From a virus: a stretch of DNA of 44,200 nt. The translations under genes were made by a program, and so were the position numbers. Positions 1 to 44,200 of this stretch are shown here, in pieces; position 1 is the stretch's first letter; every line of letters starts with the position of its first letter. The stretch is taken from positions 1 through 44,200 of the IMG/VR virus record IMGVR_UViG_3300042882_001152, one strand, 5' to 3'. Under the pieces are notes generated by a model. It was not told the origin of the DNA, ran no database searches, and saw nothing but the letters and a program-made list of their open reading frames with translations.

Positions 1-8
1 CCCAAACC

Positions 9-215
9 ATGACTCGCATTGCCCGCATCGCCATCATTTGCTCAGGACCCACATCACTTGAGCAGGCCGCCGAAGCTGCCGGCATACTGGAGGAAATCGC
101 TCGCCGGTTGCGGATCAACTGCCAACTCGGCCAAGAGAAAAAGGTTCACATTCTGGAAGATGGCAAACGTATCGGTTCAATCCGATTTGAGGCGGAAGAT
201 GCCGTAACCGGCTGA
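9..215 (+). CDS. small hypothetical protein (68 aa)
   Basis: ATG-started ORF with no family I recognise. The first 12 residues are hydrophobic (ARIAIICSG), followed by a helical stretch rich in Ala/Glu and a short C-terminal strand-like part with KVHILEDGKRIGSIRFE. It opens a series of same-strand small genes, and its stop codon forms the first bases of the recurrent intergenic hairpin element (213-261). The association with that element supports it being a real cassette gene. Function unknown. Confidence 0.55.
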   Translation: MTRIARIAIICSGPTSLEQAAEAAGILEEIARRLRINCQLGQEKKVHILEDGKRIGSIRFEAEDAVTG

Positions 216-261
216 CCCCCCACGGCCTGCCGGTAGCCCATCCCACCGCCTCCGACCGATG
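213..261 (+). repeat. intergenic hairpin element, copy R1
   Basis: Begins at the stop codon of the preceding gene (TGACCCCCCACGGCC), continues with GCCGG and ends in a C-rich, SD-free leader (CCCATCCCACCGCC) just before the next ATG. It is the same element as the five copies R2-R6. In this copy the second hairpin arm is degenerate. Confidence 0.6.
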
Positions 262-534
262 CCCGCCACCACCACCGCCTACACCCTGCCCACCATCCAC
301 CTCAACGGCACCGGGGCCCAGTCTCTGGCCGATGAGTACCACGCCGCCTACCTGGCCCTTGACAGGGCTAGCGATGCCTTAGCCGCTGCCACCTGCAACG
401 CCCGCGACTTCTACCCGCAAGGCGTTGCCGCCTGGCAGCAAGCCCGAGATGAGCGGGCTGAGATGTTCCGCAAGCTGGCCGAGGTGCAGGCCTACGCCGA
501 GGCCTGGATGGCGCGGGCGAGCGATCACCTCTGA
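259..534 (+). CDS. small phage protein (91 aa), unknown function
   Basis: ATG start directly after hairpin element R1. The protein has a short polar N-terminus, then a mostly helical body (LADEYHAAYLALDRASDALA, then ARDERAEMFRKLAEVQAYAE) that looks like two amphipathic helices. It is soluble, with no signal peptide or membrane segment. The architecture resembles small accessory proteins common in phage early regions, but I cannot name a family. It is followed by about 120 bases with a promoter-like -10 box and a hairpin. Confidence 0.65.
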   Translation: MPATTTAYTLPTIHLNGTGAQSLADEYHAAYLALDRASDALAAATCNARDFYPQGVAAWQQARDERAEMFRKLAEVQAYAEAWMARASDHL

Positions 535-609
535 TCTCGGCCGCCCGGCCAGATTGCGACGATTTGTCAACCGGCCTGCCCTGGCCCTGCCGACCGTAAC
601 GCTAAGCGC

Positions 610-640
610 TACAATATGGAGACCGGGAGGGAAACCTCCC
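610..640 (+). promoter_or_regulatory. putative promoter -10 box plus 5' mRNA hairpin
   Basis: TACAAT at 610-615 matches a sigma-70 -10 box; I see no good -35. A start about 7 bases downstream would put the perfect hairpin GGGAGG-GAAA-CCTCCC (625-640, GNRA-type tetraloop) at the extreme 5' end of the transcript. The 658 start codon follows 17 bases later. There is no T-run, so a stabilising or regulatory hairpin is likelier than a terminator. Confidence 0.45.
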
Positions 641-657
641 ACCACCCACCACCAGCC

Positions 658-822
658 ATGACCACCGATCTTTTCCACGTCACTGAGTCCGGCCAAAAAG
701 TCCGCTGGTTCTGGACCCGCCCCGAGGCCGAGGCTCATGTGGCCACCCTTCGCGCAGTGATGCCTTGCCTCCACTGGTTCATCCTCACCTCCAGCGAGTG
801 CCGCGCCTTGGGCATCAAGTGA
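658..822 (+). CDS. small hypothetical protein (54 aa)
   Basis: Start chosen at the ATG after a C-rich leader CCACCACCAGCC; the same leader string precedes the unrelated gene starting at 40476 on the other strand. An upstream in-frame ATG at 616 would lie inside the promoter/hairpin and gives low-complexity residues, so it was rejected. The protein is compact (FHVTESGQKVRWFWTRPEAE, then CLHWFILTSSECRALGI) and looks like a small alpha/beta fold with two Cys. Unknown function. Its stop codon begins hairpin element R2. Confidence 0.6.
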   Translation: MTTDLFHVTESGQKVRWFWTRPEAEAHVATLRAVMPCLHWFILTSSECRALGIK

Positions 823-879
823 CCCCCCCGGCCCGCCGGAGCCCATCCGGCAACCCACCTCAACCCCTCCCAGTCCATG
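820..879 (+). repeat. intergenic hairpin element, copy R2
   Basis: Starts with the stop codon TGA, then CCCCCCCGGCCC. The hairpin GCCGGA-GCCCA-TCCGGC is followed by a C-rich leader ending at the ATG at 877. Both arms of the stem are present (6 bp with a 5-base loop). It has the same order as the minus-strand copies at 39.6-40.6 kb. Confidence 0.65.
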
Positions 880-1077
880 ACCTACTCCTTCTTCCGTCGC
901 GGCTCCTGCGTCTACTGGCACGAGGATCCCGCAACCCTAGAGCGTGCCCACCACCGCGCAGCCACCAAAGAAGCTCAGCGTGGCTTCAGTCAGCCTGGCC
1001 CGATTGAAATCACGGAGCTACACCCCAGTCGCCTGACCAACCAAGGCGCCGCGCAGGGCTGGCGGGTTGATGCCTGA
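877..1077 (+). CDS. small hypothetical protein (66 aa)
   Basis: ATG after element R2. A polar, aromatic N-terminus (MTYSFFRRGSCVYWHEDPAT) is followed by an amphipathic helix and a C-terminal IEITELHPSRL. No recognised domain. The next small gene begins inside its last codons (8-base overlap at 1070), which suggests translational coupling. Confidence 0.6.
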   Translation: MTYSFFRRGSCVYWHEDPATLERAHHRAATKEAQRGFSQPGPIEITELHPSRLTNQGAAQGWRVDA

Positions 1078-1237
1078 ACCCCTTCCTTACCGCGTCACCC
1101 TGCCCACTCCTGCTGGCCCGGTGACCCTCGATCTCATGGCCACCAGCCGAGCCCACGCCATCGCATCAGCACAGGAGCTGACCGGCCTAGGGCGCCGTGC
1201 CACCGTGGCGCGTTGCTCCCGCCTTGGCGACTGGTGA
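1070..1237 (+). CDS. small phage protein (55 aa)
   Basis: The protein begins MPEPLPYRVTLPTPAGPVTL and continues with ATSRAHAIASAQELTG and a C-terminal VARCSRLGDW. The N-terminal beta strand, central helix and final RCxRxGxW pattern match what I recall of a short protein recurring in picocyanobacterial prophages, but no function is known. It overlaps the upstream gene by 8 bases, so the two are probably co-translated. It is followed by a strong hairpin terminator at 1279-1314. Confidence 0.65.
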   Translation: MPEPLPYRVTLPTPAGPVTLDLMATSRAHAIASAQELTGLGRRATVARCSRLGDW

Positions 1238-1278
1238 TCTTTCGCCGCTGATCCACCGCACCAAGCGGCGCCGCCATC

Positions 1279-1314
1279 ATCCGCCAGGCAACATGATTCC
1301 ACCTGGCGGATTTT
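1279..1314 (+). terminator. rho-independent terminator
   Basis: Perfect 10-bp stem ATCCGCCAGG/CCTGGCGGAT with a 13-base loop, the 3' arm running straight into TTT. It closes the left small-gene cluster. Confidence 0.65.
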
Positions 1315-1317
1315 GCC

Positions 1318-1443
1318 GTGGAAATTTATCTTGATCTGTGGCCTTTGGTGGCGCCCCTGGTGCCGCTATTGGAAGAACTGGAGCGTGTGGAGGCCTTGGC
1401 GGCAGGGGAGGAACCGCCTGAGGACGATGAACAGCCGGAGTGA
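1318..1443 (+). CDS. possible small acidic protein (41 aa)
   Basis: GTG-started ORF four bases after the terminator hairpin. The peptide is MEIYLDLWPLVAPLVPLLEE, then LERVEALAAGEEPPEDDEQPE. It has an amphipathic leucine/valine helix and a very acidic tail, which looks protein-like rather than random. It is the in-frame reading just upstream of the cyAbrB promoter. With no SD and a terminator directly ahead, expression is uncertain; the hairpin could instead mask its start. Confidence 0.4.
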   Translation: MEIYLDLWPLVAPLVPLLEELERVEALAAGEEPPEDDEQPE

Positions 1444-1450
1444 TTGCCTG

Positions 1451-1490
1451 TTGCTTTTGTGCGGAGTAAGATTAGTATTGCTTAGGCAAT
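1451..1490 (+). promoter_or_regulatory. promoter and inverted-repeat operator of the cyAbrB gene
   Basis: -35 TTGCTT (1451-1456), 16-base spacer, -10 TAGTAT (1473-1478). Overlapping the -10 and start region is the inverted repeat ATTGC-TTAG-GCAAT (1477-1490), placed where a repressor would block initiation. The cyAbrB start codon is at 1502. The same hexamer class with the same 16-base spacer is found ahead of the 32159 gene. Confidence 0.55.
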
Positions 1491-1501
1491 CTGATTCCGC
1501 A

Positions 1502-1912
1502 ATGACCGCAACCCTTTCCGCCCCCACTGCAACTGCAGCGCCGACCCCTCTGGTCGGCGCCGACCTCCTCGCCAAAGTCAAGGAGTTGGGGGACGCCACA
1601 AAGAGCGATCTGGTTCGCTCCACCGGCTACGTCAGCACCAAGAAGGACGGCACGGAGCGCCTCAACTTCACCGCCTTCTATGAGGCCCTGCTGGAAGCCA
1701 AAGGCGTGGGCTTTGGCGGCGACTCTTCGGGCCCCGGCAAGCCCGGCCGCAAGCTGAGCTTCACCACCAAGGTGCAGTTCAACGGGAACCTGATGGTCGG
1801 CAAGGCCTACACCGCCATGCTCGGCCTGGAGCCCGGCGACGAGTTCGAGATCAAGCTCGGCCGCAAGCAGGTTCGCCTCGTGCCCATCGGCGCGGGCGAT
1901 AGCGACGACTGA
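1502..1912 (+). CDS. cyAbrB-type transcriptional regulator
   Basis: 136 residues, starting at the ATG downstream of the promoter rather than the 1313 in-frame codon, whose extra residues are unlike a protein. A low-complexity Thr/Ala/Pro N-terminus precedes LLAKVKELGDATKSDLVRST, a Gly/Lys stretch with the pattern GRKLSFTTKVQFNGNLMVG, and a C-terminal swapped-hairpin-like segment LEPGDEFEIKLGRKQVRLVP. This order is that of the cyanobacterial AbrB-like (cyAbrB) family, whose chromosomal members act as global DNA-binding regulators of carbon/nitrogen balance. Here a control role in early or lysogenic expression is inferred from its own promoter, operator-like repeat and dedicated terminator. Confidence 0.85.
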   Translation: MTATLSAPTATAAPTPLVGADLLAKVKELGDATKSDLVRSTGYVSTKKDGTERLNFTAFYEALLEAKGVGFGGDSSGPGKPGRKLSFTTKVQFNGNLMVGKAYTAMLGLEPGDEFEIKLGRKQVRLVPIGAGDSDD

Positions 1913-1917
1913 TCAAT

Positions 1918-1933
1918 GCCTGTCCAGACAGGC
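1918..1933 (+). repeat. inverted repeat GCCTGTC-CA-GACAGGC
   Basis: Perfect 7-bp arms, six bases after the cyAbrB stop codon. A related repeat ACCTGTC-N5-GACAGGT follows the stop of the acidic gene at 41337-41355. Both are followed by CGCAAGGG and a terminator. A CTGTC-N2-GACAG copy lies in the capsid leader near 15720. Confidence 0.55.
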
Positions 1934-1938
1934 GCAAG

Positions 1939-1962
1939 GGAGGCTGCCAAGCCTCCTTTTTT
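1939..1962 (+). terminator. rho-independent terminator of the cyAbrB gene
   Basis: GGAGGCT-GCCA-AGCCTCC followed by six T. A textbook intrinsic terminator. Confidence 0.9.
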
Positions 1963-2121
1963 CGTGCCCGCCCTTGTAGGGTTGCTCTGGTGGTTCTCCA
2001 CCCGGAAGGCCCCCCGGTTGGCTTCGCTGGTTGACGGGGGGGTTTCTGCTGCTCTTGCGCTTCAGGATCGTGTGTTTAGTTAGCCTTCCGGCAACGATGC
2101 AGAAACGAACAGGGGCAGGCA

Positions 2122-2877
2122 ATGGCTCGATCTGACTACGCAAGCTCTGAATACGGACTAGATCGCTTAGCGGGCGGGATCGCCGTGTTCAGTCGCGGCG
2201 TGCGGATGCTGCTGGCCCGGAACAGCCTCACGCACGAGCAGCTGGTGAGGCTTTCGCAATGGGCGAATCCGTGGGGGATGACCTGGTTGAGCACCAGCCA
2301 GGTCTCCTACCTGCGGACCGGGCAGCTCAAAAAAGCAGGCCCGCAGACGATTGACGCCCTCGCTCAGGTGAATCTGAGGCTTGCCCAGGCCGCTGGGATC
2401 AGCTGCCAAGCCGTAGACGATCTGCCCGATTTTGGCCAGATCCCCAGCGCCTTGGGGCTCCCGAAGGAGCCGTTCTGCCTGCGCCACCCTGGGAGCCACG
2501 AGCCCCTCGACGCTGGCGGGCTCTATCTGGTCTGGATTGGCCGCCTCGTGCCGGAATCCCTTGAGGAGGGCGGCATCAGCGACATGGAGGCTCGGCGCCT
2601 CTCAGCCAACCTCAGTCGCATTGTGCAGGCCTGGGCTAGGGATCGAAAGCAGACGATCGGTGAAGCCATGGAGCGAGCCTTGACCGCCTACGGGGTCACT
2701 GAGGAGAGGCGGCGACAGCGCCTGCGGTCTGTGGTTGTCGGTTTTGAGGTCTTCACCGGCGCAGACCTTGATCAGGAGTTGCCAGCCCTGGGGGCGATGC
2801 TGGGGGCCCTTGACGGGGATGAGGCGATCGAGCCCAGCGACGTGCGAGAGCGGCTCTACCGGCTGCCACGCGACTGA
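2122..2877 (+). CDS. phage regulator-like protein with N-terminal HTH region
   Basis: 251 residues from the ATG at 2122. The N-terminal third (about 15-85) is helical and contains a helix-turn-helix-like segment: SLTHEQLVRLSQ, then WLSTSQVSYLRTGQLKKAG, then a further helix. The rest holds a conserved-looking LYLVWIGRLVPESLEEGG, followed by helices with ANLSRIVQAWARDRKQTIGE. No enzymatic motif is evident. Its position next to cyAbrB and ahead of the early operon suggests a repressor or replication-initiation regulator, but this is inference. The 159 bases upstream (1963-2121) hold no convincing promoter. Confidence 0.7.
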   Translation: MARSDYASSEYGLDRLAGGIAVFSRGVRMLLARNSLTHEQLVRLSQWANPWGMTWLSTSQVSYLRTGQLKKAGPQTIDALAQVNLRLAQAAGISCQAVDDLPDFGQIPSALGLPKEPFCLRHPGSHEPLDAGGLYLVWIGRLVPESLEEGGISDMEARRLSANLSRIVQAWARDRKQTIGEAMERALTAYGVTEERRRQRLRSVVVGFEVFTGADLDQELPALGAMLGALDGDEAIEPSDVRERLYRLPRD

Positions 2878-3086
2878 TCGCCAAGCCTGCCCAGCGCATC
2901 CTCAATTCGCTCGTTGAGACTGGCGCATTGGGCCGCAGGGGAGAGGCCGCCGCGGGGACCGGCGAGGCGCCGCCCATCAGGCAGGCACACCACCAGTTCC
3001 ACCGTGGGGCCGAGGCAGAATTGCAGCGCCCGGAGGCGGGCCTCCACGATTACCGCCTCACGGTCGGAGCTGATCGAGATCTGCAT
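2856..3086 (-). CDS. small hypothetical protein (76 aa), antisense to its neighbours
   Basis: ATG-started minus-strand ORF, the only one in this plus-strand block, overlapping the 3' end of the 2122 gene by 22 bases in a tail-to-tail arrangement. The peptide has a strand-rich N-terminus (MQISISSDREAVIVEARLRA) and LGPTVELVVCLPDGRRLAG, then a helical end. It looks like a real alpha/beta mini-protein. No family recognised. Confidence 0.5.
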   Translation of the reverse strand: MQISISSDREAVIVEARLRALQFCLGPTVELVVCLPDGRRLAGPRGGLSPAAQCASLNERIEDALGRLGDQSRGSR

Positions 3087-3218
3087 CGGAGAGCGATTGG
3101 GTCCGTATCAGGATAAAGCCTCGCCATGTTGCGGAATGTTTCGCCAGCTACCCCATTCCGGCCCAAGTCTGGATAGGGTGGGGGCGCCCGAAAGGGCTCC
3201 AACCAGCGAAAACGATTG
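3087..3218. promoter_or_regulatory. intergenic control region between divergent genes
   Basis: Separates the minus-strand start at 3086 from the early-operon start at 3219. It contains the small hairpin GCCC-GAAA-GGGC (3186-3197), with the GNRA-type loop also seen at 631, and a weak -10-like TAGGGT (3174-3179). No clear -35 on either strand. Confidence 0.3.
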
Positions 3219-4511
3219 ATGAACAGCTCCATAGTGAGGCGCAACGGTAACCAGCCAGTTGCAATACCCACACATCAACAGCCTGGGGCAAGCCACGGCG
3301 GAGCCCTTGCTGCCGTTCAGGCTTCCCGTGAAATCGCCGAAGTTCAGGCCGCAATGATCATTGCTCGCCAATTTCCTCGCGATCACATGCGTGCCAATGA
3401 CCAAATCCTAAACGCTTGTATGCGTCCGACGCTTGCCGAAAAAGCTCTTTATACCTACAGTCGCGGCGGACAAGATGTTACAGGGCCGTCAATTCGACTC
3501 GCCGAAACCCTTGCTCAATACTGGGGAAACATCCAATTTGGCGTTAGGGAGCTTGAGCAAGGCGACGGCGTTTCAACTGTTGAGGCTTTTGCCTGGGACA
3601 TTGAAACCAATGTCCGCGACGTGAAAATCTTTCAGGTAGCTCACGAACGCCACACCCGGAAAGGGGTTACTCGGCTCACCGACCCACGCGATATTTATGA
3701 GTTGGTCGCCAATCAAGGGTCTCGCCGGCTGCGTGCTTGCATTCTTGGCATCATCCCTGGCGATGTCCAGGAGGCGGCGATTGAGCAATGCGAGCGGACC
3801 TTGGCAGCGTCAGCAGACACCAGTCCAGAAGCTCAAAAAGCGCTGCTTGAGCGCTTTGCGGAGTTTAATGTAACCAAAAATCAAATCGAGAAGCGTATTC
3901 AACGACGCATTGACGCGATTCAGCCGGCACAGATTGTTGACCTGCGCAAGGTTTATTGCAGCCTTCGCGATGGAATGAGCAAGCCTGAGGACTGGTTTGA
4001 AGTTGCAGGGCTTCCCTCCGCTCCCCAAGCCAGCGCCGTCCCGGTAGTGCCCAGTCCCGCCGCTGCCCCTGTCGCGACCCTGACCCAGCATCAGCAGCAG
4101 CAGCTCCTGACCGCTTTGGGGCGGCAGCTGAGCCTGATAGGTCAGGCCGCGTTCCAGGCGGACGCCTGCGGCGCCTTTGGAGTTGCGGCATTGGCGGAGA
4201 TCCCCGCAGAGCATCACAGCGCTTTGATGAAGTCCATCGGCGACCCGGGCAACCGCGAGCGCTGGAATCGCGGCTGCGGCTACGCGGATGGGGAGCCGGT
4301 GCTGACCGCTGAGCAGATCGCAGAGCTCACCGAGGCCCCTGAGGCAACCGAAGAGGCGCCACTGCAGCAGCCAGCGGCAGCGCCCCAGCGTGCCCCCAGG
4401 CAAGCTGCCAAGCCCGCCGCGCCTGCTCCCGAGCCCGAGCACGATCCGGCCCCGGCTGAACCGGAACAGGGGGGTCCCGGCGAGGAATCCATCCAACGGG
4501 AGCTGGTCTGA
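3219..4511 (+). CDS. conserved phage early protein, candidate recombination partner of the exonuclease
   Basis: 430 residues (ATG 3219; a TTG at 3216 is also possible). Residues about 35-265 form a conserved globular block with MIIARQFPRDHMRANDQILN, YSRGGQDVTGPSIRLAETLA, TDPRDIYELVANQGSRRLRA and a helical KNQIEKRIQRRIDAI segment. The last third is Ala/Pro/Glu-rich and disordered. This block is widespread in siphophage early regions, usually annotated hypothetical. Its regular proximity to RecE/YqaJ-type nucleases, here at 5816, suggests a DNA-recombination role such as ssDNA annealing, but I see no RecT, Erf or Rad52 signature. It opens an operon of overlapping genes. Confidence 0.8.
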   Translation: MNSSIVRRNGNQPVAIPTHQQPGASHGGALAAVQASREIAEVQAAMIIARQFPRDHMRANDQILNACMRPTLAEKALYTYSRGGQDVTGPSIRLAETLAQYWGNIQFGVRELEQGDGVSTVEAFAWDIETNVRDVKIFQVAHERHTRKGVTRLTDPRDIYELVANQGSRRLRACILGIIPGDVQEAAIEQCERTLAASADTSPEAQKALLERFAEFNVTKNQIEKRIQRRIDAIQPAQIVDLRKVYCSLRDGMSKPEDWFEVAGLPSAPQASAVPVVPSPAAAPVATLTQHQQQQLLTALGRQLSLIGQAAFQADACGAFGVAALAEIPAEHHSALMKSIGDPGNRERWNRGCGYADGEPVLTAEQIAELTEAPEATEEAPLQQPAAAPQRAPRQAAKPAAPAPEPEHDPAPAEPEQGGPGEESIQRELV

Positions 4512-4675
4512 TGCCCGCCTGCGTCCCGTCCGAAATTGCGGTGCCGGAAGAGGAGATCCTCCGGCGAGCCGAGGGCGACACGTCCAACGCCCTGAAGCTC
4601 GCGGCAGCGTTCGGCTATCAGCTCGCCTGTCGTGATCTGGACAATGCAATCCTGCCCACCAATGAGGCCATTTAA
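4511..4675 (+). CDS. small hypothetical protein (54 aa)
   Basis: ATG overlaps the preceding stop (TGATG) and its TAA overlaps the next ATG (TAATG), so it is wedged by translational coupling. The peptide is MPACVPSEIAVPEEEILRRA, then EGDTSNALKLAAAFGYQLACRDL in two pieces, with an acidic, helical character. No recognised family. Confidence 0.6.
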   Translation: MPACVPSEIAVPEEEILRRAEGDTSNALKLAAAFGYQLACRDLDNAILPTNEAI

Positions 4676-4893
4676 TGATCATCGCAACCGCCATTGTCTG
4701 CTTAGGAGTTGGCGCTGCTTTTGGCTGCTTTATTACTGACAAAGCGAGCCAGCGTGATATTTTTTGCGCTTGGGTCAACGGCCACTTTAAGGGCCGATGC
4801 GAACAAGACTTAGAGGTCCGCATGCTCCGCCGCCGTATCACGCAACTAGAAGCAGAGAAGCGGACAATTTTTCCCGCGAGGTCATCGTATTGA
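4675..4893 (+). CDS. small membrane-anchored protein (72 aa)
   Basis: An N-terminal hydrophobic helix (IIATAIVCLGVGAAFGCFI) is followed by a short loop with two Cys and a basic, coiled-coil-like helix (VRMLRRRITQLEAEKR). It resembles small single-span phage proteins of Rz/spanin or superinfection type in topology only. Base composition is more AT-rich than the surroundings. Start overlaps the previous stop; its TGA overlaps the TTG start of the next ORF. Confidence 0.5.
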   Translation: MIIATAIVCLGVGAAFGCFITDKASQRDIFCAWVNGHFKGRCEQDLEVRMLRRRITQLEAEKRTIFPARSSY

Positions 4894-5027
4894 CCCGCTT
4901 CCACCTCCTAGGCCTTCTCTTAGCCCCTTTTATCGCCCTGCCCTGCGTCTGGCACGGCCAGCGCCAAGCCAACCCTGAGGCCCGGCTGCTGCTGGTGCCC
5001 GAGGTGATCCTCCAGGCGCTGCGGTGA
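4890..5027 (+). CDS. small hydrophobic peptide (45 aa)
   Basis: TTG start overlaps the previous stop (TTGA) and the TGA overlaps the next ATG (TGATG). The peptide MTRFHLLGLLLAPFIALPCV has the shape of a signal peptide or single membrane helix with a Cys near the lipobox position, then WHGQRQANPEARLLLVPEVI. A small lipoprotein or membrane peptide nested in the early operon. The overlapping arrangement with the membrane ORF just upstream is reminiscent of paired spanin genes, but that is speculative. Confidence 0.45.
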   Translation: MTRFHLLGLLLAPFIALPCVWHGQRQANPEARLLLVPEVILQALR

Positions 5028-5416
5028 TGGCCCATCCCCCTATCACCGTTGCAGCCCTGGCCCAGCTGCTCAGCGAGTGGCCCCACCACGGCGCCAACGG
5101 CCAGCCCACGGGCGTGCTCCTAGGGGATCAGTTCCCTGATGCGGTGACCCGCCCACTGCCTGCCATAACGGCCGGCGCATGGGAGATGGACGACGGAGGC
5201 CACCTGCATCTCTGCCTCTTCCCCGAGGTGGTGCCGGTGCCCCCTGGGTCCGCCTCTGCTGACGCTGACGCCCTGGGCCTGGCGCTGGCGGCACTGAACT
5301 ACCAGCTCACCACGCCGCTGGAGCGTTATGACCCCTATAGGGCTAACGAACTGGCCGTGCGAGCTGTTACGGCTATTGAAGCAATCAAGCGCCTAGAGCG
5401 CCGCCTTTCGTTATGA
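5027..5416 (+). CDS. hypothetical early protein (129 aa)
   Basis: ATG at 5027 overlaps the stop of the peptide upstream; a GTG one codon earlier is equally open. The N-terminal half contains VAALAQLLSEWPHHGANGQP and a strand-rich AWEMDDGGHLHLCLFPEV. The C-terminal half is a helix with AVRAVTAIEAIKRLERRLSL. No domain recognised. Position inside the overlapping early operon suggests an accessory role in DNA metabolism or host takeover. Confidence 0.6.
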   Translation: MAHPPITVAALAQLLSEWPHHGANGQPTGVLLGDQFPDAVTRPLPAITAGAWEMDDGGHLHLCLFPEVVPVPPGSASADADALGLALAALNYQLTTPLERYDPYRANELAVRAVTAIEAIKRLERRLSL

Positions 5417-5439
5417 TCAGCCTATGTCCCGACAGGGAC
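5412..5439 (+). promoter_or_regulatory. possible internal promoter and hairpin
   Basis: TATGAT (5412-5417) resembles a -10 box. A perfect hairpin TGTCCC-GACA-GGGACA (5424-5439) lies in the expected early transcript. No good -35. Confidence 0.3.
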
Positions 5440-5463
5440 AGCCAACCAGCGAAACCTCCTCTG

Positions 5464-5694
5464 ATGACCTTCACGATCCCCGCGGCACCGCCGCAACCGC
5501 GCCCGATGGCGCTTGATCTGCTCGATGAGCTGGAGCTGATCAGCGGCCAGGCCGAGGCCGTTGCCACAGCCTTGCGCCAGATGAAGCTGGGCCTTGCCGT
5601 GCTGGAGCAGCTGCAGCCGGGCTTCGGGGCCAGGGCCCAACAGATCACCTGCCGACTGGAGACCGCCGCCGAGGCCGCACGGGGGCTGGGATGA
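5464..5694 (+). CDS. small helical protein (76 aa)
   Basis: Start placed at the ATG at 5464 because the upstream in-frame ATG at 5413 would read through the hairpin at 5424-5439. The body is two helices: LDLLDELELISGQAEAVATA and MKLGLAVLEQLQPG, then ARAQQITCRLETAAEAARG. It looks like a small coiled-coil or helical-hairpin protein. The next ORF begins one base-frame away at 5691. Confidence 0.55.
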   Translation: MTFTIPAAPPQPRPMALDLLDELELISGQAEAVATALRQMKLGLAVLEQLQPGFGARAQQITCRLETAAEAARGLG

Positions 5695-5819
5695 ATGACC
5701 TGCTCGTCTACGACGAGGACGACCTCCCGGAGCCCCGGCGCCGCCCCTGCGACGACCTGGAGGACGAGCACGAGGAGTGCCCAACCGCCTACGAACGAAA
5801 CCCATCGATGCTGCCATGA
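5691..5819 (+). CDS. very acidic small peptide (42 aa)
   Basis: Overlaps the previous gene by four bases (ATGA) and the exonuclease start by four (ATGA). The peptide MNDLLVYDEDDLPEPRRRPC, then DDLEDEHEECPTAYERN is dominated by Asp/Glu with two Cys. Coupling to both neighbours supports expression. It could be a DNA mimic or an exonuclease modulator, but nothing beyond charge and position supports that. Confidence 0.45.
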   Translation: MNDLLVYDEDDLPEPRRRPCDDLEDEHEECPTAYERNPSMLP

Positions 5820-6967
5820 CTGCCACAATCTCCACCCCTGTCCAGACCCCCAGCCCCGCCCCGATCGGTGAGGCCCTGCTGAGCCCCGAAGCCGCCTGGG
5901 AGGTGGCCTGGGGGCTCACGCTCACCGGCGCTCCCCAGGTGTTCTCCGGCCTGCCTCGTGAGGCCTACGACCAGCTACCTGGAATAAATGCCAGCCTGCT
6001 GAAGGTGATCGCGGACCAAACTGAAGCCCACGCCTGGAGCGAGTTCATCAATCCCAATCGCGAGCAGGAGGAGGACTCCGGCCAGTTCCTGGTCGGCAAT
6101 TTGTTCCACTGCCGCCTGCTGGAGCCCGAGCTGTTCGATCAGCGCTATCTGGTGCTGCCGCCGGATGCCCCGAATCGGCCCACGGCGAAGCAGTTGGAGG
6201 GGCCGGCGCCACGCAAGGACGGCACGGTCAACAGGGAAACCAAGGCCTACCAAGCATGGGACGAGGCAGTGCAACGAGAAAACTGGTGGAAGTCATTTGA
6301 GATCGCGGCGGCCGAGCGGGGCGACGGCCGAAAGACTGCTCAGATCGTGGGCGACAAGGATCTGCAGCTTGGCGATGCCTTGGCCGGCGCAATCCTTGGC
6401 CACCCGGTCCTAGGCCCGCGCTTTGCCGACACTCCCCAGAACCGCGCCAGCAATGAGCTGACCCTCACGTGGGTTGATCCGCTCACCGGTGCCCGCTGCA
6501 AGGCCCGCCTTGATGCGGTGCGTTTCCTCGGGGATCGCCTCTGGATCGGCGATCTGAAATCGGCCATGGACGCAGGCCCCGGCCCCGATCACTTCGGCCG
6601 CGCTGCCGCCAGTTACAACTACTGCCTCTCGGCAGCCTGGTATCGCGATGCTGCCCAGTTCTGCCGGGCGGAGATCGAGGTTCTGCTGGGGCTGCCGGAA
6701 GGGGCGCTGATTATCATGCCCAACGGCTATGAGTTCGAGTTCATCGCCGCGGAGAAGGCCCACCCCCGGCCCGAGTTTGTCGGCCGCTACGTCCTCAGTG
6801 ATGAGCAGGCCGAGCTAGGCCGCCGCATGGCCCGCCGGGCGCTGGAGAGGGCTGTGCAAGCCGACGCCTCAGGCTGGTGGCCCGGCTACGACTCTGCCGC
6901 TCAGCCACTGGAGTTGCCCGGCTACGCCTACCAAAAGATGCAGCGGTTGGCGGGGGTGGAGGCGTGA
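5816..6967 (+). CDS. RecE-like exonuclease, DUF3799/PD-(D/E)XK superfamily
   Basis: 383 residues from the ATG overlapping the upstream stop; 13 further in-frame codons upstream are unlikely. The order matches the RecE C-terminal exonuclease-type family: VGNLFHCRLLEPELF (93-107, active-site His about 98), NELTLTW (about 213), CKARLDAV with Asp about 233, IGDLKSAMDA with Asp 246 and Lys 248, then AAASYNYCLSAAWYRDA, the family's QxxxY-type motif region. The enzyme is expected to degrade one strand of dsDNA ends to feed single-strand annealing recombination and concatemer processing. It lies in the same operon as the 430-residue protein. Confidence 0.85.
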   Translation: MTATISTPVQTPSPAPIGEALLSPEAAWEVAWGLTLTGAPQVFSGLPREAYDQLPGINASLLKVIADQTEAHAWSEFINPNREQEEDSGQFLVGNLFHCRLLEPELFDQRYLVLPPDAPNRPTAKQLEGPAPRKDGTVNRETKAYQAWDEAVQRENWWKSFEIAAAERGDGRKTAQIVGDKDLQLGDALAGAILGHPVLGPRFADTPQNRASNELTLTWVDPLTGARCKARLDAVRFLGDRLWIGDLKSAMDAGPGPDHFGRAAASYNYCLSAAWYRDAAQFCRAEIEVLLGLPEGALIIMPNGYEFEFIAAEKAHPRPEFVGRYVLSDEQAELGRRMARRALERAVQADASGWWPGYDSAAQPLELPGYAYQKMQRLAGVEA

Positions 6968-7332
6968 GCAAGCACGTTGAGTTCCCAAATCTCACGCCGG
7001 AGGCGCGGCGAGCGTTCTACGCAGCCGAGGAAGCGCGGCAAGCGCTTGTCTCAGGCGATCGCCCTCGCCTTGATCTTGGGCCCCGGTGGTTTCGCCGCTG
7101 CCTCGCCGCCTTTCTGCGTGAAGCGCTAGGTCAAGCGGGGGTTTCTTCGGCTATCACATTCACCGATGGGTCAATTATTGACAAGCTCTTTGTCATCGCC
7201 AATAACCTCCACAGCCCCCCGCCGCCCCCGCCAACCCTGGCTCAGGCTCGGGCGGCTGATTTGGAAACGCAAGAGGGCATTGAAACGGTTCGCGCTTTCC
7301 TGGCGGCGCTGGGGGAGGGTGGGCAGCTATGA
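6964..7332 (+). CDS. hypothetical early protein (122 aa)
   Basis: GTG start overlaps the exonuclease stop (GTGA). The N-terminal part is SKHVEFPNLTPEARRAFYAA, the centre DLGPRWFRRCLAAFLREALG, and a poly-Pro linker precedes a C-terminal helix with EGIETVRAFLAALGEGG. The segment PRWFRRCLAAFLREA resembles a block in the 43041 gene (RWWFQRCLDGFWPLQ), hinting at a shared fold between the two arms. Unknown function. Confidence 0.6.
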   Translation: MSKHVEFPNLTPEARRAFYAAEEARQALVSGDRPRLDLGPRWFRRCLAAFLREALGQAGVSSAITFTDGSIIDKLFVIANNLHSPPPPPPTLAQARAADLETQEGIETVRAFLAALGEGGQL

Positions 7333-8057
7333 GCAGCACCACAGCAACAAAGGAGCGGCCAATCCTGTTCAGCGCCTCGATGGTTCGCGCAATCCTGGAC
7401 GACCAAAAAACGCAGACGCGGCGCGTGGTAAAAATGCCGCCAGATTTTGAGGAGTTTACGCACCTCCGCTCTGCGCAAGGCGTCGAAGCTCCTAAAAACA
7501 CGTTTATAGCCTATTGGCTAGAGCATGGCGAAGTAGAAAGTGGAGGAACCTTTTTCCGATGCCCCTACGGCAAGCCCGGAGACATACTCTGGGTCCGGGA
7601 AACTTTCTGCATTGAAAACAGCAAAGGGGTTCCCGGGGATCCGCCATTCAGCGATGGCCGCCCAATTCGGCACCACGACGACGAGAACTGGGGGCCGTGG
7701 TGGGAGCAGCCGCACTACCGGGCCACGGACCCAACGCCAGAGTTGGAAGTTGGCACAGGTGATCCGGGTGTCAAATGGCGCCCCTCAATCTTCATGCCCC
7801 GCTGGGCCAGTCGCATCCTGCTGAAGATCACCGTCGTCCGGGTGGAGCGGCTGCAGAGCATCAGTTATGCTGACGCAAGGGCAGAGGGTGTAACGCTGTA
7901 TAACGGTAAATGGTGGGATGGCTCTTACATAGTTGGCGGAAAGTGGGATACACCTGTTCAGGCGTTTTGCGCTCTCTTTGAATCCATCAACGGCCCCGGA
8001 TCATGGGCCGCCAACCCGTGGGTGTGGGTTGTGGAGTTTCAGAGGGTGCAGCCATGA
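7329..8057 (+). CDS. ASCH-like phage protein
   Basis: 242 residues, coupled to the previous gene by ATGA. The pattern RPILFSASMVRAILDDQKTQ followed by TRRVVK, then CPYGKPGDILWVRETF, then RPSIFMPRWASRILLKITVV, and the C-terminal ESINGPGSWAANPWVWVVEF is the signature of the ASCH/morphogenetic-like family found in many siphophages. ASCH domains have a PUA-like fold and are thought to bind RNA or nucleotides. The phage role is unestablished; several relatives are labelled morphogenetic protein by position only. Complete length. Confidence 0.8.
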   Translation: MSSTTATKERPILFSASMVRAILDDQKTQTRRVVKMPPDFEEFTHLRSAQGVEAPKNTFIAYWLEHGEVESGGTFFRCPYGKPGDILWVRETFCIENSKGVPGDPPFSDGRPIRHHDDENWGPWWEQPHYRATDPTPELEVGTGDPGVKWRPSIFMPRWASRILLKITVVRVERLQSISYADARAEGVTLYNGKWWDGSYIVGGKWDTPVQAFCALFESINGPGSWAANPWVWVVEFQRVQP

Positions 8058-8476
8058 ACCGCCCCACCCTTCGCACCCTGGCCCGCTTGCTGGCCCCGTG
8101 GCGCATGGTCAGGCGGCTGGAGCGGCGCAACAAGGCGCTCTCCGACACCTTGGCCAACCCAACCATGACCGGGTTGGCCTTCCATGAAAACTCAGCGACA
8201 GTTGGCGTTGCGGGCCCCGGCGCCCAAATGCTTGCGGGCATGTTCCTAGGGCTCCTGCAGGACAACCCGCAGGCCGTGAACTATGTCGAGCTGACTTTTA
8301 GCTCCCCCAAGGGCAACATCCTCGTGACGGTCCATCGCCCCGGCGGCGCCACGCCTCACAACTTGCGGGCCATGGCGGAGCAGGAGGCCAGGGAGGCGAA
8401 GCGGGAGGTCAATGCCCTGCGGGCTGAGTTGGCGTTGATGCACGGGGAGCCCCCCGACCCGGAGGCTCATTACTGA
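8054..8476 (+). CDS. hypothetical early protein (140 aa)
   Basis: ATG overlaps the ASCH gene stop (ATGA). A basic N-terminus (LARLLAPWRMVRRLERRNKA) precedes a small globular part (GLAFHENSATVGVAGPGAQM, then YVELTFSSPKGNILVTVHRP) and a C-terminal coiled coil (NLRAMAEQEAREAKREVNAL). No recognised domain. The last gene but one of the rightward early operon. Confidence 0.6.
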   Translation: MNRPTLRTLARLLAPWRMVRRLERRNKALSDTLANPTMTGLAFHENSATVGVAGPGAQMLAGMFLGLLQDNPQAVNYVELTFSSPKGNILVTVHRPGGATPHNLRAMAEQEAREAKREVNALRAELALMHGEPPDPEAHY

Positions 8477-8643
8477 TGGCCGCCGCAATGACACTCCGCG
8501 AGGCCATCGCCAGTCGCCTTACCAGCTACGCGGCTGAGCGCGGACTTCCCCCGTTGGACCCACCGCCAGGGTCTCAAGTACCGCCCCAAACAGCGCCCGC
8601 TGCTCCTGCGGTGTCGCACCTGAAAAAAACTCAGCGTCGCTGA
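8476..8643 (+). CDS. short early ORF running into antisense of the recombinase
   Basis: ATG overlaps the previous stop (TGATG). The first 27 residues (MTLREAIASRLTSYAAERGL and flanks) look like a genuine helical N-terminus. The remainder is Pro/Ala-rich and reads antisense through the 3' end of the serine recombinase gene. Either a real 55-residue protein or the remnant of a longer gene cut by insertion of the recombinase module. Confidence 0.4.
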   Translation: MAAAMTLREAIASRLTSYAAERGLPPLDPPPGSQVPPQTAPAAPAVSHLKKTQRR

Positions 8644-9823
8644 TCCGCTCGGCATAGCCAGCCAGTTCAGGTGCCACCCTCGGCCGTCGTATCAGGCTAT
8701 CAATCTCCGATCGCAATGCAACGCACGCTGAGGCAATCGCGGGGTTTCGCCTAGCCAGCCCCTCTAACTGTTCCAAATCCCTCCGCTTTGCCGCCACCGC
8801 CGGATCCTCGTCCGCAGGCATGGCATACGCCGCCGCCAGGCGATCTGCGGCAGCCACGCACGCCGCCACCGCCAGAGGCATGGCGTCATGCTCTTTGATG
8901 GCGCCCCGCTCCTGGCACAACCGATGACGGCAACGCCACCACGCCGTATTCCCAGAGTTGTTGCGCCGCAGGCTGTGGCCGCACGCCGCGCAGCTCAGCA
9001 GCCCGGTCAGCCCATGGCGCACCTCGTTGGCGTGGCCCAGGAACCGGTTGGCCGGCCGCCGCAGATACTGCGCCAGCTCCTGCCAATCGGCCTCTGAGAT
9101 CAGCGCCGGATGCTGGTCGTGGTGGATCTCCCCCCATCGCTGTCCCCAGCTTTTTCCGCTGCCCTTCTCCAGCAGGTGCCCCACGTGCCCACGAATCACG
9201 GGGTTACAGAACCATGCCTGCAGGTTGGAGCCCGATGGCGTCCAGCTACACCAAGCCGGTAGGTCTTTTGTCACCGCCGAGAAGCTTCCCAACTCTCGCA
9301 GTAGCTGCAGCACCCTCAGCGCCTGGGGCCAGTGCTCCGGGTGGGGCTGCAACTTGTGAGCGGCACCCCCTCGATACCCGAACGGTTTTCGGCGCCGTAG
9401 GTGGCGGCCCTGCGCTCGGTACTGCTCAAACTGCCGCCGCAGCCGCAGGCTCAGCATCCTCGACTCCACCTCTGCCATGGTGGTGAGGATCCGGGCTTGC
9501 ATGAACCCCTGGGGTGACGCCGCTTCGATGGTGCCGCCGTCGATCGCCGTGACCCTGACCCCCTGGATCCCGCACAGGGCCAGCAGCTCATCGGCGAAGG
9601 CGGCGTTTCGCCCCAGCCGATCGGCCCGGGTGATTACCAGCTCAGCCACGCGGCCAGAGCGAACCTCAACAATTACTTCCGCCAGGCCTGGGCGGGTGTC
9701 AACCTTGCCGCTCTCCATCTCCTCGACAATCCGATCGCAGCCGGCCGCCCGAAGCCTGGCCACCTGAGCAGGCAGGCTGTCCGCCTGTTCCTCCTTGCTG
9801 ACGCGGGCATAGCCGAGCTTCAT
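8519..9823 (-). CDS. large serine recombinase (XisF-like integrase/excisase)
   Basis: 434 residues. The N-terminal catalytic domain begins MKLGYARVSKEEQADSLPAQ with Arg7 and nucleophile Ser9, and has ITRADRLGRN with Arg66, Asp68, Arg69 and Arg72. It is followed by the long helix (ILTTMAEVESRMLSLRLRRQ), a recombinase domain (PFGYRGG, WCNP-like region) and a Cys-rich zinc-ribbon (LLSCAACGHSLRR, then WRCRHRLCQ), then a C-terminal coiled coil. This is the cyanobacterial XisF/phage integrase layout. It probably integrates or excises the element by a Ser-DNA covalent intermediate. The gene is antisense to the early operon and overlaps its last ORF by 125 bases. Confidence 0.88.
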   Translation of the reverse strand: MKLGYARVSKEEQADSLPAQVARLRAAGCDRIVEEMESGKVDTRPGLAEVIVEVRSGRVAELVITRADRLGRNAAFADELLALCGIQGVRVTAIDGGTIEAASPQGFMQARILTTMAEVESRMLSLRLRRQFEQYRAQGRHLRRRKPFGYRGGAAHKLQPHPEHWPQALRVLQLLRELGSFSAVTKDLPAWCSWTPSGSNLQAWFCNPVIRGHVGHLLEKGSGKSWGQRWGEIHHDQHPALISEADWQELAQYLRRPANRFLGHANEVRHGLTGLLSCAACGHSLRRNNSGNTAWWRCRHRLCQERGAIKEHDAMPLAVAACVAAADRLAAAYAMPADEDPAVAAKRRDLEQLEGLARRNPAIASACVALRSEIDSLIRRPRVAPELAGYAERISDAEFFSGATPQEQRALFGAVLETLAVGPTGEVRAQPRSW

Positions 9824-9919
9824 GGATAGGCTGCGGTGCAGTGGTTTGGACCCTAGCGCTTTGGCGACGTTTTCCTTTGATATTGTCCTATAAGCGCTGC
9901 CCAGTTACCGCAGTAGATT
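9824..9919 (-). promoter_or_regulatory. recombinase upstream region, possible promoter/attP location
   Basis: On the minus strand this holds an AT-rich patch (TTATAGGACAATATCAAAGG) in otherwise GC-rich DNA directly ahead of the recombinase start, containing -10-like TATAGG. Phage attachment sites often lie beside large serine integrase genes, so attP could be here, but no core can be proven from this window. Confidence 0.3.
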
Positions 9920-10171
9920 TCAGCCCCTGCCGCCATCATCCTGCGGCGGCTCCGGTGGCCCCTCGGGTTCTTGCCGCCGCCGACCATCCAACTGCGCCAA
10001 CAGGGTGCCGCCTGTCGTGGCTGCCGCCAGGGCCCCGGTGCCTGCAGCCTTCCAGATTTCCGCGCACTCCCCGCCCTGCGACTGGCAGTAGATCGCCCCG
10101 CCAAACCCTCCGGCAGCAGCAAGGCCGAGGCATAGGGCCACGGTGTTGATGATGACTTCGCGACAGTTCAT
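9920..10171 (-). CDS. holin-like membrane protein (83 aa)
   Basis: Residues 8-27 (NTVALCLGLAAAGGFGGAIY) form one membrane helix and about 40-60 (AAGTGALAAATTGGTLLAQL) a second, separated by a short Cys-containing loop. The tail is charged and Pro/Glu/Arg-rich. Two small helices plus a charged C-terminus fit a class II holin. Coupled (ATGA) to the upstream membrane gene. It lies 18 kb from the endolysin, so the lysis assignment rests on topology only. Confidence 0.5.
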   Translation of the reverse strand: MNCREVIINTVALCLGLAAAGGFGGAIYCQSQGGECAEIWKAAGTGALAAATTGGTLLAQLDGRRRQEPEGPPEPPQDDGGRG

Positions 10172-10422
10172 CTTGCCTCTAGTCGGGTTACGCGCCGGTC
10201 AATGCTGAGCGCATTTTCCTCAATTTTTTCTATCCGACCCTCTGCCGCAAGTTGGCGGCTAAGGGTGGCTTTCTGATTTTCAAGTACCAGGTCTAATTGC
10301 CTGGGAACTGTTAGCCCAATATACCCAATCCCCGCAACCGCCAGCAGTATCAAGCCTGCCGCAACCTGCGGAGTTACGTTTGACCAGAACGATTGCGCTT
10401 GGTCCTGTTCGTCTGGGGGCAT
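10168..10422 (-). CDS. single-span membrane protein with coiled coil, XhlA/holin-accessory-like (84 aa)
   Basis: A polar N-terminus is followed by one transmembrane helix (VAAGLILLAVAGIGYIGLTV, about 20-39) and a C-terminal amphipathic coiled coil (QKATLSRQLAAEGRIEKIEE, then LSIDRRVTRLEAR). The layout resembles XhlA-type haemolysin/holin-associated proteins, but with the helix at the N-terminal side. It overlaps the next gene by ATGA and is preceded, 22 bases upstream of its start, by the late-gene element at 10445-10454. Confidence 0.5.
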   Translation of the reverse strand: MPPDEQDQAQSFWSNVTPQVAAGLILLAVAGIGYIGLTVPRQLDLVLENQKATLSRQLAAEGRIEKIEENALSIDRRVTRLEAR

Positions 10423-10444
10423 GGCAGCAGTGGTCTACTGCCCC

Positions 10445-10454
10445 AGTTTTCCCG
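10445..10454 (-). promoter_or_regulatory. late-gene start element copy 1 (CGGGAAAACT)
   Basis: Exact copy, 22 bases before the start at 10422; downstream bases GGGG fit the extended NNRG consensus. Confidence 0.8.
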
Positions 10455-10481
10455 ATCCTGCAGCGGTGCTGCAAATTTGGG

Positions 10482-11087
10482 CTAGGTGGGCTGGGCAGGC
10501 GCCCCCAGCGCTCGAATCAGCTCGGCTGATAGGTGGTACGCGGTGGCGATCTGAGCCATACCGCTAGCCACCTCTGGGGATACCAATCCGGCCCGGCGAA
10601 GGTTTAGCCATGCAACTATAAACGGGGCCTGGTCACTGGCAGCCCCCAGGACTGCGGCGTCCATGGCGGACAGGGCCGTGCTAGCCCGAAGTAGTCGCTC
10701 AAGCCTTTCCCCCTCTGCGGTTAGCAACTCAGATTCCAGACTCTGCCGCGCCTTGATACGAGCAGCGGCGAAGGCCGCCGATTGCAATAGTTCTGCCTGA
10801 AATGCAGACCAGTTAGGCGGGGGAGCTAACGCGGAAACCTCGCGGAGTTCCCATCCATACGTCACCGTGCCGTTTACGTCACGATCTGAATCTAAATTGG
10901 TGATTTCGATTATAGGGGGTCGAGAGTGAACGGCGTGAATAGAAGTGTCGTAATCTGTTGGTTGTTCATGCTCTACAACCTCTAGCACGAAAAACTGTGC
11001 GCGATCCAGTCCCACCACGGGTTCGCTGTCCTGGCGGGGGTAGGGTAGCAACTGGTTGGTGGCGCGGTCGAGAAGGAGGCGGGCCAT
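10482..11087 (-). CDS. hypothetical tail-region protein (201 aa)
   Basis: Follows the LamG and fibre genes. The N-terminal half is beta-rich (ARLLLDRATNQLLPYPRQDS, then FFVLEVVEHEQPT), the second half helical (FQAELLQSAAFAAARIKARQ; LRASTALSAMDAAVLGA). Position after the fibre genes suggests a tail-fibre assembly or attachment accessory. I cannot assign a family. The 3' neighbour is the membrane pair, so this may be the last structural gene of the late transcript. Confidence 0.6.
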   Translation of the reverse strand: MARLLLDRATNQLLPYPRQDSEPVVGLDRAQFFVLEVVEHEQPTDYDTSIHAVHSRPPIIEITNLDSDRDVNGTVTYGWELREVSALAPPPNWSAFQAELLQSAAFAAARIKARQSLESELLTAEGERLERLLRASTALSAMDAAVLGAASDQAPFIVAWLNLRRAGLVSPEVASGMAQIATAYHLSAELIRALGAPAQPT

Positions 11088-11100
11088 GGTGGTTCAGTGA

Positions 11101-11799
11101 TTAAAGGTTAGGGAATGGCGCGGTTGGGACGGTGATCGTTCCGCCGCTATACAGAGCGTTACGAGTTACCCTAAACTCATTGATGTAGCCATTCAATCTA
11201 TAATTATTATTGTAAGCGATAGTAGAGGCTGGGTTGCTGCTGCCAATTGTGAATGGCCCCGTGCTTGACAAGTTGTTAGTAAATGCAGTTGAGCTAGTTC
11301 TTGTGCCGTTGACATAGATGTTTAACGTGCCTGATTGCCGCACAAATGCAACATGGTTCCATTGGTTGAGGCTCAGCGCACCGGAACCAAGAAAGCCATT
11401 GCTATAAATCTGTGCCCCGTTGTTATTGCTGGAGCCAACAATAAAAATTATTCCACTTGTGTTTAAGTGATTGCCAATTTCTAGCAATCCCGAATACTGG
11501 TTAAGGGTGTTTTGATACAGGAACGTTTCAACCGTGAAGTCCCCTGTCCCAAACGCAAGCAGCGCATTTGATGGGACAGTGAGATAGCTCCCCAGTGTGT
11601 TGGGGAAATAGATCGAGCCGCCTCCGAACTTGCTTGGAGTGCTGCTGATGCTTGGGGCGGGGGAACCGCTTGCCGTGACCGTTCGGCCATAGGTGCTGCT
11701 ATCAACGATTGGCGACGAGGTGCCATGCAGCAATATCAGGCTGGTGGGGCCAGTGACTGGGGCCGCAAACCCATAACTATTGCCCCAATACTGCAGCAT
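11101..11799 (-). CDS. LamG/concanavalin-like lectin, putative receptor-binding protein
   Basis: 232 residues. It shows the LamG-type order: SLILLHGTSSPIVDSSTYGR, FGGGSIYFPN, YLTVPSNALLAFGTGDFTVE, LNQWNHVAFVRQSGTLNIYV followed by NGT, then YINEFRVTRNALY. These are the beta-strand motifs of laminin-G-like jelly-roll domains found in phage fibres that bind surface glycans. The start overlaps the fibre stop by one base, indicating coupled expression. The gene is clearly richer in AT than its neighbours, typical of recently exchanged host-range modules. Confidence 0.75.
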   Translation of the reverse strand: MLQYWGNSYGFAAPVTGPTSLILLHGTSSPIVDSSTYGRTVTASGSPAPSISSTPSKFGGGSIYFPNTLGSYLTVPSNALLAFGTGDFTVETFLYQNTLNQYSGLLEIGNHLNTSGIIFIVGSSNNNGAQIYSNGFLGSGALSLNQWNHVAFVRQSGTLNIYVNGTRTSSTAFTNNLSSTGPFTIGSSNPASTIAYNNNYRLNGYINEFRVTRNALYSGGTITVPTAPFPNL

Positions 11800-13229
11800 T
11801 AGCCCTCCCTCCGGGTCTGCACAATTACTTTCAGGCCAGCGCCTGCAACGGTGCCGCCGATCTGCCTTACAAAGAAGGTGACGGAAGACCCGACTGCGAT
11901 TGTTGATGCAGATGCAAATGCAGTGGTAAACGCACCGGCAGATGCCGTAGAGTTAGCAGAGCCCGCCGCAATGGTTGGGTAGGTGCCACCACTGGCAGGT
12001 AGGTAGATAGAAGTCCCACCAACCCGAATGTCAAACTGCAGCGCCGCACCGGTTGGAGCAGTTGCCACGGCCCAGATTGGCAGGCTGGTGAGCGTGGTTG
12101 CGTGGGGCCAGTTGGGGATTGTGACCTTGGCGACGGTTGATGATGCAGTGAGGGCCGTTGTCTCATCGGAGAGAGGAATCACTAGATCCGCCAACGTGGA
12201 CAGGTTGGTGCCGTTGAACGCCAGGCCGATAGGGGTGTAAACCTGCGGGGCGCCAGCAGATGCGGCGCCCAGAATGCCAGCGGATTGCGTCAACCCGCTG
12301 GCGTTGATGGCACCAGAGCCAGCAGCGCTCAGGTTATTGCGGGCTGTCGAGGGGTTGGCTAGGTCGCTCAGGTTGCTGGCCTTCACTAGCAGGCCAGACA
12401 GATCCTGATCCCCAGTATTCGTGCCTGTGATGCTATCGAGCTTGGTCTTTGACGCCGACCCTGCCCACCAGGATGCCGCCGCCGCTTCGCCCCTGGCGGT
12501 CGTGAAATACAGGTTGACCGACCCCTCTGGCACCGCATCAGTGCTGCCGGGGCTGGGGTTGATCTCGACGTAGATCGAGCCCGACCAGCGGTAGTTGCGA
12601 TTCGTGGCAAGGCTGACGTAGAGCTTCCCCGCCTCGCCAGTTGCCGGGAACGCCGCGACGTTGACGAACTCCAGGACGTCATCAACAAATCCAGGGAGCT
12701 GCGCCGAAGGCACCAGGCCCCCCACGAGATCGGCTTTTGCTCCCAAGGCTGAAGTCAGCACAGCAGGCTGCACCGCCGTATCGGCCTTTGCCCCCTGCGC
12801 TGCGGTGGCGTAGGTGGGGTGCGGGTCCGCCGCTACTGCGTGCGCCGCTATCGCCGCTGCTGCTGTGCCCGCCGCGTCTGCGCCCACCTGGGCCGCCGTT
12901 GGCATAGCGTGTCGGTGATCTTTTCGGCTGGCTTCTGACTCCGTGCCTGCTGATGGGGTGCCAAGCGGTTCGGGGGTGCTATCCGACAGGGACGCGCCGC
13001 CAGTACCCGTCAGCGTGAATTGAACCGATCCCCAGCTAGACGTTTTCGGACCATAGACATCCCCGTTGCTGCGCAGATAGAAATCACCGGCAACACCAAG
13101 GCTGGACGACGGAACCGCCGTACCCGTCAGCCACCGTGAACCGATCGGCCCCGGCGGACCTGGGGTGACAACATCAACAACAACTGGCCCGCTGGGAACC
13201 AGAACATCAATAACCGCAGGGCAACTCAC
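11799..13229 (-). CDS. tail fibre protein (476 aa)
   Basis: An N-terminal strand-rich attachment segment with a short collagen-like PGPPGP is followed by FYLRSNGDVYGPK, the DHRHAMPTAAQVGA motif seen in many phage fibres, repeats around AVQPAVLTSALGAKADLVGG, then KASNLSDLANPSTARNNLSA. The C-terminus is a Ser/Thr/Gly-rich beta domain with FDIRVGGTSIYLPASGGTY. This is typical of an elongated trimeric fibre. Start overlaps the 13226 gene. It probably carries the LamG protein encoded next. Confidence 0.75.
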   Translation of the reverse strand: MSCPAVIDVLVPSGPVVVDVVTPGPPGPIGSRWLTGTAVPSSSLGVAGDFYLRSNGDVYGPKTSSWGSVQFTLTGTGGASLSDSTPEPLGTPSAGTESEASRKDHRHAMPTAAQVGADAAGTAAAAIAAHAVAADPHPTYATAAQGAKADTAVQPAVLTSALGAKADLVGGLVPSAQLPGFVDDVLEFVNVAAFPATGEAGKLYVSLATNRNYRWSGSIYVEINPSPGSTDAVPEGSVNLYFTTARGEAAAASWWAGSASKTKLDSITGTNTGDQDLSGLLVKASNLSDLANPSTARNNLSAAGSGAINASGLTQSAGILGAASAGAPQVYTPIGLAFNGTNLSTLADLVIPLSDETTALTASSTVAKVTIPNWPHATTLTSLPIWAVATAPTGAALQFDIRVGGTSIYLPASGGTYPTIAAGSANSTASAGAFTTAFASASTIAVGSSVTFFVRQIGGTVAGAGLKVIVQTRREG

Positions 13230-13588
13230 GTCGTCCTCCGTGCTGGCCGGAATGTCGGCACTGCTGGGCCAAACGCAACATGAACATCATCCGCAGGCTC
13301 ACTACCAGGAGCCACCGCCAAGATGTTGTAAACCCACTCCTTTCCTACCTTGAGGCTGTTCACCGTCGCCTCGGGCAAGATTGCCACCAAACTGCCGGCT
13401 GCGGAATCCGATTCGCTAAGATCCAGCGGGTAAATCAAGCTGCGCTTGGTATCACTTACAAACCCGTAGATGGTCCAGCCCGTAAAAATGAACGGTGTCG
13501 TCTTGGCCGTGTTTGCCCACAGCTTCAGCTCCAGACGGGCATCGACACCCTGCTCCATCTCCCAGGTTTTCCCTTCAACCCAGGCCAT
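13226..13588 (-). CDS. small tail/baseplate protein (120 aa)
   Basis: Beta-rich: WEMEQGVDARLELKLWANTA, then FIFTGWTIYGFVSDTKR, then GSLVAILPEATVNSLKVGKE and WVYNILAV. This strand pattern resembles the N-terminal domain of BppU-like baseplate proteins that dock fibres. The late-gene element copy 2 lies 19 bases before its start, inside the last codons of the preceding gene. Stop overlaps the fibre gene start (ATGA), so the two are coupled. Confidence 0.6.
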   Translation of the reverse strand: MAWVEGKTWEMEQGVDARLELKLWANTAKTTPFIFTGWTIYGFVSDTKRSLIYPLDLSESDSAAGSLVAILPEATVNSLKVGKEWVYNILAVAPGSEPADDVHVAFGPAVPTFRPARRTT

Positions 13589-13591
13589 CGG

Positions 13592-13891
13592 TCAACCTCG
13601 CTGCTTCAGTTTTCCCGGCTCGGCCTCGGCGCCGGGCTCCGCCGCCTCCTCGTAGGCCTCGTCTACCGCTGGCGTGGCCGGGTCGTCCGCCCGGAAGGTG
13701 CCGTCACCGGTGCGTGCCCGGCGGCGTGCCTGCGCTCCAGCCAACCCGCGCCTTGGCCGCCGTGGCTCTTCTGCCGCCTCCTCGGAGGTTGCGGACCGCT
13801 CGTCAGCTGCATCGTCCTGAATCGGCCCTGCCCACCCGGCGCCCGGATCCCAGGCCATCCCAGGACAGACGCTGATCACGTGAAGGCCCAT
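13592..13891 (-). CDS. small acidic/basic mixed-charge protein (99 aa)
   Basis: MGLHVISVCPGMAWDPGAGW precedes a disordered, charge-rich stretch and a C-terminal RARTGDGTFRADDPATPAVD with EAYEEA. The TGDGTFRADDPATPxVxEA segment recalls short phage head or tail adaptor proteins, but function is unknown. Its last codons contain late-gene element copy 2. A UUCG hairpin separates it from the decoration gene upstream. Confidence 0.6.
   Translation of the reverse strand: MGLHVISVCPGMAWDPGAGWAGPIQDDAADERSATSEEAAEEPRRPRRGLAGAQARRRARTGDGTFRADDPATPAVDEAYEEAAEPGAEAEPGKLKQRG
13608..13617 (-). promoter_or_regulatory. late-gene start element copy 2
   Basis: Exact CGGGAAAACT, 19 bases before the start at 13588. 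It lies within the 3' end of the upstream coding sequence, where it must also encode Pro-Gly-Lys-Leu. Confidence 0.75.
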
Positions 13892-13908
13892 GAAATTACT
13901 CCTGCAGG

Positions 13909-13931
13909 AAAGGGGAGGCCGAAGCCTCCCC
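13909..13931 (-). terminator. UUCG hairpin, probable attenuator/terminator
   Basis: On the minus strand GGGGAGGC-TTCG-GCCTCCCC then TTT. A perfect 8-bp stem with an ultra-stable UUCG loop, between the decoration-like gene and the 13891 gene. The short T-run suggests partial termination or 3'-end protection. Confidence 0.6.
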
Positions 13932-13952
13932 GCGGATGAACAAACCCGAGGA

Positions 13953-14663
13953 TCAGCTCCTCTGGAGGTGGATGCGATTGCCGGTGCCGCTGGGGACAGC
14001 GACCCCGTTTGTCACGGTGCCAGTCGCCGAGGCGCTGGTGATGTTGGACTGAACCGAATCAAAGGTGAAGGTGGTGGAGCCAACCGTTTTGATGACAAAG
14101 CTGCCATTCAGCGCGGTGTTGGAGCAAACCACCGTCACGACTTCACCCGGCAGCATGGTGTGCGCGGCGCTCAGCGTGACCGTGGCCACGTTGGTGGTGA
14201 GCGCAATGTTGCTGATTGAGAGGCTGCCGGTACCAGGGCGAAGCCGGAGCGCCGTCACCCGGACCTTGCCGGTAATCGCAGCGCCGGCCGCAACGGCGGC
14301 GGCCCGCACCAGCGCTTCGGCCTGGTCGCCGGTGAATCCCAAGGGGATCTCGGCGGTCCCAGAGAACGCGATGGTGCCGATGGTGGCCCATGCCGAGGCA
14401 TTGGCCAGAACGTCGCCCTGCGCCACGTGAGCGGCCTGGACGAGGTAGCCACCAGCGGAGCTGGACTGGCCGCCCACGGCGACGACCTTCCAGTTGTCGT
14501 AGGGGTTTAGGCGCCCCTCCAAGAGGCGGGCGGCGCCGGTGCGGGTGGCGGCGGCTTCCAGATCGCCGTCACCGTTCACACCAGCGAAGACGGAGCCGAG
14601 CAGGATGCTGTCCCGGTCAATCCGGGCAGCTCGTTGAGACGTGTAGCCGATTGCAGCAGGCAT
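13953..14663 (-). CDS. capsid decoration-like protein with a C-terminal beta domain
   Basis: 236 residues directly downstream of the capsid gene. Residues 1-140 form an Ala-rich block (IGYTSQRAARIDRDSILLGS, PYDNWKVVAVGG, IPLGFTGDQAEALVRAA). Residues about 150-215 form a beta module with ISNIALTTNVATVTLSAAH, VVTVVCSNTALNGSF and STTFTFDSVQSNITSASATG. The same module type occurs inside the tail-tube protein (32615-33466). Position after the capsid gene favours a head decoration or stabilising protein; a minor tail role is possible. Confidence 0.6.
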   Translation of the reverse strand: MPAAIGYTSQRAARIDRDSILLGSVFAGVNGDGDLEAAATRTGAARLLEGRLNPYDNWKVVAVGGQSSSAGGYLVQAAHVAQGDVLANASAWATIGTIAFSGTAEIPLGFTGDQAEALVRAAAVAAGAAITGKVRVTALRLRPGTGSLSISNIALTTNVATVTLSAAHTMLPGEVVTVVCSNTALNGSFVIKTVGSTTFTFDSVQSNITSASATGTVTNGVAVPSGTGNRIHLQRS

Positions 14664-14700
14664 GACAAATCAGGGGGTAAAGAGAAAAAGCAAGATTGAA

Positions 14701-15678
14701 TCAGGCCGCGAAATTGGCCTTGGTCACGTTGTAAAGACGGGCAGCCTTGCGGGGGTTCCTGATCACCGCCGCGCAGTCAATGTTGATCCGGGTCTTGAAG
14801 TGGGTCGTGGCGTAGGACTCGCCCACGTCATAAACCACCAGGCCCGGCTGAAGGTCGCCGTTTACCATGCTGAGGCCTTGGGCCATGTAGACCGAATCCT
14901 CGCCAAGAGCAACGCAATAGATGGAGCAGGTATTGCCACCGCTCCCTTCAGTAAAGCCCTGAATCGGTACGTTGAGAGGGTCAACATCCGTGAGGATAAT
15001 TTCCGCCTCGTCGTAGAACAGCGCCGGCTGACCGAGAGCATTGGTCTCGATCTGCAGGTTGCCGGTCAGGGTCTGATCGCGCCGCAGGGCCTGCAAGGCG
15101 GGCCTCATACTCTTGGGGAAGATCAGTTTCTTCTCGGATGGCGCCGCGTCCACTTGGTTCATCATGTCGTCCAGGGCCGACAGCTTGAGAGGGGCGCCGG
15201 AGGCATGGTTGGCGATGGCCTGACTGTTGGTGGATACAGCCGTAATCAGGTTGGCAAGACCGTTGAACGACCTGCCGCTGGTGGCCTGCTGGCTGCCGCG
15301 AACAAAGTCGGTCTCCAGCAGCATCCGAATGGCTTTGGCGTTGCGAAGAACCTCGCTGTCGTGAGAGCCTCGGCCTTCGCGAGCGAGGCGCTGAACATCG
15401 GTTTCAATGTCAGCGGTGTAGATCGCCGTGATCACGGAATGAGGGATGGAGCTGCCTCGTCCGTTCCTGGGCTTCTCGTCCAGGAGGCGAGCGGCCACAA
15501 CGGGCAGCTCATCTTCTAGGCCGAAGACCTCAGAGGCGCCAACGATGTCCTTAAAGGGGAGTTGCGCGAAGAGGGGGCCGTTGTCCAGCATCGTCTGGAG
15601 AACGGCAAGCTCCTGCATGTTTGCATCGGCCTCGAAAGACTTCTGCTCAAAAACTTGGTGGTAAGTGGTGACGGTCAC
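14701..15678 (-). CDS. major capsid protein (HK97-fold type)
   Basis: 325 residues from a GTG at 15678, chosen because VTVTTYHQVFEQKSFEADA looks like a capsid N-terminus while the 51 codons upstream are repeat-derived. It contains LPFKDIVGASEVFGLEDELP, helical stretches, KKLIFPKSMRPALQALRRD, a domain with LGQPALFYDEAEIILTD, and a C-terminal strand set with FKTRINIDCAAVIRNPRKAA. Size, composition and position directly after a coiled-coil scaffold gene fit an HK97-like shell protein. No SD is evident; the GTG follows CCTCCTAATC. Confidence 0.72.
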   Translation of the reverse strand: MTVTTYHQVFEQKSFEADANMQELAVLQTMLDNGPLFAQLPFKDIVGASEVFGLEDELPVVAARLLDEKPRNGRGSSIPHSVITAIYTADIETDVQRLAREGRGSHDSEVLRNAKAIRMLLETDFVRGSQQATSGRSFNGLANLITAVSTNSQAIANHASGAPLKLSALDDMMNQVDAAPSEKKLIFPKSMRPALQALRRDQTLTGNLQIETNALGQPALFYDEAEIILTDVDPLNVPIQGFTEGSGGNTCSIYCVALGEDSVYMAQGLSMVNGDLQPGLVVYDVGESYATTHFKTRINIDCAAVIRNPRKAARLYNVTKANFAA

Positions 15679-15835
15679 GATTAGGAGGGGGTAAAAGTGG
15701 GCGGGCCCGTCGCTCAGCGGCTGTCCAGACAGGCATCGCGCCACACCGACAAGCCAGGGCTCGGGGGATTCAGTTGCCCCTGCCGCATCGCGCTTAAGGG
15801 GTGACCCCGCCGCATCGCGCTTGGGAGTCACCCGC
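15679..15835 (-). promoter_or_regulatory. capsid leader region with repeats and possible 33-aa leader peptide
   Basis: The 14-base unit GCCGCATCGCGCTT (plus strand) occurs at 15782-15795 and 15809-15822, with a shorter copy near 15733. CTGTC-N2-GACAG lies near 15720. An ORF from ATG 15815 to TGA 15714 (33 codons) begins 20 bases after late-gene element copy 3, the usual element-to-start spacing, so a leader peptide is possible. The capsid frame is also open through this region from a GTG at 15831. Confidence 0.4.
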
Positions 15836-15845
15836 AGTTTTCCCG
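15836..15845 (-). promoter_or_regulatory. late-gene start element copy 3
   Basis: Exact CGGGAAAACT ahead of the capsid leader. It is 20 bases before the leader ATG at 15815 and about 157 bases before the likely capsid start. Confidence 0.75.
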
Positions 15846-15861
15846 GTCCGCCGGGCTTGCC

Positions 15862-16680
15862 TCAGCGGCCGGCTGCCGCCTCCCGGTGGACGGCCATCTT
15901 CTGGCTGGGCGACATGGCCTTCACCTGCTCCGGGGTCAGCCCCTGCGAGGTGCGGAAGCCGCGGGCACCGACCAGGCCGCCGCCGCCGCTGCCGCCCTTG
16001 GGCTTAAAGAAGCTTCCAACCACGGCGCTGTTGTCCGCCTGCTCGTTGATCCACGTCACGGGATCCACGTTCTGATCGCCCTGCTTCACGGGGTCGCCAT
16101 CGGAATCAACGATGTATTCCTTCCCGGTGGCCGGGTCCACTCGGATGTGGCGGCTGCCGTGAAACGCGAACCAAGCGTCGAAGTAGGTCTGCCCGCCGCC
16201 ATCGCCGCCATCGCGGCCTCCGGTTGCCATGAACAAGTTCTGCGCAGCGGTGCGAACCAGTAACCCAATCCGATCGGCCTCGGCCTTGGCGGCGCGGGCT
16301 TCGGCCTTACTCACTCGATCGTTGGCCTTGGCCTCCAGGCGCTGCCGCTCGGCCGCGGTGCTTTGTTGTTGATCGGCCAGCTGCTGCTGCAGCGCCGTCG
16401 CCTGGGCCTGGGCCTGGGCAAAGGTCTCAGGGCTTACTAGCCCCTTCATCTGCTCCAGCTGGGCCCTGAGTTGTGCCAGTTCAGCGCCTTGGGATTTCCG
16501 CAGCGCCCGTTCCTCGCGGAGGGCCTTCTGGCCAGCTTCTCCCAGGCTGGAGTCGTCGTCTAGCTCGTCACTGCCGCCGCCGCCATCTCCCGTGTCCACG
16601 GGGTCAGGGTCCACAGCGGCCAATGGTCGCTGCCATTCATCGGCAGTCCCGAGAAGCCGATCAAGCTGATTCGTTTTCAT
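15862..16680 (-). CDS. capsid scaffolding protein
   Basis: 272 residues. An acidic, Gly-rich N-terminus (PDPVDTGDGGGGSDELDDDS) precedes a long coiled coil (about 50-140) with ALREERALRKSQGAELAQLR, LQQQLADQQQSTAAERQRLE and AKAEARAAKAEADRIG-type heptads. The C-terminal part holds DAWFAFHGSRHIRVDPATGK and a Gly-rich linker, ending in LTPEQVKAMSPSQKMAVHRE, a short basic helix of the sort that binds the capsid. This organisation and the position just before the capsid gene indicate a scaffold. Element copy 4 lies 41 bases upstream, the longest spacing of the set. Confidence 0.78.
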   Translation of the reverse strand: MKTNQLDRLLGTADEWQRPLAAVDPDPVDTGDGGGGSDELDDDSSLGEAGQKALREERALRKSQGAELAQLRAQLEQMKGLVSPETFAQAQAQATALQQQLADQQQSTAAERQRLEAKANDRVSKAEARAAKAEADRIGLLVRTAAQNLFMATGGRDGGDGGGQTYFDAWFAFHGSRHIRVDPATGKEYIVDSDGDPVKQGDQNVDPVTWINEQADNSAVVGSFFKPKGGSGGGGLVGARGFRTSQGLTPEQVKAMSPSQKMAVHREAAAGR

Positions 16681-16721
16681 GCGTTGCCGGGGAATCGCTC
16701 CGCCGGTGCAAGGTGCGCCTC

Positions 16722-16731
16722 AGTTTTCCCG
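16722..16731 (-). promoter_or_regulatory. late-gene start element copy 4
   Basis: Exact CGGGAAAACT in the gap before the scaffold gene, 41 bases before the ATG at 16680. Confidence 0.75.
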
Positions 16732-16741
16732 GTCCGAAGCC

Positions 16742-16879
16742 TCAGCCCTTCAGGGCCTGCGCCACGGCCTTGGCGATGGCCCGCTCCTCGGCCTGCCGCT
16801 GCAGCAGTCGCTGACGGTTGGCCAGGGCCACGAGCTGGGCGGTTTGGATCAGTGGGGGCTGGGGTTGGGGGGTGGTCAT
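16742..16879 (-). CDS. small virion-region protein (45 aa)
   Basis: ATG overlaps the stop of the 445-residue gene (ATGA). The peptide is MTTPQPQPPLIQTAQLVALA, then a helix NRQRLLQRQAEERAIAKAVA ending QALKG. A Pro/Gln N-terminus and one long amphipathic helix; possibly a small head-assembly factor given the scaffold gene that follows. No family recognised. Confidence 0.6.
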   Translation of the reverse strand: MTTPQPQPPLIQTAQLVALANRQRLLQRQAEERAIAKAVAQALKG

Positions 16880-18213
16880 GGGAGGGTGATACCAAGGGCG
16901 GCGAGTTGACTACGGCAGTAGGTGCCGCCGTGGTAGTCATAGGCAATGATCATCCCGACTGACTCAGGCTGGTTTTGCGCGTTTGGCCCTGGGCGCTGCT
17001 CTAGCTCATCGTCCAGTCCAGCGGCGAGCATTCCGCTTGTTACTGCCCCCGTAACGCTTGCGACAGGAATAATACCAAAAACGCCTCGCTCTGTCGTGGG
17101 AGCGCTTGTAGTCAATGGATCATTACGCCTGTAGTCCAAGATCGGGATTTCAGGGTTTCCGCTGTATGCGGCGTACGATGCCTTTGCTTGTTGTGGTGTG
17201 ACCGTGCTATGTGTGCCGCTTGAGGCGATGCCTTCATAGCTTACGGAAGAAGCACTATTAAACCCTCTCGCGTAAATACCAATAGCTGCTTGAGAAAAAG
17301 CTGGTTCAATGGTGACACTAGGATTGTTTACGCTAGAATGTGGTCGATTCGTGCCTACAGCAAGTTCATTGTCTATTTTTTTTTGCATAAACGCAGGTAT
17401 GCCATGGGCCAACTCTGTGACACTAGACTGGGTAACCAAAAAAGAAATCTGTCTTGTGCTTTGCAGGCTAAAAACGCCATCGCTGGAGCCATTTACAGTA
17501 TCAAAGCGGTAGCCAGTGATAGCAAACTTGGCTATAGTGACAACAAGAATTAGATCAGACTGTCCAGCGGGAAAGATGCTATGCCAAAGCCTTGTGAAGA
17601 AGATACTTGATTTGCTGTCGTAAATATCAATCTTGCTTGTGGTAAAGGGCTGCTGGTTGCCATTGGCATCTGTATAATAGTCAACAAAGTGGGTATCTTG
17701 ATAGTAGTAGTTGGCTTGGACACTAAGATCCAGGGCATACCTGAAACGGCTCCATACTTCGCCTGACCTGGCCCCAACAGTAATGACAAATTCTAATGTA
17801 GCGCTTGCGGATCCAATACCTCCAACCCTTCGCGTAGTGGGCCCACTAAAGGGGTCCCAGCTACTGCCTGGTGTTCCGTTGGACCAACTATCATCATAAT
17901 TTGTCCCACTATTTGAGGTAATTGTATAATTTTGGCCAATGTGCAGCCAGGCCACTCCTACGGCAACCTCGCCGCCCGACCTCCTCTTCCTCCATATCCG
18001 CCACTTCAGCGGATCCCGCTCCTCCAGCGCCCCCCCAACCCGATCAGGCGGCAGCGGCTGAGCCCTCAGGGCAGCGGCGCGGCGGGCCTTCACCTTGGTC
18101 TTGATCTTGTCGGCCAGCACTCTGCCGCCCAGTGCCTCGCGGTTGGCATACTGGGCCGCCCTGGCGGACTCAATCAGCCGGGGCGGCAGGCTCAGGTTGA
18201 CGTGTCCGGCCAT
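16876..18213 (-). CDS. putative virion protein (445 aa)
   Basis: The N-terminal 75 residues are basic and helical (LPPRLIESARAAQYANREAL, KIKTKVKARRAAALRAQ). The rest is beta-rich and Tyr/Ser-rich: YTITSNSGTNYDDSWSNGTP, FRYALDLSVQANYYYQDTHF, SSIFFTRLWHSIFPAGQSD and RFDTVNGSSDGVFSLQSTRQ. The C-terminus carries GMIIAYDYHGGTYCRSQLAA. The centre of the gene is AT-rich relative to the window. Lying between tail hub and scaffold, it is probably a structural or host-interaction protein. No named family. Confidence 0.65.
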   Translation of the reverse strand: MAGHVNLSLPPRLIESARAAQYANREALGGRVLADKIKTKVKARRAAALRAQPLPPDRVGGALEERDPLKWRIWRKRRSGGEVAVGVAWLHIGQNYTITSNSGTNYDDSWSNGTPGSSWDPFSGPTTRRVGGIGSASATLEFVITVGARSGEVWSRFRYALDLSVQANYYYQDTHFVDYYTDANGNQQPFTTSKIDIYDSKSSIFFTRLWHSIFPAGQSDLILVVTIAKFAITGYRFDTVNGSSDGVFSLQSTRQISFLVTQSSVTELAHGIPAFMQKKIDNELAVGTNRPHSSVNNPSVTIEPAFSQAAIGIYARGFNSASSVSYEGIASSGTHSTVTPQQAKASYAAYSGNPEIPILDYRRNDPLTTSAPTTERGVFGIIPVASVTGAVTSGMLAAGLDDELEQRPGPNAQNQPESVGMIIAYDYHGGTYCRSQLAALGITLP

Positions 18214-18662
18214 CAGGCGGTCACCAAGAAGCCATCCGTGAAGATCTGCACGTTGTAACTGCCCGGTTGACCAGGGCTGAGGACAATGTTCGGACTTTCA
18301 GGCAGCAGAAACGAAACCCCCGCGTTCCAGGTCACGGCGCCGCCGCCGCCGATGGTGCCGATCACGAGGTAGGCGGTGTTCCAGCTCAGCCCGGCGCCAC
18401 CCGAGGAGGCGGCAAACTCACAAAGCTGCGCGGCCACCTCAAACCGATCGGTGGTGGCGTTGAAGGCCCCGGAGGGGATCGTCCATTCATATCTGGCGTA
18501 GCCGTTGCCGCTCAGCTCCACTGCATCCCACTGAGCAGTTGTGCTGGTGAGGCCTAGTGATCCCGAGTTGACGGCAAGGCACAGCCGCGCCTTTTTGCCG
18601 GCGTAGCTGTTGGTAAACAGGCGCTCCGCCTCATAGCGGGTTTGCTGCATTGCGGCGGGCAT
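18213..18662 (-). CDS. small virion protein (149 aa)
   Basis: MPAAMQQTRYEAERLFTNSY, GKKARLCLAVNSGSLGL, then AQWDAVELSGNGYARYEWTI and LPESPNIVLSPGQPGSYNVQ with a final FTDGFLVTA. A compact beta-sandwich-like composition, which I recall as recurring in picocyanobacterial prophages beside the tail hub. Element copy 5 lies 22 bases before its start. The stop overlaps the next gene by one base. Function unknown; a minor tail or tip component is likely. Confidence 0.65.
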   Translation of the reverse strand: MPAAMQQTRYEAERLFTNSYAGKKARLCLAVNSGSLGLTSTTAQWDAVELSGNGYARYEWTIPSGAFNATTDRFEVAAQLCEFAASSGGAGLSWNTAYLVIGTIGGGGAVTWNAGVSFLLPESPNIVLSPGQPGSYNVQIFTDGFLVTA

Positions 18663-18684
18663 GGGGATTCAGCGGCTTTGCCTT

Positions 18685-18694
18685 AGTTTTCCCG
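18685..18694 (-). promoter_or_regulatory. late-gene start element copy 5
   Basis: Exact CGGGAAAACT, 22 bases before the start at 18662 and just after the stop of the hub gene. Confidence 0.8.
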
Positions 18695-18695
18695 T

Positions 18696-21602
18696 CTACT
18701 CAAAGAAGATCATGGGACCGAGGTATGCGGTTCCATCGCCGGAAACAGTTCCCCAGGCATAACCCGAATTTTCCCAAACGTTCACGCCGTAGCTTACGTT
18801 AGCAGGGAGTGTCAGTACGCTTACGTTTTTAACAACTGAATCAACGTTTGCCGTATTCAGGGGTCGCGCAAATATCAGGTATGTATTTCCCGATGTCAGT
18901 TGTTTCCCTGCAACGTTACTAGCTAGGTCTACCCTCCTCCACACGCCACTGAGAGCGGCTGCTGTTCCGCTTGGGACGACGATCGAAGAAACGCTGTCTG
19001 CCGCGTTAAAGTTTTCCTGATAAACAAAATCTATAAACGGGTCTACGGTGACATCTACCACGGCTAAGAAAATCTCGTATCCACCTGCTAGGCCATTTTG
19101 GCCATTATCAAAGAAGCCAACACCCTTAACGGTCTTAGTGGCTGATACTGTGAATGTCCAGCCATAGCCATAGACAGCCGAACTACTCCAGGCTATGGTG
19201 CTACCACCAGCGAACGTGTAATCTCCGCTATTGCCACCAGATATAGATAGGTTCGCAATTACCCCAGAGCCACTCCCGACCAGGGCTCCTTTTGCCCGCA
19301 GGAATGCAGCGATCACACCGCTCCCGCTGCCAGCCAACACCTGCATGGGCGGCTGCCGAATCCACGGCAGGAAGTCCACGATCACGCCACTGCCACTGCC
19401 GGCGGCAACGCTGACGGTTTCGTGATACGGGGGGAGGATCGTGCCAGGGGTGACGGTCCGCGGGAACACTGGGGCTTGGCTCGATGGGAGGGAGGCGAAC
19501 AGAGCGCTCAAGTTGGGGCTGGTGAAGCTGAACCCACTGGGGATGGCGATGGCGTTCGCAGGCTTGGGGCTGGCATTGGTGGTGATCGCGACAGGGGCAG
19601 GCAGCGACGTGGCGCCAGGCGGCAGTGGGAACCACGCATCAGCCACGGTGCCATCCACCGCGCCCCAGAACAGGCAATCCGTGGTCGCCGTCACCCCCTG
19701 CGGGTCAATGTTGTAGGTGGTCCCGTTGGTCCTGAAGGCGGCGGTGCAGCCGTTGAGGCGGATGAACACCAGCCCTAGGGGAGCCGCCGGCAGGATCTCG
19801 GGGAGCACCTGGATCCCGTTGCCGTTCCGGTGGCCCAGCAGGAGGCGGTTCTCAGTGCGGGCGTAGTGGAGGGCCTTCTGATCGGCATTGCCCTTGGCAA
19901 CGCTGTAGGTGCCGTTGGTGCCGCCGCTGTAGACGATCCGATCGTCAGGCGCATAGGGCGGGCTCAGCTCAATCGCGGTCTGGCTGGTGGCCGATCCAAC
20001 GGCCCACGTTGCCGTGGAGGTGGTCTCAACGGTGGGGGCCTTCAGGTTGGCTGCTGCGGTGCGCTCGGCCTCGCTGGGGCGCCGCTGAAGGCCGAACTCG
20101 CGTTCAGTGCGGATGCGAGTCTCTGAGCCGACTGACACTAGCTGCCTGGCGAATCCAAGAACTTGCGCAAGGCGGCTGCCATCAAGCTGATTGCCTGCAT
20201 CGCGAAGGCGGGAGATTGCCTCGGCGCCGTCTGGTGTGCTGATAAACGGGGCATAGGACTCCGTTATCGTCTTTGTGATACCCGTGCCCACTTCTTTTTC
20301 GTATGTCGTGCGCCTATACCCTGACTGGTATTGGTCGCCAAAGCCTACGCCGCGTAGCTGATTGTAGGGCAGTTGATAGCCAACGGACGCCTTTAGCGGT
20401 GCCAATGAAGACCATTCTGCCGTTGTTTCGGCCAATACATCTGAGTAGTTGCTAGGCTTCACGCCGGCATACGGGCTATTAACCTTGTAGGTGTAAGCGG
20501 TTTCATTGTATTCCAGCCCCCACAAGCCAAGAGTTGAGGTCTTGCGCAAGGTAACGCGGTCCCAGCCGTCATAGGTCGTTTCTGTTTCTGTTCGGGTGAT
20601 ATAGCTTATTTCCTGTTGTAATTGGTAAGCCTTAACCTCAAACACCTGATCCATCACGGCGCCTCCCAAGACGGTGGTTTCTATGCCATTGGTGATGGAG
20701 CTGCTTTGAATGTAATAGACAGGTCTGCCGTTGGCGTCCCTGCGCTGCCGATAGGCAAGGCTGCCATCCTCGTTCAAGACCGGCACCTTTTGATACTCCG
20801 TCCACTGATGCGTGTACCGCTGCGGGGCGGAGATACTTACATCGCGCTCCCAGTTTCGTTTTTTGATTGCGTCATCAGTTGTGTCCGGCGGTGCTAGCTT
20901 CAGGCTGGTGTACTTGGCATAAACCGCATCACCCGGCAGATCGCCGGTATTGATTGGGTTTAGATCAATCAGATCCTCTTCCGTCAGCAGAGATCCGGTG
21001 CCGATCTCTTGCGGGGCCTTGTTGATGAACTCCACAAGGCCTGCCGTGTTCATCCGCACGGCATACCCCTCGGAGGCAGCGAGCTTGCTCAGCTCCTCCA
21101 CGTAGCCGGCCGTCAGATCAAACTCCTGTCGGGTGTAGTGGTTGGCGAGCGGGATCGATCCGGCCGCCGTGAGGCCCAAGGCCGCCAGGATCTGCCCCAC
21201 CAGCCAGCTGGCAGGGATCGAAGGCGCCGCGGCACGCCAGACCGCTTCCGGTGTGTCCGGGCTGGCCTGGCGGGTGGTGAGGCTGTCGGGCGGTTGCTTG
21301 CGGGCCTCCAAGTAGGCCAGATCACAGCCCACGCTGACGCTTGTGATCTTCCCGGCCAGGGGGTTGGCGAACGACGACAACACCCGCAGCCGGCAGGGGA
21401 GCCGGGCGATCCAGTTCTGCCCATCGCTGTAGGCGAGCTCCACCACGGCCCCTGGCGCCGGCCGGTAGATCCCGGACAGGTTGATGGTGCCCCTCACGGT
21501 GACCACCCCAGACCCCTGCACGTGGCTGTCGGCGATGTTGCTGGCCTGCTCGGCGAGGGGGCCGAGGCTGCACCAGGCATAGGCGCGGGCATCCGTCCTC
21601 AT
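18696..21602 (-). CDS. tail hub/tail-tip protein with C-terminal receptor-type domain (968 aa)
   Basis: Residues 1-200 resemble hub domains (VQGSGVVTVRGTINLSGIYR, ITSVSVGCDLAYLEARK, FDLTAGYVEELSKLAASEGY). The middle is a long Tyr/Thr-rich beta region with ISYITRTETETTYDGWDRVT. Then come three GSGSGVI repeats (ETVSVAAGSGSGVIVDF, VLAGSGSGVIAAF, LVGSGSGVIANL), and a C-terminal module of about 170 residues (YTFAGGSTIAW, WTFTVSATKTVKGVGFFDNG) of the DUF4082 type found on surface proteins. It follows distal tail and tape measure, so it should form the tail tip; the C-terminal module may contact the host. The last part is AT-richer. Confidence 0.75.
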   Translation of the reverse strand: MRTDARAYAWCSLGPLAEQASNIADSHVQGSGVVTVRGTINLSGIYRPAPGAVVELAYSDGQNWIARLPCRLRVLSSFANPLAGKITSVSVGCDLAYLEARKQPPDSLTTRQASPDTPEAVWRAAAPSIPASWLVGQILAALGLTAAGSIPLANHYTRQEFDLTAGYVEELSKLAASEGYAVRMNTAGLVEFINKAPQEIGTGSLLTEEDLIDLNPINTGDLPGDAVYAKYTSLKLAPPDTTDDAIKKRNWERDVSISAPQRYTHQWTEYQKVPVLNEDGSLAYRQRRDANGRPVYYIQSSSITNGIETTVLGGAVMDQVFEVKAYQLQQEISYITRTETETTYDGWDRVTLRKTSTLGLWGLEYNETAYTYKVNSPYAGVKPSNYSDVLAETTAEWSSLAPLKASVGYQLPYNQLRGVGFGDQYQSGYRRTTYEKEVGTGITKTITESYAPFISTPDGAEAISRLRDAGNQLDGSRLAQVLGFARQLVSVGSETRIRTEREFGLQRRPSEAERTAAANLKAPTVETTSTATWAVGSATSQTAIELSPPYAPDDRIVYSGGTNGTYSVAKGNADQKALHYARTENRLLLGHRNGNGIQVLPEILPAAPLGLVFIRLNGCTAAFRTNGTTYNIDPQGVTATTDCLFWGAVDGTVADAWFPLPPGATSLPAPVAITTNASPKPANAIAIPSGFSFTSPNLSALFASLPSSQAPVFPRTVTPGTILPPYHETVSVAAGSGSGVIVDFLPWIRQPPMQVLAGSGSGVIAAFLRAKGALVGSGSGVIANLSISGGNSGDYTFAGGSTIAWSSSAVYGYGWTFTVSATKTVKGVGFFDNGQNGLAGGYEIFLAVVDVTVDPFIDFVYQENFNAADSVSSIVVPSGTAAALSGVWRRVDLASNVAGKQLTSGNTYLIFARPLNTANVDSVVKNVSVLTLPANVSYGVNVWENSGYAWGTVSGDGTAYLGPMIFFE

Positions 21603-22354
21603 CGGATCTTCGTCACCGCGAAGGACACGTCGTAGTAGGTGCCGATCGTGCCGCCATCAGCGCGGCGCTTGGCCACCGGCTCGGACCATTCGGTAGGAAA
21701 CCACCCGCCGGTGGAGGGGCTGGCAGAGGTGGTGGTCTTGAGCCAGGTCTCCAGGGCCGTCAGGTTGGCCGCCGTCACCCACCCCTGCACGCGCCGCGTT
21801 TCGGTCGGAGCCAGGGGCCCAGTAATCACGTGGCGCCCACCGGGGGTGATCGCCAGGGCCGGCAGATCGGTGAAGCCGTCGGGCCTGGCGGTGAGGTTCA
21901 CCACGGCGGTTCCGAATGTGATCGTGCCCAGGTTGAGTTGTGCGGCCTGCTCCGCCTCCTCCTCGCCCTGCCGCAGCAGGATGGCCAGCGACTGGGAGGC
22001 ATCGACAAGGGTGGCGCTCACCCGGCAGAACATGCCGGCCATGGGGAACGAAGGGGCCGAGGCGAACCAGCAGGGCACCGCCGAGGCCCATGCGAAGCCC
22101 GGCGCCGCGCCGGTCAGGCCCACGGTGGCCCCCACCGCGCCGGTGCGGATCGGGTCGTCCTCAAGGATCTTCACCGCGTTCCAGGCGTCATAGATCCCCG
22201 CGATCGTGGCGCCGTCCTCGCGGCTCACGATGCCCGAGAGGGCCCACCGCCTGGCGGCCCGGCCCCGGCGCACCTCCACCTCGTCGTAGCCGAAAGGGTG
22301 CTCCGTGAGGTTCGGGAAGGTGTAGGTGGCGCCGCTGTAGGAAATCGTGATCAT
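21599..22354 (-). CDS. distal-tail-like protein (251 aa)
   Basis: Begins MITISYSGATYTFPNLTEHP, a beta start common to distal tail proteins. It continues with EVEVRRGRAARRWALSGIVS, GIYDAWNAVKILEDD, SATLVDASQSLAILLRQGEE and a C-terminal TGGWFPTEWSEPVAKRRADG then YYDVSFAVTKIR. Coupled at both ends (ATGA with the tape measure gene and with the hub gene). Its place between tape measure and hub is that of the distal tail protein. Confidence 0.65.
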   Translation of the reverse strand: MITISYSGATYTFPNLTEHPFGYDEVEVRRGRAARRWALSGIVSREDGATIAGIYDAWNAVKILEDDPIRTGAVGATVGLTGAAPGFAWASAVPCWFASAPSFPMAGMFCRVSATLVDASQSLAILLRQGEEEAEQAAQLNLGTITFGTAVVNLTARPDGFTDLPALAITPGGRHVITGPLAPTETRRVQGWVTAANLTALETWLKTTTSASPSTGGWFPTEWSEPVAKRRADGGTIGTYYDVSFAVTKIR

Positions 22355-25300
22355 CGGAAGCCCTGCAGGGTGTGGAGGAGGCCGGCGTTGCCGGGCAGGT
22401 TGACGGTGACCTCAGGCCGATACGACCGCATGGTGCCTTCCAGGGCATCGATCGAGCGCTGGAGGCGCCCCAAGGCCGCCGCCTGCGACGCAGCGCCGCC
22501 ACCCCCGGCAGCCGGGGCCATGCCAGCCAGCAGGGGAGCCGGGCCGCCGCCGAAGGCGCCGAGGGCGTCCAGTCGGGAGGTGAGCCCCGCGGGGAGCACC
22601 ATGCCGGGGGACGGCGGGCTCCAGGAGCCGTAGGCCGGGGCATGGATCAGCGACAGGGCGCCCGAGCGGCTCAGGAAGCTTTCCACCCCCAGCTCGTTCA
22701 CCTGATACCGGCCGCCCGGCTCCACACCGCCGCCGGCCCAGCGGGCAGCGGGGGCGTTGGCGAGCTTGGAGACGGTCTGGAGCAAGATGCTGGCTTGGTC
22801 GTTGGCCTCCGCAAAGCCCATGCCCAGCGCCTTGGCCGCGTCGGTTGCGTTCCGCAGGGGCGCAGGCAGGCCTGACGCTGTGGCGTAGATCTGCTCTACC
22901 GGGCCATCCCCGGCCTGGATCGTGCCCACAAGCACCTGCCTGAGCCGATCCACACCTGTTGCGGCTTTGTCAAGCTTGGCCAGGGGCTCGATCAGAGACC
23001 GCTCCCAAGAAGTGCCAGCGTCTGACCAGATATTGCCCCACTCCTTGCCGATCGCCGCGGACCGCATCTGATTGGCAGCGGTCGCCTGTTGAACCTGCTG
23101 GGTTTGGCGCTCTAACCCGAAGATTATCCCGAGGTTGGCCATCCGCTCACGCTCAACCCCGGCCAGCGACTGCGCGGCCTTGATCGATTCCCCCTGCAAC
23201 TTGACTTGATCGTTGAGGAATGGTTTTTGCAGTGCCGTGGTGCTTGGATCAGCTAGCTTGCTGCGCAACTCAAGCAACTGTTGGCGCTCCTGCAGCACCG
23301 CCCGATCGGCCGCCCGCATGGCGCCTTGCTGCTCCAGGAACTGCCCCGCCTGCTTCAGCTCCAGCACCTTGCGCTCCATCTCAAACCGCTGCGCCGTGGC
23401 CTCAATACTGGCCTTCATGGCACGAAACTCGGCCTGCTCGCCCTCGCGCTTGATCGCTACGATCCTTTGCTCCGCCTGCTGAATCACCTGGGCATTGGCC
23501 CCGCGCTCTCGCAGGAACTGCAACTCCTTCTCCGCCAGGCTGAGGCGGTTGCTGTTGCGACTGCGCTCCACGTCAAAGCCGCTTTGAGTTAGGGCTGCCT
23601 GAGCGTTGGCGAGGTTCACGTAGGCATCGGCCGCCTGCTGCACGTAACGCAGTCGAGCGGTGAACTGCGCTGCCTCTTTCTCGTCTAGGTTGGCGCTCGC
23701 CTGCTGCACGTTGAGCTTGCTCTTTGCAACTTCCAACTGTTCCCTTGCGGTTAGCACCCGTTTGCCATCTGCGGCAACCTGTCGATCCAATGTTGCCGCT
23801 AGATCCTTGTTGATCCTCTCGCGTTCAATGTCAAGATTCCTGACTTGAATCTGCAGCGGTAGCAGCTTGCCGCGGGTAACCACTGGGTCGATGCCCTTAG
23901 ATAGCATGACGGCAATATCGCCTTGCAACTTGCCAAGTTGCTGCACGGCCTCCTCTCGGTCAATCACTGTCTTAATTCCGATCTTCCTGAGATCAATCTG
24001 GCGCTGATAAATATCCAATGCTCCGTCTATTACTTTCTGCTCGGGGGCGCCAACAGGGAGGCTGATTTTCCTGGCCAGCAGCGCCTTAACCTCTTTCTCG
24101 ATCGCAGCGAGATCCTTGGCCCCCTGTTGGGCCACCGGGGAAGCGTCGGTGACGGCCTGGCCCCGGTCAATCTGCTGCAGCAGCTTGAGGTAGCGCTCAG
24201 CACCGTCCACCTTGGCCTGTAGCGGCGTCCTCTGCCTGTCCCCTTCACTTAGCTTGCCGTATTCCTCTTTCAGTGTTTTAATTTCAGCCCTGGCCTTGTC
24301 AATGCTCAACTTAATCTCCAGTGGTCCCTCAATCTCCCGTAGCTTCATGTAAAGCTCGTTCACACGCTTCTGCGCGTCGGTGGTATCAATCCCCAGCTTC
24401 TTCCCGTCTGCAATCTCTTTCTGAAGCTGGGCGATCTGATCTTTCAGCTCGCGGGCCTTACTGCTGAGGGCTTCGGTTTCCTGGCCTGTTGCCTTGATGT
24501 TGCTGTTGAGCACCGCGTACACGCCCGCGGCGGTTGCAGCAGCGCCGACCAGTCCAGCGATGAATCCACCCCTTGCGGCGCCAGACGCCAGGGAGGTGAG
24601 CACAGCTGTTCTGCCGAGCTGAATGTTGAGGAAGCTCAACCCGGTTGCAGCGATTCCAGCGGCTGCGGCAATACCACGGAACACCAGAACACCGGCCCCC
24701 AGTGCGATGGTGGTTTGAACCAGGGTTTTGGTGGTCTGATCCATCTCCTTGAACGCCCCGGTTACCAGCAGGATCCCGGCGGTGGCAGCGGCCACGATCG
24801 CAAGACTCCCCCCGATTCCAGCCACGGCAACCCCGGCCGCCCTTGCCGCAACAGACAGCCCCGCGAACCCACCCGTCTGAGCCAGCACGAGATTGAGCGC
24901 AGTGAGGCTGATCGCTGCGCCGGTGGAGGCGATGCCCAGGGCGATCAGCGCCGCCCCGGTGTCCTTCACGGGCTTGGGCAGGCCCGAGATGGCCCCCACG
25001 GCAAGGTTGGCCGCCTGCACCAAGGGCCGGAGACCTGCCGCCATCACCCCTCCGATGTTGTTGCGGAGGGAATCCATGGTGCCGGTGAGCTGCTGGATCT
25101 CCAGGCCCATCCCAACCATCGCATTGCGGGCGGTGTCGGTGGCCCCTTTGCTGTTGCGGAGGTCCGCGAACATCTTGGCGATGGCTGAGTTGCTCTGGTT
25201 CGTGATCGACAGGAACTTGGAGCCCGCGTCATCGCCGAACAGGATGTTCGCCAGCTGCACCTGATCGGCCTGGTTGAGCTTCTCTAGGCCTGCCTTCAGG

Positions 25301-26406
25301 CGCAGGAACACCTGCTCCAAGGGGAGGAGCTTGCCGCTGGCATCGGTCACGGTGGCCCCGAGCTTGCCCATCACTTGCTGTAGCCGCTCCTGACCGCGCA
25401 CGAGGCCCAGCACCTCGGGCGATGCGCCGCCGGCCGCCTCCTGCAGTTTCTGCAGGCCCGTGCGGAGGCCTGTGCCAGCCACGCTGCCTTGTATCCCCGC
25501 GTTAGCCATCAGGCCGGCGGCGGCGGCCACGTCCTCCAGGCTCACTCCGAGGGCTTTGGCGATCGGCGCGGTGTACTCAAAGGTGTAACCCAGGCCCTCG
25601 ATGCTCGCGTTGGAGCTGTTGGCCGTGTTGGTCAGCACGTCCACCACGCGGGCGGTCTGATCCACCTCAAGCCCAAACCCCCTAAGGGTGTTCCCCACGA
25701 TGTTCCCGAAGGCCTCAAACCCGGTCCCAGTGGCCTCGGCGCCCCGGACCACCCCGGCCAGAGCCCCCTCCACCTCGGAGATACTGAAACCGGCCCGCAC
25801 GAGGGACGTGGCGAGCTCGGCCACCTGCTTGGTGGTGCCGGCCGCATCGATGCCCACCTGATCCACGATCTGGCTGAGGCGCTGGTAGCCGCCCGTCTCC
25901 CCCGCAGCAGCGGCGGCCAGGCGAAGCTCGCCGTCCAGCTCCAGAAACCCCTGCACGAGGCCCCGCACGCTGCCCAGGGCGGTCCCGGCTGCGTCGGTGA
26001 GTCGGCTGGTGAGGCTGACGGCAACACCGGTGACAGCGGCCTCCAGCAGGTTCATCCCTGCGGCCGATTCCCGCGTTGCGGCGGTGGTCGCGGATTTGAA
26101 GGCATTGATGGCCTGCGTCGCCTCAGCAAAGCCCCGGTTGACCTTGCCGATTTGATCGAGGGTCTTCTGGGGGATCACGTCCCCGGAGACCGTCTCAAAC
26201 TGCAGCTTGACCCGGTTAAAGCGGACCCCGGCCTCCTTCGCGGCCTTCTCCGCCTGCGCCACGAGATCGTTGAAGGCCTTCTGTGCCTGTGCGCTCAGCC
26301 CCTTGCCAAAGTCCGCCCCCGCCTGCCCGCCTGCCCGCTCCAGTTCGCGGGCGATCTCCGCCTGGTTCTCCAGCAGGAGGGCCAGTGAAACCTGGAGATC
26401 CGCCAC
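22351..26406 (-). CDS. tail tape-measure protein (TP901-like core)
   Basis: 1351 residues, the longest gene. A helical N-terminus precedes the TP901-type core (about 180-420): AELATSLVRAGFSISEVEGA, GNTLRGFGLEVDQTARVVDV, LTNTANSSNASIEGLGYTFE, GVSLEDVAAAAGLMANAGIQ. A hydrophobic segment (about 480-640, several membrane-like helices) is followed by long coiled coils with KSKLNVQQASANLDEKEAAQ. A Gly-rich, beta end has GGRYQVNELGVESFLSRSGA. It sets tail length and probably helps DNA entry. Length implies a long, non-contractile tail of the order of 200 nm by the usual residue-to-length rule. Element copy 6 is 25 bases upstream. Confidence 0.92.
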   Translation of the reverse strand: MADLQVSLALLLENQAEIARELERAGGQAGADFGKGLSAQAQKAFNDLVAQAEKAAKEAGVRFNRVKLQFETVSGDVIPQKTLDQIGKVNRGFAEATQAINAFKSATTAATRESAAGMNLLEAAVTGVAVSLTSRLTDAAGTALGSVRGLVQGFLELDGELRLAAAAAGETGGYQRLSQIVDQVGIDAAGTTKQVAELATSLVRAGFSISEVEGALAGVVRGAEATGTGFEAFGNIVGNTLRGFGLEVDQTARVVDVLTNTANSSNASIEGLGYTFEYTAPIAKALGVSLEDVAAAAGLMANAGIQGSVAGTGLRTGLQKLQEAAGGASPEVLGLVRGQERLQQVMGKLGATVTDASGKLLPLEQVFLRLKAGLEKLNQADQVQLANILFGDDAGSKFLSITNQSNSAIAKMFADLRNSKGATDTARNAMVGMGLEIQQLTGTMDSLRNNIGGVMAAGLRPLVQAANLAVGAISGLPKPVKDTGAALIALGIASTGAAISLTALNLVLAQTGGFAGLSVAARAAGVAVAGIGGSLAIVAAATAGILLVTGAFKEMDQTTKTLVQTTIALGAGVLVFRGIAAAAGIAATGLSFLNIQLGRTAVLTSLASGAARGGFIAGLVGAAATAAGVYAVLNSNIKATGQETEALSSKARELKDQIAQLQKEIADGKKLGIDTTDAQKRVNELYMKLREIEGPLEIKLSIDKARAEIKTLKEEYGKLSEGDRQRTPLQAKVDGAERYLKLLQQIDRGQAVTDASPVAQQGAKDLAAIEKEVKALLARKISLPVGAPEQKVIDGALDIYQRQIDLRKIGIKTVIDREEAVQQLGKLQGDIAVMLSKGIDPVVTRGKLLPLQIQVRNLDIERERINKDLAATLDRQVAADGKRVLTAREQLEVAKSKLNVQQASANLDEKEAAQFTARLRYVQQAADAYVNLANAQAALTQSGFDVERSRNSNRLSLAEKELQFLRERGANAQVIQQAEQRIVAIKREGEQAEFRAMKASIEATAQRFEMERKVLELKQAGQFLEQQGAMRAADRAVLQERQQLLELRSKLADPSTTALQKPFLNDQVKLQGESIKAAQSLAGVERERMANLGIIFGLERQTQQVQQATAANQMRSAAIGKEWGNIWSDAGTSWERSLIEPLAKLDKAATGVDRLRQVLVGTIQAGDGPVEQIYATASGLPAPLRNATDAAKALGMGFAEANDQASILLQTVSKLANAPAARWAGGGVEPGGRYQVNELGVESFLSRSGALSLIHAPAYGSWSPPSPGMVLPAGLTSRLDALGAFGGGPAPLLAGMAPAAGGGGAASQAAALGRLQRSIDALEGTMRSYRPEVTVNLPGNAGLLHTLQGFR

Positions 26407-26431
26407 CCGAGCCGCGCCGCGCTACTGCTGT

Positions 26432-26441
26432 AGTTTTCCCG
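26432..26441 (-). promoter_or_regulatory. late-gene start element copy 6
   Basis: Exact CGGGAAAACT, 25 bases before the tape-measure start. Confidence 0.8.
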
Positions 26442-26444
26442 CTG

Positions 26445-26885
26445 TCAGGGGCGCTGCAACACCGCCACCGGACAGGCCCACGTAACCGAATGCTGCTGCA
26501 GGCCCGTGGTGAGCCCGTCGATGGTCACGTCCGAGGCATTGGCCCCCGGCAGGAGCTGCAGGAGGCGGTTCAGCACGGCGAGCTGATTGCAGGCACCCCC
26601 GGCGGTGGGAGGTTCCCACTGCGTCACCGACAGGCGGAAGGTGGGCCGCACGTCCACCTCACCGGTCTGGGCTTGCGTGGTGGCTGTGCCCATGGGCGAG
26701 CGCCACACCACGATCTCCACCCCCGCAGGCTGCGTGGTGGGCTCGATCGTCTCCTTTGGCCAGAAGTGCGCCAGGGCGCGGCGGGTGGCACCGCCTTCGA
26801 GCACGTGGACCCCCAGGAGGGGGGTAAGCACCGTGTCGGCCGCCAGGAGGTCGAACAGGGCCAGGGTGGTGGTGGGGAGGGGCAT
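26445..26885 (-). CDS. probable tail terminator protein (146 aa)
   Basis: LALFDLLAADTVLTPLLGVH, VLEGGATRRALAHFWPKETI, GVEIVVWRSPMG, RPTFRLSVTQWEPP, then a helix LAVLNRLLQLLPGA and a last strand HSVTWACPVAVL. The alpha/beta order (N-terminal helix, strands, helix, strand) and size fit the gpU/DUF3168-like terminator fold that caps the tail tube. It starts two bases after the basic protein gene ends and is followed by the tape measure gene. Confidence 0.55.
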   Translation of the reverse strand: MPLPTTTLALFDLLAADTVLTPLLGVHVLEGGATRRALAHFWPKETIEPTTQPAGVEIVVWRSPMGTATTQAQTGEVDVRPTFRLSVTQWEPPTAGGACNQLAVLNRLLQLLPGANASDVTIDGLTTGLQQHSVTWACPVAVLQRP

Positions 26886-26887
26886 GG

Positions 26888-28474
26888 TTAGCGGCGACCC
26901 TTGCGGCCCTTGTTCACTCGCTTTCTTGCTTGCTCTCGAAGTTGCTTTGCCATTTCCGATCTGTCTTTTGATGCGCGAATCGTACGCATGATATTCAAAG
27001 GTGAACTTAGTGATTGCCGATCAAGCTCTTTGCCGCTTATTTTTACGACAGTCCGTTGCCTGTTGTATATCTCGTTAGCGGCTGACCTTGTGACCTGGCT
27101 TCGGTACATGCGTGCATTGTCAGGGCCGCTAAGGGAGCCCATTGAACCGCTGCGCAACGCCTTCAGTGTCTGGGCTTGCGATTGCTTAATACCTTTAGTG
27201 ACCCGTGCCCTTCTTGCTGCGATTGCCTGCAAGGATCCAAGTCCTGCTTTGGGCTTGGATCCTTTCGCCTTCACCCCCCTCCGCGCCGCCAACACCCCCG
27301 GCTTCATTCCCCTCGGCTTGGCCACGGTCCCGGCGGGGCGGGCGGAGCGGGTGCGCTTGGGGGCGGTGGGTTTGGGTTTGGCCTTGGGAGTGCGAATGTC
27401 GCTGCGGCGAACTTCGTTGTCGTAGCGCGTGTAACCCTCTTTTGTGGTCCCTGCCATTCCCTCCGCGAAGGACTTGGCCCTTTGGGCCGTCATTGAACTC
27501 TTTTGGAGCCTGGCGTTTGCCTTTTCCGCTTTTGCCAGTCTTGTGAGCGCCGTTTTCCGCGCTTGCGGAGTCATGTCGGAATACTGATTCCTTGCCGGTA
27601 TTGCCTTGTTTTGCGCCCTTTTCAGCTCGTCTTTTGCCTTGTTGGCCATGTCGGCAAGTGCCGCAGCCCTTGCGTTTGCCCTGCCGAGAACTTTCTTCCG
27701 CTGCGGAGATAGCGGCGCAAGCCTGTCACTCCCCTGCAGCGCCGGGACCACCGTTGAGCGCCGCGCTCGTGCTGGCTTGGTGGCAGAGGGAGGCTTGGCG
27801 GGCTTGGCCTTCGCCTTGGCATTGCGGACCGCCCGGCGCACGGACTCGGCAAGGTCCATGCGTCCCTGTCCGCCGGTACGCTTGCTTTCTCGCGTAGAAG
27901 CCGCCAAAACAAACTTGCTGGCCCGGTCGTAGGTCTGCAGCAGGTTCCTGTTGCGACGATCCGAGCCTGTCGCCTTCCGCAATCCAGGCCTGTTCGCGTC
28001 AAGCCTCGCAATGATCCGGCCTGCCTTGGCATCGCTGATATTGCGCTTGGACTCCTTTTTGGCGGGCTTGGCGACAGAGGGGGCGGTCGGTCGTTTCAAG
28101 GCCTTCGCTGGGGCCACCGGCTTCGCCGCCATCCGCTCCTTCCGCACCGCCGCCAGGCTCCGCGCCACGCTTCCCCTGATCCCCCTGCCACCCTTGGCGA
28201 TCGTGCTGGCCCTGAACCCTGCCGGCTTCATTGAAGCAAGCTGCGTTGCCCGCTTGTTCCCCTTGGCCGTCTTCAGCCTCCCGCCGCGCACCGTGGCCCC
28301 ATTGCGGCCGATCCCGCTGATCCGCCCGCTGTTGTCCCGGTTCAGCCGGTTCCCCGCCCTGGTGGCCGCCCGCCGGGTCGCTGGGGTGCTCCGCTTGGGG
28401 GCGCCGCCGCCTGGCGAGCTGGCGAACCGGCCGTTGTTGTCGCGGGTGTAACTGGTGCGGCGGCCTCGTGGCAT
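26888..28474 (-). CDS. very basic virion-region protein, paralogue A (528 aa)
   Basis: Extremely rich in Lys, Arg and Ala. It begins RGRRTSYTRDNNGRFASSPG followed by GGAPKRSTPATRRAA, nearly the same as the start of the 35741 protein. Other shared strings include ARPAGTVAKPRGMKPG. The middle has histone-tail-like AKAKAKPAKPPSATKPARAR; the last 90 residues are less biased (ISGKELDRQSLSSPLNIMRT). It resembles no enzyme I know. A DNA- or RNA-binding virion protein is a reasonable guess. Element copy 7 is 26 bases upstream; the gene is divergent from the lysis island. Confidence 0.75.
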   Translation of the reverse strand: MPRGRRTSYTRDNNGRFASSPGGGAPKRSTPATRRAATRAGNRLNRDNSGRISGIGRNGATVRGGRLKTAKGNKRATQLASMKPAGFRASTIAKGGRGIRGSVARSLAAVRKERMAAKPVAPAKALKRPTAPSVAKPAKKESKRNISDAKAGRIIARLDANRPGLRKATGSDRRNRNLLQTYDRASKFVLAASTRESKRTGGQGRMDLAESVRRAVRNAKAKAKPAKPPSATKPARARRSTVVPALQGSDRLAPLSPQRKKVLGRANARAAALADMANKAKDELKRAQNKAIPARNQYSDMTPQARKTALTRLAKAEKANARLQKSSMTAQRAKSFAEGMAGTTKEGYTRYDNEVRRSDIRTPKAKPKPTAPKRTRSARPAGTVAKPRGMKPGVLAARRGVKAKGSKPKAGLGSLQAIAARRARVTKGIKQSQAQTLKALRSGSMGSLSGPDNARMYRSQVTRSAANEIYNRQRTVVKISGKELDRQSLSSPLNIMRTIRASKDRSEMAKQLREQARKRVNKGRKGRR

Positions 28475-28500
28475 GGCGGAGCGGTCGGAGCTTCTGCCGC

Positions 28501-28510
28501 AGTTTTCCCG
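28501..28510 (-). promoter_or_regulatory. late-gene start element copy 7
   Basis: Exact CGGGAAAACT, 26 bases before the start at 28474, inside the 103-base region between divergent genes. Confidence 0.8.
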
Positions 28511-28577
28511 CTGGCCCAGTTATGGATCCTCTCGCCGACCTGATGCCTATCTGGATTTGGGTAGCTATTCTGCTGCC

Positions 28578-28796
28578 ATGCCAGCCCCCGATCCTGTTGC
28601 CGGTTTCCTCCCCGCGGACCCCGCAGGCATGGAGCTGAGCACCGCCCAGGCGTTTGAGATTGAGCGCATCGGCCGCCTTCTCGACGAGGTGGACGACGTG
28701 CTGAGCCTCCGCAACCTGGCGAAGCTCCTCCTTAAGTCCTGGTACGCCCAAAAGGCGGCCACGGCCTGGGTGATGCGCCAGGGGATGCGGCGATGA
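28578..28796 (+). CDS. small helical protein, distantly NblA-like in layout (72 aa)
   Basis: ATG at 28578. After a Pro-rich lead, residues about 19-70 form a helical hairpin: MELSTAQAFEIERIGRLLDE, then LSLRNLAKLLLKSWYAQKAA and TAWVMRQ. The ELSxxQxFEI opening and two-helix length resemble NblA, the phycobilisome-degradation adaptor carried by some freshwater cyanophages, but key similarity is weak and I cannot confirm it. It heads a plus-strand operon and is coupled to the next gene (ATGA). An ordinary small phage protein is the alternative. Confidence 0.6.
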   Translation: MPAPDPVAGFLPADPAGMELSTAQAFEIERIGRLLDEVDDVLSLRNLAKLLLKSWYAQKAATAWVMRQGMRR

Positions 28797-28960
28797 CCTG
28801 CGGCCTCGTTCGGCTGATCTGTGAGGAGCCCACGGCCCTCCCGCCCGGTCAGGAGGGCAGCAGGTCGCTGGTGGTGGACGTGCTCCCCGAGCAGGTCGCC
28901 GCCGAGGTGGCCCGGCTGCAGAGCGAGGGCTGGCAGACGATCTCCGAATGGCCTCTCTGA
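28793..28960 (+). CDS. small hypothetical protein (55 aa)
   Basis: ATGA overlap with the previous gene and TGATG overlap with the endolysin start. The peptide starts MTCGLVRLICEEPTALPPGQ and ends EVARLQSEGWQTISEWPL. A strand-loop-helix mini-protein of unknown role; its placement directly before the endolysin suggests co-expression with lysis genes. Confidence 0.6.
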   Translation: MTCGLVRLICEEPTALPPGQEGSRSLVVDVLPEQVAAEVARLQSEGWQTISEWPL

Positions 28961-30033
28961 TGAGCACCAATCCCCCCGATCCCCAGTGGCTGGCCCCAGC
29001 CCGGCAGATCGTCGCCGAGTTCGAAGGGTGCCGCCTCACCGCCTACCCCGACCCCGGCAGCGGGGGCGATCCCTGGACCATCGGCTACGGGCACACCGGG
29101 CCCGACGTGGTGGAGGGCGCCGTGATCACCCAGGCGGTCGCTGAGGGCATGCTGACCACGGACATCAACCGCGCCGCCGCCGAGGTGTTCCGGCTGCTCC
29201 CGATGGCCAGCAAGTGGACCCCGAAGCAGCAGGCGGCCCTGATCTCGTTCACCTTCAACGTGGGCCCCAGGAGCCTGGAGATTTCCACCCTGCGGCGGCG
29301 CCTGCTGGCCGGCGAGAGCCCTGAGGCCGTGGTGAAGGCCGAGCTGCCCCGCTGGAGCAAGGCCGGGAAGAAGACCCTGGCGGGCCTGGTGCGGCGCCGG
29401 GCGGCAGAGGTGGCTCTGTTCGTGGCCGGTGCTCCTGCCCCTGTCACGATCGCCACGCCACCGCGCCCGCCTGGTGGCCCCGCTCCCCAGGGCCCGCCGA
29501 TCTGGCCGCCGGGGATGGTGGGCCCGAAGATCCGCCCCACCCTGAAGCCCGGTGATCACCACCTGATCGCCAACGACGTGGACCAGACCCTCACGGCCTG
29601 GACCCATGACGGGCGCCGGCTGTGGAGGATCCCCTGCTTGTGCCGTGGACAGGGCAAGGAGGCCGAGTGGAACCGCACGGGCACCGACACGCCGCCTGGG
29701 CTCTACCGGATCAACCCGAAGGGCATACACCGGGACTACGAGGCCGATCCAGCCGCGAACTTCACCCCCGATCGCCGCGCCTACGGCTGGTATTCGTTTG
29801 ACCTGGAGGGGCTGGAAGGGCAGGAGGGGCCCACGTCACGGCCCTATCGCGACGGGATCATGCTGCACGGTGGCGGCAGCGCCTGCGGCTGGCCGGGGGC
29901 CTGGAACCCACGGCAGGAGCTGCACCCGACCCTTGGCTGCATCCGCCTCCACAACCAGGATCTCCGCGATCGGATCCTTCCCCTGCTTGGCCTGGGGACC
30001 GTGTGGGTCAGCGTGCTGCAGGAGGCTGTATGA
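28960..30033 (+). CDS. endolysin: GH24 lysozyme fused to an L,D-transpeptidase-like domain
   Basis: 357 residues from the ATG at 28960 (an in-frame ATG four codons earlier is possible). Residues 15-150 are a T4-type GH24 lysozyme: FEGCRLTAYPD with Glu22 and Asp31, then WTIGYGHT with Thr40, and QQAALISFTFNVG. A Pro-rich linker (about 165-188) leads to a beta-rich C-terminal domain with LTAWTHDGRRLWRIPC, NRTGTDTPPGLYRINPKG and MLHGGGSACG with His303, then HPTLGCIRLHNQDL with Cys327 and Arg329. The latter is the HG...GC(I/V)R pattern of YkuD L,D-transpeptidases. It should cleave murein glycan strands; the second domain may act on or bind peptide crosslinks. Confidence 0.88.
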   Translation: MSTNPPDPQWLAPARQIVAEFEGCRLTAYPDPGSGGDPWTIGYGHTGPDVVEGAVITQAVAEGMLTTDINRAAAEVFRLLPMASKWTPKQQAALISFTFNVGPRSLEISTLRRRLLAGESPEAVVKAELPRWSKAGKKTLAGLVRRRAAEVALFVAGAPAPVTIATPPRPPGGPAPQGPPIWPPGMVGPKIRPTLKPGDHHLIANDVDQTLTAWTHDGRRLWRIPCLCRGQGKEAEWNRTGTDTPPGLYRINPKGIHRDYEADPAANFTPDRRAYGWYSFDLEGLEGQEGPTSRPYRDGIMLHGGGSACGWPGAWNPRQELHPTLGCIRLHNQDLRDRILPLLGLGTVWVSVLQEAV

Positions 30034-30401
30034 CCCGCCGCACCTACGACGACGCGACCAGGGAGACGCTTGCCAGGGCCATCCTGGAGACCCCCGCCGA
30101 CATCGCCCACGCGGTCATCGGCCGCCGGCTGGATATGAATGCCGAGGCGGTGCGCCGTGTGCGGGTTGGCATGATGTGGGCCTCCTATGCGTCAGAGCTG
30201 CCACGCATCCCCGTGGCCGACATCGTTCGCACGTGCCGGTCGTGCCGCCTGTTTGAGGAGAGGCCATATCGGCGCACAACGGGCGGCACGGAGCGAAGGT
30301 TCTACGGCTTCTGCAGTCTTCACTTCCCCGAGGCGACGGACAACCACGACTGGGCTCGATCCTGCGAGGCCTATTGCTGCAGCGAAGGGGGTCGGCCATG
30401 A
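30030..30401 (+). CDS. Cys-rich small protein, possible zinc binding (123 aa)
   Basis: ATGA overlap with the endolysin. The N-terminal half is helical (TRETLARAILETPADIAHAV, then DMNAEAVRRVRVGM), with HTH-like spacing. The C-terminal half is Cys-rich: TCRSCRLFEERPYRR, YGFCSLHFPEA, WARSCEAYCCSEG. The CxxC plus later Cys/His suggests a zinc site. This could be a small DNA-binding regulator of the lysis island. I do not recognise a named family. Confidence 0.65.
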   Translation: MTRRTYDDATRETLARAILETPADIAHAVIGRRLDMNAEAVRRVRVGMMWASYASELPRIPVADIVRTCRSCRLFEERPYRRTTGGTERRFYGFCSLHFPEATDNHDWARSCEAYCCSEGGRP

Positions 30402-30619
30402 AAAAATCCGCCTTCACCGGGATCATCACGCCTCGCGCCGATCGGTTCCGCCTCGGTGACTTCTGGACCGGGCCCGATGGCCGCACCTACACCCCTCGCG
30501 GCCTGCCCGACCTGCCGGGTCACGTGTGCTTGATCCCCATCGGCGGTGGCCCCCACGTGCTGATGCGCCGGGATTCGGTGCGTGGATTTCAGCGGAAGAA
30601 GTGGGGCGGGAAGGCATGA
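30398..30619 (+). CDS. small hypothetical protein (73 aa)
   Basis: ATGA overlap with the Cys-rich gene. Beta-rich: SAFTGIITPRADRFRLGDFW, GPDGRTYTPRGLPDLPGHVC, LIPIGGGPHVLMRRDSVRGF, ending in a basic tail. Looks like a small SH3-like or OB-like barrel, but no family is evident. Confidence 0.6.
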   Translation: MKKSAFTGIITPRADRFRLGDFWTGPDGRTYTPRGLPDLPGHVCLIPIGGGPHVLMRRDSVRGFQRKKWGGKA

Positions 30620-30661
30620 GCGATCACGACCCCTGCCGACCACTCACCAGCCACTAAGCCC

Positions 30662-30886
30662 ATGAACATCTTCCACCTACTCCGCCAGCTCCGCCTGTAC
30701 GCAATCGCTCAGCGGCTGGTCCCATTCCCCCTGCCCGCAACAGAGCGCGAGCTGCGCCGCTGGGATGCCCTCGGCGAGGCCTACGGCGCCCTGCTGGAGA
30801 TCAAGTACGCCGACAACCTGCAAGCCGCCCGTGAGCTTGCAGGGGATTCCGCCGATCGCGTTCGTGAATACTGCCGCCTGCCATGA
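30662..30886 (+). CDS. small helical protein (74 aa)
   Basis: ATG after a 42-base gap that holds only a 13-codon ORF. Almost entirely helical: FHLLRQLRLYAIAQRLVPFP, ERELRRWDALGEAYGALLEI, DNLQAARELAGDSADRVREY. No domain recognised. Coupled to the next ORF by ATGA. Confidence 0.6.
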   Translation: MNIFHLLRQLRLYAIAQRLVPFPLPATERELRRWDALGEAYGALLEIKYADNLQAARELAGDSADRVREYCRLP

Positions 30887-31119
30887 CCACCCCATCCCTC
30901 CCGCCCGACATAGAGCGCTGCCCCGGCGTGGGCGAGCAGGAGGGCCATGAGTGGTTCTGGCGCGAGGGGTGCCACGACTGCGCCCGGCGCTTTGGCCTGT
31001 TCAGCGGAGCCCCTCCCGGCTCGCCCACCATGACCCCACCGCCGATCGTGGTCTTTGAGTGTGAGGCCAGGCTGACCTTTAGGGACGCCCGGCTGATCCA
31101 GTGGGCCCGCGAGGGATAG
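30883..31119 (+). CDS. small protein with a Cys/His cluster (78 aa)
   Basis: The N-terminal half contains IERCPGVGEQEGHEWFWREG then CHDCARRFGLF, a C...H...CxxC arrangement consistent with a zinc knuckle. A Pro-rich linker leads to a short C-terminal strand-helix (VFECEARLTFRDARLIQWAR). The last gene of the inverted island, converging on the KilA-N gene 45 bases away. Confidence 0.6.
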   Translation: MTTPSLPPDIERCPGVGEQEGHEWFWREGCHDCARRFGLFSGAPPGSPTMTPPPIVVFECEARLTFRDARLIQWAREG

Positions 31120-31164
31120 GCGGGTTGGCGGCCTCCACCGGAAGCGCCCGGCCCGCCCTGGCGA

Positions 31165-31848
31165 TCACCACCAAACCTGCTGCCCCGTCCGTACCTTCAT
31201 GGCTCGATTCCAGCTGAGCGCCGCCTCGTCCACTGCGGCTATGGCCGGCAGGGGGCCGCAGGAAAGCAGCAGGTGGTGAGCGATGCCCCGGATGATCTCG
31301 TTGGCCTCGGGGTCACCGATCCACCGCTGATGAATCAGGGCCGGGAGGTAGTAGGACGACTTCCAGACGGGATCCTGCCGCAGGCCACGGGGGCGCGACG
31401 CGGCGGCGGTGCGCTGCTGGAGGGGCTCTGCAGTGGCGGACTGGGCCACGCCGATGGGCTCCAGGAACCAGCCATCCATCCACACCGCGAAGGCCGGGCT
31501 GATCCAGCGGGCCAGATCGACCGCCAGGCGGGGGTGGATCCAGGTGCCCTGCAGCTCGGGGCGGCCGCCCTTGACGAGGTGAATCAGGCCATCGATTCCC
31601 GAAGCCGGAAATCCGGCCACGGCTGCGCCGCAAGGGATCTGAATGCCCAAGCCCTCGGCAAGGGCACAGACGTACTCGCCAGTGCGCTCGTTGCTGGCGT
31701 AGTGGTTCCACCGCTTCCCGCCGGCCTTGCACATGGCCGTGGCGTTCACAAAGCCATCCGCCTCGCGGCGCTGAATTGCGCAGCCGTTCCACTGCCGGGC
31801 CTCAACGCCGGCCGACAGCAGAGCCGGGCCGCAGTTCGCGTTCTTCAT
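31165..31848 (-). CDS. KilA-N domain protein
   Basis: 227 residues. The KilA-N core spans about 20-130: QRREADGFVNATAMCKAGGK, RWNHYASNERTGEYVCALAE, LIHLVKGGRPELQGTWIHPR and AVDLARWISPAFAVWMDGWF. A C-terminal helical domain has SSYYLPALIHQRWIGDPEAN. KilA-N proteins are DNA-binding proteins common in large viruses and phages; a regulatory or replication-interfering role is typical but not proven. It sits alone on the minus strand between the lysis island and the RHH-like gene, divergent from the latter. Confidence 0.88.
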   Translation of the reverse strand: MKNANCGPALLSAGVEARQWNGCAIQRREADGFVNATAMCKAGGKRWNHYASNERTGEYVCALAEGLGIQIPCGAAVAGFPASGIDGLIHLVKGGRPELQGTWIHPRLAVDLARWISPAFAVWMDGWFLEPIGVAQSATAEPLQQRTAAASRPRGLRQDPVWKSSYYLPALIHQRWIGDPEANEIIRGIAHHLLLSCGPLPAIAAVDEAALSWNRAMKVRTGQQVWW

Positions 31849-32158
31849 GGGTTATCCCGCTCGGGGCGGGCAGACGTGGGCCCTGGCATCCCTGCCAAGG
31901 TCTTCAAAGCGTAGGGGTATCCGCCCACGTTTTGTCAAGCGATTGTTACGCCGGGTCGTTGGATGAGGTTTCAGGGAGGCCACGTCAACCCCCCACCCCT
32001 GCCCTGATTCCCAGTCAGGGACTGGTGTTGTATTCGGGCCAACCCGGACTGCAGCAGGCTATCCCAGATCCCCCAGTGCAAGCTCAGATGCTGCGCGGTT
32101 GCTCTGTCCCTATCTTGACCTAGGATAGACCCGAATCACCACCCCATTCCCAAATCAC
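31849..32158. promoter_or_regulatory. divergent control region of the KilA-N and RHH-like genes
   Basis: Minus strand: a perfect -35 TTGACA (31933-31938) lies 19 bases before TACGCT (31908-31913); a hairpin TGGCA-GGGA-TGCCA lies in the leader. Plus strand: TTGCTC (32099-32104), 16-base spacer, TAGGAT (32121-32126), overlapped by the inverted repeat CTATC-N9-GATAG. No coding sequence is evident in the remaining bases. Confidence 0.5.
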
Positions 32159-32377
32159 ATGAACGCCATCAAAACCATCGTGCACAGCTTGATGCAGTGG
32201 CTCAATGGAGACCGCATGACTGAGATCATGGTTGACCTTGACCCTGATGCGGTGGAGCGGCTGGAGGCGATGGCCGCCGAGCAGGGGGTGACCGTTGATC
32301 AGCTGGCGGAGGGGCTACTGAGCGATGGACTGGAGAAGCTGGAGTCCGGGTGGCCCTTTGTGCTGCCCCTGTCTTGA
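32159..32377 (+). CDS. ribbon-helix-helix-like small protein (72 aa)
   Basis: The N-terminal 19 residues form a helix (AIKTIVHSLMQWLNGD). From Met20 the sequence reads MTEIMVDLDPDAVERLEAMA, then EQGVTVDQLAEGLLSDGLEK, a strand-helix-helix order typical of RHH DNA-binding proteins or Arc/CopG-like antitoxins. No toxin partner is adjacent. It has its own promoter and a strong terminator, so it is a one-gene unit, probably a regulator. Translation could also start at the internal ATG at 32216. Confidence 0.6.
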   Translation: MNAIKTIVHSLMQWLNGDRMTEIMVDLDPDAVERLEAMAAEQGVTVDQLAEGLLSDGLEKLESGWPFVLPLS

Positions 32378-32405
32378 CCTAGACCGCTGCGGGATACTTC
32401 AATAG

Positions 32406-32437
32406 AGCCCAGGGAGGTGATAGTCCCTGGGCTTTTT
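32406..32437 (+). terminator. rho-independent terminator of the RHH-like gene
   Basis: Perfect 10-bp stem AGCCCAGGGA/TCCCTGGGCT with an 8-base loop, then a T-run. Confidence 0.9.
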
Positions 32438-32442
32438 CATGC

Positions 32443-32613
32443 TCACCCCTCCCCAACCTCTCGCCCCTGGCTGATCAGCAGCGCCCGGTAGTGCCCCATC
32501 ACCACCCCTAGGCTCCGATGCACCAGGCAGGAGCCGCCGGAGCAGATGCGCCACAGACGCTCACCCGGTCGGCTATCTGAGGTCACCACATGAAGCAGGC
32601 CGTCAGTGTCCAC
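32443..32613 (-). CDS. small hypothetical protein (56 aa)
   Basis: GTG start one base after the tail-tube stop. The peptide is MDTDGLLHVVTSDSRPGERL, then WRICSGGSCLVHRSLGVVMG and HYRALLISQG. Strand-rich with two close Cys. It ends six bases from the convergent terminator. No family recognised; co-expressed with the tail tube gene. Confidence 0.6.
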   Translation of the reverse strand: MDTDGLLHVVTSDSRPGERLWRICSGGSCLVHRSLGVVMGHYRALLISQGREVGEG

Positions 32614-32614
32614 C

Positions 32615-33466
32615 TCAGGCGTTGTCGTAGATGGTGTGAACCTGGCCCAACACCATCAGCGAGGCGCCGTACTTCACCAGGGCGCCTGCATCACCCTCTT
32701 CTTGCTTGGATGTAATCCGGCCGTAGCACAGCTTTTTCTCAACCGTGCCACCAGGTCCAACCCGCAGATACTTAACGGCGAGCTTCTCGGCGACACCTAG
32801 CTGACGAATGACCTCCATGATCTTGTGATCTACCGATCTATGCACGGTCATGCCCTTAAAAGCAATGCTGGAGTCGGAATTGATTCCGATAGAGATTGAA
32901 GCGCCGCGGGTTACCTGATCGTGCGTGAGAACCTTCTCGTCCTGTCCCTGCGTCGAGAGGGGGGCGCCGGTGACGTTGAGGAGCTGGATCGGCTTGCCGG
33001 TGCCATCCAAGGGGTAGACCCCCGTGGTGACAGTGCCGGTATCAACCGCGCTGGTGATGTTGCTGGCGGTCAAGGCGTAGGTGAAGGTCGTCGTGCTGGG
33101 CGCCGTTGCCACGGTGAAGGTGCCATTCACGGCAGTGGCCGTGGTGGCAGCCACTAGAGCCCTGTCACCAGTGGCCAAACCATGGGCGGTGCTGGTAGTA
33201 ATCGTGACAATGTTGGAAGCAAGCGCAACATTGGTGATCGTCCTGGTGGTGCTATTCACCAGCAAGCGGAAGGTGGAGGCCTCCCCGCTGGTGCTCACAG
33301 CCCCGGCGCCGCTGATCGCGTTGGCGGTGTTCAGCCAGGAGCTGAGGTTCGCGCCGTTGTTGGCGGCGGCGGTGGCAGCATCCTCAAGCGCCACGGACGC
33401 GAGTCGCATCGGGACGATGTAGTGCTGGATATCCAGCGCGGCGGCGTAATCAACGGTCGAGGGCAT
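32615..33466 (-). CDS. major tail tube protein, probable
   Basis: 283 residues. The N-terminus is VDYAAALDIQHYIVPMRLAS, then ALEDAATAAANNGANLSSWL. About residues 75-150 form an inserted beta module (ITNVALASNIVTITTSTAHG, ATAVNGTFTVATAPSTTTFT, SNITSAVDTGTVTTG) of the same type as in the 13953 protein. The C-terminal part has ASISIGINSDSSIAFKGMTV and VEKKLCYGRITSKQEEGD. Size, position beside the chaperone-like genes and beta-rich composition fit a tail tube subunit. Element copy 8 is 26 bases upstream. A decoration or tail-sheath-like protein cannot be excluded. Confidence 0.6.
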   Translation of the reverse strand: MPSTVDYAAALDIQHYIVPMRLASVALEDAATAAANNGANLSSWLNTANAISGAGAVSTSGEASTFRLLVNSTTRTITNVALASNIVTITTSTAHGLATGDRALVAATTATAVNGTFTVATAPSTTTFTYALTASNITSAVDTGTVTTGVYPLDGTGKPIQLLNVTGAPLSTQGQDEKVLTHDQVTRGASISIGINSDSSIAFKGMTVHRSVDHKIMEVIRQLGVAEKLAVKYLRVGPGGTVEKKLCYGRITSKQEEGDAGALVKYGASLMVLGQVHTIYDNA

Positions 33467-33484
33467 GGCCAGGGGGTGGTTTCT

Positions 33485-34159
33485 CTACCTGGAGTTTTCC
33501 CGGCTCGCCAACACCAGCACCGCGCCGGCCTGGGCAGCGGCGAACGATCGCCCCGGCACCACATCGGCCGGCACCCGCAGGGCCACGACCTCGCCGGCCT
33601 CAGAGGCGAACTCCCGCACCCGGCCCACGGCGCTGGCCTGGGCCACGAGGAACCCGCCCCAGTGACCTGCGTCCACCCGGTAGGGAGCCAGAAGGATCGC
33701 ATCCTCGGCCGCCCAGCACAGCCGCGGCGGTGGGGTGACGCCTCGGCCCTGGGCCTCCAGATCGGCCAGCCATGGGCCGTCGAGCACGAACCCCGGCAGG
33801 AGGTTGCGCTCTAGGAGCTCCAGCAGGGCGGCGCCGGCCTCGCTCGGGGGGCGCGGCTTCTCGGCCACCTCCACCCAGAAGCAGAAGTCCTTCAGGCTGT
33901 AGGGCTCGGGCTGGCTCTCCCTGTTGCGGTTGGTTTCGGCGAGGATCAGGGCGATTTGGGCGATGCCCTTTTCTTCCCGGTGAAGCCTCTCGCGTTCGGC
34001 TGTGTGGCCCGCCTGGAGGGCCTGGAGGACATAGCCGGCGGGGAGCTTCCCGAATCGCTCGCGGCTGAACTCAGGGGCTCCGGGCCAGAATCTGCGGCAA
34101 TCCCAGAAGGCTCGGGCCCAGTCGGGTCGGTCGCAATCGAGCTGCTGACCTCCTGCAAC
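33485..34159 (-). CDS. downstream -1 frame of the tail chaperone fusion (GT-like part, 224 codons)
   Basis: Open in the -1 frame from the slippery site at 34159-34165 to the stop at 33485, with no start codon needed. It reads VAGGQQLDCDRPDWARAFWD, then FSRERFGKLPAGYVLQALQA, HREEKGIAQIALILAETNRN, SLKDFCFWVEVAEK, and a C-terminal GHWGGFLVAQASAVGRVREF region. The sequence is clearly protein-like for about 70 codons while still overlapping the 275-residue gene, which argues for fusion rather than the internal GTG start at 33874. The fusion would be 429 residues (205 + 224). Confidence 0.75.
   Translation of the reverse strand, partial: VAGGQQLDCDRPDWARAFWDCRRFWPGAPEFSRERFGKLPAGYVLQALQAGHTAERERLHREEKGIAQIALILAETNRNRESQPEPYSLKDFCFWVEVAEKPRPPSEAGAALLELLERNLLPGFVLDGPWLADLEAQGRGVTPPPRLCWAAEDAILLAPYRVDAGHWGGFLVAQASAVGRVREFASEAGEVVALRVPADVVPGRSFAAAQAGAVLVLASRENSR
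33493..33502 (-). promoter_or_regulatory. late-gene start element copy 8
   Basis: Exact CGGGAAAACT, 26 bases before the start at 33466, overlapping the last codons of the frameshift ORF. Confidence 0.75.
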
Positions 34160-34773
34160 TTTCCCAGCGCCTCCTCCAGCGCCCGCATCTCGGCCGCCGG
34201 ATCCTGCTGCAGGCCAGCGCCGGCCCGCTCCTCCTCCTGCTCAAAGGCGTGGAGGATCCCCAGCAGGGGGGCGGGGAGCCTGCGGGTCTGCTCGTCGGTC
34301 CAGGCGGGCTTGATCCGGTTCAGGATCACGGTGACGGACCGAATCACGACACGGTTGGTGACGGCCCTGGCTTCCACCAGAAAGGGGGCGATGATCCCGG
34401 CGTAAAGCACCTGCACCGCCTCTTCCTCGGCGCTCATCCGGCCGATGCTGGCGCCCTGCTCTTGGGCCAGCAGGCGGGTGAGCAGGCCAAAGCAGCGGTG
34501 GGCGGTGAACTCCAGGGCTCGCGCCTGCGCTCCGGGGTACTCCGCGATCCGATCTGCATCCGCTTGCATGGCATGAGCCAGCTCCACCGCAGCAGCGGTG
34601 ATCAAGCGGTAGAGGGCGTTCTGCGGGTCAATCTCCCGGATCCCCTGCATCTCGTCCACGGTGAGGTAGCCCAGCCGGGGGATGGTCATCTCCCCGCCGT
34701 TCCACTCAACCGTGGCAGTGGCCTGCTCGGAAGCCTGGGGCACGGTTTCCCAGGGGAGGAGATCGAAGCTCAT
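33946..34773 (-). CDS. tail assembly chaperone-like protein (G-like, 275 aa)
   Basis: N-terminal ASEQATATVEWNGGEMTIPR, GYLTVDEMQGIREIDPQNAL, then a helical body (EFTAHRCFGLLTRLLAQEQG, RVVIRSVTVILNRIKPAWTD) and EMRALEEALGK up to the slippery site at codons 204-205. The 70 residues after the slip are Ser/Pro-rich and unstructured, as expected for the zero-frame tail of such a gene. In siphophages G and G-T bind the tape measure during tail assembly. The start is coupled (ATGA) to the upstream connector gene. It is unusual that it precedes rather than follows the tail tube gene. Confidence 0.65.
   Translation of the reverse strand: MSFDLLPWETVPQASEQATATVEWNGGEMTIPRLGYLTVDEMQGIREIDPQNALYRLITAAAVELAHAMQADADRIAEYPGAQARALEFTAHRCFGLLTRLLAQEQGASIGRMSAEEEAVQVLYAGIIAPFLVEARAVTNRVVIRSVTVILNRIKPAWTDEQTRRLPAPLLGILHAFEQEEERAGAGLQQDPAAEMRALEEALGKLQEVSSSIATDPTGPEPSGIAADSGPEPLSSAASDSGSSPPAMSSRPSRRATQPNARGFTGKKRASPKSP
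34159..34165 (-). other. programmed -1 ribosomal frameshift site GGGAAAG
   Basis: In the zero frame it reads G-GGA-AAG (codons 204-205 of the 275-residue gene), the same heptamer used by phage lambda between G and T. A GGAGGAGG purine run lies 4 bases upstream and could act as a stimulatory internal SD. After the slip the codons are GGG-AAA and translation continues into the 224-codon ORF. Confidence 0.78.
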
Positions 34774-35270
34774 TGGAGGCGGCGGAAGGCTTGGATGAAT
34801 GATGCCCGGTATTGGGCCCGATAGTCATAGGGCTCAATACCGGGGATTTTTATGGTCCCGATCACCGCCGAGGTCCAGGGCCGGGCAGGCAGGTTCACGA
34901 GGGGGCGGGTCTTGTCGCCCCATGGATGGACGTTTGCGCCGTAGTGAACCGCTGTGGCATAGCCCACGGCCCATCGGAAGGTGCAGAGGCTGCCCGAGAT
35001 CTGGAAGCTGTTGGAGGCTCGCAAGGTGCCGAGGTCCACGATGTTACGAGGCGAGCCCACCGGCCGGCCAGGGGTGCGGCTGCCATCACGGCGGAAGGTG
35101 CCCCCGCGCATGGTCACCCTTGGCCACTCCCACGCCTTGGTGCCCAGGGCATCTTGAAAGGCGCTGTTGAGCTCGGGGAATACCACTCGCGCCGCCGCCT
35201 CTGATGCCCGCTGCGCCTTGGTGAGGGTGGCCGGGTTCACGCGCACCGTGGCCCTGGTGCTGACTTTCAT
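34770..35270 (-). CDS. tail-completion/connector protein, HK97 gp10-like (166 aa)
   Basis: Basic N-terminus (STRATVRVNPATLTKAQRAS), a helix AAARVVFPELNSAFQDALG, then beta-rich GSPRNIVDLGTLRASNSFQI, FRWAVGYATAVHYGANVHPW and a final LPARPWTSAVIGTIKI with a helical RAQYRASFIQAFRRL. The ATAVHYGANVHPWG block, followed by RPW, is typical of head-tail connector or minor tail proteins of the gp10/Z type. Coupled by ATGA to both neighbours. Confidence 0.6.
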   Translation of the reverse strand: MKVSTRATVRVNPATLTKAQRASEAAARVVFPELNSAFQDALGTKAWEWPRVTMRGGTFRRDGSRTPGRPVGSPRNIVDLGTLRASNSFQISGSLCTFRWAVGYATAVHYGANVHPWGDKTRPLVNLPARPWTSAVIGTIKIPGIEPYDYRAQYRASFIQAFRRLQ

Positions 35271-35737
35271 CGGCCTGCTGCAAAGGTGCCGGTGAACTCG
35301 TCGCCGGCTTCAACGCGGATCAGGGCATCAATGCCGCCAACGCCTGAGAGGGTGGCGATCGTGACCCAGCCGCGCTCCGCTTCGGTGGTGGCCGGCAGGA
35401 TTGAGAGGTCGCCCATGAACGCCTCCAGCTTCTCGCCGCGGGGGAACCCCGTGGGCCGCAGGCCGGTGTCGGTCCAACTCCAGGCGGTTCCCGCGTCCAG
35501 CCAGCCGGCTCCGGAGGGCACCACGGCCCAGCGGGTGATGTTGCCCTCGATGCTGCCCGAGCCGATGGACCGCCCGCCGCTCTCCTGCTCGCCGCCGGGG
35601 CTCTGGGCCTCAGCAAAGGCCTCGATCACCACCAGATCAGTGGCCCGCTGCAGTCCCTCCCGCAGGCTGGTGGCCGCTGCGGTGGGGCGCCGCCAGAGGA
35701 GGCGGAGGTTCGCGAAGGGGGCGAAGGGGGTGGGCAT
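35267..35737 (-). CDS. head-tail adaptor-like protein (156 aa)
   Basis: N-terminal LRLLWRRPTAAATSLREGLQ, then ATDLVVIEAFAEAQSP and a beta-rich region with GNITRWAVVPSGAGWLDAG, FPRGEKLEAFMGDLSILPAT and WVTIATLSGVGGIDALIRVE, ending in FTGTFAAGR. Probably a small connector or neck protein from its location between the basic protein and the gp10-like gene. No specific family identified. Stop overlaps the next start (ATGA). Confidence 0.6.
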   Translation of the reverse strand: MPTPFAPFANLRLLWRRPTAAATSLREGLQRATDLVVIEAFAEAQSPGGEQESGGRSIGSGSIEGNITRWAVVPSGAGWLDAGTAWSWTDTGLRPTGFPRGEKLEAFMGDLSILPATTEAERGWVTIATLSGVGGIDALIRVEAGDEFTGTFAAGR

Positions 35738-35740
35738 GGG

Positions 35741-37267
35741 TTAGGGGTTGCGGCGGCGGGGGGTGGCGGCAGACCTTGCCAAAAAGGCGGCGTAATCAAG
35801 TCCTGTTTTTGTAAGCGCTGACTGCTCAAAATAGGCTCCACCCGGGCCAACAAGCCGACGTTTTCCATTTTGCGTTTGGACCCTAAAACCCTTGCTGACC
35901 CGATCTTCAATAAGTGCTTGCCGAAGTACGCCATTGCCATTATTAACGGTGTATTTTTCAAGGGCTGCATTGGCTTTTGCTCTTTGCATCGGCGGCATTG
36001 ATGCCGTGAACTCTTTTCGCCGCTGCTCGCTGGCGGCGGTTGTAACGTTGGCCGCTTTTTCTGCAGCGCTTAGCTGCTTTGGCGGAAACTTTTGCCGCCC
36101 TGGCTCTAGCGAATAACTTGGATCAAGTTTGAAGATTTTATCCCTTGCGGCTTTTCTGACTTCCAATGAATTGGAGCCGTTGTAGATTATTTTTTCTAAA
36201 GCGGCTTTTTTGCTTGCTTTGCTTTGAACTTTTGCCACCGTCCCCGCCACTCGGGAGGCCTTCATCCGGGGCCCGGCGCCCTTGGGGCTGGGCTTGCGAG
36301 CGACGGCCATTTTCTCGCCCCCAAGGCCCACGAGGATCCGGTAGGCGCGGGCGGCGGTCCTGAGGGTCTTCTGCGCCTTGTCGGCGGCGGCTTGATTCTT
36401 AGGCGAGCGCCGCCGGTTGAGGCGCTGCTGCGCCTCTAGTGCCGCCTTCTGTGCCCGGTTGTAGTTGGTGGTTGCCCTGGCGGCCCGTGCGCCGGATGCG
36501 GCTGCCTTGGCTTTCTTGGCGGCGATGGCGCCGGGCTTGAGGCCTCGGGGTTTGGCGAGGGTGCCGGAGGGGCGGGCTGCCTTCGCACGCCTGGCAGGAG
36601 GCGCCGGGACCGTGCCGGTGAGAACCTGCTGGGAGGTGGCTGGCTTCAGGCCACGGCGAGCACCCCGCTCCCGTTGGATGCGGCGACTGAGGGCCCGCCG
36701 GTTGTCCTTGAGGCCTTGCTTTGCCTCGGCTGCGTTGGCGCTTCCTGGCTTGGCGCTGCTGAGCCGTCGCCGGGCCCCTCTCACCGCGCCCACGTACTCG
36801 CTGATCTTGCCGCGGTCAGGCCCCGGCCCTGGCCGCATTGCCGGGCGGTTGGGGCGGATCACCCGCACTGATGACCTGGGCGCCACCACCGGCTTAGCCG
36901 CCACCTTCCGCCCACCCCGAATCACCCCCGCCCGCGCCGCCATGCGCACCGTGGAGGCCGCCCGCGCCTTGCCAAGGCGGTTGGCGCCCCTGGTGACGGC
37001 CCCCCTCTGCGCCCGCAGGCCAAGCGACCCCCGCAGGCTGCGATCGGCTGGGTTCTTGGTGGCCAGCTTGGCGCGGCTGCGGCGAAGGCTCCCGCGGGCC
37101 CCGAGGGTGCCGCCGGTGACCGTGGGTTTGGCCGCTGCCCGCCTGGCTGCGCGACGAGAGGCTGGCGTGCTGCGCTTCGGGGGGCCACCGCCGGGAGTCG
37201 AGGCAAAGCGCCCGCTGTTGTCGCGCACGTAGCTTGTGCGTCTGCCTCTACTGCCGCCGCGGGCCAT
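35741..37267 (-). CDS. very basic virion-region protein, paralogue B (508 aa)
   Basis: Starts RGRRTSYVRDNSGRFASTPG followed by GGPPKRSTPASRRAA, matching the start of the 26888 protein. It shares ARPSGTLAKPRGLKPG-type strings and a long Lys/Arg/Ala-rich middle. The last 90 residues are different and more globular (LPPKQLSAAEKAAN-like helices, VSKGFRVQTQNGKRRLVGPG, TKTGLDYAAFLARSAA). The AT-richer 3' half encodes the non-repetitive part. Two copies of such a protein flanking the tail genes is unusual. Element copy 9 is 21 bases upstream. Possible DNA-condensing or scaffold-like role, unproven. Confidence 0.75.
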   Translation of the reverse strand: MARGGSRGRRTSYVRDNSGRFASTPGGGPPKRSTPASRRAARRAAAKPTVTGGTLGARGSLRRSRAKLATKNPADRSLRGSLGLRAQRGAVTRGANRLGKARAASTVRMAARAGVIRGGRKVAAKPVVAPRSSVRVIRPNRPAMRPGPGPDRGKISEYVGAVRGARRRLSSAKPGSANAAEAKQGLKDNRRALSRRIQRERGARRGLKPATSQQVLTGTVPAPPARRAKAARPSGTLAKPRGLKPGAIAAKKAKAAASGARAARATTNYNRAQKAALEAQQRLNRRRSPKNQAAADKAQKTLRTAARAYRILVGLGGEKMAVARKPSPKGAGPRMKASRVAGTVAKVQSKASKKAALEKIIYNGSNSLEVRKAARDKIFKLDPSYSLEPGRQKFPPKQLSAAEKAANVTTAASEQRRKEFTASMPPMQRAKANAALEKYTVNNGNGVLRQALIEDRVSKGFRVQTQNGKRRLVGPGGAYFEQSALTKTGLDYAAFLARSAATPRRRNP

Positions 37268-37288
37268 GGGATCGGGGTCTACTGCCCC

Positions 37289-37298
37289 AGTTTTCCCG
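37289..37298 (-). promoter_or_regulatory. late-gene start element copy 9
   Basis: Exact CGGGAAAACT, 21 bases before the start at 37267. Its flank GGGGCAGTAGACC is the same as at copy 1, extending the match to over 20 bases. Confidence 0.82.
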
Positions 37299-37310
37299 TG
37301 GTCCCGGCCC

Positions 37311-37436
37311 TTACTTCATCGGCTTGGCGGCCTTCTTCCCGCCCTTGGTCTTCGCCTTCGGCTTGGCTGCCTTGGGCTTGGCGGCCTTGGGCTTACCGGG
37401 CATCCCGCCGAAGTAAGGCATTCCACCTGCTGGCAT
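37311..37436 (-). CDS. Lys/Ala/Pro-repeat basic peptide (41 aa)
   Basis: MPAGGMPYFGGMPGKPKAAK followed by PKAAKPKAKTKGGKKAAKPM and a final Lys. The tandem KPKAA units resemble histone H1 or HU-type tails. Element copy 10 lies 21 bases before the ATG and the gene directly precedes basic paralogue B. Likely a nucleic-acid-binding peptide packaged with the genome. Confidence 0.6.
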   Translation of the reverse strand: MPAGGMPYFGGMPGKPKAAKPKAAKPKAKTKGGKKAAKPMK

Positions 37437-37457
37437 GGTTTGTGAGCGACTGCCTGC

Positions 37458-37467
37458 AGTTTTCCCG
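37458..37467 (-). promoter_or_regulatory. late-gene start element copy 10
   Basis: Exact CGGGAAAACT, 21 bases before the start at 37436. Confidence 0.82.
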
Positions 37468-37487
37468 ACGCAGGCCACGCACACCGC

Positions 37488-37823
37488 TCACGCGGAAGCC
37501 TGCAGCATCGGGGCACCTGACGACACCAGCCACGTCCTTATTTTCAGCTCCCTATTGACGCAATAAAAGGGCTGTGATTGATACCACTGCCACACATCAC
37601 AGTGATTCTTAGAGCCATTGCAGGGAGCGCAAGCCGGGATTAGGTTAGATCGCTGCGTTGTGCCGCCGTTTATCTTGGCGACAACATGATCGAGGGTGAT
37701 CTTGTCAGGCTGGCAACCGCAATAGGCGCAACAACCATCCCACGCCTCAATAATCCCCCGCCTGAATCGATGCTTTGTGATTCGCTTGGAAAGAAGCTCG
37801 GACCCTTCAATTTGGTGGGACAC
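37488..37823 (-). CDS. HNH endonuclease (111 aa)
   Basis: CAYCGCQPDKITLDHVVAKI, NGGTTQRSNLIPACAPCNGS, then KNHCDVWQWYQSQPFYC. The Cys pair, catalytic DH, Asn and second CxxC are those of a small treble-clef HNH nuclease. The flanking sequence lacks the late-gene element, unlike its neighbours, and the gene is AT-richer, consistent with a free-standing homing-type insert. A packaging-associated HNH is the other option, but no terminase is nearby. Confidence 0.85.
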   Translation of the reverse strand: MSHQIEGSELLSKRITKHRFRRGIIEAWDGCCAYCGCQPDKITLDHVVAKINGGTTQRSNLIPACAPCNGSKNHCDVWQWYQSQPFYCVNRELKIRTWLVSSGAPMLQASA

Positions 37824-37877
37824 GGGTTTGCCGAGAGGGTGTACTGATCAGAGGTGCGCGGGCGATGGTGCGCCTGC

Positions 37878-38387
37878 TCAGCTCCTCAGCAACATCCCCG
37901 CGCCGCTCATCCCCTGCGGGGCGATCCGGGGCACGTTGAGGGCCGTGGCGATCCGGTTGATCAGCGCCTGGATCCGCTCGTCCCGCTGCCCCTGTGCCGT
38001 GGCCCTGGCACCGCCGCCGAAGCGGTAGCGGGCCTTCAGGAGGGAGGTGTCCCACGCCAATTTGCCGGCTTGGTTCAGCTGCTGATCCCGCGTGGGCGTG
38101 GTGCCGGGGATCGGCCCCTCGTACTCCTCGGCGTTCCCGAGGTGCGCGGTGCCCGCGTCAACCTCATCGGCCTGGGCTTCCTCCAGGCTCACAATCTCGT
38201 CCAGCCACCCCTGGATCTGGGTCACGGTGCTGGGGCTGTGCGTGGCGACCGCGTTCATCTGCTGCGTCAGCTCCACCAGGCTCCCCTCAGTGGCGGGCCA
38301 GCCGATGTAGGTGCGGATCAGGTCCCGATCGTTGCGAGGGCTGGTGGCCGTGGGGCGCCAGAGGGTGTCAGGGGCGAGGATCGTCAC
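37878..38387 (-). CDS. hypothetical structural-region protein (169 aa)
   Basis: GTG start 21 bases after element copy 11. The N-terminal half is WRPTATSPRNDRDLIRTYIG, SLVELTQQMNAVATHSPSTV and QIQGWLDEIVSLEEAQADEV. The C-terminal half is AGKLAWDTSLLKARYRFGGG and RIQALINRIATALNVPRIAP. Mostly helical, soluble. It could be a head-completion or tail accessory protein. No family recognised. Confidence 0.6.
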   Translation of the reverse strand: MTILAPDTLWRPTATSPRNDRDLIRTYIGWPATEGSLVELTQQMNAVATHSPSTVTQIQGWLDEIVSLEEAQADEVDAGTAHLGNAEEYEGPIPGTTPTRDQQLNQAGKLAWDTSLLKARYRFGGGARATAQGQRDERIQALINRIATALNVPRIAPQGMSGAGMLLRS

Positions 38388-38395
38388 GGCGCGAG

Positions 38396-38644
38396 TCAGG
38401 CTGCCTGAAGTTTTCCCGCTGCAGGATCTTCCAGGCCCTTGCGGGCTCCATGCAAGGTGCCCAGCCAGTAACGGCCCTCGGGGTCCAGGTTGGCGGTGAG
38501 CAGTCGCAGGATCTGCTCCCCTTCCGGGTCGTCCGCCACGGCTGTGAGCATCCGCAGGCCCTGCCGCGCCGCCGGGGCATTGCGGCCGAGGACAGCGACG
38601 CTGAGGCCCTGGAACAGGCGGAGCGTGGGGGAGCGGTCGGGCAT
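38396..38644 (-). CDS. small helical protein (82 aa)
   Basis: ATG at 38644 chosen over the TTG at 38656 because it lies 22 bases after element copy 12, the usual spacing. LRLFQGLSVAVLGRNAPAAR, MLTAVADDPEGEQILRLLTA, YWLGTLHGARKGLED. Its last codons (KLQAA) read out just before element copy 11. Unknown function. Confidence 0.6.
   Translation of the reverse strand: MPDRSPTLRLFQGLSVAVLGRNAPAARQGLRMLTAVADDPEGEQILRLLTANLDPEGRYWLGTLHGARKGLEDPAAGKLQAA
38409..38418 (-). promoter_or_regulatory. late-gene start element copy 11
   Basis: Exact CGGGAAAACT, 21 bases before the GTG at 38387, overlapping the end of the upstream gene. Confidence 0.8.
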
Positions 38645-38666
38645 GGGCGCATTCAAGCCGTACCTG

Positions 38667-38676
38667 AGTTTTCCCG
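38667..38676 (-). promoter_or_regulatory. late-gene start element copy 12
   Basis: Exact CGGGAAAACT, 22 bases before the ATG at 38644. This is the first copy in transcription order, marking the boundary between early-like small genes and the late region. Confidence 0.82.
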
Positions 38677-38699
38677 CTACGGAGGGGGTGTCGGTCGGG

Positions 38700-39002
38700 T
38701 CACCATCGGCCTTCTAAAACCGCCCGGTTGCGCATCCGCGTGTAGTGGGCCAATGACCGCTCCTGATCCGACTGCCCAGCGTCAAGCTGCCGCACGTGAT
38801 CGCGGAGCGCTCGTCGTGTCATCCGCAACCGCTGAGCTACATCCCACCGGTCCGCAGGGTTGCTGCGCTGAACCTTGAACAATCGCACGACAAGATTAGC
38901 ACCAAAGGGTTTACCGGATAGCGAATATAGGCTTAGTCGCCAGGTAACTTCTCCATCACGGAAAGAAAACTTGCGAACGGAAAACCGTGATTTCGCTGTC
39001 AT
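38700..39002 (-). CDS. small basic protein with HTH-like region (100 aa)
   Basis: ATG at 39002 overlaps the upstream stop (TGATG); a TTG one codon earlier is also open. The N-terminal strand-rich part (SRFSVRKFSFRDGEVTWRLS) precedes RWDVAQRLRMTRRALRDHVR, which has helix-turn-helix-like spacing, then QLDAGQSDQERSLAHYTRMR. Possibly a small DNA-binding regulator. The last small gene before the late-gene elements begin. Confidence 0.55.
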   Translation of the reverse strand: MTAKSRFSVRKFSFRDGEVTWRLSLYSLSGKPFGANLVVRLFKVQRSNPADRWDVAQRLRMTRRALRDHVRQLDAGQSDQERSLAHYTRMRNRAVLEGRW

Positions 39003-39253
39003 CAATAATCCTCTGTTGATGGGTTGGTTGGTGCCTGCTTGGCTCTGAACCGGGCGACCCGCGCCGCTCGATCGGCTCGCCCTTCGGGCGTGAAGCGCTC
39101 CCAGCAGCGGGAGCAGTGGAGGCCGTGGCGGCCGTCGTGCGTGGTGGTGCAGTCGGGGCCGATGCAGGCGATCTTCACTGCGGGGGGCAGGAGGCCGGCT
39201 TGGCGGAGCTTGAAGCGGCGGCTGCGGGCCGCGGCGGTGGGGTCGTTAGGCAT
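39002..39253 (-). CDS. small zinc-finger-like protein (83 aa)
   Basis: MPNDPTAAARSRRFKLRQAG, then KIACIGPDCTTTHDGRHGLH, CSRCWERFTPEGRADRAARV. CxxxxxC...H...CxxC spacing suggests one zinc site; both ends are basic. This kind of protein recurs in phage accessory regions. ATG at 39259 is also in frame. It overlaps the next upstream gene by 8 bases. Confidence 0.6.
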   Translation of the reverse strand: MPNDPTAAARSRRFKLRQAGLLPPAVKIACIGPDCTTTHDGRHGLHCSRCWERFTPEGRADRAARVARFRAKQAPTNPSTEDY

Positions 39254-39536
39254 CAGCATTGGCCATGGCTGCGCTAAGCGCTCGGGCTGCTTCCGTTGCC
39301 TGCCGAAGGCTGACCCCTAGCGCCTTCATGGTGTGTCCAAGCATCGCGGCAGCCTTGGTCGCTTCCGCCGGGGTTGGGGGGTTGCGTGGCCACCAGTGGT
39401 CCCAGCGAACGTGGCCCCATGTGTCGTCGTTGCCGTTACTCCAGGCGATGCGGCCGAACCGCCCGCCGTTAGGGGTAAATGACAGGAATGTGATTGGGTG
39501 CATGGGGAATAATGCGGCGCTGGTGGGGTCAGGCAT
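39246..39536 (-). CDS. hypothetical protein (96 aa)
   Basis: Start taken at the ATG at 39536; ATGs at 39551 and 39560 are in frame. MPDPTSAALFPMHPITFLSF, then GRFGRIAWSNGNDDTWGHVR and WDHWWPRNPPTPAEATKAAA with a C-terminal helix. The Trp-rich DTWGHVRWDHWWPRNPPTP block is distinctive, but I know no function. Hairpin element R3 lies upstream. Confidence 0.6.
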   Translation of the reverse strand: MPDPTSAALFPMHPITFLSFTPNGGRFGRIAWSNGNDDTWGHVRWDHWWPRNPPTPAEATKAAAMLGHTMKALGVSLRQATEAARALSAAMANADA

Positions 39537-39604
39537 GAAAGTTGATGGCATTGGATCCATCGGTGGTGAATCGACGGATGACGGACAGAGACATTGGAGG
39601 AGAC

Positions 39605-39650
39605 GCAGTGGGATGGTTGCCGGATAGGCTCCGGCGGGCCGTGGGGATCA
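39605..39650 (-). repeat. intergenic hairpin element, copy R3
   Basis: Minus strand: stop codon TGA at 39648-39650, then CCCCACGGCCC, stem GCCGGA-GCCTA-TCCGGC, then a C-rich leader ending CCCACTGC. Confidence 0.68.
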
Positions 39651-39854
39651 ACCAGGCAGCAAGGTGTAAAGGAATGGCCCTGGGATTGGTAGCTCGCATT
39701 TGGATCCACTTGCAAACTCCATTCGATACATTGCTGCAGCAAGGCTCACATCTCCCGCCATCTCAGCTTGTCGTCGGGCATCGTGGCAGTCGGTGGCAAT
39801 AATCCAACTGACTATTTCAAGCGTGAAAGCGTTTTGCTTAAGAATGCACATCAT
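39648..39854 (-). CDS. small hypothetical protein (68 aa)
   Basis: ATG at 39854 (a second Met follows directly). MMCILKQNAFTLEIVSWIIA, TDCHDARRQAEMAGDVSLAA and a C-terminal FASGSKCELPIPGPFLYTLL. It is flanked on both sides by hairpin elements (R4 upstream, R3 at its stop), so it is one cassette of the small-gene array. AT-richer than average. Unknown function. Confidence 0.55.
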   Translation of the reverse strand: MMCILKQNAFTLEIVSWIIATDCHDARRQAEMAGDVSLAAAMYRMEFASGSKCELPIPGPFLYTLLPG

Positions 39855-39865
39855 GAACTGTTGAT

Positions 39866-39912
39866 GCGATGGGATGGTTTGCCGGGAAGGCCCTGGCGGG
39901 CCGTGGGGGTCA
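39866..39912 (-). repeat. intergenic hairpin element, copy R4
   Basis: TGACCCCCACGGCCC at the stop of the 39910 gene, then the stem GCCAGGGCC-TT-CCCGGC-type variant and leader CATCCCATCGCA. Confidence 0.65.
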
Positions 39913-40185
39913 GATAGCAATGCCGGAGGAACCATCTGGCCATGTAAAAAGCGGAGACGCTTTTGGGTCGGCTTGCTTGTGAAGTCGGCAGCAAGCGTCA
40001 ATCCCGTAAGATCGAGCCCATTTAGCTAGCTGCCTGGCCTCGCCGATGTACGCGATCTTTGCTTCTTTGATGGGGCAGGTAGCGGGCGCCATCGAGAAGC
40101 CACTTATCGGACAGGGCAACTCCTTGACTCCTTGGGTTCCGTCTTTGGTTTGGACCATGTAAAGGGCCGCTGATACTGTGGCCAT
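39910..40185 (-). CDS. small hypothetical protein (91 aa)
   Basis: ATG at 40185 (TTG at 40194 is the first in-frame codon). ATVSAALYMVQTKDGTQGVK, ELPCPISGFSMAPATCPIKE, IGEARQLAKWARSYGIDACC, then ADPKASPLFTWPDGSSGIAI. Four Cys and a compact size hint at a metal site. The stop starts element R4. No family recognised. Confidence 0.55.
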   Translation of the reverse strand: MATVSAALYMVQTKDGTQGVKELPCPISGFSMAPATCPIKEAKIAYIGEARQLAKWARSYGIDACCRLHKQADPKASPLFTWPDGSSGIAI

Positions 40186-40194
40186 GATTGTCAA

Positions 40195-40242
40195 TGCAGT
40201 GGGATGGTTTGCCGGGTTGGCCCCGGCGGGCCGTGGGGGTCA
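40195..40242 (-). repeat. intergenic hairpin element, copy R5
   Basis: TGACCCCCACGGCCC, perfect stem GCCGGG-GCCAA-CCCGGC, leader AAACCATCCCACTGCA. The best-formed copy. Confidence 0.72.
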
Positions 40243-40476
40243 GACGATCTCGGCACAGCAGGCCGGAATGGTCCCGACTCGCAGTGAGATGGAGTTGATT
40301 ACGAGATCAACTCGATAAACCGTTTTGTTGTTCACGGTGATTACATGATCACCGGATTCCATACCGCGCCAGCGGATGTTAAGCCCTTGGACCCGAGCCA
40401 TGGTGAGGTCAGTGCCCAGGTGGGCGCAGACCGCCGATTGAGCTTGGATTTGGGTGGTCAGGGTGGGGCGGGTCAT
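40240..40476 (-). CDS. small hypothetical protein (78 aa)
   Basis: ATG preceded by the leader CCACCACCAGCC, also used by the 658 gene. LTTQIQAQSAVCAHLGTDLT, RVQGLNIRWRGMESGDHVIT, VNNKTVYRVDLVINSISLRV. The C-terminal half is beta-rich (GDHVITVNNKTVYRVD). Unknown function. It is flanked by elements R5 and R6. Confidence 0.55.
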   Translation of the reverse strand: MTRPTLTTQIQAQSAVCAHLGTDLTMARVQGLNIRWRGMESGDHVITVNNKTVYRVDLVINSISLRVGTIPACCAEIV

Positions 40477-40508
40477 GGCTGGTGGTGGGCGTTGGAGTGG
40501 TTGGCAGT

Positions 40509-40558
40509 GCGGTGGGATGAGTTGCCGGATGGGCTCCGGCGGGCCGTGGTGGGGGTCA
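40509..40558 (-). repeat. intergenic hairpin element, copy R6
   Basis: TGACCCCCACCACGGCCC, stem GCCGGA-GCCCA-TCCGGC (same stem as R2), leader ACTCATCCCACCGC. Confidence 0.68.
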
Positions 40559-40744
40559 GGCCAGCAGCTGCTGCACCCTCCAGCGCTTGCAACCCAGTCG
40601 CTCGGCTATGCGCCGCTGGCTGAGACCAGAGCGTTGCCACCGGCGAGCCCGCTCGCGATCAGTCTCAAGAAACCAGGCGACGACCGCCAGAGCGATCAGC
40701 AGGGGCACGGCGGCCCAGAACAGGATCAAGGAGATGGAGGTCAT
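40556..40744 (-). CDS. membrane-tethered HTH protein (62 aa)
   Basis: The start is the ATG at 40744, since upstream in-frame codons cover the leader. MTSISLILFWAAVPLLIALA then VVAWFLE forms a transmembrane helix (about 5-26). It is followed by a basic segment (TDRERARRWQRSG) and LSQRRIAERLGCKRWRVQQL, a clear helix-turn-helix of the resolvase/Hin-like type. A DNA-binding domain anchored to the membrane in 62 residues is unusual. Its upstream leader is a diverged relative of the hairpin element. Confidence 0.6.
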   Translation of the reverse strand: MTSISLILFWAAVPLLIALAVVAWFLETDRERARRWQRSGLSQRRIAERLGCKRWRVQQLLA

Positions 40745-41013
40745 GGTTTGCAATGCAGTGAGGTGGGGTGCTCCGGGGCCTCTCAGGGCCTCGCCGGAGC
40801 GGTTGCTGTGTGGCTGGCTCAAAAGGCCATCACCACCACGGAACAATAGGGGCAGAATTGAGTAACTGGCAACAGGCGCCGCCATGCTTCCCTGAGATCG
40901 CCCTTCCTGCCCGGATTTTTAGGCATTGCGTTTTGTTACAGCAGGAACCCATGGCCACGGCATAGCCCTTTCAGGTCTGGACAGGCATAATTGGGAGGAC
41001 CAGCACCGAACCC
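40745..41013. promoter_or_regulatory. divergent intergenic region
   Basis: Left part: leader of the 40744 gene, with CCTCACTGCATTG resembling the R-element leaders and a GC-rich hairpin. Right part: possible -10 CATAAT (40986-40991) ahead of the 41014 gene, with no clear -35. GTCTGGACAGGC just before it recalls the CTGTC/GACAG repeats. No convincing gene is seen here. Confidence 0.35.
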
Positions 41014-41334
41014 ATGACCGAAGCCACTACCCCATTTGCTGAAGACCTGGACGACGATCAAGAAGGCGAGAGCCCCTCTGATGCCGTGGCCGAGGTTTTG
41101 GCCCTGGCCGCTGAGCGGCTTGGCCTGGCCGGCTTCATTGAGCTAGCCCTGTTCTCGGTCCACGCCGTTCTCGTCGAGCTGAACGAAGAGATGGAGGAAG
41201 GAGACGAAATCGGCACCCAAGAGGTCGCTACCGTGGCCACACTGGAGCGCCTGCAGATCGCCTACGGAATTCTAGCCGGCGTTGACTTTGGGGATGGCCC
41301 CGAGGAAGGCGAAAGCGAGGCGCAGGCCGCCTGA
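41014..41334 (+). CDS. acidic protein (106 aa)
   Basis: Strongly acidic ends (FAEDLDDDQEGESPSDAVAE; FGDGPEEGESEAQAA) around a hydrophobic helical centre (VLALAAERLGLAGFIELALF, HAVLVELNEEMEEG, VATLERLQIAYGILAG). It is an isolated plus-strand unit with its own terminator, like cyAbrB. The charge pattern recalls DNA-mimic anti-restriction or transcription modulators, but no family can be named. Confidence 0.65.
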   Translation: MTEATTPFAEDLDDDQEGESPSDAVAEVLALAAERLGLAGFIELALFSVHAVLVELNEEMEEGDEIGTQEVATVATLERLQIAYGILAGVDFGDGPEEGESEAQAA

Positions 41335-41336
41335 TC

Positions 41337-41355
41337 ACCTGTCTGAACGACAGGT
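41337..41355 (+). repeat. inverted repeat ACCTGTC-TGAAC-GACAGGT
   Basis: Perfect 7-bp arms, two bases after the stop of the acidic gene. Parallels 1918-1933 in sequence and position. Confidence 0.55.
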
Positions 41356-41362
41356 ACGCCGC

Positions 41363-41386
41363 AAGGGCCCCGAAAGGGGCCCTTTT
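41363..41386 (+). terminator. rho-independent terminator of the acidic gene
   Basis: AAGGGCCCC-GAAA-GGGGCCCTT then a short T-run. Preceded by CGC, as in the cyAbrB terminator module. Confidence 0.85.
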
Positions 41387-41390
41387 GCTG

Positions 41391-41576
41391 TCAGATCAGC
41401 ACCTTTCGCCGCGGCGGATCTGCAACGGCAGGCATCAGAGCCGACTCCAGCAGGAACGCGGCGAGATTGCTCGTGCTGCGGCCCTCGCGGTCGGCGCGGT
41501 CTCGCAGCTGGGAATAAACCAGGAACGGGACCGTGATCGTGACACGGGTTGGGAGTGGCTGAATCCAGGTAGGCAT
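41391..41576 (-). CDS. ribbon-helix-helix/CopG-like protein (61 aa)
   Basis: TRVTITVPFLVYSQLRDRAD, then REGRSTSNLAAFLLESALMP. Strand followed by two helices with the R-T/S-x-S-N-L-A-A-F-L pattern of RHH proteins. Probably a DNA-binding regulator or antitoxin-like protein; no toxin gene is adjacent. The upstream region contains TACCCCTATGCT, like the KilA-N promoter. Confidence 0.7.
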   Translation of the reverse strand: MPTWIQPLPTRVTITVPFLVYSQLRDRADREGRSTSNLAAFLLESALMPAVADPPRRKVLI

Positions 41577-41647
41577 GGCTTCGCTGTGAAGGACCCTTCC
41601 AGCATAGGGGTAGTTATTCGGGTCGTAGTGATGGGGAAATCCGTAGG

Positions 41648-42394
41648 TTATTCAGTGAGCTGGATCACAGCGCAACCCAGCGGAATCACCGTGATCAGCG
41701 CCCCCGGCCGTTCGCTGCCGACGCAGTAGCGCTTCTCCCAGACGGTCCCGACAATCCGTGCGTCGTCCTCGATCACCAGCCCGCTCAAGGCGTCTTCGGT
41801 GGAGCGCTGGAGCTTGCTGCCGTCTGGCTTGACCGCGTGGTGCGCGGGCGCCGACGGCTTGAGGCTGCCGTCCTTCCGGTAGTGCCCCGCCGGCCTGGCG
41901 AAGAGGAACACCAGCGACAGCCGCACCGGACCGCGAAGGATTAGGGCCTCCTGCTTGGCAATGCAGGCCCGAAGGGCTGGCAGGAACCTGCTCACGTCCG
42001 CCAGGGTGATCCGATGCCGGCGCGGGCCCACCTCCTTGAGCAGTTCAACTGCTGTGAGGCCAGGGGATCGGTGCAACGCCGACCATGCGCCCCACTGCCA
42101 ATCGGCCCACCTGTTGCACAAGGGCTCGCATCGCGCCATAGCCGCCTGGGCCACCAGCTCGCGCCAAGGCTTCACGTTGGCGCAGGACTCAATCATCACC
42201 CCCTTGCCCACGTGACGCTTACTCCCCTGCGGCGCCGCCGCCATCCCCTCCACTCGAAAGGTGACGCTCTGCGCCCCTGCAAGGCCATCCCGCCCCTCTC
42301 CCGCGCCCTCCCCACCAGAAAGCCCCTGAAGGCCCGCTGTGGCCGATTCCCCCCGGCGCTGGTGGTGATCCTGACAGGCATTGGCGGTGGTCAT
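41648..42394 (-). CDS. RusA-like Holliday-junction resolvase with N-terminal extension (248 aa)
   Basis: The start at 42394 overlaps the stop of the upstream gene (ATGA). The N-terminal 65 residues are Gly/Ser-rich. VTFRVEGMAAAPQGSKRHVG opens the RusA fold; the middle is KPWRELVAQAAMARCEPLCN and ALILRGPVRLSLVFLFARPA. The active-site region is HAVKPDGSKLQRSTEDALSG followed by LVIEDDARIVGTVWEKRYC, with the acidic Asp residues of RusA. RusA cleaves four-way junctions as a dimer to resolve recombination intermediates. An insert of about 60 residues in the middle makes it longer than usual. Confidence 0.8.
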   Translation of the reverse strand: MTTANACQDHHQRRGESATAGLQGLSGGEGAGEGRDGLAGAQSVTFRVEGMAAAPQGSKRHVGKGVMIESCANVKPWRELVAQAAMARCEPLCNRWADWQWGAWSALHRSPGLTAVELLKEVGPRRHRITLADVSRFLPALRACIAKQEALILRGPVRLSLVFLFARPAGHYRKDGSLKPSAPAHHAVKPDGSKLQRSTEDALSGLVIEDDARIVGTVWEKRYCVGSERPGALITVIPLGCAVIQLTE

Positions 42395-43050
42395 GCTGCG
42401 CCTCCCTGCAGGGAGTAGCGCCGCAGGGTGCGCTCCATGTCCACCGCATCGACCCAGGCGCCGAGGGCCTCGTCCGCCGGCTTGGCCTCCAGCTTCACCG
42501 CGCCATCGGCAGCAACCCACACCACCACCGCCTTCGCCAGCGGGATCCCCGAGTCCGCCATGGCTGCCACAGCGGCCCCCAGCTCCGCCCACGGCGCCAA
42601 CCGGTGGATCCGATCGTCCGGGCCGGTCCAGATCGCCAGCAGCCCGAGGCCGCCGTCATTGAACCGCACCGCAAGGTCCACGGTGGTGGCCGCCTCCTGC
42701 CGCGTCACCGCAACGTGCAGCAGGGACCCCACCACCTCGATGCGCTTCCAGAAGCCATGGCTTACCAGGGCCTCCACCGCCGGGCGGGCTGGATCAAAGC
42801 TCTGCGAGCTCGGCGTCCATGGCTTTCCGCTCGCCGAGGGGCCCCACAGGTTGCGGGCATGGCTCGCTATCGCCGCCCGGCACAACCGGCACCGTTCCGG
42901 GGCGCCGGGCTGGGAGGGAAAGGCCCGCGCAACGATCTCTCGGGCGGGCATGAATACCCGCATCCCCCGGTCCGGGTGCCAATAGAGCCCCTCGGCCGGC
43001 TCCGGCACCGCATCGCTCACGAGCCAGCCGCCTTGCGTGGTCACAGCCAT
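42391..43050 (-). CDS. picocyanobacterial prophage protein, possibly PD-(D/E)XK-fold (219 aa)
   Basis: GLYWHPDRGMRVFMPAREIV, ARAFPSQPGAPERCRLCRAA, a strand set with LLHVAVTRQEAATTVDLAVR and FNDGGLGLLAIWTGPDD, then WAELGAAVAAMADSGIPLAK and AVVVWVAADGAVKLEAKP. The DLAVR...LLAIWT...WAELGAAVAAM order resembles a PD-(D/E)XK nuclease core, but the catalytic Lys is not evident, so it may be inactive or a different fold. CRLCRAAI could bind metal. Coupled by overlap to both neighbours. Confidence 0.6.
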   Translation of the reverse strand: MAVTTQGGWLVSDAVPEPAEGLYWHPDRGMRVFMPAREIVARAFPSQPGAPERCRLCRAAIASHARNLWGPSASGKPWTPSSQSFDPARPAVEALVSHGFWKRIEVVGSLLHVAVTRQEAATTVDLAVRFNDGGLGLLAIWTGPDDRIHRLAPWAELGAAVAAMADSGIPLAKAVVVWVAADGAVKLEAKPADEALGAWVDAVDMERTLRRYSLQGGAA

Positions 43051-43766
43051 GGATTGACCCCTTGGAGGCTCAGTCCGGCCACCACCGCCTCAGCCGGTGG
43101 CAGCACCCCCGGAGCGCTCAGGGCCTGCTGCAGCAGGTCATCCGCCAGGCGCCCATTGGCCAGGATCCACGCCCCGGCAATGCCCCCGTCATCGGCCTGC
43201 AGTGGCCAGAAGCCATCTAGGCAGCGCTGGAACCACCACCGGCCTTGGGCCAGCCGCGAATCATCGGCCTTCCATCCCCGGCCAGCATCGCCGCGGTCCC
43301 GCAGGTGCTGCATCGCCGCCGCAACACCTCGCAGGTGGGCTGCGTGGTGCTCTGCGGTCATCTGGCTCGGATGCCACTGCCGCCCACCGCCGGGCAACCT
43401 CGGCCGCTCCGCCGGAGGCGGCGCCTGCTCGTGCCGCACCGGTGCGGGGTCGTGGAAGCGATCAGGGGCCGCCATGCGTTGGGCCAGATCCGGCCGCAAC
43501 CGCCGATCAGTCGCTGGCCGGTCGTTCTCCAGCGGGTAGGCGTACCGCAGCAGGGCCAGGTGAGGCGCCAGCTCCTTCGGCGGCGCTGGATCCATCAGCC
43601 GCTGACCCACGCAGAACCGCAACGCCTCCCCGGTGAGATCCCGCTTCGCGCTGGCCGGGAACGTGTCCCAAGCCAGCACCAAGGCCGCCGGGGTCAGAGG
43701 TCGCTGCATCGGCAGGAGCTGCAGCAGGCTCGTGATGGCCGCCTGAAATTCTTCGAGGGTGATCAC
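43041..43766 (-). CDS. hypothetical early protein (241 aa)
   Basis: The N-terminal 90 residues form a helical domain (TLEEFQAAITSLLQLLPMQR, PLTPAALVLAWDTFPASAKR, GEALRFCVGQRLMDPAPPKE). A disordered Pro/Arg linker leads to a second domain with MTAEHHAAHLRGVAAAMQHL and SRLAQGRWWFQRCLDGFWPL. It overlaps the downstream gene by 10 bases. The first domain has the look of a replication accessory protein; no assignment is possible. Confidence 0.6.
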   Translation of the reverse strand: MITLEEFQAAITSLLQLLPMQRPLTPAALVLAWDTFPASAKRDLTGEALRFCVGQRLMDPAPPKELAPHLALLRYAYPLENDRPATDRRLRPDLAQRMAAPDRFHDPAPVRHEQAPPPAERPRLPGGGRQWHPSQMTAEHHAAHLRGVAAAMQHLRDRGDAGRGWKADDSRLAQGRWWFQRCLDGFWPLQADDGGIAGAWILANGRLADDLLQQALSAPGVLPPAEAVVAGLSLQGVNPWL

Positions 43767-44200
43767 GCCAGCACCTCCACGAGCACCGCTTGCCGCGTGG
43801 TTGCCGCTGCCGCTGCGGCAGCCTTCGCGTCTCGATTGCGGATGAACGCGATGGCCTCCGCTGCCGATTGCTCAGGCGTCAGGCGGCCCCTGACGCCGCC
43901 CATAACCGGCGTGCCGGCCTTGGTGCCGTATTGCTGCCAGCGGTTGAAGTTCAGCCCCAGCCACCCAGGGCCGGAGACCCTCGCCGCGGCGCCCTCCTGC
44001 AGCTGCTCCCGCAGGATCTCGGTGCCGCCCTGCTGATGATCCTGGATTTTCTGGGCCTCGGTGAGCATTCCCTCCCAGGCCCGGTGCGTCCGCTTGGCCT
44101 TCGGGTTCCTCGCCGGCCAGAACGCCAGCAGTTCGCGAACCACCGGCAGCAGGGCCGCAGGAACATCCTCGTAGGCCGGCCTAAACCCAGCCTCGCGCTT
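43763..44200 (-). CDS. partial hypothetical protein, 5' end beyond the window
   Basis: Open to the edge: the last 57 bases continue the frame upstream of the internal GTG at 44143 with KREAGFRPAYEDVPAALLPV, so the true start is outside. ELLAFWPARNPKAKRTHRAW, EILREQLQEGAAARVSGPGW and FNRWQQYGTKAG are followed by an Ala-rich helical end. Stop overlaps the 43041 gene start (ATGA). Function unknown; it begins the leftward early operon that ends with RusA. Confidence 0.6.
   Translation of the reverse strand, partial: KREAGFRPAYEDVPAALLPVVRELLAFWPARNPKAKRTHRAWEGMLTEAQKIQDHQQGGTEILREQLQEGAAARVSGPGWLGLNFNRWQQYGTKAGTPVMGGVRGRLTPEQSAAEAIAFIRNRDAKAAAAAAATTRQAVLVEVLA

Follow-up and report, generated by a model that had tools for sequence, protein, structure and literature searches.

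A predicted -1 frameshift site and a long, probably dual-coding overlap in a likely tail-assembly-chaperone gene of a cyanosiphophage

The locus and its reading frames

The 44.2-kb virus record analysed here (44,200 nt, IMGVR_UViG_3300042882_001152; hereafter the window) carries on its minus strand a gene whose product consists of a folded domain up to codon 205, followed by a 70-codon hydrophilic tail that is rich in Ser, Pro, Thr and Ala (Table 1). The heptamer GGGAAAG lies at the junction of the two parts: its first G closes codon 203, and codons 204 (GGA) and 205 (AAG) supply the rest, so that the zero frame reads G GGA AAG, and GGG AAA after a slip back by one base. A preliminary description of this DNA, made from the letters alone, had placed the heptamer in the right phase at these codons, had the -1 frame open for 224 codons with about 70 of them overlapping the zero-frame gene, and had warned that annotation of ATG/GTG ORFs only would lose 95 residues. 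All of this was borne out, the overlap amounting to 70 codons, and the 95 residues are lost because the first ATG, GTG or TTG in the -1 frame is the GTG at 33874, which is its residue 96.

Table 1. Features of the frameshift locus, its neighbours in the window, and the downstream proteins annotated in four cultured phages
Feature	Coordinates	Strand	Remarks
Zero-frame gene (gpG-like)	33946..34773	-	275 aa; ATG at 34773, stop ending at 33946
Slippery heptamer GGGAAAG	34159..34165	-	third base of codon 203 through codon 205
-1-frame T-like domain	33485..34159	-	224 codons plus stop; stop ends at 33485
Predicted frameshift fusion (gpGT-like)	33485..34773	-	429 aa
Dual-coding overlap	33946..34158	-	zero-frame tail and start of T-like domain on the same DNA
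ORF from GTG 33874	33485..33874	-	129 aa; truncated T-like domain, callable by a start-codon-based gene finder
Purine-rich GGAGGAGG	34170..34177	-	possible SD-like stimulator (putative); 4 nt upstream of heptamer
Head-tail joining (gp10-like) protein	34770..35270	-	conserved upstream neighbour; tblastn
Major tail protein	32615..33466	-	conserved downstream neighbour
Tape measure protein	22351..26406	-	~7 kb downstream of chaperone gene
PSS2, downstream tail protein	L054:7447-8675		given late start
S-CRES3, downstream tail protein	L055:7444-8585		given late start
S-CBS2, downstream tail protein	L056:7435-8597		given late start
S-CRES1, downstream tail protein	L057:7393-8576		given late start

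Conservation of the slip site and of the -1 frame

Relatives were gathered for the upstream part (27 loci) and for the downstream part (31 loci plus 8 phage records), and searching with a family alignment gave 80 viral loci; a search of bacterial genomes returned a single relative, on a cyanobacterial MAG contig. Conservation of the heptamer in homologues had been proposed as a check, and when we scored 84 homologous loci (S-CBS2, present twice, was counted once), 82 of them carried GGGAAAG or AAAAAAG in the X XXY YYZ phase, while the remaining two, identical to each other, read G GAA AAG TAA and retained A_AAG. Among the 43 unique sequences of the clade with a long overlap, both slip codons showed 0 synonymous pairwise differences against 614 expected from the rest of the gene, and they are the only columns free of synonymous change, among those with an expectation above 100, in the 222-column zero-frame alignment. 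Of the Gly codons in these genes GGA is the least used (106/1241), yet it occupies 39 of 39 GGG-type sites. The preceding Leu codon ends in G (CTG or TTG) in all 39 GGA sequences; the four AAA-type sequences all have CTA there, an uncommon codon, and the wobble base thus co-varies with the type of heptamer. Such a pattern would be expected under selection on the seven bases, beyond selection on the amino acids alone.

A fusion made by slippage of RNA polymerase, and not of the ribosome, is highly improbable. The AAAAAAG relatives do contain a run of six A, but GGGAAAG, the form in most members, contains no homopolymer of more than three bases; moreover, GGGAAAG and AAAAAAG both fit tandem slippage of two tRNAs, and the second slip codon is always AAG, a form reported to be shift-prone in E. 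coli (PMC5009743).

As for elements that might stimulate slipping, a purine-rich stretch just upstream of the heptamer had been pointed out earlier, and GGAGGAGG is indeed present there, although it is only partly conserved: its first Glu codon, GAG, is constrained (39 versus 240 expected synonymous differences), its second Glu codon is not (259 versus 172 expected), and the element is missing from several relatives. Downstream of the heptamer, the RNA folded no better than shuffled sequences (z -0.4, -0.8 and 0.05) and no conserved structure was found (consensus energy -2 kcal/mol).

The -1 frame is conserved right up to the slip point. In the window and its near relatives it contains no ATG, GTG or TTG from the upstream stop to residue 95-98, and the earliest such codon in the long-overlap clade is at residue 64. 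So far as these reading frames tell, the first 95 residues of the T-like domain in the window are reachable by frameshift only. This part is nevertheless conserved: W19, P26, G27, F31, L39, Y43, A47 and E63 are invariant or nearly so in 31 diverse members, and the first 63 residues rank among the best conserved of the domain.

The nearest isolates are the cyanosiphophages PSS2, S-CBS2 and S-CRES1-3. In PSS2, S-CBS2, S-CRES1 and S-CRES3 a homologous pair, with 29-34% identity in the T-like domain, has the same frame relation and the same neighbours, and the layout around the heptamer, which is GGGAAAG in PSS2 and S-CRES3 and AAAAAAG in S-CBS2 and S-CRES1, is the same as in the window. The public annotation of all four lists two genes and no frameshift, and in all four the homology starts before the annotated downstream start, close to the in-phase heptamer. 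The alignments thus indicate that the late-start downstream protein of each phage would be the 3' part of a frameshifted gene, and that it has been recorded in PSS2, S-CBS2, S-CRES1 and S-CRES3 without its first residues. The paper on S-LBS1 groups PSS2 with S-CBS2 and does not mention a frameshift (PMC6157547), and a search of literature outside subscription journals, a weak negative, turned up no report of a frameshifted tail chaperone in cyanosiphophages of the PSS2/S-CBS2 type.

These data bear directly on the alternative that the downstream domain is a separate gene with a start of its own, at GTG 33874 or elsewhere, and that the heptamer is incidental. A 129-residue ORF does open at this GTG, and databases annotate the relatives as separate genes. 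However, homology and invariant residues reach 95 residues upstream of GTG 33874, to the slip point; the first start codon of the -1 frame falls anywhere from residue 2 to residue 186 across relatives, at no conserved place; and the heptamer is the most constrained site. The preliminary description had named homologues with an independent downstream gene as the finding that would speak against a fusion; none with a separate gene and its own start was found among the relatives, in which homology runs upstream of the annotated starts to the slip site. A separate gene is thereby largely refuted already, and we regard it as having next to no likelihood. Programmed -1 frameshifting at GGGAAAG is, in turn, very strongly supported by the comparison of homologues, through the conservation of the heptamer, the interchange of GGGAAAG and AAAAAAG together with the matching Leu codon, and the conserved -1-frame residues that no start codon precedes.

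Constraint in both frames of the overlap

The length of the zero frame beyond the slip differs widely within the family: it measures 0 to 27 codons in distant relatives (0-1 in S-CBS2, S-CRES1 and S-CRES3), 39 in PSS2 and 58-81 in the clade of the window. GC-rich members would be expected to keep the zero frame open in any case (P about 0.9 for the window), and in AT-rich ones an open frame is only mildly surprising (combined P 0.008-0.07, depending on the lineages counted). The synonymous rate in the overlap is not lowered overall (0.99 versus 1.02), and the reading this invited, that the zero-frame tail is unconstrained, was overturned by tests of composition.

In 17 representatives, Leu and Val codons of the form xTG make up 1 of 133 Leu/Val codons of the -1 frame within the overlap, against 594 of 996 in the remainder of these genes (Fisher P 6e-46, computed on counts that are not independent; P 0.0003 for the window alone and 3e-7 for the MAG relative). 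An xTG codon in the -1 frame places TGN, which is Cys, Trp or a stop, in the zero frame. Since the depletion persists where the next base is not A (1/121), avoidance of stops is not its sole cause. No depletion was seen in 28 relatives that have the same T-like part without a long overlap (74/238 versus 479/1451, P 0.6). We then computed the composition expected of the tail by reshuffling synonymous codons of the -1 frame: the observed tails contain 0 Cys against 47 expected, 1 Trp against 23.5 and 0 stops against 14, with Asp, Glu and Lys at 2.1-2.3 times and Ser and Thr at 1.6 times expectation. Almost all representatives individually show significant avoidance of Cys, Trp and stops; it does not continue past the zero-frame stop, and two controls for it were negative. 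Judged from codon choice, selection on the zero-frame tail is on the type of residue and not on the sequence.

Could a local effect of composition, and not selection on the zero-frame tail, account for this bias? We consider it rather unlikely. G-ending codons are indeed reduced in several codon families beyond Leu and Val, but Ala codons hardly shift, and the direction of the shifts depends on the residue encoded in the zero frame, with Ser, Thr, Lys, Asp and Glu favoured and Cys, Trp, Tyr and Ile disfavoured; the bias ceases past the zero-frame stop, is absent from relatives without the overlap and holds across members of 43-71% GC.

The preliminary description had called the zero frame past the slip low-complexity; it is Ser/Pro/Thr/Ala-rich, as described above, but not meaningless, because the codon choice shows selection. 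The DNA after the slip would thus probably encode two selected segments: in the -1 frame the conserved first part of the T-like domain, which is selected for its sequence, and in the zero frame the tail of the gpG-like protein, selected, as composition suggests, for being hydrophilic and probably disordered. Overprinted segments are commonly disordered. If both segments are selected, frameshifting would swap a functional tail for the T domain, as opposed to merely adding T to G. Constraint in both frames also suggests that the unshifted and the shifted product are probably both made. The sequences by themselves thereby point to an unshifted product that is produced and under selection, and they open the role of the gpG tail to testing. 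As far as we found, a long dual-coding overlap with constraint in both frames is new, while frameshifted tail chaperones themselves are known.

Two codons of the -1 frame within the overlap (about window 34027-34045) stand out. Leu39 (alignment column 38) is CTC in all 43 unique sequences, with 0 against 391 expected synonymous differences, and gives an invariant Ser in the zero frame; at residue 44 (column 43) GTC is the only Val codon and ATC the only codon of the Ile variant, with 0 against 217 expected.

Proposed role in tail assembly and genomic neighbourhood

The preliminary description had read the pair as the G/G-T tail chaperones of siphophages, and this reading gains support from synteny, from names containing 'tail assembly' in the annotation of the S-CRES phages, and from weak Phage_tail_T and fold matches. 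The neighbourhood is the stronger argument for this identity, ahead of family or fold matches. The head-tail joining protein, the T-like domain and the major tail protein find matches in exactly the same eight cyanosiphophage records, and the order of joining protein, pair and major tail protein recurs in S-CBS2 and in the S-CRES phages. The annotation of S-CBS2 calls the genes on either side structural proteins but leaves gp015 and gp016 hypothetical, which would be as expected for chaperones that leave the virion, a hint that comes from annotation.

Family and fold searches add less. The T-like domain of the window matches PHROG 34388 ('unknown function') with E 7e-19, as do 31 of 31 family members, and PF06223 (Phage_tail_T, Minor tail protein T, the lambda T family) matches weakly in 8 of 31 members, with a best E of 0.0055 and every match below the Pfam curated cut-off. 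An hhalign comparison of the family with single lambda T and G sequences gave nothing. AlphaFold2 models have a mean pLDDT of 86 both for residues 1-205, a beta-hairpin followed by helices, and for the T-like domain. The best viral fold match of the N-terminal domain is F4YCJ6 (181 aa), taken from its protein length to be S-CBS2 gp015, and its further viral matches are weak, some of them labelled tail protein or tail assembly chaperone; the model of the T-like domain matched one viral protein well and few others, weakly beyond close relatives. Among solved structures (PDB), no useful sequence match was obtained for either half, nor a fold match for the T-like model.

In lambda, most ribosomes finish gpG and few slip to make the fusion; the part shared by both products binds the tape measure and T brings the tail subunit (PMC5009743). 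The window shares with the lambda gpG/gpGT system the heptamer G GGA AAG, identically phased, a short product with a rarer predicted fusion, and a place in the tail-gene cluster (PMC5009743). It differs in that, apart from the weak Pfam matches, the pair has no detectable sequence similarity to that of lambda, in that 70 codons follow the slip where lambda G has 5, in that the T-like domain is bigger and has an extra beta domain, and in that the gene precedes the major tail protein, 7 kb from the tape measure gene, whereas the lambda gene lies directly upstream of the tape measure gene. A conserved frameshift between two tail genes is likewise shared with HK97-type phages and the set of Xu et al. 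2004, a likeness that we draw from descriptions in reviews.

That the frameshift is real but serves some pair other than tail chaperones, for instance a structural protein together with a longer version of it, we hold to be unlikely. This alternative could appeal to the failure to match lambda G or T, to the PHROGs label and to the position of the pair before, and not after, the major tail protein. Against it stand the weak Phage_tail_T and tail-protein matches, the weak fold matches to annotated chaperones, the place of the pair within a syntenic block of tail genes, and a slip type and two-product layout typical of chaperones. We therefore very much favour a lambda G/GT-type tail-assembly-chaperone gene of a cyanosiphophage, a role that is well supported but indirectly so, and which would assign a likely function to PHROG 34388 and the protein encoded before it, a conserved but unnamed pair of the cyanosiphophages.

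On the chaperone model, most ribosomes would read from 34773 to the stop and release the gpG-like protein, while at G GGA AAG a minority would move back by one base and go on to produce the fusion, which has the 224-residue T-like domain in place of the final 70 residues. By analogy with lambda, the shared N-terminal domain would coat the tape measure protein, the T-like domain would recruit the major tail protein, and neither product would be found in the virion. In this clade the unshifted product would bear a long hydrophilic tail encoded in the DNA of the T-domain start, and synonymous choice in the -1 frame would keep Cys, Trp and stops out of that tail and its frame open. The site, its phase and its conservation, the dependence of the T frame on the slip, the constraint in two frames and the synteny can be read from the sequences. 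The slipping itself, its rate, the ratio of the products, the binding steps and the chaperone roles are what we infer.

The gene sits in the tail module yet not directly upstream of the tape measure gene, a place that is customary, though not obligatory, for chaperones of the lambda G/GT type; the major tail protein comes next. S-CBS2 and the S-CRES phages have their tape measure gene about 2 kb away, and PSS2 about 19 kb. The region just upstream of the tape measure gene (26445-28474) was considered as a second chaperone pair and rejected, having no family match. It includes, two genes upstream of the tape measure gene, a very basic Lys/Arg/Ala-rich protein of 528 aa (26888-28474, minus strand), also with no family match. 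An endolysin-like gene (28948-30033, plus strand), which joins a phage lysozyme domain (E 4.5e-35) to an L,D-transpeptidase (YkuD) domain (E 1.8e-9), runs on the opposite strand to the tail genes, with the major tail protein gene on one side of it and the tape measure gene on the other, and a KilA-N domain protein (31165-31848, minus strand; E 2.5e-21) is encoded amid the tail genes. The major head protein (14701-15831, minus strand) is encoded a long way downstream of the tail genes and in their orientation, which points to an unusual order of head and tail modules or to a circularly permuted record. Finally, a serine recombinase with Resolvase and zinc ribbon domains is encoded at 8519-9823 (minus strand), suggesting a temperate phage.
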